From Dichotomicrobium thermohalophilum (GTDB lineage: Bacteria; Pseudomonadota; Alphaproteobacteria; Rhizobiales; Rhodomicrobiaceae), in assembly GCF_003550175.1 (NCBI RefSeq), contig NZ_QXDF01000001.1:1698501-1762500 (forward strand): 64,000 bases of DNA, read 5' to 3'. The notes beneath the pieces were generated by a model. The model saw only the letters and a program-made list of their open reading frames with translations. It was not told where the DNA came from and searched no databases. Position numbers and translations under genes: made by a program. Every line of letters begins with the position of its first letter. Position 1 is the first letter of the stretch. Shown piece by piece: positions 1 to 64,000 of this stretch.

Positions 1-2
1 AC

Positions 3-281
3 GCGCTGTATTTCGTTGCGGACGGCACAGGCGGTCATGTCTTTGCTGAAACGCTGGCCGAGCACAACCGGAACGTGGCGGAATGGCGCAAGATCGAAAA
101 GCGCATCCGCGCCGAACAGGCGGCCGCTGAGCGCGAGGCTGAGGCTGAAGAAGCGCAGACGACCGAAACCGCGAGCCGCCCGATGCCGGAGACAGCAGCC
201 ATGGCGGCAATGGCCGAGGACTCTGCCGTGGCCGCCTCCGCGCCGCCGCCCATTCCGCTGCCGATGCGCGCGCCGCGATGA
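3..281 (+). CDS. mltG: Endolytic murein transglycosylase MltG, C-terminal end only
   Basis: Only the last 92 codons lie in the window; the gene starts upstream. The visible part opens with [20 protein letters not shown], the characteristic end of the YceG/MltG catalytic domain. MltG is an inner-membrane lytic transglycosylase that cuts nascent glycan strands and sets their length. After the domain comes a charged Glu/Ala/Arg stretch and then an Ala/Pro-rich tail ending in [12 protein letters not shown]. This tail is longer than in the enterobacterial enzyme and is probably disordered. The stop codon is 78 bases before gmk on the same strand. The identification rests on a short but distinctive stretch. 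Confidence 0.85.
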
Positions 282-359
282 ATATTTGCGCTCTTGTGGT
301 CGCGGTGTGGTTCAAGCTATTGGTCCTGCACGCAACCGTAATGTTTGAGCAGGATGCCG

Positions 360-1025
360 ATGCACGAGCATGGTGAAACCGGCTCCACGCCACAGGAGGC
401 GCCCCAGCGCAAGGGCTTCATGCTCGTGTTGTCGTCGCCCTCGGGTGCCGGCAAGACTTCCCTGGCCCGAAAGCTGCTTGAGGTCGAAAGCGATATCGCG
501 CCCTCTATCTCCGTGACAACGCGCTCGCGGCGGCCGACCGAGACCGACGGCGTGGACTACTGGTTCGTCACACCGGAGCAGTTCACGGCAATGCGTGACC
601 GTGGCGAGTTGCTCGAATGGGCGAATGTTTTCGGCAACCTCTACGGCACGCCGAAGATGCCCGTTGAGCAAACCCTGGAGGCGGGCTCCGACGTTCTCTT
701 TGACATTGATTGGCAGGGCGGGGCGCAGCTGCGCAAGGCTGCGCCGCATGATGTCGTCTGCGTCTTCATCCTGCCGCCTTCGGCTGAGGCGCTGCGCCAC
801 CGGCTACGCAGCCGGGCAACAGAAAGCCCCGAGGTGATCGAGAAGCGCCTGGCCGGCGCGCCCCACGAGATCGACGCCTGGCAAGACTACCAGTACGTGA
901 TCGTCAACGACGACTTTGACCAGAGCCTTGCCAATCTTCGCGCAATTCTGCGGGCCGAGCGTCTGCGGCGCGAGCGGCAGACGCGGCTACCCGAATTCGT
1001 TGCGCAGTTGCAGCAAGAGCTTTAG
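360..1025 (+). CDS. gmk: Guanylate kinase
   Basis: Phosphorylates GMP to GDP with ATP in the cytoplasm. The P-loop SGAGKTS lies near residues 28-34, followed by the GMP-binding segment [18 protein letters not shown] and the DIDWQGG motif. The length of 221 residues fits the family. I place the start at ATG 360, because GAGCAGG at 347-353 is a well-spaced ribosome binding site. ATG 354 and TTG 345 are in frame but leave no room for one. The stop overlaps the convergent rsmA stop by 4 bases, so no separate terminator fits between the two genes. Confidence 0.95.
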
Positions 1026-1888
1026 CCGGCCTTGTCCTTCCGCGCCTCATAAGCGGCTGCGAGACGCGCGAAATCCGCAACGGTGAGCTGTTCCGCGCGG
1101 GCCGTTGGGGCGATTCCGACTTTGGCCAGCAACTCCTCCGCGTCTTCGCTCAGCCGCGCCAGGCTTGCCCGCACCATCTTGCGGCGCTGCCCGAAGGCTG
1201 CAGCCGTGACGGCCGCCAGGCTGGTGAGGCGGCAGGCCGGCGCCGGCGCGGCGCGCGGGGTCAGCGTCACCACGGCCGATGCGACCTTCGGCGGCGGCGT
1301 GAAGGCGGCCGGTGGTAGCGTCAACGCCAGCCGCACCTCGCAGCGCCATTGGGCCAGCACCGAGAGCCGGCCATAAACCTTGCTGCCCGGTGTCGCGATC
1401 AGCCGGTCTGCCACCTCACGCTGGAACATCAGGCACAGCAACTCATACCAGGGTGGCCACGGCTCCACCGAAAGCCAGCCGACCAGGAGCGGCGTCGCGA
1501 CGGAATAGGGCAGGTTGGCGACGACCTTAACGGGGCCGGGCGCATCTTGCACGAGTGCGGCCTGATCGACGCTCAGCGCGTCACCCTCGATGATCTCCAG
1601 GCGTCCGGGATAGTGGGCTGCAATCGCTTCCAGCGCGGGGCGGCAGCGCGTATCCCGTTCGATGGCCACGACTTTCGCCGCGCCTTCCAATAGCAGCGCG
1701 CGCGTCAGGCCGCCGGGGCCGGGGCCGATTTCGAGCACGGTGACATCGTCGAGCGGCGCCGCCGCACGGGCGATACGCCGGGTCAGGTTGAGATCGAGGA
1801 TGAAATTCTGGCCGAGGCTCTTGCGGGCGGTCAGCCCGAGTTTGGCGATCACCTCGCGGAGTGGCGGCAGCCCGTCGGGCGTGCTCAC
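1022..1888 (-). CDS. rsmA: 16S rRNA (adenine1518/1519-N6) dimethyltransferase RsmA
   Basis: Dimethylates the two adjacent adenines in the 3' terminal hairpin of 16S rRNA, using S-adenosylmethionine, late in 30S assembly. It has 288 residues. LGQNF lies at 25-29, the SAM-binding EIGPGPGG at 53-60 and the catalytic NLPYS at 125-129; the C-terminal helical domain is complete. The start is GTG, and its GTGA overlaps the TGA of pdxA, which indicates translational coupling. It is the last gene of the minus-strand lptF-to-rsmA run. The pdxA-rsmA pairing is widespread in proteobacteria. Confidence 0.96.
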
Positions 1889-2937
1889 GCGAGCCCCTCT
1901 TTCCGCCCCCGGCGAGTCTCGGCCATGTCGGCAGCCAGCCTGAGGGCGGCGATCAGGCTGTCCGGCCGCGCCTTGCCGGTGCCAGCTATGTCGAACGCGG
2001 TGCCGTGATCGGGCGATGTGCGCACGAAGGGCAAGCCAAGCGTGACGTTCACACCCTCGTCGAAGGCGAGCGTCTTGACCGGGATGAGCGCCTGATCGTG
2101 GTACATCCCCAGGATCGCATCGTAACGCTGGCGGGCTTCAGCGTGGAACGCCGTGTCCGCTGGCAGCGGGCCAAGCGTCTCGATGCCCTGGTTGGCGAGG
2201 GCGGCAATGGCCGGATCTATAATGTCGCGCTCTTCCGTGCCCATGGTGCCGTCCTCGCCGGCGTGCGGGTTCAGCCCCGTGAGCGCGATACGCGGCTTGG
2301 CGATCCCGAAATCCTCGATCAAAGCACGATGGGTGATGACGGCCGTTTCGATGATCCGCTCAGCGGTCAGCGCCTCCGGAACGTCGCGCAGCGCGATGTG
2401 GACCGTGACAGGCACTGTTCGCAACCCCCCGCCATACAGCATCATGACGGGCGTAGCGTTCAGACCGTGGCGCTGCGCGAGCGCACCGAGATGGTCCGTG
2501 TGGCCCCGAAAACCAAAACCGGCGGCGGCCACGACGGCCTTTGACATGGGATTGGTCACGAGGGCGGATGCCTGGCCCGAAAGGACCAGTTCGACCCCCA
2601 GCTCGATCGCACTGATGACGCTGGGCGCATTTTCCGGGGCGGGCACGCGCGCCTCGAAAGACTTGACCGGCTTTGGTGTCGGCAGGACAGGCAGGGTCTC
2701 CTCAAAGACCTCGCTCGCCTCTACCGGCGCGTCGATCTCGGAAATCGGGATGGTATAGTGAAGTGCGTCAGCGCGCCGGGCCATGAGGTCCGGGTCAGCG
2801 ATCATTGCAAAGCAGGGAATCGATGTGTCACGCCGCGCGGACCATGCCTTCATGGCGATTTCTGGTCCGATACCGGCCGGGTCACCCATTGTCAGGGCGA
2901 GGGGGCCCGCCTGTTCGGCGCGTTTGAACTCAGCCAT
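1885..2937 (-). CDS. pdxA: 4-hydroxythreonine-4-phosphate dehydrogenase PdxA
   Basis: NAD-dependent oxidation of 4-phosphooxy-threonine in the DXP-dependent branch of pyridoxal phosphate synthesis. It has 350 residues. GDPAGIGPE near 18-26 is the family opening. Metal-ligand histidines are visible in HTDHLG (about 146-149) and MYHDQ (about 278-282), and a conserved [13 protein letters not shown] lies near the end. It is followed by rsmA with a 4-base overlap and preceded by surA with a 55-base gap, so all three are probably co-transcribed. Confidence 0.96.
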
Positions 2938-2992
2938 CTTTCGACAACCGATCTAAGCGGGACGCGCCGCCGGGGCGTGACGCCCGCGAGAG

Positions 2993-4069
2993 TCAACGCC
3001 GCTCGATCAGCGCGTCCTGACGCAGGTCCTTAAGGTGCCGCCGGGCATAGATCTGGAATTCCTGCTGCCGACGGTCCGAACGCGACTGAGAGGACCCGTC
3101 ATCCGTGTTCTTGACTTCCGGAGTCTTCTTACCGCACACCGCGTACAAGTCAACGCCTCCTGATGAGACGAGCGGGGGCAGCATCTGCCCGGCGCTGGCC
3201 TGAAGAAGCAGCGGGCGCGCGTCGCGCGGGAAAAAGGCCGCTTTCTTTCCAGCGTGACGCTCGAGCTTTGCACCGCCCGCCCGCTGGGCGAGGTTACTCA
3301 GGTCGCTGCAAGAGGAAAACTGCTTGCGGATGGACTGTCCGCGCACATAGGCGCGAGCGATCGCACCTTCGCCGCCACTGGCCGCCAGTCGGAGACGTCG
3401 GACATCAAACACCGTGCCGCGGGCGCTTTCTGCGGCGGCTTGCGCAGCCTCGCCGCTGCTGCCGACTAGTGAGGCGATCCGGAAGCCGTAGAGCTTGCGG
3501 ATGGTGTCGCGCCAAGCCAGTTGGGCACGGATACGTTCGCGCATCGTGTCAACTTCAACGCCCTGCTTTTTGAAGGCCGCCAGAAACTCATCAACCGTCC
3601 GGTCCTTATTATTCGCCTTGGCCATTTGGGCCAGGCGCTCATCAACCTCGGACTCGCTGACGCTGACCTCGCGGCGTTTTGCTTCCTGGAGCATCAGCCG
3701 CTCGTCGATGAGTTGTTCGATGGCTTCGTCGCGGGTTTGGCGGTTGATATCTGCCATCACCTGCTTCTGCAGTCGGTTGACGAATTCCTTCTGCAGTTTC
3801 TGGGCCTCGGCGCGGGATTGCGGGCGCTGCTGCTGCATGAATTGCTGGAACTTCTGCTTGGTCTCCGCCGATTGCAGCAGGCCGCGCATCCGCTTGCCCA
3901 GCGCACCGCTCGTCAAGGCGAGGAATTTCTGACGCTGGGAGACGTCATAGGAGGTGATCGGCTCACCATTGACCTTGACGACGTAGCTCAGGTTGCCGGC
4001 GTTGGCGGTCTGCGGAAGCACGAGTGCGAGCGCCGCACCGGCTGCAAAGAAGAAATGTAGAAGCTTCAT
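2993..4069 (-). CDS. surA: SurA-like periplasmic chaperone with degenerate PPIase domain
   Basis: Predicted periplasmic outer-membrane-protein chaperone of 358 residues. The open frame extends further upstream, but the start is ATG 4069: it begins MKLLHFFFAAG and gives a signal peptide ending near TANA (about residue 21). The SurA N-terminal chaperone domain follows (VKVNGEPITSYDVSQRQ, then DEAIEQLIDERLMLQEAKRR). The region where the parvulin prolyl isomerase domain should sit is only weakly recognisable, so isomerase activity is doubtful. The C terminus, YARRHLKDLRQDALIERR, is typical of SurA. It lies directly downstream of lptD, whose product is a known SurA client in E. coli. Chaperone function is inferred from family and position. 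Confidence 0.82.
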   Translation of the reverse strand: MKLLHFFFAAGAALALVLPQTANAGNLSYVVKVNGEPITSYDVSQRQKFLALTSGALGKRMRGLLQSAETKQKFQQFMQQQRPQSRAEAQKLQKEFVNRLQKQVMADINRQTRDEAIEQLIDERLMLQEAKRREVSVSESEVDERLAQMAKANNKDRTVDEFLAAFKKQGVEVDTMRERIRAQLAWRDTIRKLYGFRIASLVGSSGEAAQAAAESARGTVFDVRRLRLAASGGEGAIARAYVRGQSIRKQFSSCSDLSNLAQRAGGAKLERHAGKKAAFFPRDARPLLLQASAGQMLPPLVSSGGVDLYAVCGKKTPEVKNTDDGSSQSRSDRRQQEFQIYARRHLKDLRQDALIERR

Positions 4070-4236
4070 GTCTTGAGGCCCGTTTTGCGTTCGGCCGTCC
4101 GAGAGGCGGCGAAAGCCGTCCCGTTTGTCAAAGGAACCAAGTTGCACGCGTGATAGCTTCAAAAACACTGTGGCGACAAATTGCTCTTCTTGTCTGCGAT
4201 ACCAGGCTTTTGCCCAGGCAACTTGCGCCCTCAGGT

Positions 4237-6537
4237 CTAATTGCCGCCATCGGTCGCGGAGAACCCCCCAGTGACATCCGTTTGCACGTCTGCGCCGCCG
4301 AGGTTCTTGAATTCGAAGCCGACCAGGATCGTTTCCTCCGGTTCGATGTCGCGGTCCTCGATCTCCGACTTTGTGTATTTCACGGACATCATGAAGCATT
4401 CGCATGCGTATTTGACGCCGATGCTCTGCTCAAGGGCTTCATCCAGTTCGAAATTGTAGCGAATGTCGCCAAACACGGACCAAAGGTCCGTTACCTGCAG
4501 GGCTGCCGAAGCTAAGAGTTCTTCGCGATCCTCGAACACCCCGAGACCGGGCTGGGGATCGGCCTTCACGTAGTTGACCGCGCCGCGGACAGGGCCGTAT
4601 TCGCCGGACCCCATCAGGTCGAGTCGGCGGACGTCGAAGGTGTCCTCGTCAAAGCGCGCCTGGGCGACGAGGCGGAACATGGTCGGTACGTCGAAATACA
4701 TTCCGGCGACGTAATCTGACTGGTCTTCTTCGAGCCCGCTGCCTGAATCGAACGGGTTGGAACCGGCGATCTGATAGCTCTGGCCAGCGACGGCACGCAT
4801 GCTGAACCCGTAATGGGACTGCAGCGTGTACTGGACACCGTAGTTCGCCCGCGTGCCGGTCTCCAGCCGGTCATAGCCGGAGAACTTGTCGATATCAAAC
4901 AGGAGCGTGTCATCGAAGACGAGGCTCTGCGCATCCTCGTTCGGCGGCTTCGTCCCGTCCTCGTTGTCGGCGCGGAAGATGACCTGTGCCACCGGCTCGA
5001 TCACCTGGGAGCCCCAGGACGAATGTTTCACCAGCGGCAAGCGATAATCCGCGCCGCCAGTCAACATTTGCCGGGTAAATGTATCGCCGGGGAACTCCGC
5101 AGGCGTAGAGGCACTACCCGGGGCGAGGGGCTCCTCATAGCTGGTAAATTTGTAAAGATCTGCGCGCGCCTGGGCGAATGGCGTGATGCGCTGGCCCATC
5201 GGGTCGGTCAGCGTCCGCCGCCAGCCGACTTCGCTCACGACACGATGTGATTCAGGCCCTTCGTCGCGGGTCAGCGACACGACATTGGTGTTCCAGGCCA
5301 ATTCCCCGCCCAATACAGGGTCATCTGCGATATAGTTGTAGTCGATGACCGGGTGCACCAGGGTGTCGCGATCCGTGAGATCCTCGCCTTGAGGGTCTTC
5401 CAGCTCAGTGAGATTGACGAAATTGTAAGCGCGCGCGCTGAAATAATTCCGGTCGCTCTGGCCGATCAGATAGACCTCGGAGCTCCGTTCCGTTTCTGTC
5501 TTGGCATCCAGCTTGTAGAAGCGCCGGAACGTGTCATCCGACTCGGCGGTGATGTCCCAGCCCCAGTTCCAGAAACTGCCGATCCTGAAATTCCCTTGCG
5601 TCTCGATCGAGCCGCGGAACGAGCTGTCGGTTGGCGCGTTCGCCGGCGGGTCCTCATTGTAAGCTCCTGCAAGGAGGACGCGATATTGACCCGTCTCCAG
5701 TCGATGGCGCCAGTCTGCCTTGATGAGCGTGCCGGCATCCGTCGTGACCACGGGCGCAAGCGTCAGATCCTTGTTTGGGGCCAGCGCGAAATAATACGGC
5801 TGCTCGTAGGCAAATCCCAGCTCGTCGGACTGCCGGAAAGTCGGCGCGAGGAACCCGGAGCGGCGCGTAACGGTCGGGTCTGGGTGATAGAAATAGGGCA
5901 CGTAGACAATCGGCAGCCCGAGGAATTCCAGCGTGGCGTCCTCGTAATAGATATTGCCTTCCGACTTGTCGTGGATGATCTTGCGCGCCCTGATCTCCCA
6001 TAGAGGGCCTTCGCCGGACGGATCCTTGCAGACCTTGCAGGGGGTATAGGCCCCCTGCTCAAACACGGTCGTCTCGCCGTCTTCGCGATAGGCGCGCCGC
6101 GCGGCGATGCGCTCTTCATCCGAGGTCACGATCCGCAGGGAGCGGACGAAGCCGTCCTTGAAATCATCGGTCAGGTCGATCCGGTCCGCCTTCACTACCG
6201 CGCCGTCCGGCTCCTTGATGCGGACATTGCCAACAGCTTGGAGCGTCCCGGCCCTTTGGTCATAGATCAGTTCGTCGGCAACGAGGCTGTAGTTGTTGTA
6301 ATAGACCTCGACGTTGCCTTCGGCGATCACCTGATCGTTCTTGCGGTCATAGATCAGATTGTCCGCCTGAAGGAGCAGCGGCTGCTGGCTGTCCGCCTCG
6401 CCGAAGGACTGCTCGATAAGGCTTTCCTGCGCGCCAGCGGCCAGCGGCGCCGCGATAAGGGCGACGACGATCAGCGCGAGTGCGGAACACACTATGCCCG
6501 TTGCGTGAGTCATGCGTTCAGCAAAGCCTCTCCGCAT
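4237..6537 (-). CDS. lptD: LPS assembly protein LptD (outer-membrane barrel)
   Basis: Inserts lipopolysaccharide into the outer leaflet of the outer membrane, as the barrel half of LptDE. It has 766 residues. A signal peptide ends near PLAAGA (about residue 36), then an OstA/LptA-like jellyroll domain (LLLQADNLIYDRKNDQVIAE) and a long C-terminal barrel. Two cysteine pairs are visible, TPCKVC in the N-terminal part and ACEC near the C terminus, suggesting the disulfide linkage known for LptD. AGGAGG lies 11 bases before the start, inside the end of lptG, and only 3 bases separate the two genes. An in-frame ATG eight codons downstream (MTHATG) is a possible alternative start. Confidence 0.95.
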   Translation of the reverse strand: MRRGFAERMTHATGIVCSALALIVVALIAAPLAAGAQESLIEQSFGEADSQQPLLLQADNLIYDRKNDQVIAEGNVEVYYNNYSLVADELIYDQRAGTLQAVGNVRIKEPDGAVVKADRIDLTDDFKDGFVRSLRIVTSDEERIAARRAYREDGETTVFEQGAYTPCKVCKDPSGEGPLWEIRARKIIHDKSEGNIYYEDATLEFLGLPIVYVPYFYHPDPTVTRRSGFLAPTFRQSDELGFAYEQPYYFALAPNKDLTLAPVVTTDAGTLIKADWRHRLETGQYRVLLAGAYNEDPPANAPTDSSFRGSIETQGNFRIGSFWNWGWDITAESDDTFRRFYKLDAKTETERSSEVYLIGQSDRNYFSARAYNFVNLTELEDPQGEDLTDRDTLVHPVIDYNYIADDPVLGGELAWNTNVVSLTRDEGPESHRVVSEVGWRRTLTDPMGQRITPFAQARADLYKFTSYEEPLAPGSASTPAEFPGDTFTRQMLTGGADYRLPLVKHSSWGSQVIEPVAQVIFRADNEDGTKPPNEDAQSLVFDDTLLFDIDKFSGYDRLETGTRANYGVQYTLQSHYGFSMRAVAGQSYQIAGSNPFDSGSGLEEDQSDYVAGMYFDVPTMFRLVAQARFDEDTFDVRRLDLMGSGEYGPVRGAVNYVKADPQPGLGVFEDREELLASAALQVTDLWSVFGDIRYNFELDEALEQSIGVKYACECFMMSVKYTKSEIEDRDIEPEETILVGFEFKNLGGADVQTDVTGGFSATDGGN

Positions 6538-6540
6538 TTC

Positions 6541-7626
6541 TCAGCCGTCCTCCTGATGAAGCAGAATCGTTGCTGCCAGGAAGCACGCAACGAGCACTGG
6601 AGCCCACGCCGCTACCGTCGGCGAGACCAGTCCTGATACCCCCACCTTGCGCGAAAGTTCGGAGAATACGAAAAACGCGAACCCCGCGCTCAAGCCGGCT
6701 ATGACCATAGTCTGAATGCCGCCAAAACGGAAGGATCGAAGGGAGCAGGTGGCAGCGATCAGCACCATCGTTGCCAAAAGTATTGGTTGGGCCAGAAGCT
6801 GCTGGAACTCAAGTTTGTAGCGCTCTGAGGCGAGACCTGCACGCTCCGCGAATTCGATGTATTTCGGCAGCTCCCAGAAAGAGACCCCCTTGGCGGCGGT
6901 AATGCTGTTCATAATATGCTGGCGCTCCAGATGAGTGCTTATGAAATACGTTTCATATGTGCGGGTTCCCCCGTTTTCACTTGTCACACGGGCATTTTCC
7001 AGCGCCCAATACCCGGACTGCAGGCGCGCTGTATCGGCCTCGATCCGCTCAAGAAATTTGCGGTTGCGGTCAAACTGCAACACCGTGATCGCGCTCAGGG
7101 TCAGGCCTTTGTCGGCGACGTTTCCGGCATAGATGATGGACGGTCCGTCGGCGCCGTTCTGGCGCAGCCAGGCAGGGCGGTTTTCGTGGAGCAGCGTCTC
7201 GCCGCCGTCGCCCAACACTTCGCCCATGAGCCGCTCCGCCGAAGCCTTCGCCCAGGCCGCAAGCGGGTTGTAGATTGTCGTGGAGAGAACCCCGAGCGTG
7301 AGGGCCACAACGAGGCCGGGTCGCAGGAACTGCCAGGCGGAGATGCCGGCTGCGCGGACAACCGTCAGTTCGGAGGTTCGGCTCAATGCCATGAACGCGG
7401 CGATCGAGCCGATCAACACGGCAAAGGGCAGGGTGAGTTCGGCAAACTTCGGCAGGCGCAGAAGCGTGATCAGGACGAGCTCACCGATCGACGCGGCTTC
7501 GTGGTCGCTGCCCCGCCGCAGGATTTCCAGGAAGTCGATGAAGAAAATTAACCCGAGACAAAGCGAGAAGACGCCAAGTATCGACACGACAAAGCGCTTC
7601 GCCATGTAGCGTCCAAGCGTTCCCAT
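6541..7626 (-). CDS. lptG: LPS export ABC transporter permease LptG
   Basis: Inner-membrane permease which, with LptF and the LptB ATPase, extracts LPS from the inner membrane and feeds the Lpt bridge. It has 361 residues of the YjgP/YjgQ family: N-terminal helices (FVVSILGVFSLCLGLIFFID), a central periplasmic domain and C-terminal helices. The frame is open further upstream, but the start at MGTLGRYMAKRF (ATG 7626) has a GGAGA site about 9 bases before it and matches the family length. It is preceded by lptF with a 19-base gap and followed by lptD. Confidence 0.95.
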   Translation of the reverse strand: MGTLGRYMAKRFVVSILGVFSLCLGLIFFIDFLEILRRGSDHEAASIGELVLITLLRLPKFAELTLPFAVLIGSIAAFMALSRTSELTVVRAAGISAWQFLRPGLVVALTLGVLSTTIYNPLAAWAKASAERLMGEVLGDGGETLLHENRPAWLRQNGADGPSIIYAGNVADKGLTLSAITVLQFDRNRKFLERIEADTARLQSGYWALENARVTSENGGTRTYETYFISTHLERQHIMNSITAAKGVSFWELPKYIEFAERAGLASERYKLEFQQLLAQPILLATMVLIAATCSLRSFRFGGIQTMVIAGLSAGFAFFVFSELSRKVGVSGLVSPTVAAWAPVLVACFLAATILLHQEDG

Positions 7627-7645
7627 CGCCCATTCTCCTGCGGCT

Positions 7646-8827
7646 TTAACGCTCCGTGACCGTGCGCCCGGCACGTAGCCGCAACGGCAGGGCGCGCAAC
7701 ATTGACGGCAGCCTGATGTCGAACCTGCGGACCTGGTGCGGCCGCATGTTGCGCTGCGCAAGGACCAGTGCGCCGATCACCGTGCCGATGGGAATGGCGT
7801 ACAGCATGGGTACAGCCCAGACCTCCTCATCCGCCATATTGGTCATGGCGAGACCCAACCCGCGAGCGCCGACGCACGTCACGAAGACCAGCGCCACCGT
7901 GTGGTTGGCCCCCTCACGAGTCGTCCTCGCATAGCCGAGCATGGCAACGGCAACCAGCACGAAGGCGATTGAATACAGGGGGTTGGACAGCCGGTCATGC
8001 AACTCGGCGCGGAAGTCGCCCGGCTGTTTCTCGATGCGCCAGTCATGGGGGCCCTGCTTGGTCCAGAGCGCCGGCAGGATGCGCTCCTTCGGCTCATAGC
8101 TGCGCATGCCGCGCTCCGGTCCCATCTCCGAGATGTCGAAGATGTAGCTGTCGAAGGCGATGACCTGGACCTCATCGCGATCCCCATCGACGCGGTGAAT
8201 ATGGCCTTCGCGCATAATGATATAAGGCTGTCCGTCCTGCTCGATGACGCGGCCGCGGTCAGCGAGATAAGTCAGCGTCTGCTGCTCCTCCCGCGAGTCA
8301 TTCACCATAAGGCCTCGCAGCGTCCCGTCCGCTTCACGGTCGCGGATGTGGAAAGTCAGGCCATCCTCCGGCGTGACGAAATTGCCCGGCTGAATCACTT
8401 GCGAAATCAGATCGGTACGCACCTCGGTAATGTAGTCGCGCAGCATCCGCAAGCCGTAAGGGGTCAGATAAGCGTTGGAAATCAGAACGAAGACGGAGAC
8501 GAGGCCGGCGAGCAGCAGGAACGGGCGCATCAGCCGCCACGTCGTCGCGCCGGCCGCCGTCAGGATGACGATCCCGCTGTCGTTGTGCAGCCTGTTGAGA
8601 ACGTGGATCGTTGCGATCAGTAGCGCGACCGGCGCAACCGCGGTCACCAGACGAGGCAGCGCGAGCAAGGTGATCTGCACAAAGATGAGGAAGCCCTGAC
8701 CCTGCTCGGTCATGACGTCGATCCGCCGCAGGGCCGTCGTCATCCAGACGATCAGCGTTAGCGTCGCGAGGATCATCAGCGTCGCCGTGACGGTCTGCTT
8801 GAAGATGTGCCGGCTGATCGTGTCCAT
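7646..8827 (-). CDS. lptF: LPS export ABC transporter permease LptF
   Basis: Partner permease of LptG in the LptB2FG extractor. It has 393 residues of the YjgP/YjgQ family, beginning MDTISRHIFKQTVTATLMI. Transmembrane helices lie at both ends around a periplasmic domain (residues of about 130-270). It is the first gene of the minus-strand lptF-lptG-lptD-surA-pdxA-rsmA run, so the operon promoter should lie in the 226-base gap to the divergent pepA. I could not pick out a convincing -35/-10 pair there. Confidence 0.94.
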   Translation of the reverse strand: MDTISRHIFKQTVTATLMILATLTLIVWMTTALRRIDVMTEQGQGFLIFVQITLLALPRLVTAVAPVALLIATIHVLNRLHNDSGIVILTAAGATTWRLMRPFLLLAGLVSVFVLISNAYLTPYGLRMLRDYITEVRTDLISQVIQPGNFVTPEDGLTFHIRDREADGTLRGLMVNDSREEQQTLTYLADRGRVIEQDGQPYIIMREGHIHRVDGDRDEVQVIAFDSYIFDISEMGPERGMRSYEPKERILPALWTKQGPHDWRIEKQPGDFRAELHDRLSNPLYSIAFVLVAVAMLGYARTTREGANHTVALVFVTCVGARGLGLAMTNMADEEVWAVPMLYAIPIGTVIGALVLAQRNMRPHQVRRFDIRLPSMLRALPLRLRAGRTVTER

Positions 8828-9053
8828 TGCGGGTCTGTTTGCGGCCGGAAAGCTGGGGCGTGTTTACAGGACCTTGACGACCACGCCAACGTGGCGGTTT
8901 TTCGGCGCGTGCGGCCTCGGCGCGCGGTTGCATCGCCGGGCAAATCGCGATTTACTCGCTAGTCAGCTAACACCCCTGCAGTCCACGCGGCGGCGCGCTT
9001 CGTATGTCGGCTTGCGCGCCATGCCCGCCATCAGGAAAATCGGAGCAGGAATT

Positions 9054-10589
9054 TTGTCGAACCCGGAGATCGCGTTCGCTTCACTCGATGCAGAGCCCAG
9101 CGGGACGGTCATCGTCACGGCCGGCGATAACGCACGGCTGTCACCGACCGCTGCGAAACTGGACAACGCCTCGGCCGGCGTGCTCACGCGCGCGGCGGGC
9201 ATCTCCAAATTCAAGGGCAAAAACAAGACGGCCGTGAACCTGCTGGCGCCTGCCGGCCTTGATGCGATCGAGCGGCTCGTGGTCGTCGGAACTGAGGGGA
9301 TCAGCGACGATCCTTCTCAGGAGTGGATTGACCTCGGGGGCTTCATCCGCGGCAAGATCGACCCGGATGTCGAGCAGGCCGACCTGTGGCTGGAGGCAAG
9401 CGACGGCAGCACCCTGGGTGCCGAGCACGTCGCGAATGTTGCGCTCGGCCTTGTTCTGCGCGGTTATGAATTCACGAAATACAAGAGCAAGAAAAAAACC
9501 GGCGCAGACAGCAACGGCGAAGAAAAAGGCGAGCCATCGCTGGCGCGCGTTGTGATCCATTGTGACGCCCCGGACGCCGCCGAAGCCGCGTTCGCCCCGA
9601 TGCGCGCGATCTCCGAAGGCGTCTATCTCGCGCGCGATCTGGTCAACGAGCCGCCGAACGAGCTTGGACCCGAGCAGTTCGCCGAGCGGGCCCGTGCGCT
9701 GGCCGATTATGGCGTCGAGGTGGACGTTCTTGACGAGGATCGGATGCGCGAACTCGGTATGGGCGCGCTTCTGGCTGTGGGGCAGGGCAGCGTACGCCCG
9801 AGTCGGCTGGTCACACTGCGCTGGCGGGGCAAAGGTGCGCCGGAAGGCCCGCCGACAATATTCGTCGGCAAAGGCGTGTGCTTCGATACCGGCGGGGTCT
9901 CGATCAAGCCGGCTCAAGGCATGGAGGACATGAAGGGCGACATGGGCGGCGCCGCCTGCGTGGCCGGTCTGCTTCTAGCGCTGGCCAAAGAAAAGGCGCC
10001 GGTGGACGTCGTCGGCGTGCTCGGGCTGACCGAGAACATGGTAAGCGGCTCCGCGCAGCGCCCAAGCGATATCGTCAAGTCGATGTCCGGTCAGACCATA
10101 GAAGTCCTTAACACCGATGCGGAAGGGCGCATGGTGCTGGCCGATGCCATGTGGTATGCGCAGGAAACCTGGAAGCCGAAGCGGATCGTCACGCTGGCGA
10201 CGCTGACCGGAGCGATCATCGTCGCGCTTGGCCACGAATATGCCGGTCTCTACGCGAATGACGACGCACTTTGCAACGCGCTGCTTGATGCGGGTGCCCA
10301 GACCGACGAGAAAGTCTGGCGCATGCCATTGTCCAAGAAATACGACAAGCTGATCGACTCCAAGGTCGCCGACATGAAGAATATTGGCGGGCGCTGGGCT
10401 GGATCGATCACTGCGGCGCAGTTCCTTCAGCGTTTCGTGCAGGACGACGTGTGCTGGGCGCATATCGACATCGCCGGCACGGCATTCTCCGCGCCGTCGA
10501 CCGATATCAACCGGAGCTGGGGCGCTGGCTTCGGCGTGCGTCTACTGGAACGCATGCTGATGAACGAGGCACAAACCGGCGGCGCCTGA
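9054..10589 (+). CDS. pepA: Leucyl aminopeptidase (M17 family)
   Basis: Two-metal cytosolic aminopeptidase releasing N-terminal residues from peptides. The M17 signature NTDAEGR is near residue 352, and GKGVCFDTGGVSIKP supplies metal and active-site residues. I place the start at TTG 9054 (then SNPEIAFASL) because GGAGCAGGA lies just before it and the protein then begins as rhizobial PepA proteins do; ATG 9021 is in frame but has no visible ribosome binding site. A lysine-rich insert (YKSKKKTGADSNGEEKG) sits between the N-terminal and catalytic domains. It is divergent from lptF. Confidence 0.94.
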   Translation: MSNPEIAFASLDAEPSGTVIVTAGDNARLSPTAAKLDNASAGVLTRAAGISKFKGKNKTAVNLLAPAGLDAIERLVVVGTEGISDDPSQEWIDLGGFIRGKIDPDVEQADLWLEASDGSTLGAEHVANVALGLVLRGYEFTKYKSKKKTGADSNGEEKGEPSLARVVIHCDAPDAAEAAFAPMRAISEGVYLARDLVNEPPNELGPEQFAERARALADYGVEVDVLDEDRMRELGMGALLAVGQGSVRPSRLVTLRWRGKGAPEGPPTIFVGKGVCFDTGGVSIKPAQGMEDMKGDMGGAACVAGLLLALAKEKAPVDVVGVLGLTENMVSGSAQRPSDIVKSMSGQTIEVLNTDAEGRMVLADAMWYAQETWKPKRIVTLATLTGAIIVALGHEYAGLYANDDALCNALLDAGAQTDEKVWRMPLSKKYDKLIDSKVADMKNIGGRWAGSITAAQFLQRFVQDDVCWAHIDIAGTAFSAPSTDINRSWGAGFGVRLLERMLMNEAQTGGA

Positions 10590-10689
10590 GGCCCGCATGG
10601 TGAAATTTTCCATAATGTGTCTTATGCGAATCGCGGAACACCGGGTAACCGGCGATTAACCAGCCGGGTCGGCGCGATCGGAGGACGTC

Positions 10690-11553
10690 ATGGCGCGCGG
10701 TAAGGACGACAGCGATAAGCCCGGCGATCCGTCCGATCTGGTGGCTGCGGCCGAGACGCCGATCCAGCGGCTGCGCGCCGTGATGGCGGCTCTCCGCGAC
10801 CCCGAGGCCGGTTGCCCCTGGGACCGGGAGCAGAGCTTTGCGACCATTGCCCCCTACACGATCGAGGAAGCCTACGAGGTGGCAGAAGCCATCGCCCGCG
10901 AGGACATGGCCGAGTTGCGCGAGGAACTGGGCGATCTGCTGTTTCAGGTCGTCTATCACGCGCAGCTGGCCGAGGAGCGTGGCGCTTTCGATTTCGACGA
11001 TGTTGCCGGCACCGTCGCGGACAAGATGATCCGTCGGCATCCGCACGTTTTTGGTGAATACCGCGCCGAAAGTGCTGCCGAGGTCGGCGGCCTCTGGGAA
11101 GAAATGAAAAGACGCGAACGCGCCGAGAAAGGGCGGGCCGCGCCGGAAAGCGTTCTCGATGAGATCCCGCTCGCCCTGCCCGGCCTTACGCGCGCCTGGA
11201 AGCTGCATCGAAAGGCCGCGCGCGCCGGCTTCGACTGGTCATCGCCGCAGCAGGTTTTCGCCAAGATCCGCGAGGAGCTGGACGAGCTGGAAGCCGAGAT
11301 CGTCGCCGGCGAGCCGGCCGAGCGCGTCGCGGACGAACTCGGCGACGTCCTTTTCACCGTGACGCGGCTCGCCGGCTTCGTCGATCAGGACCCGGAAGCC
11401 ATCATGCGCGCCGCGCAGCGCAAGTTCACCCGCCGTTTCAAATACATGGAGGCGCGGTTGCGCGAAGCCGGCCGAGCGATGTCAGACGCCTCGATGGATG
11501 AACTTGAGGACCTCTGGCACGCTGCCAAGCGCGCAGAGAAAGTCGAAGGTTGA
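10690..11553 (+). CDS. mazG: Nucleoside triphosphate pyrophosphohydrolase MazG
   Basis: Hydrolyses (d)NTPs to monophosphates and pyrophosphate; in E. coli it limits mutagenic nucleotides and affects ppGpp decline. It has 287 residues and the classic tandem arrangement. The first MazG domain opens with LRDPEAGCPWDREQ and has EEAYEV and EELGDLLFQ metal motifs; the second has EELDELEAEI and DELGDVLFTV. A GGAGG site precedes the ATG. It follows pepA by 100 bases and converges on hflX with a 12-base gap. Confidence 0.96.
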   Translation: MARGKDDSDKPGDPSDLVAAAETPIQRLRAVMAALRDPEAGCPWDREQSFATIAPYTIEEAYEVAEAIAREDMAELREELGDLLFQVVYHAQLAEERGAFDFDDVAGTVADKMIRRHPHVFGEYRAESAAEVGGLWEEMKRRERAEKGRAAPESVLDEIPLALPGLTRAWKLHRKAARAGFDWSSPQQVFAKIREELDELEAEIVAGEPAERVADELGDVLFTVTRLAGFVDQDPEAIMRAAQRKFTRRFKYMEARLREAGRAMSDASMDELEDLWHAAKRAEKVEG

Positions 11554-11565
11554 GCGCGCTTTATG

Positions 11566-12807
11566 CTACTCAGCGGCGGCGCGGTAATCGCCCTCCGGCG
11601 TTTCGTCCCCGAAGTGCGCGGCCAGTCGCGCGAGCAGATCGGAAATGCCCTCCCCGGTCGTTGCGGAAGTCAGCACGGGAGCGGCTTCGCGGCGCAGCGC
11701 CTGGTTGGCCAACGCCGCATGATCCTCGGGCGAAAGCAGATCGGCCTTGTTCCAGACCTCGATGACCCGGCCCGCGCCGGGCGACGGATCAATGCCCAGC
11801 TCTTGAAGCACGGCCTCCACGTCCTGCTTCTGCGACTGGGTCTGCTCTGCCGAGATGTCGCGCACATGCAGGATCACATCCGCTTCAATGACCTCCTCCA
11901 GCGTGGCGCGAAAGGCGGCGACCAGCGTCGTCGGCAGATCGGCGATGAACCCCACGGTGTCGGAAAGTATCGCGGTCTGCCCGTCAGGAAGGCGCACTGC
12001 GCGCATGGTCGGGTCGAGCGTAGCGAAAAGCTGGTCCTTGGCGGCGACCCCCTCCCCGGTGAGGCGGTTGAACAGCGTGGACTTGCCCGCGTTCGTATAG
12101 CCAACGAGCGCGACCACCGGATTGGAACTGCGCCTGCGCCCTTCGCGATGCAGCCCCCGCGTGCGCCGGACGTCCGCGAGCTTGCGGCGGATCACGTCGA
12201 TACGGCCCTGAATTTGCCGCCGGTCCGCCTCGATTTGCCGCTCGCCAGGACCGCCCATGAAGCCGCGGCCGCCGCGCTGGCGCTCGAGGTGGGTCCAGGA
12301 GCGCACGAGCCGCGACTTCTGGTAGCTGAGATGTGCGAGTTCGACCTGTAGGCGACCTTCCTTGGTCTGCGCGCGCTCGCCGAAAATCTCCAGGATCAGA
12401 CCTGTGCGGTCCAGCACCTTGGCGTTCCAGGCGCGCTCCAGGTTGCGCTGCTGCACTGGCGAGAGCGGATGATCAACGATCACCACCTGCGCGCCCGACT
12501 GTGCAACCAGTTCGCGTACCTCTTCCACCTTGCCGCCACTCAAAAGCGTGTCGGGCCGAGGCCGGGAAACCGGCACGATCAGGTTCTGCGCCACGCGGAG
12601 GCCGATCGCGCGTGCCAGGCCGACCGCTTCATCCAGCCGAGCCTGCGGATCGCTTGTGCGGCCTGCCCCGCGAGGGCCCTTGAGCGCCGGCGCCAGCACG
12701 ACCGCATCGGTCCGCGCCTTGGCGGTCGACATCGGCTCGGGCTGTTTGCGACGCCGGCGGGCCGCGCTGTCATTCGTTTTGGATGTCGTGTTCGTAGCCT
12801 TCCTCAC
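11566..12807 (-). CDS. hflX: Ribosome-associated GTPase HflX
   Basis: Translational GTPase that binds the 50S subunit and splits stalled ribosomes under stress. It has 413 residues. The N-terminal HflX domain carries [15 protein letters not shown] (about 179-193). The G domain has GYTNAGKST (G1, about 236-244), DTVGF (G3) and NKAD (G4). The start is GTG, whose GTGA overlaps the hfq stop, so translation is coupled to hfq. The basic N-terminal stretch is poorly conserved; MSTAKART 25 codons downstream is an alternative start. Confidence 0.95.
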
Positions 12808-13046
12808 TCTTTCTCTTCGGTCTCCGACAAGTTCACGGGCTGAGTCGGCATGATGGTCGATATGGCGTGTTTGTAAACCAGTTGGGAGTGCCCGTCACGC
12901 CGCAACAGCACGCAAAAATTATCAAACCAGGTCACGATGCCTTGCAGTTTGACTCCGTTGATCAAAAACACCGTCAGGGGCACCTTGTTCTTTCTTACAT
13001 GATTGAGAAACGTGTCCTGCAGGGTTTGACCGCGATCTGAAGCCAT
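12804..13046 (-). CDS. hfq: RNA chaperone Hfq
   Basis: Hexameric Sm-like protein that pairs small RNAs with mRNAs. It has 80 residues, compact as usual in alphaproteobacteria. Sm1 covers [20 protein letters not shown] and Sm2 includes [13 protein letters not shown]; the proximal-face YKHA motif is intact. The C-terminal tail is very short and acidic (SETEEKE). hflX overlaps its stop by 4 bases. A 265-base AT-richer gap separates it from trkH, consistent with its own promoter. Confidence 0.98.
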
Positions 13047-13203
13047 AACGTGTTTTTCCGCTTTTTTGTTGGCGCGGCCTTGAGACCGCTTGTTTAACGT
13101 ATCCGAACCCGTCGATGGAAATCAGGAAGCCGGAATAGGAAAAGCGCGTTCTTCCTCCATTTGTTGCCTTCTTCGCGCCGCTTGCTCTCGCGGGCCTCTT
13201 GGT

Positions 13204-13232
13204 TAGGTAGGTATGCCACGAGATTTCGACAA
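13204..13232 (-). promoter_or_regulatory. Candidate promoter for hfq-hflX
   Basis: Read on the minus strand, TTGTCG (13232-13227) is followed after 17 bases by TACCTA (13209-13204). It would give a 5' leader of about 150 bases before hfq. The match is modest; support comes mainly from its place in the 265-base gap between trkH and hfq. Confidence 0.3.
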
Positions 13233-13311
13233 ATAGATTACGTTTGTTTTGCACGTTTGGAGCAGCGCGCCACGCCATTTGTCCGAATTTGCGCGTCCCG
13301 AGCCGATGGAC

Positions 13312-14781
13312 CTATTCCCTCTGAAGCAAAAGTCGCGCCAAAGACAGCACGGCCAGCAGCTCCATCCGCCCAAGGATCATCGCGGCCGACATCAGCAGAT
13401 GCGCCACGGGGCTCATCTCCCAGATGGTCGGCGCATCGGCGGACAGATGCGCAAGCCGTCCGATTTCGTAGAAAGGCCCGGCATTGCTCAGCGCCGTGAC
13501 AGCGGCCAGCATCGCTGCTTCAAAGCCGATTCCGGTCGCTGACAGCATGAGGATCAGAAGCGCGAGCACCAGCATGGTCAGGAAGAACAGCGCCCAGATC
13601 GTCCCGATGGTGACCTGCCGCAGTGCCCCGGCGGTGCGCACTGTCGGGTGAATGCTGTGAGGAAAAAGCAGGAGATTCAGTTCGTTGTAGGACTGCGAAA
13701 GCATCATCACCAGCCGCGATACCTTGATGCCGCCCGCCGTGGACAGCCGCCCTGCCCCGATTGCGCAGACCAGCACGATCAGTACGAACGGGATCAGCGC
13801 AAAGGCTTCCTCGCTTATCGGAAAGCCGGTGGTGGTCACGAGCGACGCCGCCGCCGCCAGGCCGAGCGAGACGTATTGGAACCAGGCCGCGTCGATCGCC
13901 GGAAAGCGCAGCCAGAGCAATGTCGTGACCACCACGCCTCCGAACAGTATCGCCAGCAGGACGTAGATCGGCTCGCGGCTCGCCCCGGCCGAGGCAAAGC
14001 GGCCGCCGAGCAAGGTGTGCGTCCAGAAAATGCTCACCGCTCCAAGGAACATGAAAACCGCAAGCACCAATTCGGCGCCCACCGAGCCGTAAAGCGCGAT
14101 GGTGCCGTCGCGCGGCATGAAACCACCGGTTGAAACCGTCGAGAGCGCCAGGCAAAGCGCATCGAAGGCTGGGATATTGGCGAACAGCAGCAGGATCAGA
14201 CAGGCCACCGTCAGCCCGGCATAAAGCGGGAGGATCACACGCAGGGCGTAATTGGTCTGCTTGCGGCTGCCGCCAGCTTCGCTCACCCGCTCTGCCCGGC
14301 TCAACTCGAAGCCTTCCCCGCCATAGAGCGGCAAGAGGATCGCGATGGCGCTTACGAGCGTGAGCAGCCCGCCGGCCCACTGTAGGAGCGCGCGCCACAG
14401 GATCAGGCTCTGTGGGACATCGACGAGGCGCGGAAACGCGCTCGCGCCGGTGGTCGTGAAGGCGGAGACGGACTCGAACAGTGCCTCATGCCAGTCCATC
14501 GGCGTGAGGATCAGGAAAGGGAGCGCGGCAAAGATCGGAATGCCGGCCCAGGCGCACAGGAGGATCGTCAGCGCGTGCTTGCGATCAGCCACGATGGCCT
14601 GGCCGCCGAAGGCGGTGACGAGCGCGCCGCCGGCAAAGCCCGTGATGCCGCCTGTGAGCAGGAACGCATCCAGAGCCCCCGCCTCCGCGAGTGCGGCCGC
14701 CATCGCAACCGCTGGGAGCATGAGCGCGACAAGGCCGAGCAGGAGCCAACCGAGAATAAAGACGACGAGGGCGGCATTCAT
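13312..14781 (-). CDS. trkH: Potassium uptake protein TrkH
   Basis: Inner-membrane K+ translocating subunit of the Trk system. It has 489 residues and is almost entirely hydrophobic, with the repeated membrane-pore-membrane architecture of the TrkH/KtrB family. Pore-like glycine segments include SAFTTTGASAFP and STVSTGGFMPRDG. It follows trkA by 45 bases and is probably co-transcribed with it. TrkA would gate it through NAD(H) or nucleotide binding. Confidence 0.95.
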   Translation of the reverse strand: MNAALVVFILGWLLLGLVALMLPAVAMAAALAEAGALDAFLLTGGITGFAGGALVTAFGGQAIVADRKHALTILLCAWAGIPIFAALPFLILTPMDWHEALFESVSAFTTTGASAFPRLVDVPQSLILWRALLQWAGGLLTLVSAIAILLPLYGGEGFELSRAERVSEAGGSRKQTNYALRVILPLYAGLTVACLILLLFANIPAFDALCLALSTVSTGGFMPRDGTIALYGSVGAELVLAVFMFLGAVSIFWTHTLLGGRFASAGASREPIYVLLAILFGGVVVTTLLWLRFPAIDAAWFQYVSLGLAAAASLVTTTGFPISEEAFALIPFVLIVLVCAIGAGRLSTAGGIKVSRLVMMLSQSYNELNLLLFPHSIHPTVRTAGALRQVTIGTIWALFFLTMLVLALLILMLSATGIGFEAAMLAAVTALSNAGPFYEIGRLAHLSADAPTIWEMSPVAHLLMSAAMILGRMELLAVLSLARLLLQRE

Positions 14782-14826
14782 GGCCGGCCCGCCGGATATC
14801 CCTGCGCTGCGACGTCGTGCGCGCCG

Positions 14827-16203
14827 CTAGAAATAATCCAGGCTGACACGAAACAGCTGCTCCACTTCGTGCACACGGTCCTTGGTGGCGAAAATGACAA
14901 CCCGGTCATTGGCTTCGATCGTCGTGTCGGCCCTGGGCACCATCACCGTGCGGCCGCGGCGGATGCCCCCGATCCGGATACCGTCGGGAAGGTCGAGTTC
15001 GTTGAGCGCGCGCCCGACGAGGGGCGAGGTCGGCAGGGCCTCCGCGTCGATGACCTCCCCCGCCCCGTTGAGCACGGTCTGGACCGCGCGAATGCGCCCG
15101 CGCCGGACATGCTGGAGGATGCGCGAGACCGTCACGCCACGCGGGTTGATGAAGGCATCGATCCCTAGCGAGCGGACGATGGTCATGTAGCCGGTGTTGT
15201 TGATCAGGCACATGTTCCGCGCGGACCCGAGCCGCCCGGCGAGCACGCTCGCCAGGATGTTCACCTGGTCATCATTCGTGACCGCGACGATCATGTCCGC
15301 GCTCTCCACGCCGGCCTCGCGCAGTAGCTCCTCATCCAGTGCGCTGCCGTTGAGGACGATCGCGCGGTCGAGCTGCTCGGCGATGGCAACGGCGCGCTCG
15401 CGGTTGTGCTCGAGCACCTTGAGCCGGACATCGCGCTGCGTCTGCTCCAGACGGCGTGCGACGAACAGGCCGATATTGCCGCCGCCCGCGATGATGACGC
15501 GCTGGGCCCGGCGCTCCTCGTGGCCGAAGATCTTCATCACCCGCTCGGTCTGCGGCGCCAGCGTGGCAACATAGGCCTCGTCACCGGCGAGAAGCTGGTC
15601 GTCGCCGCGCGGCACGAAGAGCTTGCCGTCGCGGTAGACGCCGACGACGATCGCGGGAAGGTCCGGGAACAGCTCGCCCAGATGCTTGAGAGGCGTGTCG
15701 ATCACCGGGCAGTCGCTTTCACAACTTATGCCGAGCACCAGGATCTCGTTATCGCAGAAGCCAAGCACCTCGAACGCCCCTGGCATCCGCAAGCGGCGCA
15801 GGATCATCTCGCCGACCTCGATTTCCGGCGAGATTACGACGTCGATCGGCAGGTTCTCGCGCAGGAACAGGTCACTCCAGTGCGGGGCCAGGTAGCTCTG
15901 GGCGCGGACGCGTGCCACTTTGGTGGGCACGTCGAACAGCGAATGTGCCACCTGGCAGGCGACCATGTTCACCTCATCGGAATGCGTCACCGCGATGAGC
16001 ATGTCCGCGTCCCCTGCCCCCGCCTGATCGAGCACGTCGGGGTGGGAGGCGCTGCCCACGAAGCCGCGCACATCGAGCAGGTCGCCCATGCGCCTGACGA
16101 GGTTCGGGTCCTGATCAACGATGGAAACGTCGTTGTTCTCGGCGGACAGGCGCTCGGCAATCCCGAAGCCAACCTGACCTGCGCCGCAAATCAGAATGCG
16201 CAT
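14827..16203 (-). CDS. trkA: Trk system potassium transport regulator TrkA
   Basis: Cytoplasmic gating subunit of TrkH. It has 458 residues arranged as two RCK repeats. Each has an NAD-binding Rossmann fold (ICGAGQVGFGIAERL at residues 4-18, and IIAGGGNIGLFVARRL in the second half) followed by a TrkA_C ligand-binding domain. It sits between ntrX (130 bases upstream) and trkH. ntrYX-trkA linkage is a common alphaproteobacterial arrangement, but no functional dependence is shown here. Confidence 0.96.
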   Translation of the reverse strand: MRILICGAGQVGFGIAERLSAENNDVSIVDQDPNLVRRMGDLLDVRGFVGSASHPDVLDQAGAGDADMLIAVTHSDEVNMVACQVAHSLFDVPTKVARVRAQSYLAPHWSDLFLRENLPIDVVISPEIEVGEMILRRLRMPGAFEVLGFCDNEILVLGISCESDCPVIDTPLKHLGELFPDLPAIVVGVYRDGKLFVPRGDDQLLAGDEAYVATLAPQTERVMKIFGHEERRAQRVIIAGGGNIGLFVARRLEQTQRDVRLKVLEHNRERAVAIAEQLDRAIVLNGSALDEELLREAGVESADMIVAVTNDDQVNILASVLAGRLGSARNMCLINNTGYMTIVRSLGIDAFINPRGVTVSRILQHVRRGRIRAVQTVLNGAGEVIDAEALPTSPLVGRALNELDLPDGIRIGGIRRGRTVMVPRADTTIEANDRVVIFATKDRVHEVEQLFRVSLDYF

Positions 16204-16333
16204 GATGTGTTCCCGGCCGGCCCGGTGCAGGGCGTGGCATCTGCAACCGGGTGACGATGCGTCGGTTTACCGGAAACGCGGCGGCTTGTCAGCCCTTTAG
16301 CAGGCCGATCAAGCCGCGATGGTGTGAGGCGGG

Positions 16334-17731
16334 TTAGTGACGCGCAGGTGCGGTGCGTTCGCCAGCCGAAACGCCGAGTGCGCGAAGCTTGCGGTGCAGG
16401 GCCGAGCGCTCCATGCCGACGAACTCGGCCGTGCGGGAAATGTTGCCGCCGAAGCGGTTGATTTGCGCCATCAGGTACTCGCGCTCGAAGATTTCCCGGG
16501 CATCGCGCAGCGGCAGCGACATCAGATGCTCGCCACCCGAGCCGTTCGGCGAAAGCGGCGCGCCGGAGACAACGTCTTCAGGCAGCATTTCCGCGGTGAT
16601 CGGTTTATCCGGGTCTCCGCCGGTCAGGATCATGAGCCGCTCGACGACATTGCGGAGCTGGCGGACGTTGCCCGGCCAATCCTGCGACTGCAGCACGGCC
16701 ATCGCGTCGTCGCCAACCCGGCGCGGCGGGAGCCCGGTGGCGTTGCTGACCTGCTCGACGAAATGATTGACCAGAAGCGGAATGTCATCGCGCCGCTCAA
16801 CCAGGCCCGGCACGGTGAGCGGCACAACATTCAGCCGATGATAGAGGTCCTCCCGAAAGCGTCCGGCGCTCATCTCACCGTGGAGGTCGCGGCAGGTCGA
16901 GGAAACGATGCGCACATCAACATGCACCTTCGGCCCCCCGCCGACGCGCTGGAATTTCTGCTCGACCAGGACGCGCAACAGCTTGCCCTGGGTCTCCATC
17001 GGCATGTCGGCCACTTCGTCGATGTAAAGCGTGCCGCCATGCGCCTCTTCCAGCGCGCCCACCTTTCGCGGCGCCGCGCCATTGGCTTCCGTGCCGAAGA
17101 ATTCGACCTCGACGCGGTCCGGGGCCATCGCGGCGGCATTGACCGCCACGAATGGCGCGCCTGCCCTGTGCGAATGCGAATGCAGCACGCGCGCGGCCAG
17201 CTCCTTGCCGGAACCGGACGGGCCCGTGATCATGATCCGGCTGTTGGTGGCCGCCACGCGGTCGATCGACTGGCGGAGCTGGTTGATGGCGCTCGATTTG
17301 CCGATCAGCTCGAAACTGACGACGCTTTTCTCTTTCAGTTCGCGGTTCTCGCGCTTGAGCTTGGAGTTTTCCAGCGCCCGCGCCGTGACAAGCACGAGTC
17401 TGTCGGCCTTGAACGGCTTTTCGATGTAGTCATAGGCGCCGCGCTTGATCGCGGTGACCGCCGTTTCGATGTTGCCATGGCCCGAGATGATGACCACCGG
17501 AAGGTCCGGGTGCTGTGCCTTCACGCGCGAGAGGATTTCCAGCCCGTCGAGCTGGCTGCCCTGGAGCCAGATGTCCAGGATCAGCAGCGAGGGCTTGCGC
17601 TCCTCGATCGCGCTCAGGGCTTCCTGGCTGTTTGCGGCAAGCCGGGTCGTGTGTCCCTCGTCCTCGAGAATGCCGGAGACCAGTTCGCGGATGTCGGCTT
17701 CGTCATCGACGATGAGTATGTCAGATCCCAT
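16334..17731 (-). CDS. ntrX: Nitrogen regulation response regulator NtrX
   Basis: Response regulator partner of NtrY, 465 residues. The receiver domain has the phosphoacceptor aspartate near residue 53 (LLILDIW). An AAA+ domain with Walker A GPSGSGKE and a C-terminal Fis-type helix-turn-helix (ISRTAEFVGMERSALHRKLR) follow. The GAFTGA loop needed to contact sigma-54 is absent: the position reads FFGTEANGAAPRKVGAL. The start is ATG 17731, with GGGAG 7 bases before it. It overlaps the end of ntrY by 11 bases, so the two are translationally coupled. Confidence 0.94.
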   Translation of the reverse strand: MGSDILIVDDEADIRELVSGILEDEGHTTRLAANSQEALSAIEERKPSLLILDIWLQGSQLDGLEILSRVKAQHPDLPVVIISGHGNIETAVTAIKRGAYDYIEKPFKADRLVLVTARALENSKLKRENRELKEKSVVSFELIGKSSAINQLRQSIDRVAATNSRIMITGPSGSGKELAARVLHSHSHRAGAPFVAVNAAAMAPDRVEVEFFGTEANGAAPRKVGALEEAHGGTLYIDEVADMPMETQGKLLRVLVEQKFQRVGGGPKVHVDVRIVSSTCRDLHGEMSAGRFREDLYHRLNVVPLTVPGLVERRDDIPLLVNHFVEQVSNATGLPPRRVGDDAMAVLQSQDWPGNVRQLRNVVERLMILTGGDPDKPITAEMLPEDVVSGAPLSPNGSGGEHLMSLPLRDAREIFEREYLMAQINRFGGNISRTAEFVGMERSALHRKLRALGVSAGERTAPARH

Positions 17732-20060
17732 GAGAGACTCCCTGCTTCTCGCGCGCGTTCTTGCGCGCTCCGCGTTGTTGTGAAGACCCCGAACTCGTGT
17801 CGGCGGCGTTGTTGCCCCCCTCACTCAGCGGCATCGTGATGCTGACGCGTGCCCCCCGCGTGTCGCCCGCCTCGACGTCCGCGGACGGTTCCGCATCGCT
17901 GAGTTCCAGCGTGCCCTGATGCTGCTCGACAATTTTCTGAACGATCGCCAAGCCTAACCCTGTGCCCTTCTGCCGAGTGGTGACGTAAGGCTCGATCAGG
18001 CGGTGCCGGTCTTCTTTCGGCAGACCACAGCCGTTGTCGAGCACCTCGATAAGCACGGATTGATCCTGCGCCGTGACTCGTGCGGTGACCTGGCCGGCGA
18101 AATCGTGACCCGCCTCGCGCTGCGCCTGGGCCGCGGACTCCACGGCTTCGCTCGCGTTCTTGATAAGATTGGTCATCGCCTGGGCCAGCAAACGGCGGTC
18201 GCAGTTCGTGATAACCGGGGTGTCGGCGACTTCCAGCTTGTATGTGATCTCGGAATTGCTCATCTGGAACAACACGAGCGCCTCTCGCACGATGTCGTTG
18301 ACGTCATGCGATTCGATGACCGGTTTGGGCATCCGCGCGAAGGCGGAGAACTCATCGACCATCCGCCGGATATCGCCGACATGCCGGACAATGGTCTCGG
18401 TGCAGCGGTCGAAAACCTCGCGGTCGCCCTCGATCTGGTCGCCATAGCGGCGGCGGATGCGCTCGGCGGAAAGCTGGATCGGGGTAAGCGGGTTCTTGAT
18501 CTCGTGGGCGATGCGGCGGGCAACGTCGGCCCAGGCAGAGGTGCGCTGCGCCACCACAAGCTCGGTGATGTCGTCGAAGGTGACCACGAAGCCGTAGTCC
18601 TTGTCCTGCGACGCTTCGCGCGTCACGCGGACTGCGAAGTTGCGTTCACCGTCCTCGCGTAGAAGCTTGATATGCGTCTGGACCGGCTTCTTGCCCTGCT
18701 TCTTCGCCTCGCCCATCAGCTCGGCGAACTCCGGCAGCGTCTTTTCCAGCGGCTTGCCGACAAGGCTATCCTCGCTCGTGTGCAGCAGTTCGAGCGCGGA
18801 CCGGTTGACCAGCGTCACCTTACCCTTCCGGTCAAGCCCGATCACGCCTGCGGTCACCCCGGAAAGCACCGCCTCCGTGAAGCGCCGGCGCTCGTCAAGC
18901 TGGAGGTTGGCATTGACAAGTTCATTGCGCTGGGCGCGCAGATCGGCGGTCATCCGGTTGAAAGCCGTGCTCAGTTTGCCGACGTCATCTTCCTTCTTGC
19001 TGGCCGGGGGCACAGCGACGTCGAGGTTGCCCTGCGACACCGCATAGGCCGCGTCGATGAGCTGGCGAATCGGCGCCACAAGACGGTCGGCGAACCACAG
19101 CCCCGCCCAGATCGCCGCTAACAGGAAGGTGAGAGAAATCGAGATGAACATTGCGGCGAAGGCGACCTGAATCCCGGCGCGGCGCTGTTCGAGCTGGCTG
19201 TATTCCGCCGCGTTGGCGCGCGTCGTGCGCAGGTGGCCCAGCACCTTCGGGTTCACCGGCCGGATGACATACAAATAGCGGTCGTCCGTCCCGGCGATCT
19301 TGGTCAGCGCGCCGACCGCACCGGAGGATTGCAGCGCAAGTTCGACGATCCGACCTTCTTCGGCTGCATCAAGGGCCTGGGCGGGCGGCTTCTTGTAGCC
19401 AATCTCGCTGCGGCTGCTCGCTTCGGCAACCGGCTCGCGTTCGCCGTCTATGACATACGCAAGGGGGATCGCGCGTAACGCCGCCTGGGCTGTCAAGAAC
19501 TTCTCGAACGCTTCCGGGTCCTCGGAGAGCAATTGGACCGAAGATTCAAGCTCGCGCGCCATGCCAAGCGCATCGGAGCGGATTACCTGCCCCTGCTCGT
19601 TGACGTAGGCGCTCGCCACGTCGATCGAGTTGGCGATGATCGACTGGATGCGCGTTGAGAACCAGTTGTCGAGGCCCCGGTCCAGCGAGAGCGTGGCGAA
19701 GATGACCAACAGGATCGCGGGCATGAGCGCGATCACGCTGAACAGCCCGACAATTCGCGTGTGCAGCCGGGCCGCGGCCGCCTGCTGCTTGCGCGCGCGC
19801 CACAGCCCGAGAAGCTGCCAGCCAACCATACCGAGCATCGCCGCAATCAGCAGGCCGTTCACCAGCAACATGCTCACCACGACGCCGTGCGTCGGAACGA
19901 TCGGCGTCAGGCCGGTAAGGATAAGGTAGGTCGAGAAACCGGAAAGCAGCGCGAGGCAGACGATGGCGAGGCCGACGCGCCGTCCGGCAAGCCCGGAGTG
20001 TTGCTGCGGCTCACCTGCGGGCAGCGCGGCCGTGGTGTTCTCCGGGCGCGCCACGGTCAT
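17721..20060 (-). CDS. ntrY: Nitrogen regulation sensor histidine kinase NtrY
   Basis: Membrane sensor kinase of 779 residues. Several N-terminal helices surround a periplasmic domain, followed by a HAMP domain (DRLVAPIRQLIDAAYAVSQG), a PAS domain (ERRRFTEAVLSGVTAGVIG region), the phosphoacceptor histidine in [20 protein letters not shown], and a HATPase domain with DNGCGLPKEDR and GTGLGLAIV. In related alphaproteobacteria NtrYX responds to nitrogen, redox or envelope state. It lies 379 bases downstream of ntrC. Confidence 0.94.
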   Translation of the reverse strand: MTVARPENTTAALPAGEPQQHSGLAGRRVGLAIVCLALLSGFSTYLILTGLTPIVPTHGVVVSMLLVNGLLIAAMLGMVGWQLLGLWRARKQQAAAARLHTRIVGLFSVIALMPAILLVIFATLSLDRGLDNWFSTRIQSIIANSIDVASAYVNEQGQVIRSDALGMARELESSVQLLSEDPEAFEKFLTAQAALRAIPLAYVIDGEREPVAEASSRSEIGYKKPPAQALDAAEEGRIVELALQSSGAVGALTKIAGTDDRYLYVIRPVNPKVLGHLRTTRANAAEYSQLEQRRAGIQVAFAAMFISISLTFLLAAIWAGLWFADRLVAPIRQLIDAAYAVSQGNLDVAVPPASKKEDDVGKLSTAFNRMTADLRAQRNELVNANLQLDERRRFTEAVLSGVTAGVIGLDRKGKVTLVNRSALELLHTSEDSLVGKPLEKTLPEFAELMGEAKKQGKKPVQTHIKLLREDGERNFAVRVTREASQDKDYGFVVTFDDITELVVAQRTSAWADVARRIAHEIKNPLTPIQLSAERIRRRYGDQIEGDREVFDRCTETIVRHVGDIRRMVDEFSAFARMPKPVIESHDVNDIVREALVLFQMSNSEITYKLEVADTPVITNCDRRLLAQAMTNLIKNASEAVESAAQAQREAGHDFAGQVTARVTAQDQSVLIEVLDNGCGLPKEDRHRLIEPYVTTRQKGTGLGLAIVQKIVEQHQGTLELSDAEPSADVEAGDTRGARVSITMPLSEGGNNAADTSSGSSQQRGARKNAREKQGVSHGI

Positions 20061-20270
20061 GCGCAGCCCTCCCTGCGCCCTGCGACGCGCGCGCCCTGCA
20101 GCCTTCGCGAATATGTTTTCAGCCTAGCGCAACGGACCACAACGTCCGGCTCGCGCCGATGGCACGCGCAGATCATGTTTCAACCTTCCAATGCCGCCGC
20201 GACGCACGAAGTCACCGCGCGGCCTGTCCATCACGGAGAAACTGAAAACGCGACGAGTCGATGACTGGGC

Positions 20271-20283
20271 GCAACAATGTTGC
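20271..20283. promoter_or_regulatory. Palindrome GCAACAATGTTGC upstream of ntrY
   Basis: A perfect 6-base inverted repeat around a single central A. It contains CAA-N5-TTG, which fits the CAA-N(2-5)-TTG pattern described for NtrX sites in related alphaproteobacteria. It lies about 210 bases before the ntrY start codon, so autoregulation of ntrYX is a reasonable guess. The motif is short and could occur by chance. Confidence 0.4.
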
Positions 20284-20345
20284 AATTTGAGAACATGCTT
20301 GCCAGCCAAATCGGCAAAAATTGTGGCGGATTTGCCGCTTTGGTC

Positions 20346-20365
20346 CCCCGTGGCGGGGTTTTCTT
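20346..20365 (+). terminator. Intrinsic-terminator-like hairpin on the plus strand
   Basis: A 5-bp GC stem, CCCCG-TGG-CGGGG, followed immediately by TTTTCTT. No annotated plus-strand gene ends upstream; both neighbours run on the minus strand. A second 7-bp stem (20312-20337) lies just before it, so it may end a small noncoding RNA. Confidence 0.45.
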
Positions 20366-20439
20366 AACGTTAAGCGCGGGGCCGGCGCAATGCACCTTTC
20401 TGGCGAATCAGCCGTCGCGATTCGCCCCGGCTCGCGTGA

Positions 20440-21879
<1,440 letters not shown>

Positions 21880-21887
21880 GGTTTCTT

Positions 21888-23057
21888 TCACTCATCTGTC
21901 TGCCGGTCGCGCCGCGACTCGCGGTGCATCGGCATAAGCAGCCGGAATGCGGTCTGGCGCTGGTCGGTATCGCATTCGATGACGCCGCCGTGGTCGTTGA
22001 CGACCTTCGCCACCATCGCCAGGCCGAGTCCGGTGCCCTTTGGCTTGGTCGTTACGAAGGGGTCGAACAGGTAGCTGCGGATTTCCTCGGGCACGCCGGG
22101 GCCGTTGTCGCAAACGCTGATCTCCAGCGGCAGGCTGACCCGCGTGCTGGAGTTCGGCAGGGTCAGGCGGATGCCGGGCCGGAAGGCGGTGGCCAGCGTG
22201 ATCTGCCCATCGGTGCGTTCGGGGCCGATCGCCTCGGCGGCATTCTTAACCAGATTGAGGATCGCCTGGATCAGCTTGTCGCGGTTGCCCGGCACCGGCG
22301 GCAGCGAGGGGTCATAGGCCTGCACGAACCTGATGTTCCGGGCAAAGCCGCTCTCGGCGATGCGCATGACGTGATCGAGAACGGTATGGATGTTGATCGG
22401 CTCGCTCTTGTGGGGGCGCTCGTCGCCGAACACTTCCATGCGCTCGACCAGCCCGCAGATGCGCTCGGTCTCGTCGCAGATGAGCTGCGCAAGGGCCTGA
22501 TCCTCCGGCTGCGCACCCGACTCCAGCAATTGCGCCGCGCCGCGTATGCCCGACAGCGGGTTCTTGATTTCGTGTGCCAGCACCGCCGCCAGGCCGGAAA
22601 CCGAGCGCGCCGCCCCCCGGTGCGTCAGCTGCCGCTCGATCATCTGCGCCATGGTGCGCTGCTGGAGCATGACCATCACCAGTTCGCCGTGCTCAAGCAG
22701 GGGGGCGGCGAATACGTCCACGACGCGGTCCTTCGCGCCGTCCGGCATGGTCAGTTCCACGCCGTACTCGTTGACGGTCGCGCGTGTCTGGCGCACCTGG
22801 CGGATCAGCGCGAGCAATGGGCAGGAAAACGCGACGAGATCGTCCGCGGTGCGCCTGCGCAGGACGTTTTCACTTGCGTCGAAGAACACTTCGGCCGGGA
22901 AATTCGCGGCAAGGACCTCGTTCTCCGGGCCGAGGACAAGCACGGGGTGCGGCATGGCGTTGAGCAGCGCCTCGTAGTCCGAAAAGCGCTTCGGCTCAGC
23001 CCGCGCGGTTTCGCCCGCCTCCGCTGCCGGATGTTCCATCAACTGATCCGCCTTCAT
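21888..23057 (-). CDS. ntrB: Nitrogen regulation sensor histidine kinase NtrB
   Basis: Soluble kinase/phosphatase that phosphorylates NtrC at low nitrogen and is normally controlled by PII. It has 389 residues. A PAS domain (about 35-140) is followed by the phosphoacceptor segment [20 protein letters not shown] and a HATPase domain with [10 protein letters not shown] and [13 protein letters not shown]. The start is ATG 23057, whose ATGA overlaps the dusB stop. The frame stays open upstream inside dusB, but that part is not conserved. Confidence 0.95.
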
Positions 23058-24052
23058 GCGGCCAACTCCGTGATCGGTTCGGCGTAGAGCGCCGCCAGCG
23101 CATCGCGCACCCGGTCCGGATCGCTCTCGCGCATCAGGCTGGCGCGCCATTGCGCCCGCTGGGTCTGGGGTACCGGGGCGTTGTCGATATAGGCGGCAAC
23201 ATGCTTGCGCACGCAGCGCACCCCCAGCTCCTTGCCGTAATGGGAAATGGCGCGCTCATAGTGCGCCGCGATCTGCGAGGCTCGCTCCCAGGGCGCTTCC
23301 GCCGGGGCGGGCCGCCTGGTCAATTCGGCCGCAACTTCCGTCAGCAGCCAGGGGCGCCCCGTTGCGCCCCTCCCGATCATCACGCCATCCGCGCCAGAGA
23401 GCGCCAGCGCCTCGCGCGCATCTGCCGCGCTGCATATATCGCCGTTCACAATGACCGGAATCGGCACGGTCTCTTTGACCTGACGGATGAAGCCCCAGTC
23501 CGCCGTGCCCTTGTAGAACTGGCAGCGGGTGCGCCCGTGCACGGTGATCATCCGGACCCCTGCATCGTAGGCCGCGCGGGCCAACTCTGGCGCGTTCAGG
23601 CTGTCATGGTCCCAGCCCATGCGCATCTTCACCGTGACCGGCACGCGCGCTGCGCCGACCACGGCCTCGATCAGCTTGAGCGCCAGCTCAGGCTCGCGCA
23701 TCAGCGCCGAGCCCGACAGTCCGCTCGTCACCTTGCGCGCCGGGCAGCCGAAATTGATGTCAATAAGCTCGGCGCCCATGTCCTGCGCCAGCCGCGTGGC
23801 CTCGCTCATCCAGTAGGGGTCGCGTCCGGCGAGCTGCACGGCGAACGGCGAGATGCCCTTGCCCTCGGCGCGCAACAGGACGTCCGGTTTCTGATCGGCC
23901 AGGTACTGCGCCTGCACCATCTCCGAGACGACCAGTCCCGCGCCGTAGTCCTGCGCCATGACGCGGAAGGGCCAGTCGGTAATGCCAGACATGGGCGCGA
24001 GCAGCACGTTATTGTGCAATCGCAAATTGCCGATCTGGATCGCCGTATCCAA
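23054..24052 (-). CDS. dusB: tRNA-dihydrouridine synthase DusB (NifR3)
   Basis: FMN-dependent reductase making dihydrouridine in the tRNA D-loop. It has 332 residues in a TIM-barrel Dus fold. [14 protein letters not shown] is the N-terminal signature and the catalytic cysteine lies in NFGCPARKV (about residue 103). The start is TTG 24052, with AGGAG about 8 bases before it. Location directly ahead of ntrBC is the classical nifR3-ntrB-ntrC operon of alphaproteobacteria. The ntrB start overlaps its stop by 4 bases. Confidence 0.95.
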
Positions 24053-24119
24053 TGTCTCACTCCTGTCAGTGCTGCGAAATTATGCACATCATTCGCCCGC
24101 TTATTCAATAGGCAACTTT

Positions 24120-24135
24120 GAGAACAAATGTTCTC
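24120..24135. promoter_or_regulatory. Operator-like palindrome GAGAACA-AA-TGTTCTC
   Basis: A 7-bp inverted repeat with a 2-base centre, in the 180-base divergent region between dusB-ntrBC and ispDF-cinA. The core GAAC-N4-GTTC has the geometry of the Firmicute/actinobacterial LexA box, not the alphaproteobacterial direct repeat GTTC-N7-GTTC. The binding protein is unknown. It lies 68 bases from the dusB start and 98 from ispDF, so it could control either operon. Confidence 0.45.
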
Positions 24136-24232
24136 TTATGGCCTTCAACCGGTTTAGCGCGCCGATAAATCCGTTGGCAATCGCCCGGCACGCGCCTAGA
24201 TTGCGGCGGTTGAATTCGAGGGTGAGCGCAAA

Positions 24233-25423
24233 TTGACCATTGCCGCGTTAATTGTCGCAGCCGGTCGCGGAACCCGCGCCGCCACGCCGGGCGCACCACC
24301 GAAGCAGTACGCGCGCCTTGCCGGGCAGATGGTGCTCACACGCACGCTGGCGCTGTTCTGCGCACATCCCCTGGTGGATCGCGTGCTCGCCGTGATCGCA
24401 GAGGAGCATCGCGGCTGGTACGAGCAGGCCGCAAGCGGTCTGCCCGACCGCGGCAAGCTGCTGCCGCCGGTCGCGGGTGGCACAGAGCGGCAAAGCTCCG
24501 TGCTGAACGGTTTGAATGCGCTGGAGGACGCAGCGCCGGAAATCGTCCTGGTTCACGACGCTGCCCGGCCGCTGACTCCGGCAAATGTGATTTCACGCGT
24601 GATCGAGGGCGTTGAGACGCACGGGGCGAGCATCGCCGCGGTGCCGGTTGCCGACACCCTGAAGCGCGGCCAGAATGAACTGATAGAAGGCACAATTGAC
24701 CGCACCGGTCTCTGGCGCGCCCAGACCCCGCAGGGTTTTGCCTATAAGGCGATTCGCAACGCGCACGAGGCGGCTGCACAGAGGCAGGTGACCTTCACGG
24801 ATGACGCGAGCATCGCCGAATGGGCCGGGATGCGCGTCGCATTGGCGATGGGGTCCGAGCGCAACCTCAAGATTACCAGCCGGGAGGACATGGCTTTGGC
24901 GGAGAGCCTGATCGCACAAGGGGCCGAGACCCGCGTCGGCACCGGCTTCGACGTCCATGCCTTCGGTCCGGGTGACACTGTCTGGCTTTGCGGCGTGCCG
25001 ATCCCGCACGAGCGGGGCCTGGTTGGGCATTCGGACGCCGATGTGGGCCTGCACGCTCTGACGGACGCGATCCTCGGGGCGCTCGCCGCAGGCGACATTG
25101 GCGCACATTTCCCACCCTCCGATCCGCAGTGGCGCGCGGCTGCGTCGCACATCTTTCTCGAACGCGCGGCCGATGAGGTTGAAAGGCGCGGCGGACGTAT
25201 CGTCAACGCGGACGTCACGCTGATCTGCGAGGCGCCGAAGATCGGCCCGCACCGGCAGGCGATGCGCTCCGCCATCGCCGAGATCTTGCGTGTGCCCGTC
25301 AGGCGCATCAGCGTGAAGGCGACCACCAGCGAGAAGCTGGGCTTCACCGGCCGCAGGGAAGGCATTGCTGCGATGGCCACGGCAAGCGTGGCGGTCCCAT
25401 TCAGCGGAGACGAGACATGCTAG
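24233..25423 (+). CDS. ispDF: Bifunctional IspD/IspF, MEP-pathway isoprenoid synthesis
   Basis: Fused enzyme for two non-consecutive steps of the methylerythritol phosphate pathway: cytidylyltransferase (IspD) and 2-C-methyl-D-erythritol 2,4-cyclodiphosphate synthase (IspF). It has 396 residues. IspD occupies about 1-225 ([16 protein letters not shown]); IspF begins at [12 protein letters not shown] with metal ligands in DVH and [10 protein letters not shown], and ends with [13 protein letters not shown]. The start is TTG 24233, preceded by GAGGGTGAG. The fusion is typical of alphaproteobacteria. cinA overlaps its end by 7 bases. Confidence 0.96.
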
Positions 25424-25929
25424 ACGGCCAGCGGACCGAGCAGGCGCGCAAACTGATCGACCTTTGCAAGGAACGCGGGCTGATGATCGGGACAGCGGAG
25501 TCCTGCACCGGCGGCCTGCTTGCGGCGTGCATCACGGCGGTGCCCGGCTCGTCAAAAGTGTTCGAGCGCGGCTTCGTGACCTACGCCAACGACGCCAAGA
25601 TAAAGATGCTCGGCGTCGATGCCGACCTGCTGGCCGCGCATGGCGCGGTGTCCGAGCCGGTCGCGCGAGCGATGGCCGAAGGGGTGCTGGCACGCGCGCC
25701 CGTGGACCTCGCGGTAAGCATTACAGGCGTTGCCGGCCCGGGCGGCGGTTCGGCGGAGAAGCCGGTGGGGTTGGTGTTCATCGGCAGCGGGCGCAAGACC
25801 CTTGATGGACCAGAGGTGACCGTCGAACGCTGCGAATTCGGGGACGTGGGCCGAAACGTGGTGCGCGAGCGAACCGTCGCGGAAGCCCTCGATCTACTCA
25901 TGCGGCTCGCGCAACGATCCTCAGTGTGA
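25417..25929 (+). CDS. cinA: CinA-family nicotinamide-nucleotide amidohydrolase
   Basis: A stand-alone C-terminal CinA domain of 170 residues (PncC type), which deamidates nicotinamide mononucleotide to nicotinate mononucleotide in pyridine nucleotide salvage. The signature [12 protein letters not shown] is at about 21-32, and [13 protein letters not shown] lies further on. The N-terminal domain of full-length CinA is absent, as usual when it follows ispDF. It overlaps the end of ispDF by 7 bases and converges on ratA across a gap containing a two-hairpin repeat. Confidence 0.9.
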
Positions 25930-25953
25930 ACCACCAGCGCCGGAGCTGCCCTT

Positions 25954-26027
25954 CGTCGTTGCCGGGCGCACCCCGGCAACCCAGTGAGGGATGTCTCATG
26001 GATGCCCGTGTCAAGCACGGGCATGAC
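25954..26027. repeat. Two-hairpin palindromic repeat, copy A
   Basis: It consists of GTTGCCGGG-N5-CCCGGCAAC (25958-25980) and ATGCCCGTG-N5-CACGGGCAT (26002-26024), both perfect 9-bp stems with 5-base loops. The same pair occurs in opposite orientation at 38936-39020. It lies between the convergent ends of cinA and ratA, where it may also act as a bidirectional terminator. It resembles the REP-like intergenic palindromes common in alphaproteobacterial genomes. Confidence 0.8.
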
Positions 26028-26053
26028 GCCGCTCTCACTGATCGGAACGCAGC

Positions 26054-26533
26054 CTAGACGTTTTCGGTACGGACACGCCGGTCGGCCTTGCCGTAAATCT
26101 GGTCCGCGCGGGCCTCGAAGGCCGTCACGAATTTGCGGAAAGCCCGGTCGAACATCTGACCCATCAGCATCTGCAAGGCCCGCGAGCGGAATTCATAGGC
26201 GAGGTCGAAGCCAATCTCGCAGCTATGGTCGTCAAGGGGGGTGAAGTCCCAACGATTCTCCAGGAACTTGAACGGGCCGTCGACATACTCGACGAGGATG
26301 TGCCGCTGCTGCGGACGCAGAGTCACGCGTGTGACGAAGGATTCGCGCAGGAAACGGTAAGCGACGGTCATCTCGGCGACCAGCACGTCGCCCTCATCAT
26401 GACGCTCCCGCTCCTTCAGGATCAGCCGCTCGCACAGCGGCACGAATTCCGGATACCGCTCCACATCGGCAACGAGCGCGAACATGTTGTCCGCGGAATG
26501 CGCGACGCGGCGGGTCGTGCGGAAATGCATCAT
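26054..26533 (-). CDS. ratA: RatA/Coq10-type START-domain protein
   Basis: 159 residues of the polyketide-cyclase/START superfamily (RatA/PasT, Coq10). It has the N-terminal [25 protein letters not shown] and a conserved [10 protein letters not shown]. In E. coli RatA was described as an inhibitor of 70S formation; the yeast homologue Coq10 binds ubiquinone for respiration. With the lipA-pyruvate dehydrogenase neighbourhood, a ubiquinone or respiratory role seems more likely, but this is inference. Its start overlaps the lipA stop (ATGATG, 4 bases). Confidence 0.85.
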
Positions 26534-27519
26534 GCCGGCTGCGCTCCAGCGTTTGCCGCCTGCCGCGCCGCGCGCAACCGCTCAAAGTCCTCGCCAGCGT
26601 GGTAGGACGAGCGCGTCAGGGGGCTGGCCGAAACCATCAGGAATCCTTTGGCATAGGCCGTACGCTCCAGCGCGGCAAATTCATCCGGCGGGACGAAGCG
26701 GTCCACCGCGGCGTGCTTGCGCGTCGGCTGAAGGTACTGGCCGATCGTGAGGAAATCGACATCCGCGCTGCGCAGATCGTCCATCACCTGCAGAAGCTCG
26801 TTGCGCGTCTCGCCCAGCCCGACCATCAAGCCGGACTTGGTAAACATCTCCGGGTCGACCTCCTTGGCGCGCTGCAACAGCCGCAGCGAGTGGAAGTAGC
26901 GCGAGCCGGGCCGGATTTCGAGATAGAGCGAGGGGACCGTTTCCAGGTTGTGATTGAAGACGTCGGGCCGGGCTTCGATCACCTGCTCCAGCGCGCCGTC
27001 CTTGCGCAGGAAATCCGGCGTCAGCACTTCGATCGTCGTGCCAGGCGAGGACTCGCGAATACGCCGGATCACTGCGGCGAAGTGCCCTGCCCCGCCGTCG
27101 TCGAGGTCATCGCGATCCACGGAGGTGATCACGACATGGTTGAGACCGAGCGCCGCGACTGCTTCGGCGACATGCGCCGGCTCGTCAGGGTCGAGGGGCG
27201 CGGGCCGGCCGGTCGTGACGTTGCAGAAGGCGCAGGCGCGGGTGCAGATCTCGCCCATGATCATCATCGTGGCGTGCTTCTTTTCCCAGCACTCGCCGAT
27301 ATTGGGGCAGCCGGCTTCCTCGCAGACCGTGGCGAGCTTCAGCCCGCGCATGATGCGGCGCGTCTCGTGATAGCCTTCAGAGACCGGCGCCTTCACGCGG
27401 ATCCATTCCGGCTTGCGCTTGAGCGGCGTATCGGGCCGGTTCCGCTTTTCCGGATGGCGGAGCGCAGCGCGGCCGCTTTCCGCGCGCGCCTGTTCGCGTG
27501 TATCGAGAATTGTGACCAT
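26530..27519 (-). CDS. lipA: Lipoyl synthase
   Basis: Radical-SAM enzyme inserting two sulfurs into octanoyl groups on lipoyl domains. It has 329 residues. Auxiliary-cluster cysteines are at about 66, 71 and 77 ([12 protein letters not shown]) and the radical-SAM CTRACAFC at about 92-99. The C-terminal RSSYHAG supplies the serine ligand of the auxiliary cluster. Its substrates are encoded nearby: lipoyl domains are carried by both PdhB and PdhC. ratA follows with a 4-base overlap. Confidence 0.97.
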
Positions 27520-27621
27520 GTGATCCTTGTGCCCGGTTTAGACGTGCCCCAACGTTCCATTGTTCCAGAAATAGGCGCCCGGCTTCAAGCGGTAAAGGGA
27601 TGCGGCCGGGGGCCGCGCCGG

Positions 27622-28773
27622 TCAGTAGCCCGTGGGCGGCGTCTCCGGACGCAGCCGCGCGAGCACCGTAATGACCACCGCGCCAAGCCCCATCAGGATC
27701 GCCAGGAAGACCAGGATCGCCCCGGCGATGGGGATCAGCCCGACCAGCGTCAGAACGAGGATCCCGAGCGCCATCAGCCCGATGCGCCCGCCAGCGCTCA
27801 ACGGCTCGCCTGCCCGGTTGGCAACCCACTCACCCAGGCCCAGTCCCGCACCAGCCAGCCCAGTGATGATAAGGACCGGAGCGGAGAACAGGATCGCAAG
27901 TCCCAGCGGGAAGCCGACGAACAGCGCCACCAGGACCGCCGCACCAATGAACACGGCGAGCAGCGTGACAATGCCCCGCAGCAGGCTGCCCCCGGGTCGC
28001 TCCATGAAGGTATCGATGGCCTGCTCGACAGCGCCGCGCCCAAGCCAGATCGCCAGCAAGCCGAGGATGAACGCGCTGATGGCAACGATCACCGGAGCAA
28101 TCAGGGCCGCCAGAAGCGCGGGGAACCCGCCGCCCTCCGGCCAGTCGGCATCTTCCAGCCCGAGGGTCACCAGCCGCCCCCCGATCTGCGCCTGCCGGGC
28201 AATTTCAGGACGCTCGTCCGAATAAATCTCCAGGTCACCGCCGATCTCGGCTTCTTCGCCGACTCGCACCTTTTGACCGCGGATGATGACATCGCCCGTG
28301 GTCTGGCCGTTAAAGGTGACTTCGGCGCCCGAAAGGCTGACACCGCCGCCGCCGCGCCCGCGGAAATCGACGAGGGCGCCCGCGGCGCGGACTTTCCCGT
28401 CCAGCAGTGCGTCCGGCGCGAAGGTCACCCGCGCGCCCGCCACGCGGGACTCGCCGCCGACCCGCGCCGTGATGTCAACCTCCGCGCCTGTCACATTGAG
28501 CGCCTCGCCCACACGCCCGGCGATATTCACCCGACTGCCTGCGGCCCAGATATCCGTGCCGGCCTGCGCGTCGATGTCGACGATGGCGCCGGCCGCCCAG
28601 ATGTCGCGCGCCGCCTGCCCGCGCACCCTGACCGAGGCGCCGGCGGCCCAGACATCCGGCTCGCCCTTTGCGTTGACGGTGACTGCCGCACCCGCACGCC
28701 AGACGTCCTCCGCCCGCGCCGAGGGCGCCAGCATGGCAACGGCCAGCAGCAAGACAGCGAGTGCACGCAGCAT
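27622..28773 (-). CDS. Exported beta-repeat (bactofilin-like) membrane protein, function unknown
   Basis: 383 residues. A signal peptide ends near SARA (about residue 21). About ten tandem repeats of 17-19 residues follow up to about residue 205, the clearest being DVWAAGASVRV, DIWAAGAIVDI, DIWAAGSRVNI and RAAGALVDF, with the pattern AG-A-x-V alternating with hydrophobics. This suggests a right-handed beta-helix of the bactofilin/polymer-forming type. The rest is strongly hydrophobic, with about five or six membrane helices and a short C-terminal tail. The predicted orientation places the repeat domain outside the cytoplasm. It lies between lpdA and lipA on the same strand. I do not know its function. 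Confidence 0.75.
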   Translation of the reverse strand: MLRALAVLLLAVAMLAPSARAEDVWRAGAAVTVNAKGEPDVWAAGASVRVRGQAARDIWAAGAIVDIDAQAGTDIWAAGSRVNIAGRVGEALNVTGAEVDITARVGGESRVAGARVTFAPDALLDGKVRAAGALVDFRGRGGGGVSLSGAEVTFNGQTTGDVIIRGQKVRVGEEAEIGGDLEIYSDERPEIARQAQIGGRLVTLGLEDADWPEGGGFPALLAALIAPVIVAISAFILGLLAIWLGRGAVEQAIDTFMERPGGSLLRGIVTLLAVFIGAAVLVALFVGFPLGLAILFSAPVLIITGLAGAGLGLGEWVANRAGEPLSAGGRIGLMALGILVLTLVGLIPIAGAILVFLAILMGLGAVVITVLARLRPETPPTGY

Positions 28774-28862
28774 CGACGGTCCTCCACAGCTCTCAGGCGA
28801 TCAGGCGGCCCGGCGCGCCCGGACGCGAATCCCCGAGGTTGTAGACCGGGAGGCGCGCGCAA

Positions 28863-30266
28863 TCAAATGTGAATGACCCGATCGTAAGCGTCGAGGACCG
28901 ACTCGTGCATCATTTCCGACAAGGTCGGGTGCGGGAAGACGGTGTGCATGAGTTCGGCCTCGGTGGTCTCAAGCGTCTTGGCGATGCCGTAACCCTGGAT
29001 CAGTTCCGTGACCTCTGCGCCGAACATGTGCGCGCCCAGCAGTTCGCCGGTCGTCGCATCGAAGACCGTCTTCACCAGCCCCTGATCCTCGCCGAGCGCC
29101 AGAGCCTTGCCGTTGCCCTGGAACGGGAAGCGGCCAACCCTGACCTCATGCCCGGCCGCCTTGGCCTCGGCTTCGGTCATACCAACCGATGCAATCTGCG
29201 GATTGCAATAAGTGCAGGCCGGGATGTTGTCGGTCTCCAGGGGGTGCACATCGTTGACCCCGGCGATTTTCTCGACGCAGATGACGCCTTCGTGGCTGGC
29301 TTTGTGCGCGAGCCAGGGTGGCCCTGTGACGTCGCCGATGGCGTAAATGTTCTCAACGCCCGTATAGCTCCATTCGTCGACGACGATGTGGCCCTTCTCG
29401 ACCTTCACGCCGAGGTCTTCCAGACCGATCCCCTCGACATTGCCGGTGATGCCGATGGCGAGGATCACGCGCTCGAAGCTCTTCTCTTCCTTCTTGCCAT
29501 CGGCAGTCTGGATCGTCGCCTTGACCTTGTTCTTCCCGGCGTCGAGCTTTTCGACCTTCGCCCCGGTATGGATCGACATACCCTGCTTCTCGAAGGTCTT
29601 GCGGGCCAATGCGGAGATCTCCTCATCCTCCGCCGGCACGATCCGGTCCATGATCTCGACCACTGTCGTGTCCGCGCCCATCGTGTGGTAGAAGCTCGCG
29701 AACTCGATCCCGATTGCGCCAGAGCCGATCACCAGCACCGATTTCGGCATGGTGTCCGGCACCATCGCTTCCTTGTAGGTCCAGATCAGCTTGCCGTCCG
29801 GCTCCAGACCGGGCAGCGTGCGCGCCCGCGCGCCGGTGGCGAGGACGATGTGCTTGGCCGTGACTTCATTCGGCCCGCCGTTCTTCGCCGCCACGGCGAT
29901 CTTGCCGCCGCCCTTCAGCGTCGCCTCACCGTCGATGACCGTGACCTTGTTCTTCTTGAGCAGATAGCCGACGCCGCCGGCGAGCTTTCCCGCAACCTTG
30001 CGCGAGCGTTTGACGACCTTTTCCGTGTCATAGCTGACATCCTTTGCAGACAAGCCGAATTGATCCGCGTGCTGCATGAGGTGATAGACCTCGGCCGTGC
30101 GCAGGAGCGCCTTGGTCGGGATGCAGCCCCAATTGAGGCAGATGCCGCCCAGGTGCTCGCGCTCGATGACGGCGGTTTTCATGCCAAGCTGCGCGCCGCG
30201 GATCGCGGCGACGTAGCCGCCCGGGCCAGCGCCGATTACGACGAGATCGAAGGATGTGTCGGCCAT
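28863..30266 (-). CDS. lpdA: Dihydrolipoyl dehydrogenase (E3)
   Basis: FAD enzyme reoxidising dihydrolipoamide with NAD+ in pyruvate dehydrogenase. It has 467 residues. FAD-binding GAGPGG is at 12-17, the redox disulfide GGICLNWGCIPTK has C43 and C48, a second Rossmann motif reads VIGSGAIGIEFA, and the C-terminal active-site HPTLSE is intact. It follows pdhC by 39 bases, so it is the E3 of this complex. Another E3 elsewhere may serve 2-oxoglutarate dehydrogenase. Confidence 0.97.
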   Translation of the reverse strand: MADTSFDLVVIGAGPGGYVAAIRGAQLGMKTAVIEREHLGGICLNWGCIPTKALLRTAEVYHLMQHADQFGLSAKDVSYDTEKVVKRSRKVAGKLAGGVGYLLKKNKVTVIDGEATLKGGGKIAVAAKNGGPNEVTAKHIVLATGARARTLPGLEPDGKLIWTYKEAMVPDTMPKSVLVIGSGAIGIEFASFYHTMGADTTVVEIMDRIVPAEDEEISALARKTFEKQGMSIHTGAKVEKLDAGKNKVKATIQTADGKKEEKSFERVILAIGITGNVEGIGLEDLGVKVEKGHIVVDEWSYTGVENIYAIGDVTGPPWLAHKASHEGVICVEKIAGVNDVHPLETDNIPACTYCNPQIASVGMTEAEAKAAGHEVRVGRFPFQGNGKALALGEDQGLVKTVFDATTGELLGAHMFGAEVTELIQGYGIAKTLETTEAELMHTVFPHPTLSEMMHESVLDAYDRVIHI

Positions 30267-30305
30267 GAATGCCCTCTGTTCGGTTGGCTGCTGCGGCGTT
30301 ATAGC

Positions 30306-31682
30306 TCATGCCAGCATTGTCACCGGCTCCTCGATATAGCCCTTGAACGCGCTGAGCAGTTGCGCACCGAGTGCGCCATCGACCACGCGATGGTCACACG
30401 ACAACGTGCAGGCCATGACCGTGGCGATCTCGATCTCGTTACCCTTCACAACGGGACGTCGCTCGGCCTGGCCGATCGACAGAATGGTGGCGTGCGGCGG
30501 GTTGATCACCGCGTCGAACCGGCGGATGCCGTACATGCCGAGGTTCGAGATAGATGTGGTGGCGCCCTGGTACTCGTGCGGGGCGAGCCGCTTCTTCCGC
30601 GCGCGATCGGCCAGTTCCCGCATCTCTGTCGAAAGCTGGACAAGGCTCTTCTCGCCCACATCGCGCAGAACCGGCGTGAACAGCCCGCCCTCCACAGCGA
30701 CGGCGACGGCGACATCGGTGTGCTTCGAGATCAGGATTCCGCTGTCGGTCCAGACTGCGTTGGCCGTGGGCACGTCGCGCAGCGCGAGGCCCATCGCCTT
30801 GATGATAAGGTCGTTGACCGAGAGCTTGTAGGTCCCTTCGCCTTCCTTCGGCGCGCGGGCATTCAGGCGCTGGCGTGCGGCCATCAGCGCGTCCAGCTCG
30901 CAGTCAATCGACAGGTAGAAGTGCGGGATGGTGCTCTTGGCGACCGTTAGACGCTCGGCGATGGTCTTGCGCATGTTGTCATGCGGGACAAGTTCATAGC
31001 TGTCCGGCTCGAACATCGCCATGATCTGCTCGTCCGACATCGCCTTCGGCGCGGCCGCCGGCACGCCGGGAGCAGCCGCTGCGGCGGGCGCCACGGCTGT
31101 TGCGGGGCCCTCCTTTGCGGCGCGCTCCACGTCGCGCTTGATGATCCGGCCGTACGGTCCCGAGCCCTGAAGCTGGGTCAGCTCAAGCCCGAACTCGCGC
31201 GCGAGACGGCGGGCCAGCGGCGAGGCGCGCACGCGGCCCGCCTGTCCATTGGGCGCAGGTGCCGCCTCTCCTGCCGGGTGCGTGCCTCGGCCATAACCTG
31301 GCGCCGGCTGGCTCGCTTCAGCAAGTCCCTCCCCGGTCGCGGCGGCCTCTTCGGCCTGCGGGGCAGCCGCTTCTTCTGCTTGCGCGGCAGGCTGCTTCGC
31401 GGCTTCGGCGTCGAAGCCTTTGAGTGCCGATTCGTCCTCGCCTTCGCCCAGCAGCACGGCGATCGGCTTGTTCACGGCGACACCCTCCGTGCCCTCGTCG
31501 ACGAGTATCTTGCCGAGGGTGCCTTCCTCGACCGCCTCGACCTCCATCGTGGCCTTGTCCGTCTCGATCTCGGCCACAACGTCGCCGGGGGCTACGGTAT
31601 CGCCCTCCTTGACCAGCCATTTCGCAAGCTTGCCCTCCTCCATGGTGGGCGACAGCGCGGGCATCAGAATCGGTATGGGCAT
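30306..31682 (-). CDS. pdhC: Pyruvate dehydrogenase E2, dihydrolipoamide acetyltransferase
   Basis: Core of the pyruvate dehydrogenase complex, 458 residues. A single N-terminal lipoyl domain has the modified lysine in TDKATME (K43). An Ala/Glu/Pro-rich linker, a peripheral-subunit-binding domain (RASPLARRLAREFGLEL to GRIIKRDV) and the catalytic domain ending in SCDHRVVDG (His near 431) follow. It is separated from pdhB by a small membrane protein gene. The lipoyl domain is nearly identical to that of PdhB. Confidence 0.96.
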   Translation of the reverse strand: MPIPILMPALSPTMEEGKLAKWLVKEGDTVAPGDVVAEIETDKATMEVEAVEEGTLGKILVDEGTEGVAVNKPIAVLLGEGEDESALKGFDAEAAKQPAAQAEEAAAPQAEEAAATGEGLAEASQPAPGYGRGTHPAGEAAPAPNGQAGRVRASPLARRLAREFGLELTQLQGSGPYGRIIKRDVERAAKEGPATAVAPAAAAAPGVPAAAPKAMSDEQIMAMFEPDSYELVPHDNMRKTIAERLTVAKSTIPHFYLSIDCELDALMAARQRLNARAPKEGEGTYKLSVNDLIIKAMGLALRDVPTANAVWTDSGILISKHTDVAVAVAVEGGLFTPVLRDVGEKSLVQLSTEMRELADRARKKRLAPHEYQGATTSISNLGMYGIRRFDAVINPPHATILSIGQAERRPVVKGNEIEIATVMACTLSCDHRVVDGALGAQLLSAFKGYIEEPVTMLA

Positions 31683-31686
31683 GGCG

Positions 31687-32139
31687 TTATCCGCTCAGGG
31701 TCCGCGTGGTTGAGACGGTTTCGGGCTGTTTCCAGCGATAGCCGAAGGTGAGATAGGCAAGCGCCAGATAGACGATAAACGCGACGGCCCAGCCGAGCAA
31801 TGCGCCGACATAATAGAAGTCGAAATTGCTGCCCACCTGCGCCATCCAGCTGCGCACGGCCTGCTGACTGGTCAGCGGGATGTTCGCGTTTTCCCAGTTC
31901 ATCACGAGCACCTCGACGATATCGCTGACGGTGAACGACATCGCGCCCAGGAACAGGAAGCTGACACTCAGCACAAAGAAGGCGAGGAGCCGCAGCGGCA
32001 GCGGGGCAATGCCGAGAAAGAAATAAAGCGCGGCGATGTAGGCCGATACGATCGTAAAGAACACCGAGAACAGGCTGAGAATGAAAGTCAGCGCGTCGAT
32101 CCGCCCCTGCGTCAGTTCGCTGAATTCCATCCCCATCAC
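31687..32139 (-). CDS. Small membrane protein between pdhB and pdhC, unknown
   Basis: 150 residues, not recognised. Three hydrophobic segments can be membrane helices (about 17-42, 49-73 and 108-132), with a polar stretch containing ENANIPLTSQQAVRSWMAQV before the last. It ends 4 bases before the pdhC start, so it is almost certainly co-translated with it. There are no cysteine or histidine clusters and no known motif. Its position suggests co-expression with the pyruvate dehydrogenase complex, perhaps as a membrane anchor or unrelated passenger; this is speculation. Confidence 0.75.
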   Translation of the reverse strand: MMGMEFSELTQGRIDALTFILSLFSVFFTIVSAYIAALYFFLGIAPLPLRLLAFFVLSVSFLFLGAMSFTVSDIVEVLVMNWENANIPLTSQQAVRSWMAQVGSNFDFYYVGALLGWAVAFIVYLALAYLTFGYRWKQPETVSTTRTLSG

Positions 32140-32196
32140 CGGCCTCCGGCCCCACTGGTCAGGCCCTTTTCGTTGATGCCCCGTCCTTCGCGCGGC

Positions 32197-33582
32197 TCAG
32201 TCGACATACATCACGGATTTGGCCGCCGCGACCACCTGCTCGGCGCTGGGCAGCGCCAGCTTCTCCAGATTGGCGGCATAGGGCATCGGCACATCCGCGC
32301 CTGTCACGGGGGTCGGCGGCGCATCGAGATAATCGAAGGCTTCGCGTGCCACCTGCGCACAGACCTCCGAGGCGACCGAGGCGATTGGCCAGGCCTCCTG
32401 GACGGCGACCAGCCGATTTGTCTTCTTCACCGATTCGATCACGGTGGCCATGTCCAGCGGGCGCAGCGTGCGCAGGTCGATCACCTCGGCCTCATAGCCT
32501 TCGGCGGCGAGCTGCTCGGCGGCCTCCAGCGAATAGACCATGCCGCGTGAGAACGAGACGATCGTGACCGCGTCGCCCTGGCGCACGACCTTGGCCTTGC
32601 CGATCGGCACGACCCAGTCGTCCAGCTTCGGCACTTCGAAGCTGTGGCCATAAATCATCTCGTTTTCGAGGAACACGACAGGGTTGGGATCGCGCACGGC
32701 CGCCTTGAGCAGCCCCTTGGCGTCGGCGGCGGAATACGGCGCGATCACCTTCAGGCCCGGTACATGCGCGTACCATGCCGAGTAGCACTGACTGTGTTGG
32801 GCCGCCACGCGCGATGCCGCGCCGTTCGGTCCGCGGAAAACAATCGGGCACTCCATTTGGCCGCCGGACATGTAAAGCGTCTTGCCGGCCGAGTTGACGA
32901 TCTGGTCGATCGCCTGCATGGCGAAGTTCCAGGTCATGAATTCGACGATCGGCCGCAGCCCCGCGAAAGCCGCGCCAACGCCCACGCCGGCGAAGCCGTG
33001 TTCGGTGATCGGCGTATCGACCACACGCTTTGCGCCGAATTCGGCGAGAAGCCCTTGCGTGATCTTGTAGGCGCCTTCGTATTCGGCGACCTCTTCGCCC
33101 ATCACGAAAACATCCGGGTCGCGGCGCAGCTCCTCGGCCATCGCATCGCGCAACGCCTCGCGCACGGTCTGCGTGACCATCTCCGTGCCCTGGGGGACCT
33201 CTGGCTCAGCGGCGACCGCAGCGGCAGCTTCCGGCGCGGGCGACGGTGCCTTAGCCTCAGCCGTTGGCGCTTCGGCTTCGGCCGCGGGCGCTTTCGGCTC
33301 GGGCTTCTCCGGTTTTTCGCTGATTTGCGATACATCCTCGCCGTTGCTGAGGATGACAGCGATCGGTGTGTTCACTTTCACGCCCTCGGTGCCTTCGGGC
33401 ACGAGGATCTTGCCGAGCCGCCCCTCGTCGACCGCCTCGACCTCCATCGTGGCCTTGTCGGTCTCGATCTCGGCGATCACGTCGCCCGAGGTGACCTCGT
33501 CGCCCTCCTTCACCAGCCATTTGGCCAGCTTGCCCTCCTCCATTGTGGGCGACAACGCGGGCATCAGTACTTCAGTGGGCAT
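32197..33582 (-). CDS. pdhB: Pyruvate dehydrogenase E1 beta subunit with N-terminal lipoyl domain
   Basis: Beta subunit of the E1 decarboxylase, 461 residues. It carries its own N-terminal lipoyl domain (TDKATME, K43), a Pro/Ala/Glu linker, and then the E1-beta transketolase-like domain from about residue 137 ([39 protein letters not shown]). A lipoylated E1 beta is known from several alphaproteobacteria such as Sinorhizobium and Zymomonas. It follows pdhA by 53 bases. Confidence 0.96.
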
Positions 33583-33635
33583 CGGCGTTTCCTTGTCCTC
33601 GTGTCACTTCGCGTGGAGACACTTACTGGCGCGGT

Positions 33636-34685
33636 TCAGGCGTGCGACGGCAGCGTCACATCGGTCCACAGCTCGGACGGATCCGGCTCTGGCGCCTGCT
33701 GAGCGAATTCCGCTGCCTCGTTCACGATCGCGCGGATTTCCTTGTCGATTTCCTTCAACTCGTCTTCGCTGGCCTCACCCGCGTTGATCAGCCGCTCGCG
33801 GACCTGCTCAATCGGGTCTTGCTCGGTCCGGATTCTCTGCACTTCGTCGCGCGAGCGGTACTTCGCCGGGTCGGACATCGAGTGACCCCGATAGCGGTAG
33901 GTGATCATTTCCAGGATGATCGGGCCGTTGCCGGCGCGTACATATTCCGTCGCTTGCTTGCCGGCGGCGTGGACCGCGCGCACATCCATGCCGTCGACCT
34001 GTTCGCCGGGGATGTCGAAGCTGCGCCCGCGCTGTGAAAAATCCGTGGTCGAGGACGAGCGCTCGACGCTCGTACCCATCGCGTATTTGTTGTTCTCGAT
34101 GATGTAGATGACGGGCAGGTTCCAGAGCTTCGCCATGTTGAACGATTCGTAGACCTGCCCCTGGTTCGCGGCCCCGTCCCCGAAATAGGTGAAACAGAGA
34201 TTGTCGTTCTCGCGGTACTTGTTGGCGAAGGCCAGGCCAGTGCCGAGCGGCACACAAGCGCCGACGATGCCATGCCCGCCGTAGAAGCCCTTTTCGACGG
34301 AAAACATGTGCATCGAGCCGCCCTTGCCCTTCGAATAGCCGGCCTCCCGGCCGGTCAGCTCGGCCATCACCCCCTTGGGGTCCATGCCGGTGGCGAGCAT
34401 GTGGCCGTGGTCGCGATAAGCGGTAATCACCTGATCGCCGTCCTTTGCGACCATCTGCATGCCGGTCACGACCGCTTCCTGGCCGATATAAAGGTGGCAG
34501 AAACCACCGATATAGCCCATGCCGTAGAGTTGGCCGGCCTTTTCCTCGAACCGGCGGATAAGCAGCATGTCGCGATAGGCCTGCAATTCCTGTTCACGGC
34601 TGAAGGCCGTTACGTCGTGTCCGTTGCCGCTATGCTTCGGCGCGTCCGCAGAGGCCGCAGCCGCGCTCGATGTCTCACTCGCCAT
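33636..34685 (-). CDS. pdhA: Pyruvate dehydrogenase E1 alpha subunit
   Basis: Thiamine diphosphate-binding alpha subunit of heterotetrameric E1, 349 residues. The ThDP motif runs from GDGAANQG to IENN. The phosphorylation-loop-like YRYRGHSMSDPAKYR and the active-site GHGIVGACVPLG are present. It is the first gene of pdhA-pdhB-(membrane protein)-pdhC-lpdA. A 173-base gap to ftsB should hold the operon promoter, though no strong -35/-10 pair stands out. Confidence 0.97.
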   Translation of the reverse strand: MASETSSAAAASADAPKHSGNGHDVTAFSREQELQAYRDMLLIRRFEEKAGQLYGMGYIGGFCHLYIGQEAVVTGMQMVAKDGDQVITAYRDHGHMLATGMDPKGVMAELTGREAGYSKGKGGSMHMFSVEKGFYGGHGIVGACVPLGTGLAFANKYRENDNLCFTYFGDGAANQGQVYESFNMAKLWNLPVIYIIENNKYAMGTSVERSSSTTDFSQRGRSFDIPGEQVDGMDVRAVHAAGKQATEYVRAGNGPIILEMITYRYRGHSMSDPAKYRSRDEVQRIRTEQDPIEQVRERLINAGEASEDELKEIDKEIRAIVNEAAEFAQQAPEPDPSELWTDVTLPSHA

Positions 34686-34858
34686 GAAATCCTCCAGGCG
34701 CTCATTGCTCGGCAGTTGCCGGAGTTTAGCGTCATTAACGCCGCGATCACAACCGATTCCGCACGCTCAAGCCGATGGCAGCGCGCGCAAAAAGTGGTCA
34801 AGATCGCAACGGAGAAGCTGTTTCGGCCCCTGGGAAACGGACAGGCCGGAACACCGGC

Positions 34859-35200
34859 TCAGTCGTCGCCGCGAGGGGGATCAAGAATGATGATGTCGTC
34901 GGGCCGCGCCAGGTTCAAGAGTGCACGTGCCTGCTCTTCGGCAAGATCGTTGGATCGGTTCGCCGCGGCCCGCATGAGCGCCACATCTCGTTCCAATCGC
35001 GCTCGCTTCGCCGCGAGCCGGTCGCGTTCGGCTTCCATGTCGGCGATGCGCTGTTTGATCTGCGCGCGGCGCTCCAGCCCGTGATCACCCTTCACCGCCT
35101 GATGCGCGAAGGAAGCGATCAGCGTGCACAGAACGAGGAAAATCGCCAGACTGCGGCCCCTGCGGAGCAGATCGGCGGCCTGGCTGAGCACATCGCGCAT
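34859..35200 (-). CDS. ftsB: FtsB/DivIC-like septum formation initiator
   Basis: 113-residue bitopic protein: a short cytoplasmic N terminus, one membrane helix (about 17-34) and a periplasmic coiled coil (about 40-80), the FtsB/DivIC layout. FtsB links FtsL and FtsQ in the divisome. The start at ATG 35200 is fixed by GGGAGG 6 bases upstream; the frame is open further but is not conserved there. Position between eno and pdhA is standard for the family. After its stop a 5-bp hairpin (GCCGG-TGTT-CCGGC) lacks a U tract. Confidence 0.85.
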   Translation of the reverse strand: MRDVLSQAADLLRRGRSLAIFLVLCTLIASFAHQAVKGDHGLERRAQIKQRIADMEAERDRLAAKRARLERDVALMRAAANRSNDLAEEQARALLNLARPDDIIILDPPRGDD

Positions 35201-35263
35201 GAAAGCCTCCCGGCGGGGTTGCAAGAGAACCGAATACACCCGGCAGGCTAAACGAAAGGTAAA

Positions 35264-37413
<2,150 letters not shown>

Positions 37414-37416
37414 GCC

Positions 37417-38043
37417 ATGTATTCGGTCAAGGAAATCTATTTCACGCTTCAGGGCGAAGGCGCGCAGACCGGCCGCGCGGCCGTGTTCCTGCGCTTTGCC
37501 GGCTGCAACCTGTGGACCGGGCGCGAGGAAGACCGCGCCAAGGCGATCTGCCAGTTCTGCGATACCGATTTCGTCGGGACCGACGGGCCGGGCGGCGGCA
37601 AATTCGCGGAGGCGCCCGCGCTGGCCGAGGCCGTGGCGGCGCAATGGCCCGGCGGAGGCAAGCCGCTTGTGGTTTGCACCGGGGGCGAGCCGCTTCTGCA
37701 GTTCGACTCTGCGCTGATCAACGCGCTGCACACGGCCGGCTTCGAGATCGCCATTGAGACCAACGGCACGCTGCCAGCGCCGCCGGGCATCGACTGGATT
37801 TGCGTCAGCCCAAAGGCGGGCGCGCCGCTCGTCCAGCGCAGCGGCCAGGAGCTGAAACTCGTCTATCCGCAGACGGCCGCGCCGCCGGAGGCTTTCGAGG
37901 CGCTGGATTTTAAGCATTTCTTCCTGCAGCCGATGGACGGACCGCACCGCGAAGCGAACACGCAGGCCGCCGCGCGCTATTGTCTCGACCACCCGCGCTG
38001 GCGCCTGTCGCTCCAGACGCACAAGTTCATCGGGCTGGCCTGA
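37417..38043 (+). CDS. queE: 7-carboxy-7-deazaguanine synthase QueE (radical SAM)
   Basis: Ring contraction of 6-carboxy-5,6,7,8-tetrahydropterin to 7-carboxy-7-deazaguanine. It has 208 residues. The N terminus KEIYFTLQGEGAQTGRAAVF is characteristic. The cluster cysteines are C30, C45 and C48, so the motif is the expanded C-x14-C-x2-C seen in one QueE subgroup rather than the classical C-x3-C-x2-C. VCTGGEPLLQ is the SAM-binding glycine motif. It lies 3 bases after queC and just before queD. Confidence 0.95.
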   Translation: MYSVKEIYFTLQGEGAQTGRAAVFLRFAGCNLWTGREEDRAKAICQFCDTDFVGTDGPGGGKFAEAPALAEAVAAQWPGGGKPLVVCTGGEPLLQFDSALINALHTAGFEIAIETNGTLPAPPGIDWICVSPKAGAPLVQRSGQELKLVYPQTAAPPEAFEALDFKHFFLQPMDGPHREANTQAAARYCLDHPRWRLSLQTHKFIGLA

Positions 38044-38090
38044 CGCCGCATCAATCGGCTAAACAGGCGGCAACAAGCCCGTTGGCGAGC

Positions 38091-38474
38091 ATGAACACAG
38101 CCATGACACGCATCTACAAGGAGTTTACATTCGAGGCAGCGCACTACCTGCCGTCCGCACCGCCGGGCCACCGCAACGCGCGGGTGCACGGGCACTCGTT
38201 CCATGTCCGTGTGAGCATCGACGGCGAGCCGGACCCGGAGACGGGCTTGATCTACCATTTCGATGACCTCAGCGCGGCGATCGCTGATGTCCGCGAGATG
38301 CTGGATCACCAGATGCTTAACGACGTGCCGGGGCTGCAGGCGCCCACGCTGGAGATGATTTCGCGCTGGATCTGGGAGCAGCTTGCACCGCGCGTGCCCG
38401 GCCTGGCGGAGGTGGCGCTGTCGCGCCCGAGCTGCCAGGAGGGCTGCATCTACACGGGCGGGAGCAGTCAATGA
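38091..38474 (+). CDS. queD: QueD-like 6-carboxytetrahydropterin synthase
   Basis: Expected to convert dihydroneopterin triphosphate to 6-carboxy-tetrahydropterin. It has 127 residues. Zinc histidines are visible in FEAAHYLP (H18) and VHGHSF (H33, H35), and the ending [11 protein letters not shown] matches E. coli QueD. The residue aligned with catalytic Cys27 of E. coli QueD (in HKCGRLHGH) is asparagine 29 here (HRNARVHGH). ATG 38103 is an alternative start four codons later. The queF ATG overlaps its TGA. Confidence 0.9.
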
Positions 38475-38923
38475 GCGACGATCTGACCCAGCTCGGCAAG
38501 GCGGCGGCGATTCCGGCCTCGCCCGAGGAAGCGCGACTCGAACGCGTCGCGAACCCGCACCCGGATGTCGATTATGTCGCGCGCTTCACCGCGCCGGAGT
38601 TCACCTCGATCTGCCCGGTCACCGGCCAGCCGGATTTCGCGCATCTGGTCATCGACTATGTGCCGGATGCGTGGATCGTGGAGTCCAAGTCGCTGAAGCT
38701 CTATCTCAGCGCGTTCCGCAATCACGGCGCTTTCCATGAGGATTGTACGATCGCGATTGCCAAGCGGCTGGTGGACCTGCTCAGCCCCAAATGGCTTCGT
38801 ATCGGTGGCTACTGGTATCCGCGCGGCGGCATCCCCATCGACGTGTTCTGGCAGACCGGCGAACCGCCCGCCGGCGTATGGATACCCGATCAGGGCGTCG
38901 CGCCCTATCGCGGCCGCGGCTAA
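38471..38923 (+). CDS. queF: NADPH-dependent preQ0 reductase QueF
   Basis: Reduces the nitrile of preQ0 to the aminomethyl of preQ1, the last precursor before tRNA insertion. It has 150 residues of the short (YkvM-like, type I) form. The catalytic cysteine is C48 in [13 protein letters not shown] with D55 downstream, and ESKSLKLYL is the NADPH-binding QueF motif. It overlaps queD by 4 bases. It ends the cluster, followed by a two-hairpin repeat. A folE gene for the first pathway step is not in the window. Confidence 0.96.
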
Positions 38924-38935
38924 CAACGCACTCAT

Positions 38936-39020
38936 GTCATGCCCGTGCTTGACACGGGCATCCGTTCTGTTGGCAGCGGCATCCGCTGATTGGGTTGCCG
39001 GGTCAAGCCCGGCAACGACG
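38936..39020. repeat. Two-hairpin palindromic repeat, copy B
   Basis: It consists of ATGCCCGTG-N5-CACGGGCAT (38939-38961) and GTTGCCGGG-N5-CCCGGCAAC (38994-39016), the same two stems as at 25954-26027 but in the opposite orientation. The first hairpin, loop included, is identical over 23 bases to the reverse complement of the other copy; the second differs only in its loop. It lies between the convergent ends of queF and kdsA. Confidence 0.8.
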
Positions 39021-39128
39021 ACCTCTATACAGCACAGTCATTGAGAGCGAAGTGACGCAATCCAGATCACACGCCAACACTGGATCGCTCAGCCCCCCTG
39101 GACCTCGCGATCACGGTTGCAATGGCCG

Positions 39129-39980
39129 TCAGCCCGCGCGGCGCGCCTTGACCACCTCGTCGATCTCCATCAGCTCCGCGATAAGCCCCTCGAACTGATC
39201 GAGCGGCACCATGTTCGGCCCGTCCGACGGCGCGTTATCCGGATCGTCATGCGTCTCGATGAACAGCCCCGCCACGCCAACCGCCACCGCCGCGCGGGCC
39301 AGAACCGCGACGAATTCCCGCTGACCTCCGCTCGAACCGCCCTGCCCGCCCGGCTGCTGCACCGAGTGCGTCGCGTCGAAGATCACCGGGCAGCCCGTCT
39401 GCGCCATTATCGGCAGAGCGCGCATGTCGCTGATCAGCGTGTTGTAGCCGAAGCTGACCCCGCGCTCGGTCAGCAGAATGTTGGCGTTGCCCGCGCCCAG
39501 CACCTTCCCCGCGACATGCTGCATGTCCCACGGCGCGAGGAACTGGCCTTTCTTGACGTTGACCACGCGTCCGGTCCGCGCCGCCGCCACGAGCAGGTCG
39601 GTCTGGCGGCACAGAAACGCCGGGATCTGCAAGATGTCCACGGCTTCCGCCGCGCGATCGCATTGCTCCGGCGCGTGCACGTCGGTGAGCACGGGCAGCC
39701 CGAGACTTTCGCGGATTTCGGCGAAGATCGGCAGCGCCTCCTCAAGCCCGATACCCCGCGCGCTCGACAGGCTTGTGCGATTCGCCTTGTCATAGGACGT
39801 CTTGAAAACCAGCCCGACGCCCAGCCGCGCGGCGATCTCCTTCAGCGCACCGGCCATCTCCAGCGCGTGCGTCCGGCTTTCCAGCGCACAAGGGCCAGCG
39901 ATCAGGCTCAACGGCGCGTCATTGTTGAAGCCGACGCCTCCGACCTCGACCCGTGTGTTCGGCTTGACCGGTTCGCTCAT
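39129..39980 (-). CDS. kdsA: 3-deoxy-8-phosphooctulonate synthase KdsA
   Basis: Condenses phosphoenolpyruvate with arabinose 5-phosphate to KDO 8-phosphate for the LPS inner core. It has 283 residues in a DAHP-synthase-like TIM barrel, with IAGPCALES near the N terminus, FKTSYDKANRTS and DATHSVQQPGG. The start ATG 39980 follows pccB by 7 bases; the frame extends upstream inside pccB without similarity. It fits the LPS export genes at 4-9 kb. In many relatives it sits directly beside eno; here queuosine genes and pccB intervene. Confidence 0.96.
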   Translation of the reverse strand: MSEPVKPNTRVEVGGVGFNNDAPLSLIAGPCALESRTHALEMAGALKEIAARLGVGLVFKTSYDKANRTSLSSARGIGLEEALPIFAEIRESLGLPVLTDVHAPEQCDRAAEAVDILQIPAFLCRQTDLLVAAARTGRVVNVKKGQFLAPWDMQHVAGKVLGAGNANILLTERGVSFGYNTLISDMRALPIMAQTGCPVIFDATHSVQQPGGQGGSSGGQREFVAVLARAAVAVGVAGLFIETHDDPDNAPSDGPNMVPLDQFEGLIAELMEIDEVVKARRAG

Positions 39981-39987
39981 CGTGCCC

Positions 39988-41520
39988 TCACAGCGGCAGG
40001 TTGTCGTGCTTCTTCGGCGGCCGCTCCAGATGCTTGTTGCGCAGCATGTTGAGCGCCCGCGCGATGCGCACGCGGGTGTTGTGCGGCATGATGACCTCGT
40101 CAATGAAGCCGCGCTCGGCTGCCACGAACGGATTGGCGAAACGCTCATCGTATTCCTTGATGCGCGCGGCGATCTTGTCAGGATCGTCCAACTCGCTGCG
40201 GTAGAGGATTTCCGCCGCCCCCTTCGGCCCCATCACGGCGATTTCCGCGCTCGGCCAGGCATAGTTCACGTCCGCGCCGATATGCTTGGCCGACATGACA
40301 ACGTAAGCCCCGCCGTAAGCCTTGCGCGTGATCACCGTCACCTTGGGCACCGTCGCCTGCGCGAACGCGAACAGCAGCTTGGCCCCGTGCTTGATCAGTC
40401 CGCCGTATTCCTGCGCCGTTCCGGGGAGAAAGCCGGGAACGTCGACGAAGGTGACGATGGGAATGCCGAAACAGTCGCAGAAACGCACGAAGCGCGCGGC
40501 CTTGCGGCTCGCGTCGCTGTCGAGCACGCCGGCGAGCACCAGTGGCTGATTGGCGATGAAGCCGACCGTATGGCCCTCGATGCGCGCGAAGCCGGTGATG
40601 ATGTTACGCGCGAAGGCTTCCTGGACCTCGAAGAAATCGCCCTCGTCCGCAACTTTCAGGATCAGCTCCTTCATGTCGTAGGGCTTGTGCGGGTCGTCCG
40701 GGATCAGCGTGTCGAGCGAATGTTCCACCCGCTCGGCCGGGTCGCGCGTCGGCAGCTTCGGGGCGCCGGATTCGTTGTTCGACGGCAGGAAGTCCATCAG
40801 CCGGCGCATCTGCAGAAGCGCCTCGACGTCGTTGTCATAGGCGCGGTCGGCGATCGAGGATTTCGTGGTGTGGACCGTCGCGCCGCCCAACTCTTCCGAG
40901 GTCACGTCCTCGTTGGTGACGGTCCGCACGACATCCGGGCCGGTCACGAACATGTAGGATGTGTCGCGCACCATGAAGATGAAGTCGGTCATCGCCGGCG
41001 AGTAGACGTCGCCGCCCGCGCATGGCCCCATGATCACCGAAATCTGCGGGATTACGCCGGAGGCCGTGACGTTGCGCATAAACACCTCGCCATAGCCGCC
41101 GAGCGCGGCCACGCCCTCCTGAATACGCGCGCCGCCGGCGTCGAACAGCCCGATGATGGGCGCGCGGGCGCGCAGGGCCATGTCCTGCACCTTCGTGATC
41201 TTTTCCGCGTGGGCTTCTGACAGCGAGCCGCCGAACACCGTGAAGTCCTTGGCGAACACATAGATCAGCCGGCCATTGATCGTTCCCCAGCCGGTGACGA
41301 CGCCATCGCCGGGAAACTTTTGCTCATCCATGCCGAAATCGGTGCAGCGGTGCTCGACATAGCGGTCGTATTCCTCAAACGACCCCTCGTCCAGCAACAG
41401 GGCGATGCGTTCGCGCGCCGTCAGCTTGCCGCGCGCGTGCTGCGCGTCGATCCGCTTCTGGCCGCCGCCCAGGCGCGATTCTTCGCGCCGTCGCTCCATC
41501 TCCGCCAGGACTTCCTTCAT
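39988..41520 (-). CDS. pccB: Acyl-CoA carboxylase beta (carboxyltransferase) subunit, probably propionyl-CoA
   Basis: Carboxyltransferase half of a biotin-dependent acyl-CoA carboxylase, 510 residues, the usual PccB length. It has an N-terminal [21 protein letters not shown], the acyl-CoA-binding [11 protein letters not shown] and a C-terminal [10 protein letters not shown] and MGPKGAAEI region. The start ATG 41520 has GAGGAAG just before it. The biotin-carrying alpha subunit is not adjacent, so the partner must be elsewhere. Propionyl-CoA is the most likely substrate by overall sequence; methylcrotonyl-CoA is less likely. Confidence 0.9.
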
Positions 41521-41596
41521 CGCTTCCTCGCCGTTGCCGTTCGCGTTCCTGCATGTCTGTAGCACGCCGCGCGCGCGGCCAAAAGACCGCCGCAGC

Positions 41597-42487
41597 TCAT
41601 GCCCGGCTCGCCCGCCGGGCGAGATAGATGCCGGCCAGAATGACCACGGCGCCGATGAGATGCGACCAGGTCAGCACCTCGCCCAGCAGGACCCAGGCCA
41701 GCAGCGCGGACATGATCGGGTGGATCAGCAGGCTGACGGATGAGAACGACACCGGCAGATGCGCGAAGGCGTAGGTGATCAGCGTCTGCCCGCCGACCTG
41801 GCTGATGAGCGCGATGCCTAAGAGGACCGACCACCCCGCCGCGGTCTGCGGCAGCAGATTTTCGCCAAGCAGAACCGCGCCGGTCAGCAGCCCCAAGGCG
41901 CTGAACAGCGAGCTCCACGCCATGATGCTGAACGCGCTGTGTAGCCGCCGCAGCCGCGCGACGCTGAGCTGATAAGCGCCGTAGAAAACCGCTGTCAGCA
42001 CGCCGAACATGTCGCCATAGACCTGCTGCGGATCGAGGCTGAAGCTCGCCCCGGTCAGCAGCGCCGCGCCGAGGATCGCCAGCGCCATGCCGAGGATGAA
42101 CAGCCGCGTGATCCGCTCGCCGAACAGCGCCCAGGCCGCCAGCGCCACGAAAACCGGCGCGAGATTGGCCAACAGCGCGGCGTTGACGACCGTGGTGTAC
42201 TCGATCGAGTAGTGCCAGACACCGATATCAACCGCGAAGAACAGCCCGCACAGGATGACCGGCCAGCGTACCGGGACATTGGTTTTCATGCCCGGCCGCG
42301 CGCGATGCGCCAGCACCATAAGCACCGGCACCGCCAGCGCCACGCGCCAGAACGCCGTCGCCGCCGGGCCGGTTTCGCTGAGCCGCACGAAAATCGGGGC
42401 GAACGCGATGGCAAGCGCGCCCGCGACCAGCGCCAGGATCGCCAGCCTTTGCTGCGCTGCGACTTCGGCGAGGCTTGCCTGGCTCAT
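41597..42487 (-). CDS. EamA/DMT-superfamily transporter
   Basis: 296 residues with about ten hydrophobic helices in two repeated EamA halves. The first begins [27 protein letters not shown]; the second includes [22 protein letters not shown], the usual end of the DMT fold. Members export metabolites or drugs; the substrate cannot be told. It lies 6 bases downstream of a LysE-family exporter gene, so the two are probably one operon. Confidence 0.9.
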
Positions 42488-42493
42488 GGCGCG

Positions 42494-43126
42494 CTAGCGC
42501 CGCTCAGCGAGCGCCAGCCAGATCGCCGTGCCCGCCAGCGCCCCGCCGAAGACGCGGTTTTGCAAGCGCATCAGCCACGGCGAGCGTGCCAGCCCGCGGC
42601 CCAGTATTCCGACCAGATAAGCCACGCTCAGGAATACAGCCAGCGCGATCACCATCAACTCAAGGCCAAGAATGGCGATCTGGATTGGCACCAGCCCCCG
42701 CGCCGGATCGACGAATTGCGGCAGCAGCGCGAGGAAGAACAGAACCGCTTTCGGATTCAGCAGGTTGGTGAGCAGCCCCTGAACAAACAGGCTGGAATAT
42801 TGCCGCATCGCGGATGGCTGGTCTGATGCCGGCCCGTCGCCGCTGTCGCGCAGCAGCCCCCAGGCCAGATAAAGCAGGTAGCCGACGCCCGCCCAGCGGA
42901 TCACCTCGAAGGCCGCCATCGAGGAGGCGAAAAGCGCCGTCAAGCCGGTCGCGGCGAGCAGGATATGCACGCTCAGGCCCGTGACCACACCGAAGGCGGC
43001 GAGTGCGCCCCCAAGCGGTCCGCGCGCGACTGCCCGCGAGGAGATCAGCAGAATGTCCGGGCCGGGTGCGATCGCCGCGGCAAAGCACACGGCAGCGAAG
43101 GCCAACAGCACTTCCGGTGCGGGCAT
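42494..43126 (-). CDS. LysE/RhtB-family amino-acid exporter
   Basis: 210 residues with six predicted membrane helices. The N-terminal motif AAAIAPGPDILLISSRAVARG is the LysE/RhtB signature and LLTNLLNPKAVLFFLALLPQF is the conserved mid-protein segment. Homologues export homoserine, threonine, lysine or related amino acids; the substrate is not predictable here. An EamA transporter gene follows 6 bases later and a hypothetical gene lies 13 bases upstream. Confidence 0.92.
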   Translation of the reverse strand: MPAPEVLLAFAAVCFAAAIAPGPDILLISSRAVARGPLGGALAAFGVVTGLSVHILLAATGLTALFASSMAAFEVIRWAGVGYLLYLAWGLLRDSGDGPASDQPSAMRQYSSLFVQGLLTNLLNPKAVLFFLALLPQFVDPARGLVPIQIAILGLELMVIALAVFLSVAYLVGILGRGLARSPWLMRLQNRVFGGALAGTAIWLALAERR

Positions 43127-43139
43127 GACGGCGTCCTTG

Positions 43140-43727
43140 TTACGCGGCTTTTGCGCGCAAACCAGTGGCCGGCTTGCGCAGCGCCGCGTTCACCAGCTCC
43201 ATCGGCGCATGCACCTCCAGCCCGTAGAGCACCTCCTTGCCGAAGGTCACCGCCTCCTGCGCGATTTCTCGGGCCTGTTTCAGCGACGCGATCTGCTGTT
43301 CCTGGTCAGCGCCCGCATGGTTGATGGCCTCGAGCCGGTCCAGCATGGCAGCCAGGCGCTCGCGATGGCTGTAGAAGGCGACGACCTTGTAGATGACCGC
43401 CCGCGGCAGGCTTGCGAGTTCGGACAGATGCGTGGAATAGACCAGATCATGCCCGATCCGGCCGAAATGGCTTGAGGTATTCGTATTGTTTTCGCGAATG
43501 GCGCGCTCCCAACCCAGGCTGTCGTCCAGAAACGCCTGCATGTCGTGGACATTCGCCTCGATCTCGGCGTAGAGCGCACAGACCAGCCGCTCGGCCCGCC
43601 GCTGGGCGTCGTGCCAAGTGCGCAGGGCATCCAGTGCGTGTTTGAGGAAATACAGAAGGAATGTTCCCGCGGCCAGAATGGCGGCCAGCGCCACCGTCTG
43701 ACCGGCCATGCTCGAATCGGCCATCAC
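43140..43727 (-). CDS. Single-helix membrane protein, unknown
   Basis: 195 residues, not recognised. One hydrophobic segment near the N terminus (about 11-28) is followed by a largely alpha-helical, charged soluble region containing RRAERLVCALYAEIEANVHDMQAF and a conserved-looking GRIGHDLVYSTHLSELASLP. The last part is Ala/Lys-rich. ATG 43727 and 43724 are both possible starts. It lies 13 bases upstream of the LysE-family gene, so it may share that transcript. Confidence 0.65.
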   Translation of the reverse strand: MMADSSMAGQTVALAAILAAGTFLLYFLKHALDALRTWHDAQRRAERLVCALYAEIEANVHDMQAFLDDSLGWERAIRENNTNTSSHFGRIGHDLVYSTHLSELASLPRAVIYKVVAFYSHRERLAAMLDRLEAINHAGADQEQQIASLKQAREIAQEAVTFGKEVLYGLEVHAPMELVNAALRKPATGLRAKAA

Positions 43728-43842
43728 CCAAAACCCTTTGACTGAACGCGTTTGAAACCCTCTCGCCCGCGCCCGACGCGCGGGATCCGACGCGCCGGTT
43801 ATAGGGCCGCAGGCGAGCCGTCACAAGCAGTGATCACGGGGG

Positions 43843-44571
43843 TCAGGACTGCCGGGAAAGCCTCAGGAAGCGCGCCGCGGCAGCCATATCCGCCCACTGG
43901 GCCTCGCGGCGCTGTCTGGCGGCTGCGTCCTCGCCCCACTGGGCGATCTGCCAGTCCTCGTCGACGTGGGCCACGCGCCAGGCCTCCTCGACGCTCAGAC
44001 GCTCATATACGATCGCGAAAGTGAGCACGAGAGAGGCCGTGAGCGTGGTCATCTGGTTCATGGCTGTCAGCGCGAAATCGTCGTGGGTGCGCAGGGCCTC
44101 ATCCATCGCCGCGATGGAGTGAGATGGTTGTGCGGTGTGCATAACGCCCGCCACCACGCGCAGATCCGCGCCCAGCAACTCGCGAGCCCAGTCAAGGATC
44201 GGGTCCCATGCCTCCGCCTGCAGAATTGTCAGTTTTTCTGGCCACTCGGCGCGATAGCACAGCAGGTCGGTTTCGCCGTAGGCGACCAGCCCCTCGATGA
44301 CCTCATCGCGGCGTGGCGCGGCCCGGTCGATGGCGCTGTTCGCGAGCCGGGTCAGCGGCATGGCCGTCGGCTTGATCTCGGCCTCCTGCGCCTCCCATTC
44401 CGCGGCGACGGCTTCGGCCAGCGGCGCGGTGGGCAGTGTCAGGCGCGCACGCTGCGGCGTGTGCACCGGCCGGCCGTCGAGCATCACGTGCCAGCCGGCT
44501 TCGCCCGCTTCCGCCCAGGCCGTGTCGTAGAACCGCCCTGCCTCTTTCGGTGAAGGTTTCTGCTGATTCAA
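43843..44571 (-). CDS. ATP12-family F1-ATPase assembly chaperone
   Basis: 242 residues of the ATP12 family, known in mitochondria to hold the F1 alpha subunit during assembly and conserved in alphaproteobacteria. Conserved segments are GWHVMLDGRPVHTPQRARL, EWEAQEAEIKPTAMPLTRLANSAID and TDLLCYRAEWP. It follows rluC by 18 bases on the minus strand; the rluC-ATP12 pairing is common in this class. Chaperone function is inferred from the eukaryotic homologue. Confidence 0.92.
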   Translation of the reverse strand: MNQQKPSPKEAGRFYDTAWAEAGEAGWHVMLDGRPVHTPQRARLTLPTAPLAEAVAAEWEAQEAEIKPTAMPLTRLANSAIDRAAPRRDEVIEGLVAYGETDLLCYRAEWPEKLTILQAEAWDPILDWARELLGADLRVVAGVMHTAQPSHSIAAMDEALRTHDDFALTAMNQMTTLTASLVLTFAIVYERLSVEEAWRVAHVDEDWQIAQWGEDAAARQRREAQWADMAAAARFLRLSRQS

Positions 44572-44589
44572 GGTCGCCTCGTCTAACTC

Positions 44590-45591
44590 TCAGTCCTCAT
44601 CCGCGAAGGGGTCGCGGTCATCTTCCGGATCGAAACCGAGCACCTCCCACGTCTTCAGCATATGCTGGGGCAGCGGGGCCGCGATGTCGAACATCCCGCC
44701 GCGCGGATGCGGGATGGTGAGCCGCCGTGCGTGCAGATGCAGCTTGCGCGGAATTTCGCCGCCCGGATGCGCTTCCGCCCCGCCATATTTCCCGTCGCCG
44801 ACGATCGGATGACCGATGGCGGCAGCATGCGCGCGAAGCTGATGCGTGCGCCCTGTAATGGGCGTCATCGCCAGCCAGGAGAGCCGCCGCCCGGCGCGCT
44901 CGAGGATGGCGTAACGGCTGACGGCGTGTTTCGCCTCCGGGGCGTCCGGCTCGGCCGGGTGGACCCGCTCATCACCGCGTCCGCCGCGCTTGATGAGCGG
45001 GAGGTTGATCTCCCCCTGCGCCGGCTTTGGCACACCGATCACGAGCGCCCAGTAAAGCTTTCGCGCGCTGCGATGTTTGAGCGCGCGCCCCAGCTTGGCC
45101 GCTGCGTCACGGGAGCGGGCCAGCAGCATCACCCCGCTGGTGTCCTTGTCCAGCCGGTGGACGAGCCGCGGCCGCTCGGTTTTCTCGAATGTGAGGCCTT
45201 CGAGGAGGCGATCAAGGTGTTCGGTCGTGCCGCTGCCGCCCTGCACCGCGAGGCCCGGCGGCTTGTTCAGCGCCAGGATGTCGTCGTCCTTGTGGATCAC
45301 GAGGCTGCGAACGAAGTGGATATCTCGCTCACTAAGAGCCTTCGCGGGCGCGGCGCCAGCTTCGGCAGCCGGCTGCGATAGCGGGGGCACGCGGATTTCC
45401 TGTCCGCGTTCGATGCGCGTGTTCGCCTTCGCGCGGCCTCCGTCCACGCGCACTTGTCCCGTGCGGAGCAGTTTTTGCAGCCGCCCGTAAGTGAGGCCGG
45501 GGTAATGCGCGGCGAACCAGCGGTCCAGCCGCATGCCGTCCTCGTCCGGCGCGACGCGCTTTTTCTCGACCCCGCTCATCGTCTCGCTCAT
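44590..45591 (-). CDS. rluC: RluA-family 23S rRNA pseudouridine synthase (RluC-like)
   Basis: 333 residues. An S4 RNA-binding domain (GMRLDRWFAAHYPGLTYGRL) is followed by the RluA catalytic domain with the active aspartate in RLVHRLDKDTSGVMLLA and a conserved ITGRTHQLRAHAAAIGHPI. RluC modifies uridines 955, 2504 and 2580 in E. coli 23S rRNA. The ATG at 45591 overlaps the crcB stop (ATGA), so I use this start rather than the longer open frame. The exact target sites are inferred. Confidence 0.9.
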   Translation of the reverse strand: MSETMSGVEKKRVAPDEDGMRLDRWFAAHYPGLTYGRLQKLLRTGQVRVDGGRAKANTRIERGQEIRVPPLSQPAAEAGAAPAKALSERDIHFVRSLVIHKDDDILALNKPPGLAVQGGSGTTEHLDRLLEGLTFEKTERPRLVHRLDKDTSGVMLLARSRDAAAKLGRALKHRSARKLYWALVIGVPKPAQGEINLPLIKRGGRGDERVHPAEPDAPEAKHAVSRYAILERAGRRLSWLAMTPITGRTHQLRAHAAAIGHPIVGDGKYGGAEAHPGGEIPRKLHLHARRLTIPHPRGGMFDIAAPLPQHMLKTWEVLGFDPEDDRDPFADED

Positions 45592-45974
45592 TGAAAGATC
45601 GCGCGGCCCACCGCCAGCCCGGCGAACACCGCCAGGAAGCACAGCGCAACGGTGCCGCCCGCGTAGCCTGCCGCGCTCAAATAGGCCTTGCGTTCCACCA
45701 GCGCAGCGAAATCCATCGAAAACGCCGAGAAGGTCGTGAAGCCGCCCAACACGCCGGTCACCAGAAACGTGCGGGCCTCAAGCGGCGCGCTCCAGCGCAC
45801 GGCCAGCCCCGCGAACACCAGACCGATCGCCAGCGAGCCTATCACATTCACCGCGAATGTGCCCCAGGGGAAGCTGGACCCAAACAGTTGGCCGCACAGG
45901 ATGTTCGTCAGGTGGCGCAGCGCCGCGCCGATCGCCCCGCCTGCGGCGGCGAGGAAGACGAGAGTCATGGACAT
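45588..45974 (-). CDS. crcB: Fluoride exporter CrcB/Fluc
   Basis: 128-residue, four-helix dual-topology fluoride channel. Family motifs are GGAIGAALRHLTN at the N terminus, TFAVNVIGSLAIG and GFTTFSAFS, which contains the phenylalanines lining the F- pathway. ATG 45968 is an alternative start two codons in. It overlaps rluC by 4 bases. The 33 bases before it are too short to hold a fluoride riboswitch and show none. Confidence 0.95.
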   Translation of the reverse strand: MSMTLVFLAAAGGAIGAALRHLTNILCGQLFGSSFPWGTFAVNVIGSLAIGLVFAGLAVRWSAPLEARTFLVTGVLGGFTTFSAFSMDFAALVERKAYLSAAGYAGGTVALCFLAVFAGLAVGRAIFQ

Positions 45975-46007
45975 CGCGCATCATCCGCTTCGCGCAGGCC
46001 CGCGAAC

Positions 46008-46247
46008 CTAAGAGGATTTGCGGAAGAACAGCGGCCGCAGCCAACCGCCCACGACCACCCCGAGGATCGCGCCGACAACCCCGACCGCCAGTGTCACGCC
46101 AACCTCGATCATCTGCATGAACTGGGCGTGTTGATCCGGGCTTTCAAAACGCTGAGTATCGGCCAGCGGGGTGGCGGCGAACCCGGCCAGATAAGCACCC
46201 GGCACGAGAAAGAGGACGAAGAACAGTATGGCGAAGATCGTTCTCAC
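46008..46247 (-). CDS. Two-helix membrane protein coupled to the Tae4-like amidase; candidate immunity protein
   Basis: 79 residues with two hydrophobic segments (about 4-25 and 49-72) joined by a polar loop (TPLADTQRFESPDQHAQF), and a basic C terminus (RPLFFRKSS). The basic end predicts both termini inside and the loop in the periplasm. The second helix is glycine-rich. The start is GTG 46247, in a GTGA overlap with the preceding amidase stop, and GGGAGG lies 4-5 bases before it within the amidase's last codons. Translational coupling downstream of a peptidoglycan amidase suggests an immunity role, but it has no visible similarity to soluble Tai4 proteins. Confidence 0.6.
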   Translation of the reverse strand: MRTIFAILFFVLFLVPGAYLAGFAATPLADTQRFESPDQHAQFMQMIEVGVTLAVGVVGAILGVVVGGWLRPLFFRKSS

Positions 46248-46750
46248 GAGACCTCCCAGAACCAGATTTGGCCGGACTTGTCATAGCCGCCCAGCCATCC
46301 GAACCAGGGCAGCAGCATCTTGGCGGTCGTGCGCCAGCCATTCCACAAGTCGATGTGGTCGCCCGTCGGTCGGCTCGTGTCGCTGGTGCGCCACCAGTAG
46401 CCATTGAAGAAGATGATGCCCGTGCGCCCGTCCAGCTCGTTGGCGAAGTCCGCCGGGTTGGTCAGCTCGATCGTCGAGGACATTCCCTCGATCCGTGCGC
46501 CACGCAAGGCGTTGGCCAGTTCCTTGGCGCGGATATAGTGCATGTCGCCGTCGTCATGCCCTGTGTTGCGCGCGTAACGGCAGGTGATCGCGCCGTTGAT
46601 CTTGTCCGGGGTCACGCCGGCATCACGCAAACAAACGCCCAGGCGGATCGCACATTGATTCGCGAAATTCGATACGCCGTCGGTGCGGCAAGGCATCTGG
46701 TTGCCCAGATTGGTCGGGTGCTTGTCCCACAAATCCGAGAAGTTGACCAT
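46244..46750 (-). CDS. Tae4-like type VI secretion peptidoglycan amidase
   Basis: 168 residues, the size of Tae4 effectors, which cleave the D-Glu/mDAP bond of peptidoglycan stems after type VI delivery into a rival's periplasm. It begins VNFSDLWDKHP and has the catalytic cysteine in NFANQCAIRLG (C33), a GIIFFNGYWW strand, the catalytic histidine in GDHIDLWNGW (H132) and the ending QIWFWEVS, all in Tae4 order. There is no signal peptide, as expected for an injected effector. A small membrane protein gene overlaps its stop. No type VI structural gene is in the window. GC content by eye is about 62%, close to its neighbours. Confidence 0.82.
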   Translation of the reverse strand: MVNFSDLWDKHPTNLGNQMPCRTDGVSNFANQCAIRLGVCLRDAGVTPDKINGAITCRYARNTGHDDGDMHYIRAKELANALRGARIEGMSSTIELTNPADFANELDGRTGIIFFNGYWWRTSDTSRPTGDHIDLWNGWRTTAKMLLPWFGWLGGYDKSGQIWFWEVS

Positions 46751-46829
46751 CTGCCCTCGCCCGCCGTGCTTCCGCGCTTCTCGAAATGCCTATAGCACAA
46801 GACCCGCGCGTGCCAAACAGTGATGCGCG

Positions 46830-48140
46830 TTATTCGGCGCGGCCTTCACGCAGACGCTGGAACCGCGCCAGTCGCTTGGCTAGCTCCGATTCGTAGCCGC
46901 GCTCAGTCGGCCGGTAATAGGTCTCGCGCGCCATGCCTTCGGGAAAGTAGTTCTGCCCGGAGAAGCCCTCGGGCGCATTGTGGTCGTAAGCGTAGCCCTC
47001 GCCGTAGCCTTCCTCCTTCATCAGCCTGGTTGGCGCGTTGAGGATATGGCGCGGCGGCGGCAGGGAGCCGGAGTCCCGCGCGCTGGCCATGGCGGCCTTG
47101 TAAGCCGTGTAGACCGCGTTCGACTTCGGCGCGAGGGCCAGATGCACCGTCACTTGCGCCAGCGCCAATTCGCCCTCTGGGCTGCCCAGGAAGTCATAGG
47201 CATCCTTCGCGGCGATCGCCAGCGAGAGCGCATGCGGCTCGGCGAGCGCGATATCTTCCACCGCCATGCGCACGAGGCGGCGGGCTATGTAGAGCGGGTC
47301 CTCGCCGCCTGTCAGCATCCGTGCGAGCCAATAGAGCGCGGCGTCCGGGTCCGAGCCGCGCACGGACTTGTGCAGCGCGCTGATGAGGTCGTAATGCGCG
47401 TCCCGACTCTTGTCGTAGAGCGGCGCGCGGCGTTGGACCAAATCGGCCAGTCCCTCGATGTCGAGATCGCCGGCCGCCGGATCGTGCGCGGCCATCAGTT
47501 CCTCGAAAAGGTTGATGAGCGCGCGGCCGTCGCCATCGGCCATGTTGATGAGCTGGGCGCGTGCATCGGGCGTGAGCGGCGCGCGGGCGCCCTGCGCTGT
47601 CTCTGCGCGCTGCAGCAGCGTCTCCAGCGCGGACTCGTCCAGCCGGTGGAATCGCAGGACTGTCGCACGCGAAAGGAGCGCGCCGTTCAGCTCGAAGGAC
47701 GGGTTTTCGGTGGTCGCGCCGACAAGCGTGATCGTCCCGTCCTCCATCACGGGCAGAAAGGCGTCCTGCTGCGCGCGGTTGAACCGGTGGATTTCGTCCA
47801 CGAACAGAACGGTGGCGATCCCGTCCTGCCGGCGCTTGCGGGCGCGCTCGAAGGTCTCGCGCAGGCCCTGCACGCCCGAAGTGATGGCGGAGAGCTGCTC
47901 GAACTCGTAGCCCGACACGGAGGCCAGCAAACGCGCGACCGTGGTCTTGCCGGTGCCGGGCGGCCCCCAGAAAATCACAGAGCGCAAGCTGCCACTCTCG
48001 ACCATGCGCGTAAGCGGCGCGCCGTGGGCAAGCAAGTGGTCCTGCCCGGCGACCTCGGCCAGCGTCTTTGGGCGCAGCCGATCGGCTAGCGGGCGCGGCG
48101 CGCTGTCTTCCAGCCCGGCGGCCTCGAACAACGACGCCAT
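46830..48140 (-). CDS. rarA: Replication-associated recombination AAA+ ATPase RarA (MgsA)
   Basis: 436 residues, clamp-loader-like ATPase acting at stalled replication forks. Walker A GPPGTGKTT is at 59-67, Walker B/DEIHRFNRAQQDAFL follows, and the C-terminal tetramerisation and helical domain ends with the family segment GFSGQNYFPEGMARETYYRP. It follows degP by 33 bases on the minus strand. Confidence 0.96.
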   Translation of the reverse strand: MASLFEAAGLEDSAPRPLADRLRPKTLAEVAGQDHLLAHGAPLTRMVESGSLRSVIFWGPPGTGKTTVARLLASVSGYEFEQLSAITSGVQGLRETFERARKRRQDGIATVLFVDEIHRFNRAQQDAFLPVMEDGTITLVGATTENPSFELNGALLSRATVLRFHRLDESALETLLQRAETAQGARAPLTPDARAQLINMADGDGRALINLFEELMAAHDPAAGDLDIEGLADLVQRRAPLYDKSRDAHYDLISALHKSVRGSDPDAALYWLARMLTGGEDPLYIARRLVRMAVEDIALAEPHALSLAIAAKDAYDFLGSPEGELALAQVTVHLALAPKSNAVYTAYKAAMASARDSGSLPPPRHILNAPTRLMKEEGYGEGYAYDHNAPEGFSGQNYFPEGMARETYYRPTERGYESELAKRLARFQRLREGRAE

Positions 48141-48173
48141 AGGCTCTCCTTTGCGATAATCAGTCGGGGCGCG

Positions 48174-49655
48174 CTACGACCAACGAATGGCCGTGCGCAG
48201 AACTTCGCCGTTGCGCTGGATTGCAAGGCGCCATATCCGTGCGCGCGTCTGCACGGCGCGTTCAAGATCCCGCACGCGTTCGATGCGCGCCCCATTGATC
48301 TCGACAATAACATCGCCCGGGCGTAAGCCAACCCGCCGCGCCGGCGAATAGCTCTCGGTTTCGCGGACGACGACGCCGGATGTCTCACGCATCCGCAACT
48401 CCTGGGCGACGGCGGGCGACAGGTTCTCCACCGTCGCGCCCGCGAAAGGATGATCGCCGGTAAGCTTCGTGGTCTTGCGCGGGGGATTCTCGGGCGGCGG
48501 CTGCAGGTCCACCCGCACCGTCCGCCGCGCCCCGTTGCGCCAGATTTCGAACTCTGCGGTCTCTCCCAGCCCCTTTGTGGCGATCCGGTAGCGAAGCGCT
48601 TCGGCGTCCCGGACCTGTTGTCCGTCGATGCGCAGCACCACGTCACCTTCTTCGAGGCCGGCCTCCGCCGCCGGGCTATCGGGCATGATATCGGCGATGA
48701 GCGCGCCGCGCGGCCGCGGGAGGCCGAAGCCCTCCGCCAGCTCCGAGGTAACGGTTTGCAGCGACACGCCGAGCCAGGGCCGGCGCACCCGCCCGCCCTG
48801 AAGCGCGGATTCGACGACGACGCGCACCATGTTCGAGGGGATGGCAAAGCCGATACCCTGCGAACCGCCGCTGCGCGTGAAGATCGCCGTGTTGATGCCG
48901 ACCAGCCGCCCGTCCGTGTCGACAAGCGCGCCACCCGAGTTGCCCGGGTTGATGGCCGCATCGGTCTGGATAAAGAACTGATAGTCCGTGATACCGACCC
49001 GCGTGCGCGCCGTCGCGGAGACGATGCCGCTGGTTACCGTCTGACCGACGCCGAACGGATTGCCGATCGCGAGCACCAGATCACCCACCTCAAGTTGGTC
49101 GGAATCGGCAAAGCGGATATGCGGGAACTCCTCCGCATCGTCATTTTGCAGACGTAGCACCGCCAGGTCTGTCTGCTTGTCCTCAAGGATCACTTCGGCC
49201 TGATATTCGCGGCCGTCAGCGAGCGACACCTTGATATCGATATTGTCGGTGCCGCGGCCGTCGCGCCCGCGGATCACGTGATAGTTGGTGACGACAAGCC
49301 CATCCGCGCTGACAAGCACCCCGGAGCCGAGCGAACGCTGCGCCCGCCGCCGCGGAATGCCGAAGTCGCGCCCGAAGAACCGGCGGAAGAAAGGGTCGTC
49401 AAACAGCGGGGAGCGCTGCACGCGCCGGCGCTGGCGCACATAGATGTTGACGACGGCCGGCTGAGCTTTCTTTACGGCCGGCGCGAAGGAGAGGCGAATC
49501 TGCTCGCGATCCTGTGGAACCTGACGCTCGAGCAGCGCCTTGCGCGGATCGGTACGCTGACTTTGGGCGCTGTCCGGCGCGGCGAAATAAACGCCCGCGG
49601 CGGAGGTAAAGGCGACGATCACAGCGACCGCCGCAAGGCGAACCGCTCGAGACAT
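48174..49655 (-). CDS. degP: DegP/DegQ-type periplasmic serine protease (Do family)
   Basis: 493-residue HtrA protease and chaperone for misfolded envelope proteins. It has an N-terminal signal or anchor (about 5-25), a trypsin-like domain with catalytic H126 (TNYHVI), D163 (QTDLAVL) and S240 (NPGNSGGAL), and two PDZ domains, the second around GLRPGDVIVEINGARIE. A ribosome binding site (AGGGAG) precedes ATG 49655. It sits 44 bases downstream of rplQ, so it may be partly read from the ribosomal superoperon as well as from its own promoter. Confidence 0.94.
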   Translation of the reverse strand: MSRAVRLAAVAVIVAFTSAAGVYFAAPDSAQSQRTDPRKALLERQVPQDREQIRLSFAPAVKKAQPAVVNIYVRQRRRVQRSPLFDDPFFRRFFGRDFGIPRRRAQRSLGSGVLVSADGLVVTNYHVIRGRDGRGTDNIDIKVSLADGREYQAEVILEDKQTDLAVLRLQNDDAEEFPHIRFADSDQLEVGDLVLAIGNPFGVGQTVTSGIVSATARTRVGITDYQFFIQTDAAINPGNSGGALVDTDGRLVGINTAIFTRSGGSQGIGFAIPSNMVRVVVESALQGGRVRRPWLGVSLQTVTSELAEGFGLPRPRGALIADIMPDSPAAEAGLEEGDVVLRIDGQQVRDAEALRYRIATKGLGETAEFEIWRNGARRTVRVDLQPPPENPPRKTTKLTGDHPFAGATVENLSPAVAQELRMRETSGVVVRETESYSPARRVGLRPGDVIVEINGARIERVRDLERAVQTRARIWRLAIQRNGEVLRTAIRWS

Positions 49656-49699
49656 CCACCTGATCTCCCTGGTGCGCGCGGCACCGCCCCCGGCAAACG

Positions 49700-50134
49700 T
49701 TAGGCCAGCGCCTGTTCGGCCGGTTCTTCTGCCGCCTGTTCCTGCGTCGGACCGGAGTCCTGGCCGCGGGCCTCCGGATCGCGGTCGACAAGTTCGATGA
49801 CGGCCATAGGCGCGCCATCGCCGTGGCGGAAGCCCGCCTTGAGCACACGGGTGTAGCCCCCGTTGCGCTCGGCATAGCGCGGCCCCAGCACGTCAAACAG
49901 CTTCTTGACCATCGCCTCGTCGTTCATCCGCGCTGCGGCGAGACGGCGGGCATGCAAATCGCCGCGCTTGCCCAGCGTGATGAGCTTGTCGACCACCGGG
50001 CGCAGTTCCTTCGCCTTCGGCAGCGTCGTGATGATCTGCTCATGCTTGATGAGCGCATCGGCCATGTTGCGGAACATGGCGCGGCGATGGCTCGCGGTCC
50101 GGTTCAGCTTGCGGCCGGAATTACGATGGCGCAT
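49700..50134 (-). CDS. rplQ: 50S ribosomal protein L17
   Basis: 144 residues. The N-terminal core [20 protein letters not shown] and [13 protein letters not shown] are universal L17 segments; [20 protein letters not shown] ends the fold. A C-terminal acidic Gln/Glu/Ala tail of about 25 residues extends beyond the E. coli protein, as in other alphaproteobacteria. It is the last gene of the superoperon, 45 bases after rpoA. Confidence 0.98.
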
Positions 50135-50179
50135 CTCGCGTCTCCCTCACTGGGCAGGCGTGCACGGGGCACGCCGTCG

Positions 50180-51202
50180 TCAATACTGATCCTCGTAGCG
50201 CTTGGCCAGTTCCTCGATGTTTTCCGGCGGCCAGTTCGGCACGTCCATGCCCAGGTGCAGTCCCATCGAGGCGAGCACTTCCTTGATCTCGTTGAGCGAC
50301 TTCCGGCCGAAGTTCGGCGTGCGAAGCATCTCCGCCTCGCTCTTCTGGATCAAGTCGCCAATATAGACGATGTTGTCGTTCTTCAGGCAGTTGGCCGAGC
50401 GCACGGAGAGCTCCAGCTCGTCGACCTTCTTCAGAAGTGCCGGGTTGAACTCCAGTTCCGGCACGGCTTCCTCGGCCGCCGGGCGCTCGGGCTCCGCAAA
50501 GTTGACGAACACGTTCAGCTGGTCTTGCAGGATGCGTGCTGCGTAAGCGACCGCATCGTCCGGCGCGACCGAGCCGTCTGTCTCGATCTCCATGGTCAGC
50601 TTGTCATAGTTCAGGATCTGACCTTCACGGGTGTTCTCCACCTTGTAGGAGACCTTCTTGACCGGGCTGTAGAGGCTGTCGACCGGGATCAGGCCAATGG
50701 GCGCATCTTCAGGACGGTTGCGCTCGGCTGGCTCATAACCCTTGCCAAGCCCGGCGGTGAACTCCATGCGGATCGAGGCGCCCTCGTCCAGAGTACAAAG
50801 CACCTGGTCCGGGTTGAGGATCTCGACATCCGCACCGGTCTCAATATCGCCAGCGGTGGCCACGCCGGGCCCTTCCTTTCGAAGGACCATGCGTTTGGTG
50901 CCCTCAGAATGGATCCGCAGCGCGATCTCCTTGATGTTCAGGACGACGTCCGTCACATCCTCGCGCACCCCCGGGATCGACGAGAACTCGTGCAGCACGC
51001 CGTCGATATGGACGCTGGTGATGGCCGCGCCCTGCAGCGACGACAACAGCACCCGGCGCAACGCGTTGCCCAGCGTCAGACCGAAACCACGCTCCAGCGG
51101 CTCGGCCACGATCGTTCCGATCCGCCGCGAGTCGCGCCCAAGTTTGACGTCGAGCTTTTTTGGCTTGATCAGGTCCTGCCAATTCTTCTGAATAACTTGC
51201 AT
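50180..51202 (-). CDS. rpoA: RNA polymerase alpha subunit
   Basis: 340 residues. The N-terminal assembly domain begins [17 protein letters not shown], with [20 protein letters not shown]. An Ala/Glu/Pro linker near residue 240 leads to the C-terminal promoter-UP-element and activator-binding domain ([33 protein letters not shown]). The start is ATG 51202; the open frame extends 19 codons further without similarity. It lies between rpsK and rplQ as usual. Confidence 0.98.
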
Positions 51203-51289
51203 TCGTACACGCTCCTGTTCATTCGGGCGCAAGGATAAGCGTTGCAGCGCTGCGGTCATCGCGCGCCGCGTCGATTGTCAGCGCGCGCC

Positions 51290-51679
51290 TTAGACGCGGC
51301 GGCGCTTCGGCGGCCGGCAGCCGTTGTGCGGGATCGGCGTCACGTCGCGGATCGAGGTGATCTGGAAGCCGCAGGCCTGCAACGCCCGCAGGGCCGACTC
51401 ACGGCCGGAACCCGGACCGCGCACCTCGACGTCGATGGTCTTCATCCCGTGCTCAAGTGCTTTCTTGCCCGCGTCCTCCGCGGCCATCTGCGCCGCGAAG
51501 GGCGTCGACTTGCGAGAGCCCTTGAAACCCATGCCGCCAGCCGAGGCCCAGGACACCGCGTTGCCTTGTGCATCCGTGATCGTGATCATCGTGTTGTTGA
51601 ACGTCGCATTTACATGCGCGACGCCCGAAGTGATGTTCTTCTTTTCCCGGCGGCGAACCCGCGCCCGTTCCTTAGCCAT
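51290..51679 (-). CDS. rpsK: 30S ribosomal protein S11
   Basis: 129 residues of the universal S11 family. [18 protein letters not shown] and [20 protein letters not shown] are diagnostic, with the basic C terminus [15 protein letters not shown]11 lies on the platform and contacts the 3' end of 16S rRNA near the Shine-Dalgarno helix. It sits between rpsM and rpoA; rpsD, often next in other phyla, is absent here as in related proteobacteria. Confidence 0.98.
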
Positions 51680-51751
51680 CGTCTCGTTTCACCTTTCGTG
51701 ACGCCAATCCCAACGCCGGAGCCCCCGCGAAGGCGCGCCGGCCATGTCGAA

Positions 51752-52120
51752 TTATTTTTTCTTGCCCGCAATCGGCTTGGCCGGGCCCTTGCGGGTGCGC
51801 GCATTGGTATGCGTGCGCTGCCCCCGCACCGGCAGGCCGCGGCGGTGTCGCAGACCGCGATAGCAGCCCAGATCCATCAACCGCTTGACGTTCATTGCCA
51901 CATCCCGGCGCAGATCGCCCTCGACCGTATAGTCCCGGTCAATGATCTCGCGGATCGTGATGATGTCCGAGTCCGCCAGTTCGTTCACGCGCCGTTCGGG
52001 CGGCACGTTGGCCTTCTCGCAAATCTCCTTCGCAAAATGCGGACCAATGCCGTGAATGTAACGCAGCGCCACATCGACGCGCTTGTTGGTCGGAATATTA
52101 ACGCCGGCAATACGAGCCAC
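51752..52120 (-). CDS. rpsM: 30S ribosomal protein S13
   Basis: 122 residues. It begins [19 protein letters not shown], has the helix-two-turn-helix [12 protein letters not shown] and the conserved [20 protein letters not shown] tail that reaches tRNA in the P site. It forms intersubunit bridges with 23S rRNA and L5. AAGGAGAG precedes the ATG. The 236-base gap to adk upstream contains a GC-rich hairpin close to its start. Confidence 0.98.
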
Positions 52121-52145
52121 GTTGCGCTCTCCTTAATCGCAATTC

Positions 52146-52161
52146 AGGCCCTTGCGGGCCT
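52146..52161 (-). promoter_or_regulatory. Hairpin in the rpsM leader
   Basis: A 6-bp perfect stem with a 4-base loop, AGGCCC-GCAA-GGGCCT on the coding (minus) strand, ending 25 bases before the rpsM start codon just ahead of its ribosome binding site. It lies in the 236-base adk-rpsM gap. It might modulate rpsM translation or processing of the long transcript; nothing more can be said from one sequence. Confidence 0.35.
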
Positions 52162-52356
52162 TCTGTGTTCCTGTTTGTTTTGAGCAGGTACGAAATGCCG
52201 CCAGTTGAGGGCTCGACAAGACGCGCGACCCTCGCGGGCCTGTGCACAACGGCAACGGTCAATTCCTTGCGCGGGGTATCTACCGGAAAGACGATAGCGC
52301 CGTCAAGTCGCGCCGCGCCCTCACGCTTGCACATATACGCAAGATGTGTGCCGGCC

Positions 52357-52998
52357 TCAAGACATCGCCTGTTCCAGCGCCTTCGTCACCTCCTCGATGG
52401 GCTGTTCACCGTCAATGACGCGAACCTTGCCCTGCTCCTTGTAGTAGTCGACCAGCGGCTTGGTCTGCTCGTGATACACCGCCAGCCGGTTGCGGACCGT
52501 ATCAGGGTTGTCGTCGGGCCGGCGGATGAATTCCGTGCTCCCGCACTTGTCGCAAACGCCTTCTTTCTCGGGCTGCTTGAACTTGTCGTGGTAGCCTTCG
52601 CCGCACTGGGCGCAGGTGTAGCGCCCGGCAATGCGCTCGACCAGAACGTCGTCATTGACCTCGACAACCAGCACGCGGTCTATGTTGCGGTCGCGCTGGT
52701 CCAGCATCTGGTCGAGCACCTCGGCCTGGTGCACGTTGCGCGGAAAGCCGTCGAGGATGAAGCCCTTGTCACCCAGCTTCTCGATCTGGTCCGTAACGAT
52801 CTCGACGACGAGGTCATCCGGCACCAACTCACCGGCTTCCATGTAGGATTTCGCCTTCTTGCCGATTTCGGTGCCCTCACTGACGGCGGCGCGCAGCATG
52901 TCGCCAGAGGAGAGCTGCTTCATGTTGTGCCGCTCTTCGAGGATCTTGGCCTGCGTGCCCTTGCCCGAACCCGGCGGTCCAATCAGGATGATATTCAT
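52357..52998 (-). CDS. adk: Adenylate kinase
   Basis: Interconverts AMP and ATP with 2 ADP. It has 213 residues, the long form with a LID domain. P-loop GPPGSGKGT is at 7-15, AMP-binding LSSGDMLRAAV follows, and FILDGFPRN is the Walker B region. The LID carries a four-cysteine zinc site (CAQC and CDKC), often seen in Gram-positive and alphaproteobacterial enzymes and missing in E. coli. The ATG overlaps the secY stop (ATGA), the usual secY-adk coupling. Confidence 0.97.
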   Translation of the reverse strand: MNIILIGPPGSGKGTQAKILEERHNMKQLSSGDMLRAAVSEGTEIGKKAKSYMEAGELVPDDLVVEIVTDQIEKLGDKGFILDGFPRNVHQAEVLDQMLDQRDRNIDRVLVVEVNDDVLVERIAGRYTCAQCGEGYHDKFKQPEKEGVCDKCGSTEFIRRPDDNPDTVRNRLAVYHEQTKPLVDYYKEQGKVRVIDGEQPIEEVTKALEQAMS

Positions 52999-54332
52999 CT
53001 CGTTCGCCTTGCTCCCCTCAGCTTGGACTTCTTGATGAGCCCTTCGTATTGGTGCGCCAGCAAGTGGCTCTGCACCTGGGCGACAGTGTCCATCGTCACG
53101 CTGACGACGATCAGCAGCGATGTGCCGCCAAAGTAGAAGGGCACGGCGGCCTGGGAGACCAGAATTTCGGGCAGCAGACAGACCAGCGCCAGATAGCCCG
53201 CACCCACCACGGTGATCCGCGTGAGCACATAGTCGATGTATTCCGCCGTCCGCTCGCCCGGCCGAATGCCGGGGATGAAGCCGCCATATTTCTTCAGGTT
53301 GTCTGCCGTTTCCTGCGGATTGAACACCAACGCGGTGTAGAAGAACGCAAAGAACACGATACCAGCGATATACAGCGTCAGGTAGAGCGGCTGCCCTCGC
53401 CCCAGAAGCGCGGTGATCTGGTTCAGCCAGTCCGGTCCCTGCCCCGCCGAGAAGTTCGCCACGGTAATCGGGAGCAGCAGCAGCGAGGACGCGAAGATCG
53501 GCGGAATGACGCCAGCGGTGTTCAACTTCAACGGCAGATGCGAGCTTTCGCCCTGGAACATCCGGTTGCCGACCTGGCGCTTCGGATACTGGATCAGCAG
53601 CCGGCGCTGGGCGCGCTCCATGAAGACGATGAACGCGATCACGGCGATGGCCATGACGAACAGGCCCACGATCACGAAGGTGGAGAGCGCGCCCTGGCGT
53701 CCGAGTTCAAGCGTTCCCGCCAACGCACCTGGTAACTCGGCCACGATGCCCGCGAAGATGATCAGCGAAATACCGTTACCGACACCGCGCGCGGTAATCT
53801 GCTCGCCCAGCCACATCAGGAACATCGTCCCGCCGACAAGCGTGATGACAGTCGTCGCGCGGAAGAACAGGCCGGGGTCCATCACCACGTTGCCCGCACC
53901 TTCGAGGCCCACCGCGATGCCGTAGCCCTGCAGTGCGGCCAGCACGGCCGTACCGTAGCGGGTGTATTGGTTGATCTGTTTGCGGCCCTGCTCGCCTTCC
54001 TTCTTGAGCTGCTCAAGATGGGGCGAGACGGCCGTCAGCAACTGCATGATGATCGCCGCCGAGATATAGGGCATGACGTTCAGCGCGAAGATCGCCATGC
54101 GCCCGACGGCTCCGCCGGCGAACATGTTGAACATGCCCAGGATACCGGAAGCGTTCTGGTCAATGAACTGAGCCAGCGCGTCGGGGTTGATGCCCGGCAG
54201 CGGAATGTAGGTCCCGAGCCGGTAGATCAGCAGCGCGCCCAGCGTGAACCAGATACGCTTTTTCAGCTCGGTCGCCTTGGCGAAGGCGGCGAAGTTGATG
54301 TTGGAGGCCAGTTGCTCGGCCGCTGATACCAT
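52995..54332 (-). CDS. secY: Preprotein translocase channel subunit SecY
   Basis: Central pore of the Sec translocon, 445 residues with ten membrane helices. Conserved segments include YIPLPGIN (helix 1/plug region), MPYISAAIIMQLL, GVGNGISLIIFAGI and the cytoplasmic loop NPQETADNLKKYGGFIPGIRPG used for SecA and ribosome binding. ATG 54332 has GGAG 10 bases upstream and gives the usual N terminus. It follows rplO, and adk overlaps its stop. Confidence 0.97.
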   Translation of the reverse strand: MVSAAEQLASNINFAAFAKATELKKRIWFTLGALLIYRLGTYIPLPGINPDALAQFIDQNASGILGMFNMFAGGAVGRMAIFALNVMPYISAAIIMQLLTAVSPHLEQLKKEGEQGRKQINQYTRYGTAVLAALQGYGIAVGLEGAGNVVMDPGLFFRATTVITLVGGTMFLMWLGEQITARGVGNGISLIIFAGIVAELPGALAGTLELGRQGALSTFVIVGLFVMAIAVIAFIVFMERAQRRLLIQYPKRQVGNRMFQGESSHLPLKLNTAGVIPPIFASSLLLLPITVANFSAGQGPDWLNQITALLGRGQPLYLTLYIAGIVFFAFFYTALVFNPQETADNLKKYGGFIPGIRPGERTAEYIDYVLTRITVVGAGYLALVCLLPEILVSQAAVPFYFGGTSLLIVVSVTMDTVAQVQSHLLAHQYEGLIKKSKLRGARRTR

Positions 54333-54413
54333 TTCGACTCGCTCCAATGGACGGCGCGCCGCGCGTGCGGCCCGCCCCGGATGTGTTCCTCGCGCCGTGC
54401 CGCGCAGACCGGC

Positions 54414-54899
54414 TTACGAGGACTCGTCCGCCTGTTTCTGCTTGCCGGTCACGGTGACCGAGCCGCCCGCAGCCTCGACCGCCTTGACGGCCGGCGCGGA
54501 GGCGCCCGCGACCTCGAAATTCACCTTCGCCTTCAGTTCGCCGTCACCCAGCAGGCGCACACCGTCTCGCACGCGGGTAACGATACCCGCCTTTTGCAGC
54601 GCCGCGGAATCCACGGTCGCGCTCGCATCGAGCTTGCCTGCGTCGATCGCCTCCTGGACACGGCCAAGATTAACCTCAGCATAGCGCAGCCGGAAGGGCT
54701 TGTTGAAGCCGCGCTTGGGCAGGCGCATGTGAATTGGGTTCTGGCCGCCCTCGAAACCGTTGATGGCGACGCCGGTACGGGACTTCTGGCCCTTCACGCC
54801 GCGCCCGGCGGTCTTGCCCTTGCCCGAGCCGATGCCGCGGCCAACGCGCACCCGTTTCTTCAGCGCGCCCGGCTTGTCTCTCAGTTCATTGAGCCGCAT
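54414..54899 (-). CDS. rplO: 50S ribosomal protein L15
   Basis: 161 residues. The glycine-rich N-terminal extension [24 protein letters not shown] and [20 protein letters not shown] are diagnostic; the C-terminal globular part has [19 protein letters not shown]. Its long arm threads into 23S rRNA. A short Lys/Gln/Asp tail follows. It lies 31 bases after rpmD, followed by secY. Confidence 0.98.
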
Positions 54900-54930
54900 A
54901 GCTTAAACACCCTTTCGAAAAGCGCCGGCC

Positions 54931-55149
54931 TCAGCTTTCATCGACGACACGAACGAGATGCGGGATCTTGGCGATCATACCGCGCACCTGCGGCGTGTCC
55001 TTGAGCGTGCGGCGACGATGCATCTTGTTGAGCCCGAGGCCGATGAGCGTCTCGCGCTGCACCTTCGGCTTGCGGTTGGCGCTGCGGACTTGCTCAACCG
55101 TGACCGTACCGGTCGCGCCGTCTTGCTTCTTGCTCTTCTTTTCCGCCAT
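54931..55149 (-). CDS. rpmD: 50S ribosomal protein L30
   Basis: 72 residues. The L30 core is [20 protein letters not shown] and [21 protein letters not shown] lysine-rich extension of about 14 residues ([14 protein letters not shown]) precedes the core found in the 58-residue E. coli protein. It lies between rpsE and rplO. Confidence 0.97.
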
Positions 55150-55180
55150 CGGTTCTCTCCGATCTCACTTTGCGCCCGGA

Positions 55181-55744
55181 TCACGCCTCGCCGGCGGCCG
55201 CTGCCTTCTCGCCAGAGGCATCGCGCCGGCGCGCCACGATCTCGCTGACCTTCTTCCCGCGCCGCGCCGCAACCATGCGGGGGCTGTTCTCCTGCTGCAG
55301 CGCGTCGAAGGTCGCCAGGATCATGTTGTAGGGGTTCGAGGTTCCCAGGGACTTGGCGACTACATCCTGGATGCCCAGCGTCTCGAACACTGCGCGCATC
55401 GGGCCGCCGGCGATGATGCCTGTACCCGCCGGTGCAGCGCGGAGCAGCACGCGGCCCGCGCCATGGCGCCCGGAAACATCGTGATGCAGCGTCCGGCCTT
55501 CGCGCAGCGGCACCTTGATCAGGCCGCGCTTGGCCGACTCCGTCGCCTTGCGGATGGCCTCGGGCACCTCCTTGGCCTTGCCATGACCGAAGCCGACTCG
55601 GCCCTTCTGGTCGCCCACCACGACAAGTGCGGCGAAGCCAAAGCGCCGGCCGCCTTTTACCACCTTCGCCACTCGGTTAATGGCGACGAGCTTGTCGACA
55701 AATTCACTGTCGCGTTCTTCGCGTTCGCGCGGTCCTCGTGCCAA
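55181..55744 (-). CDS. rpsE: 30S ribosomal protein S5
   Basis: 187 residues with the S5 double-stranded RNA-binding domain: [40 protein letters not shown] and the C-terminal fold with [20 protein letters not shown]5 acts in decoding fidelity and is where spectinomycin-resistance changes occur. The N and C termini are charged and variable. It follows rplR by 51 bases. Confidence 0.98.
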
Positions 55745-55795
55745 CGGTCAAACCCCTTTTCTCGTCTCTTCGGCTCCGTGGAGCCCATTCAATCC

Positions 55796-56158
55796 CTAGA
55801 AATTCAGGCCGCCTTCGCGCGCCGCGTCGGCCAGCGCCTTGACGCGCCCATGAAACAGATAACCGCCGCGATCGAAGAAGACATCGACCACACCGGCGTC
55901 CTTCGCACGCTCGGCCAGCAGCTTGCCAACCGCTGCGGCTGCTTCGACATTGCCGCCCTTGTCGATTTGTCCACGCACAGCCGGATCGAGACTCGACGCG
56001 GCCACCAGCGTGTGGCCCTTCGTGTCGTCGATGACCTGCGCGTAGATGTGCTTCGACGAACGGAACACCGACAGGCGCGGGCGTCCCGAAGCGCGCTTCC
56101 GGAGCGCGCGGCGTACGCGCATTTTGCGCCGGTTGAACCTGGAAATCGGACCCGCCAT
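55796..56158 (-). CDS. rplR: 50S ribosomal protein L18
   Basis: 120 residues. The basic N terminus [20 protein letters not shown] and [20 protein letters not shown] are typical, as is the C-terminal [25 protein letters not shown]18 binds 5S rRNA together with L5, whose gene lies in the same operon. It follows rplF by 15 bases. Confidence 0.98.
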
Positions 56159-56173
56159 GACCGCGACCCTTCC

Positions 56174-56707
56174 TTACTTCTTCTTGCCTTCTTTGCGGAT
56201 GATGCGCTCTTCGGCGTACTTGATGCCCTTGCCCTTGTAAGGCTCTGGCGGACGCAGACCGCGCAACTCCGCAGCGAACTGGCCGACGCGCTGCTTCTCG
56301 ATGCCCGAGATTTCGATTTCTGTCGGCTTCGGACACTTTACTTCCAGCCCTTCCGGCACCTCGCGGATCACGTCATGGCTGAGGCCGAGCTGCAGCTGGA
56401 TGCTCTTGCCAGTCATCTGCGCGCGATAGCCGACGCCGTTGATCTCGAGCTTTCGTGTGAAGCCCTCGGTCACGCCGGTGACCAGGTTGTTCACGATCGT
56501 CCGGGACATGCCCCACATCGAGCGCGCACGCTTGCTCTCGTTGCGCGGCTGCACTTCGATCTGGCCGTCTTCAAGCTTGACCAGCACGTCCTCGACCAGG
56601 GTTGCCGCCAGTTCGCCTTTCGGTCCCTTCACCGAAACGTGCTGACCGTCAATCGTCGCCGTCACATTGTCCGGCACCGGAATTGGTCTCTTGCCAATGC
56701 GTGACAT
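56174..56707 (-). CDS. rplF: 50S ribosomal protein L6
   Basis: 177 residues in two repeated domains: [19 protein letters not shown] opens the first, and [20 protein letters not shown] followed by [20 protein letters not shown] closes the second. L6 lies near the sarcin-ricin loop and factor-binding site. It sits between rpsH (39-base gap) and rplR (15-base gap). Confidence 0.98.
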
Positions 56708-56746
56708 TTGTCCCGCTCCCTTATCTGCGCGCTGCCCGGTCGCGCC

Positions 56747-57145
56747 CTAGAAGATGTTGCACAGCACCTCGCCGCCGACATTCTCCTGGCGCGCGCGGCT
56801 GTCGGACATGACGCCCTTCGGCGTCGACAGGATCGACACGCCCAGCCCGTTGCGCACCGTCGGCAAATCCTTCACCGAGGAGTAGACCCGCCGGCCCGGC
56901 TTGGACACGCGCTTGATTTCGCGGATCACGGGCTGGCCGTCGAAATATTTGAGCTCGATCTCGATTTCCGATTTGCCGCCGCCGAAATCCACCCGCGCGA
57001 AACCGCGGATATAACCTTCTTCGGCCAGCACTTCCAGCACGCGCTCGCGCAGTTTTGATGCCGGGGTCGAAACCTTGTTCCGCTTGCGCATCTGCGCGTT
57101 GCGGATGCGTGTCAGCATGTCACCAAGCGGGTCGTTCATTGCCAT
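56747..57145 (-). CDS. rpsH: 30S ribosomal protein S8
   Basis: 132 residues. It begins [20 protein letters not shown] and ends with the S8 signature [20 protein letters not shown] plus a short hydrophobic end. S8 binds helix 21 of 16S rRNA; in E. coli it is the translational repressor of the spc operon. No equivalent repressor site was sought in detail here. It follows rpsN by 15 bases. Confidence 0.98.
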
Positions 57146-57160
57146 CGCCGTTCTTGTCCT

Positions 57161-57466
57161 TTACCAGCTCGACTTGGTCATGCCCGGGACCTGGCCCTGG
57201 GACGCCAGTTCACGCAGCATCACGCGCGAGAGCCGCAGCTTGCGATAGTAGCCGCGCGGCCGGCCCGTCAACTCGCAGCGATTGCGGATGCGTACCTTCG
57301 AAGAATTGCGCGGCAGCTTGGCCAACTTCAGGCGCGCCTGGAAGCGCTCCTCCGGCGGACGGTTCGTGTCCTCGGCCATCGCCTTCAGCTCCGCGCGCTT
57401 CGCCGCGTACTTTTCGGCCATCCGGCGGCGCTTCTTGTTGCGCTCGACCATTGCCTTCTTGGCCAT
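57161..57466 (-). CDS. rpsN: 30S ribosomal protein S14
   Basis: 101 residues, the long zinc-free form: the CxxC pairs of the short type are absent. It begins [20 protein letters not shown] and has the conserved [20 protein letters not shown] and MTKSSW ending. S14 helps assemble the 30S head. It lies between rplE and rpsH. Confidence 0.98.
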
Positions 57467-57504
57467 CGACTCCTCCTCTTGCCCGGGCTGCCGCCTTGCT
57501 TAGC

Positions 57505-58071
57505 TCAGCCCCGAAACGGAAAGTTGAACTTTTTCAGCAGCGACCGCGCCTCGTCATCGTTCTCGGCAGTCGTGCAGATGATGATGTCCATTCCCAGGAT
57601 CTGCTCGACCTTGTCGTAGTCGATCTCCGGGAACACGATATGCTCCTTCAGACCCATCGAGTAGTTGCCGCGACCGTCAAAGCTCTTCGGGCTGAGCCCG
57701 CGAAAGTCCTTCTGGCGCGGTAGCGCGATGGTGATGAGCCTGTCGAGGAACTCGTACATGCGCTGGCGGCGCAGTGTGACCTTGACGCCAATCGGCATAC
57801 CCTCGCGCACCTTGAAGCCAGCAATCGACTTGCGGGCGCGCGTATAGACGGGCTTCTGCCCCGAGATCAGCGCGAGGTCGCGCGCGGCCATTTCAACCTT
57901 CTTGCGGTCGTTGACCGCTTCTCCGATGCCCATGTTGATGACAATCTTGTCTAGCCGCGGGACCTGCATGACGTTGCGGTACTGGAACTCGTCGATCAGC
58001 GCCTGGCGGATAGCGTCATCATACTGACGCTTCAGCCGCGGCACATACGTAGCTTCTGCGACCTCAGTCAT
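57505..58071 (-). CDS. rplE: 50S ribosomal protein L5
   Basis: 188 residues. The conserved core runs from [16 protein letters not shown] through [20 protein letters not shown] to [18 protein letters not shown]5 binds 5S rRNA and contacts P-site tRNA. The start is ATG 58071, which overlaps the rplX stop by 8 bases; the open frame is longer upstream but is not conserved there. Confidence 0.98.
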
Positions 58072-58378
58072 CGATAATCTCTCCCGAACGCTTGGCGAAG
58101 CGCACCTTGCGGCCGTCATCCAGAATGCGGAAACCCACACGGCTCGGTGAGCCGTCCTTGGGGTCCTCGATCGCCAAGTTCGACACGTCGATCGACGCTT
58201 CCTTCACCACGATGCCGCCTTCCTGCTGCGCGGTCTGCCGCTGGTGGCGCTTCACCTGGTTGACGCCCTGAACGATCGCCCGGTTCTCCTTCGGGATCAT
58301 CTTCAGGATTTCACCGCGCTTGCCCTTGTCGCGTCCGGTCAGGACAATCACGCGGTCGCCCTTGCGAAACTTGCGCAT
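58064..58378 (-). CDS. rplX: 50S ribosomal protein L24
   Basis: 104 residues with the KOW motif at the N terminus ([20 protein letters not shown]) and the conserved [21 protein letters not shown]24 is an assembly initiator binding the 5' end of 23S rRNA. Its ATG shares one base with the rplN stop (TAATG), and rplE overlaps its end by 8 bases. Confidence 0.98.
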
Positions 58379-58746
58379 TAGAGCACCTCCGGTGCGAGCG
58401 AGATGATCTTCATGTGCCGGCGCGCACGCAGTTCGCGCGGCACCGGGCCGAAAATGCGCGTGCCGATCGGCTCGCGGTTGTTGTTCACCAGCACGGCCGC
58501 GTTGCGATCAAACCGGATGATGCTGCCGTCCGGGCGCTTCACCGGGAAGGATGTCCGCACGATCACGGCCTTCGCAACCTGCCCCTTCTTCACGCGGCCG
58601 CGAGGCAGCGCGTCCTTCACGCTGACGGCGATCACATCACCCAGCTTGGCATATTTGCGCTTCGAGCCGCCCAGCACCTTGATGCACTGCACCTGCCGCG
58701 CGCCGGAGTTGTCAGCCACATCGAGCTTGCTTTGCATTTGTATCAT
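58378..58746 (-). CDS. rplN: 50S ribosomal protein L14
   Basis: 122 residues, the standard length. It begins [20 protein letters not shown], and [23 protein letters not shown] is the L14 signature region. L14 lies at the subunit interface and is the binding site of the silencing factor RsfS. It shares one base with rplX and follows rpsQ by 55 bases. Confidence 0.98.
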
Positions 58747-58801
58747 TGTTCGACTCCATACCCGCGGTGACCGCGAACAGGGATCGCGCGCCGCGTCCGG
58801 A

Positions 58802-59047
58802 TCAGGACGCAGGCTGATCGCCGCTCAACACCATCCATTTCTTCTTCTTCGAAACCGGCGCGCATTCCTGGATGCGCACCTTATCGCCCTCGCGCAGCGC
58901 GTTGCTCTCGTCGTGGGCGTGAAACTTCTTGGACCGCCGGACCACCTTCTTCAGAAGCGGGTGGGTGAAGCGGCGCTCGACGCGGACCACCACCGTCTTG
59001 TCGTTCTTGGCGGAAACCACCGTGCCTTGCAGGATCCGTTTGGGCAT
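58802..59047 (-). CDS. rpsQ: 30S ribosomal protein S17
   Basis: 81 residues of OB-fold S17. It begins [20 protein letters not shown], with the family signature [21 protein letters not shown]17 binds the 5' domain of 16S rRNA early in assembly. It lies between rpmC (16-base gap) and rplN. Confidence 0.98.
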
Positions 59048-59063
59048 GACCCGTTCACCTCAT

Positions 59064-59285
59064 TCAGCTTGTCTGAGCGGTCTCGGCCGCACTGGCGGCG
59101 GCGCGCTTCTCGCGCTGGATCGTCTTGATCCGCGCAATGTCGCGCCGGACCTGACGCGCGCGCGCGGTGTTTTCCAGTTGCCCCGTCGCCGCCTGAAACC
59201 GCAGATTGAACTGCTCCTTCTTCAGCTTGATCAACTCGTCGTCCAGCTGATCCAGAGTCAGATCGCGAATTTCGTGCGCCTTCAT
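59064..59285 (-). CDS. rpmC: 50S ribosomal protein L29
   Basis: 73 residues, two helices: [20 protein letters not shown] and [20 protein letters not shown], then the conserved ARIKTI ending and a short Ala-rich tail. L29 lies at the peptide exit tunnel near the trigger factor and SRP site. It lies between rplP and rpsQ. Confidence 0.97.
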
Positions 59286-59333
59286 CGTTTCTTTCCCTTC
59301 GCCTGCGCGTTCCTTTGGCAGTGGATCCGCAAA

Positions 59334-59753
59334 TCAGGACTCGCCGCCGAACCGCGCCACGATCCGCGTCTTGATCGGCAGCTTTGCCGCGGCGAGGCGC
59401 AGCGCCTCGCGCGCAAGGTCGTCCGGCACGCCGTCGATCTCGAACATGATCCGCCCAGGCAGCACGCGTGCAGCCCAATACTCCGGCGCGCCCTTGCCCT
59501 TGCCCATGCGCACCTCGGTCGGCTTCTGCGAAACCGGCAGGTCCGGGAACACGCGGATCCAGACGCGTCCAACACGCTTCATCTTGCGCGTCATGGCGCG
59601 GCGGGCCGCCTCGATCTGGCGCGCCGTGACGCGCTCCGGCTCCATTGCCTTCAGCCCGTAGGAACCGAAGTTCAGCGTGTAGCCACCTTTGGCCTGCCCC
59701 TTGAGCCGGCCCTTCTGCGCCTTGCGGAATTTTGTCTTCTTCGGTTGCAGCAT
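59334..59753 (-). CDS. rplP: 50S ribosomal protein L16
   Basis: 139 residues. It begins [20 protein letters not shown], with conserved [40 protein letters not shown] and [17 protein letters not shown]16 organises the A-site region of the 50S subunit. It follows rpsC by 50 bases. Confidence 0.98.
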
Positions 59754-59803
59754 TGTTGCCTCAATCGATCTCCGTCAGGCGCCGGCGCGCCCTCATATTC
59801 CTG

Positions 59804-60505
59804 TTATCGGCGACGCTCGCGTCCGCCGCCAGCTTCTTGGGAGGCCGTCGCCAGACGCTCCTGCGCCATCGGGTCGTGCTCCATGATCTCGCCCTTGAAG
59901 ATCCAGACCTTGATGCCGATCACGCCGTAAGCTGTGCGCGCCTCCGCCTGGCCGTAGTCGATGTTCGCACGCAGCGTGTGCAGCGGCACCCGCCCCTCGC
60001 GATACCATTCCGTGCGCGCGATCTCCGCGCCGCCGAGGCGCCCGGCGCAATTGATGCGGATGCCCTCAGCGCCCAGGCGCATTGCCGACTGTACGGCGCG
60101 CTTCATTGCCCGGCGGAAGGCCACGCGGCGCTCCAGCTGCTGCGCAATGCCCTCGGCGACCAGCGTCGCGTCAATCTCCGGCTTGCGGATCTCCACGATG
60201 TTCAGGAACACCTCCGAGTCCGTAAGCCGGGAGAGCTCGTTACGGAGCTTTTCGATGTCTGCGCCCTTCTTGCCGATAAGAATGCCGGGCCGCGCGGCAT
60301 GCACGGTCACGCGGCACTTCTTGTGCGGCCGCTCGATCACGACCTTGGAGATGCCGGCCTGGCGCTGATTCTTCAGAATGTGCTTGCGCAGCTCCATGTC
60401 TTCCAGAAGCAACTGGCCGTATTCGGCGTCATCGGCATACCAGCGCGAATCCCAGGTGCGGTTAATGCCCACCCGGAAGCCGATCGGATTGATCTTCTGT
60501 CCCAT
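59804..60505 (-). CDS. rpsC: 30S ribosomal protein S3
   Basis: 233 residues. It begins [20 protein letters not shown], with a type-II KH domain ([20 protein letters not shown]) and the C-terminal domain with [21 protein letters not shown]3 forms part of the mRNA entry helicase. Its ATG shares one base with the rplV stop (TAATG), so translation is coupled. Confidence 0.98.
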
Positions 60506-60885
60506 TATGCTTGCTCCTCGGCTTCCTTCACGACGACGGTCAGGCGCGAGAACGGCTTCATGATCCGGCCGATGCGACCCCGGGCCCGCGGACGCCAGCG
60601 TTTCATCACCAGGCCCTTGCCCACATAGGCTTCCTTGACCACGAGCTGGTCGACGTCGAGGTCATGATTGTTCTCCGCATTCGCGACCGCAGACTCCAGC
60701 GTCTTTTTCACGTCCGCCGCGATGCGTTTCCGCGAAAAGGTCAGGTCGGCCAGCGCCGTCTCCACCGGCTTGCCCCGGATGGACTCTGCCACGAGGTTCA
60801 GCTTCTGCGGGCTGATGCGCAGATTGCGCGTCACCGCCATCGCCTCGTTCTCGGCCAGCCGCCGCTCGCTCTTGGGCTTGCCCAT
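60505..60885 (-). CDS. rplV: 50S ribosomal protein L22
   Basis: 126 residues. The core has [20 protein letters not shown] and the long beta hairpin [20 protein letters not shown] that lines the exit tunnel, where macrolide-resistance changes occur in other bacteria. It lies between rpsS (4-base gap) and rpsC (1-base overlap). Confidence 0.98.
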
Positions 60886-60889
60886 GGCC

Positions 60890-61168
60890 TTATCTCCTTC
60901 TCGCCTTCTTATCCACGTTGTGCCCGTAATACGTGCGCGTGGGGGCGAATTCGCCGAACTTGTGGCCGACCATGTCCTCGGTGACGAGGACCGGTATATG
61001 CTTCTGGCCGTTGTAGACGCCGAAGGTCAGCCCAACGAACTGCGGCAGGATCGTCGAACGCCGGCTCCAGATCTTGATAACCGCGCTCGATCCCTTCTCG
61101 CGCGCCGCTTCCGCCTTCTTCAGCAGGTAGCTGTCGACAAACGGACCTTTCCAGACTGAACGTGCCAT
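60890..61168 (-). CDS. rpsS: 30S ribosomal protein S19
   Basis: 92 residues. It begins [20 protein letters not shown], with [20 protein letters not shown] and the ending [20 protein letters not shown], all diagnostic. S19 sits in the 30S head with S13. It follows rplB by 9 bases. Confidence 0.98.
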
Positions 61169-61177
61169 GCCCTATTC

Positions 61178-62014
61178 CTAGCGCTTCTTCTTCATGTGCC
61201 GGCTGCGCAGAATGTAACGGTCGGTCTCCTTGTTGGAGCGCGTGCGCTTGCCCTTGGTCGGCTTGCCCCACGGGGTCACCGGGTGACGGCCACCGGAACT
61301 GCGCCCCTCGCCGCCGCCGAGCGGGTGGTCCACCGGGTTCATGGCCACGCCGCGGACAGCCGGGCGCTTGCCGAGCCAGCGTTTGCGGCCCGCCTTGCCG
61401 AGCTGCTCGTTGACATTGTCCGGGTTCGACACCGCGCCTACGGTCGCCCGGCAGGCGCCGTGCACCATGCGGGTTTCGCCGGATTTCAACTTGAGGATCG
61501 CGTACCCCGCGTCGCGCCCGACAAGCTGCGCATAAGTGCCCGCGGCACGCGCGAGCTGGGCGCCCTTCTCCGGCTTCATCTCGACATTGTGCACGATCGT
61601 GCCGATCGGCATGTTCGCCAACGGCATCGCGTTGCCCGGCTTGATATCGGCCTTATCGGCGGAGACCACCGTGTCGCCAACGCCCAGGCGCTGCGGCGCA
61701 ATGATGTAGGACTGCTCGCCATCCTCATAGCGGATCAGCGCGATGAACGCCGTGCGGTTCGGATCATATTCAAGCCGCTCGACGGTGGCGGGGACATCCA
61801 CCTTGCGCCGCTTGAAATCGACGACGCGATAAGCGCGCTTGTGCCCGCCGCCGCGCCGGCGCGCGGTGATCCGCCCGTTGTTGTTGCGTCCGGCCTTCTT
61901 GGTCAGGCCTTCCGTGAGCTGCTTCACCGGCTTGCCGCGCCAGAGCTGGCTGCGGTCCACCAGGATCAACTCACGGCGCCCGGGCGAGGTCGGGTTGTAT
62001 TTCTTCAAAGCCAT
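61178..62014 (-). CDS. rplB: 50S ribosomal protein L2
   Basis: 278 residues. It begins [20 protein letters not shown]; the RNA-binding domain has [20 protein letters not shown], and the C-terminal part the conserved [20 protein letters not shown] around the histidine needed for peptidyl transferase activity. It lies between rplW and rpsS. Confidence 0.98.
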
Positions 62015-62037
62015 GACTCTTCGTCCCTGCTAGGGCG

Positions 62038-62331
62038 TTACAGCCCGGTGGTGACGTCGATGCTGCTGCCTTCCTGCAGCGTGACGATCGCCTTCTTGAT
62101 ACTGTTCTGCCGCCCCTGGATTCCCCGAAACCGCTTGAGCTTGCCCTTGCGGTTCAGGGTGTTCACGGACTCGACCTTGACATTGAACAGGCGCTCGACC
62201 GCCTCCTTGATCTGCGGTTTCGTGGCGTACGGAGCCACCTTGAACACGACCTGGTTGTTTTCTGACGCCAGGGTCGATTTCTCGGTAATCACCGGGGCAA
62301 CGATGATGTCGTAAAGCTCTTCTTCCCTCAT
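62038..62331 (-). CDS. rplW: 50S ribosomal protein L23
   Basis: 97 residues. Conserved segments are [40 protein letters not shown] and [21 protein letters not shown]23 is the docking site for trigger factor and SRP at the tunnel exit. Its ATG overlaps the rplD stop by 4 bases. Confidence 0.98.
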
Positions 62332-62948
62332 TTGAACCGCGCCTCCAGCGCCGCGATCGCGTCCTTGGTCAGCACCAGGTTATCCCGGCGCAAGATGTCA
62401 TAGACGTTCAACCCCTGAACCGGCAGCACGTCGATGTTCGGAATGTTTCGGGCTGCCTTGGCGAACTCGTCCTGCACGTCCTGGCCGGCGACGATCAGGG
62501 CGTTCGCAAGGCCGAGCTTCTCCAGCTTGGTATGAAGCTCCTTCGTCTTCGGCGCTTCCACTTCCGCGCGGTCGAGCACCATCAGCGCCTCCGCGCGCGC
62601 CTTCGACGACAGCGCATGGCGCATCGCGAGTGCACGGATCTTCTTCGGCAGGTCGATCGCATGGCTGCGCGGCTTCGGCCCGAACGCCTTCCCGCCGCCG
62701 CGGAATTGCGGCGCCTTCTTGTCGCCATGGCGGGCACGGCCCGTGCCCTTCTGCCGGTACATCTTTGCACCCGTGCCGGCAACCTCGCTGCGGCCCTTGG
62801 CGCTGTGCGTGCCGGCCTGCCGCTTGGCAAGCTGGTAGCGCACCATCCGATGAAGGATGTCTGCGCGCGGCTCCAGCCCGAAGATGCTGTCGTCCAGCTC
62901 GACCGAGCCAGCTTTCTTCGCATCAAGCGTTTTGACGTCCACCTTCAT
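62328..62948 (-). CDS. rplD: 50S ribosomal protein L4
   Basis: 206 residues. The conserved loop has [20 protein letters not shown] and [20 protein letters not shown], which reaches the exit tunnel. In E. coli L4 also represses its own S10 operon; whether this happens here is not shown. It follows rplC by 3 bases and overlaps rplW by 4. Confidence 0.98.
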
Positions 62949-62951
62949 GGC

Positions 62952-63677
62952 TTATCCCTCACTCGCCTCGGGCTGCGGGGTCTCGCCGCCGGTTTCCCCG
63001 CCCGGCATGCGGAAGGCGCCCGGCGTCGGTGCATCCTTTGGCAGTTCCTTCTTCACCGCGTCGCGGAGCATCACCCAGCCGCCTTTCGCGCCGGGGACCG
63101 CACCGCAGACCATGATCAGACCGCGCCCCGCATCGACCTTGACGACCCGCAGGTTCTGCGTCGTGACGCGCTCGTTGCCCAGGTGGCCGGCCATCTTCTT
63201 GCCCTTGAAGACCTTGCCCGGGTCCTGCATCTGGCCGGTAGAGCCATGCGCGCGGTGCGAGACGGAAACGCCGTGGGTCGCCTCCAGGCCGCGGAAATTG
63301 TGCCGCTTCATGGCGCCGGCGAAGCCCTTGCCGATGCTGATCCCGGTCGCATCGACATACTGGCCCTCTACGAAATGATCGGCCGTGATTTCCGCCCCGA
63401 CGTCGATCAGGTTCTCTGGGCTGACGCGGAACTCGGCAACCTTGCGCTTGGGTTCCACACTGGCGACAGCGAAATGCCCGCGTTCGGCGCGGGTGACGTT
63501 CTTCACCTTCGCCTTGCCAGCGCCAAGCTGCAGAGCGCAATAACCGTTCTTGTCGCTCACGCGCTGGGCGACCACCTGGCACTTGTCCAGACGAAGCACC
63601 GTCACCGGCACATGCGCGCCGCTGTCATCGAAGATCCGTGTCATTCCCACTTTCTGCGCGATCACACCTGAGCGCAT
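62952..63677 (-). CDS. rplC: 50S ribosomal protein L3
   Basis: 241 residues. It begins [20 protein letters not shown]; the core loop [20 protein letters not shown] and the sequence [20 protein letters not shown] are diagnostic. A Glu/Pro/Gly-rich C-terminal tail of about 20 residues extends beyond the E. coli protein. It follows rpsJ by 69 bases. Confidence 0.98.
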
Positions 63678-63746
63678 GGGTCCAATCCTCTCTTCCGCCC
63701 GGCGAGGGGCTAGCCGCGACGTAGCGCGTTGTCGGGAAGCCGCCTG

Positions 63747-64000
63747 TTAGAGCTTGATCTCCACATCCACACCAGCGGCCAGATCGAGCTTCATCAGCGC
63801 GTCCACCGTCTGCGGCGTCGGGTCGACGATATCGATCAGCCGCTTGTGCGTCCGCATCTCGAACTGCTCGCGGCTTTTCTTGTTGACGTGCGGCGAGCGG
63901 TTCACGGTGAATTTCTCGATCCGCGTCGGAAGCGGGATCGGCCCGCGAACATCCGCGCCAGTGCGGCGTGCTGTGTTGACGATCTCGCGCGTCGACGTAT
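63747..64000 (-). CDS. rpsJ: 30S ribosomal protein S10, N terminus beyond the window
   Basis: About 84 codons are visible and the start lies just past the window edge; a normal 102-residue S10 would begin near 64055. The translated end reads through [40 protein letters not shown] and [15 protein letters not shown], which is unmistakably S10. S10 is also the transcription factor NusE in antitermination. It is the first gene of the S10 operon. Confidence 0.97.

Follow-up and report, generated by a model that had tools for sequence, protein, structure and literature searches.

Escherichia coli BIME/REP sequences are made up of alternating inverted hairpins that lie downstream of genes, and the repeat described here is built in the same way from a different sequence. 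The GTAG REPs and REPINs that go with a RAYT are likewise palindromes that carry a tag, come in inverted pairs and are scattered between genes, according to the text available from PMC3116915 and PMC2817692. A further group, the CGTC-tagged repeats, apparently has no dedicated transposase, and in the 2013 report its manner of spread was left open, as far as the available portion of that report goes (PMC3733652).

The window, a stretch of 64,000 nt of the Dichotomicrobium thermohalophilum genome (2,988,045 bases, 7 contigs), carries a pair of perfect hairpins, each with a 9-bp stem and a 5-nt loop, at 25954-26028, between the convergent genes cinA and ratA. Both hairpins are present where a preliminary description, made from the letters alone, had put them. 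That description gave the flanks as CGTC and GAC; the first is right and the second is really the tag GACG, so that the pair ends at 26028. Scores in the lists below refer to R1, a covariance model of the 30-nt unit built from 15 sequences, to which both units of this pair belong.

25417..25929, + strand: cinA-like gene (CinA domain), 3' end 24 nt from the dimer
25930..25953, + strand: stretch of 24 nt from the cinA stop (TGA) to the tag; arm consensus unrecognisable (8/16, chance level)
25954..25983, + strand: CGTC-tagged REP unit of the 'CCGG' type, with tag CGTC, stem GTTGCCGGG/CCCGGCAAC, loop CGCAC and tail CCA; R1 40.8 bits, E 9.1e-11
25984..25998, no strand: dimer spacer of 15 nt, the shortest of 25 (the rest 16-30 nt)
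25999..26028, - strand: CGTC-tagged REP unit of the 'GTG' type, with tag CGTC, stem ATGCCCGTG/CACGGGCAT, loop CTTGA and tail CCA; R1 49.8 bits, E 1e-13
26029..26053, - strand: ratA-side outer arm of 25 nt, GCTGCGTTCCGATCAG..., from the ratA TAG stop; weak, 11/16 to the consensus AGCGCTTTTCGATCAG
26054..26533, - strand: ratA-like gene (Polyketide_cyc family), 3' end 25 nt from the dimer

The left hairpin occupies 25958-25980 (GTTGCCGGG-CGCAC-CCCGGCAAC) and the right one 26002-26024 (ATGCCCGTG-TCAAG-CACGGGCAT). As both units run, from the outside inwards, through CGTC, the 9-bp stem, the 5-nt loop and CCA, with the tags outside and the tails inside, the pair is a head-head dimer. Owing to the short spacer and the 24-nt stretch on the cinA side, only 124 nt separate the two stop codons. 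The gene names hold at family level: the cinA product matched the CinA domain PF02464 (1.6e-54) and the ratA product was of the Polyketide_cyc type (PF03364, 9.1e-32), scoring 88.4 bits with the RatA equivalog model, under the cut-off of 258.

The GC content of the window is 64.5%, which would favour hairpins arising by chance, but each hairpin pattern (up to 3 mismatches) occurs at exactly 2 places in the window, where 100 dinucleotide shuffles gave means of 0.02 and 0.08. Together with the genome-wide matches and the empty control search for exact cores given below, this rules out a chance origin, the probability of which is vanishingly small.

The same pair of units occurs again in inverted order at 38935-39020, with hairpins at 38939-38961 and 38994-39016, and this second dimer also lies in a convergent junction, that of queF and kdsA.

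38471..38923, + strand: queF, 3' end 11 nt from the second dimer
38935..38964, + strand: GTG-type unit of the second dimer, tag TGTC, tail CCG; R1 45.9 bits
38991..39020, - strand: CCGG-type unit of the second dimer; R1 52.5 bits
39129..39980, - strand: kdsA (KDO-8-P synthase), 3' end 108 nt from the second dimer

The inverted match between the two dimers extends into the flanks, as reported earlier, with 28 nt at 100% and 36 nt at 83% identity. The spacers are unlike, 15 and 26 nt long and different in sequence. Beside the second dimer, GTCATTGAGAGCGAAGTGACGCAATCCAG at 39037-39065 is probably the remnant of a different CGTC-like family of palindromes, and CGTCATTGCGAGCATAGCGAAGCAATCCGG at C5:21813 in this genome is comparable to it. 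The window also holds two diverged direct repeats in predicted coding regions, 31421-31682/33321-33582 (79%) and 16938-17046/21086-21194 (72%), which are probably paralogous genes. At gathering scores Rfam matched nothing in the window, and a 601-bp region of it had no match in phage records.

Further copies are spread over the genome. The R1 search returned at least 63 matches at E<=0.1 and at least 58 at E<=1e-4, one of the latter being a second-strand reading (C1:1866832) without which 57 are left; R1 unit counts, here and in the relatives, are lower bounds, the best 150 or 120 candidates having been scored per genome. Around these matches 32 stretches were fetched. The working list contains 62 of the 63 hits, C1:1866832 being left out as the other strand of a listed hit. 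Later counts are based on 58 units, obtained by also removing four weak hits (C1:190269, C1:1897427, C4:14682 and C5:21813) that were left out of the orientation and distance counts. Exact cores were found 11 times for the GTG type and 4 times for the CCGG type, and not once with the reversed-pattern control. By a simple consensus match, 10 of the 11 GTG core copies have an inverted second unit, and the eleventh has a nested one.

From the 58 units 25 head-head pairs could be put together with both members found, and the partners of several unpaired units proved to be nested units missed by R1. The pair spacers measure 15-30 nt, 21 of the 25 falling at 23-27 nt. Most pairs combine a GTG-type with a CCGG-type unit, these labels being rough and a few units with variant stems mislabelled; other stems also occur, for example ATGCCCGGA and ATCACCGGG. 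The tag is CGTC in 54 units, TGTC in 3 and GGTC in 1, a count that is partly circular since R1 includes the tag, and the tail is CCA in 9 of the 15 model rows, the others having CTA, CCG (two), CGA, CAA and CTG.

Two places in the genome look different. C2:125532-126399 (L065) holds a cluster of simple and nested units that point in more than one direction, whereas dimers usually stand alone. At C1:190269-190287 (L077) a REP-like core, CCCGGGCTTGATCCGGG, lies within another long palindrome-like stretch, GCGCATTTCCGAAAAAGCCTGT...ATGGGAACCGGTTTTTCGGGC, which is perhaps another case of a hairpin within a palindrome.

Over 46 distinct rows, 96.1% of the stem cells are paired. The covariation score was 0.450, against 0.155 in shuffles and 0.015-0.068 in slid versions of the alignment, and 71 stem cells were changed on both sides against 25.8 in shuffles; two of the five measures were not clearly above the shuffles, namely pairs with a double change (5 vs 4.5) and further pair types (13 vs 11.1). 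This shows that the hairpins are the unit of the family; selection on each copy does not follow from it, because pairing is favoured by an alignment built to fit the structure, and much of the signal comes from few stem types. Several copies have broken stems (C1:1271395 and C1:2122079, for example), and many copies may therefore be old.

The position of the repeat with respect to genes was determined with a home-made codon-usage gene finder trained on the recognisable genes of the window. After removal of the 4 weak hits from 35 sites, 17 of the remaining 31 are convergent, 13 codirectional and 1 divergent. Among other junctions 15 of 217 are convergent (p 7e-10), a background that was obtained by subtracting the 31 sites from the totals, still includes 3 convergent junctions of weak hits and comes mostly from loci chosen around elements. 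The repeat thus prefers gene 3' ends, above all convergent junctions. The earlier proposal of an amplified REP/BIME-like element between convergent genes, for which a table of gene orientations had been suggested, agrees with these counts, that is, with at least 58 unit matches at about 30 sites and with the excess of convergent ones.

In a set of 61 genomes, which includes this one and otherwise consists of genomes from other genera, 39 have at least one unit (E<=1e-4), this genome again giving at least 58 matches. The seven family-mates have 0, 0, 1, 2, 1, 1 and 2 units, two of them being drafts of 82-88% completeness, and other families of the order reach up to at least 120. The ratA gene was found in 58 of the 61 genomes and 30 loci were fetched, one of them the locus studied here. 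A cinA gene that faces ratA with no unit (E<=0.05) in between is seen in 11 of the 29 relatives, at distances of 26-254 nt between the alignment ends (132 nt here), and 6 of these 11 genomes have 22-78 units at other places. For the remaining 18, the genes lie at a greater distance, are separated by another gene, or cinA was not found in the stretch; in one of the relatives (G041) ratA is followed by a weak unit (E 7e-4), cinA coming roughly 1 kb beyond. The low counts in the family-mates and the 11 junctions without a unit argue for spread rather than inheritance, and the dimer at cinA/ratA appears, as far as seen, to be a feature of this lineage. As the relatives are about 50-62% identical in RatA, the empty junctions are compatible both with gain here and with loss there. 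Neither excision nor transposition came to light in the comparison.

The Y1 transposase domain PF01797 (Y1_Tnp), which is that of RAYTs and of IS200/IS605, had no match in this genome or in the seven family-mates; the control search matched in 5 of 14 named genomes. Of the 61 genomes, 14 had a match at E<=0.001, which in 13 of them passed the cut-off. Among the 19 genomes with at least 20 units, this one included, 13 had no match, so that the RAYT connection suggested earlier is not borne out. Mobilisation by a RAYT, as with the REPs and REPINs of gammaproteobacteria, would explain why the repeat shares their general build, tagged hairpins in inverted pairs, and it would fit the slightly more frequent presence of units in RAYT-positive genomes (12/14 vs 27/47 of the others, p 0.064, uncorrected for phylogeny). 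The association is gone when at least 20 units are required (p 0.33, equally uncorrected), and the tag is CGTC instead of GTAG. Of 24 RAYT loci, 3 have a unit within the fetched stretch and none has units on both sides, some stretches being cut by contig ends; with regard to Y1 transposases, then, the units do not flank the transposase gene. A RAYT was accordingly rejected as the carrier in this genome, and this explanation is very unlikely. The absence of a Y1 transposase agrees with what the available part of PMC3733652 says of CGTC repeats.

In many copies the sequence between tag and stop codon seems to form a degenerate inverted arm, AGCGCTTTTCGATCAG. A gene 3' end is found within 70 nt before the tag in 35 of the 58 units. 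For 25 of them the distance is 24-26 or 33-36 nt, with eight exactly 34 nt away on the CCGG-labelled side, a sharpness that is evident; the distance windows were chosen after seeing the data, and a binomial p should not be read literally. The arm consensus is matched at 11/16 or better in 21 of 54 units, against 0.4 expected from shuffles, the motif having been read from the same data and the 4 units of the C2:125532-125814 array having been dropped, and in 18 of the 21 the arm starts 24-36 nt from the tag. A 19-nt arm pattern (up to 3 mismatches) gave 18 genome matches against 1 in the control, 5 of the 18 being at REP sites by coordinate. Among 58 units of other genomes 2 reach 11/16, against 0.45 expected, and as far as seen the arms would belong to this lineage.

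The stop codons and the distances between genes were considered together with the arms. TAA or TAG ends 28 of 39 genes beside a unit (gene end within 80 nt on the + strand or 110 nt on the - strand) and 92 of 215 elsewhere (p 9e-4). Where convergent genes have no unit between them, the gap is -4 to 12 nt in 8 of 15 cases; the 17 gaps with a unit measure 123-418 nt, 8 of them 145-159 nt. A longer element, of about 146 bp, seems to encompass many of the copies, and the simplest reading is that this element, made up of an arm of 25, a dimer of 86 and an arm of 34, entered junctions whose stop codons were nearly touching.

IS630 relatives duplicate a TA target. The 146-bp composite could be a MITE that a DDE transposase moves, duplicating a TA target as it does so, the TA being that within the TAR stop codons at both ends, and the recurrence of the arms, their distances from the gene ends and the excess of TAR stops beside units all point in this direction. 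The genome does contain a single IS630-type DDE_3 match (C1:839961-840362, L167), but no arm (up to 3 mismatches) was found within its 3.4-kb locus, and IS630 was rejected as the carrier. The post hoc choice of motif and windows also weighs against a MITE, as does the restriction of the arms, so far, to this genome; and because convergent genes here often abut even without a unit, this by itself is enough to place stop codons at the ends of the element. Nor was an empty site seen in the set of genomes. Movement as such a MITE is unlikely. No transposase of the Y1 or IS630 type could be linked to the element.

The arms also bear on the question of termination. The stretch 25800-26200 has no U-tract or T-run terminator-like site on either strand, and the suggestion that the hairpins end transcription from both sides therefore has no support in the sequence. 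A bidirectional terminator of cinA and ratA kept by selection would account for the symmetric place of the dimer, 24 and 25 nt from the stop codons, for the convergent bias of the sites and for the strong predicted RNA fold (-61.2 kcal/mol, z -2.8; another copy z -3.5). Against this, 11 relatives have the same convergent junction without a unit, so that the dimer is not a needed terminator. Over 25 dimers the arms of one locus are barely more alike than those of different loci (7.24 vs 6.79, p 0.135; shuffled 6.0), which argues against upkeep of the arms as an RNA stem and lends no support to arm pairing kept by compensation. A selected terminator is unlikely. By analogy with known REPs, a role at mRNA 3' ends as a by-product is likely.

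Some units have 25-27 nt extra between CTTG and A of the loop, and this insert is itself a hairpin, either CCTG-TCCCCGGA...TCCGGGGA or CCTG-TGCTCGGG-CCTGA-CCCGAGTA. The nested pattern has 12 exact matches in the genome and none in the control, which gives at least 12 such units, and by coordinate all 12 matches are within a REP unit or at the position of its partner. At least three types of stem carry such an insert, namely ATGCCCGTG, ATTGCCGGA and one that contains CACCGGG. The nested form may have arisen by insertion, or the simple form by loss. The exact pattern had no match in the contig database genome_contigs, which may leave out this genome and near ones. A looser pattern gave 28 stretches there, and on reading 8 of them (L141, L145, L146, L151, L152, L156, L162 and L165) have a hairpin insert at CTTG^A; L157 is weaker and most others are tandem half-units. 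Two Parvibaculum and one alphaproteobacterial MAG show CCTGTCCCGGCGAAAGCCGGGA or something close to it; the rest come from two Bradyrhizobium, a Defluviicoccus and two contigs of a single alphaproteobacterial MAG. Outside the genome studied here the inserts measure 22-33 nt. Among the open-licence PMC matches listed, no title names nested REP loops, and the plain 17-nt core was found in none of the open-licence PMC papers searched. The place of these hairpins raises the possibility that DNA is broken, or strands are transferred, at the loop itself.

A bolder reading joins the arms to the loop inserts. According to it, the CGTC REPs of this lineage would travel as a transposon of about 146 bp, arm-dimer-arm, targeting TA in the overlapping CTAG/TTAA stops of convergent genes; the mover would be of the DDE type and not a tyrosine transposase, and the exposed CTTG^A loops would be recurrent landing sites for further tagged hairpins. 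This is quite unlikely, yet if true it would tell which class of mobiliser the CGTC superfamily has been missing. The arms and the loop inserts are leads to the carrier of movement. With dozens of units, family-mates that have next to none, no detectable Y1 transposase and outer arms, this is a useful genome for tracing the spread of CGTC REPs.

Taken together, the dimer at cinA/ratA is very probably a head-head pair of unlike CGTC-tagged REP units, a heterodimer, at one of the genome's roughly 30 sites; the repeat is dispersed, is absent from this junction in the relatives examined and probably spread as a short element copied in trans. Of the interpretation first offered for it, the amplified element between convergent genes has stood, the RAYT link is not supported, and termination from both sides has no support in the sequence. 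The element is, or was, presumably short, mobile and free of genes, copied by an enzyme acting in trans that would be other than a RAYT encoded in this genome. It would land in the tight junction between convergent genes and be tolerated there, as neither gene is broken. Transcription from either side would then place stable hairpins at the mRNA 3' end, where they probably hinder 3'-5' exonucleases and some read-through, an effect that would be a by-product and not the reason for their presence.

Compared with the GTAG REPs and REPINs as presented in the accessible text of PMC3116915 and PMC2817692, the repeat has another tag and its genome has no RAYT. Much closer are the families CGTC-3 and CGTC-4, which, in the passages available from PMC3733652, have the same CGTC/TGTC tag, 9-bp stem, 5-nt loop and CCA tail, the same head-head dimers with tags outside, usually heterodimers, the same location at gene 3' ends and apparently no dedicated transposase. 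What sets the present repeat apart from these families, as described there, are the arms AGCGCTTTTCGATCAG outside the tags and the hairpins inserted in the loop. In the same passages stems almost always start with A-T pairs, and the first unit of the cinA/ratA dimer starts with G-C, as in 4 of the 46 distinct rows. For the rest, the 8-9-bp stem with a 4-5-nt loop, the CCA-like tail and the mostly head-head arrangement at convergent and codirectional sites were all found together with the tag, nested units having longer loops. A counterpart to the arms is the 41-bp palindrome around the CGTC-1 dimers of H. neapolitanus, and one to the loop inserts is given by the loops of other length or composition in Bradyrhizobium, K. 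olearia and M. prima, both mentioned in the available part of PMC3733652. The loop inserts also recall ISRm22 of S. meliloti, which according to the available text of PMC1525189 inserts at the axis of REP palindromy; the insert there is an IS, whereas here it is a hairpin of 25-27 nt (22-33 nt in other genomes). The repeat agrees with the definition published by Di Nocera et al. 2013 in its tag, stem, loop, tail and head-head dimers, to judge from the available part of PMC3733652. It is a member of the CGTC-tagged REP superfamily, already known from alphaproteobacteria, and not a new kind; its arms and loop inserts go beyond the preliminary description, both being partly precedented in print.
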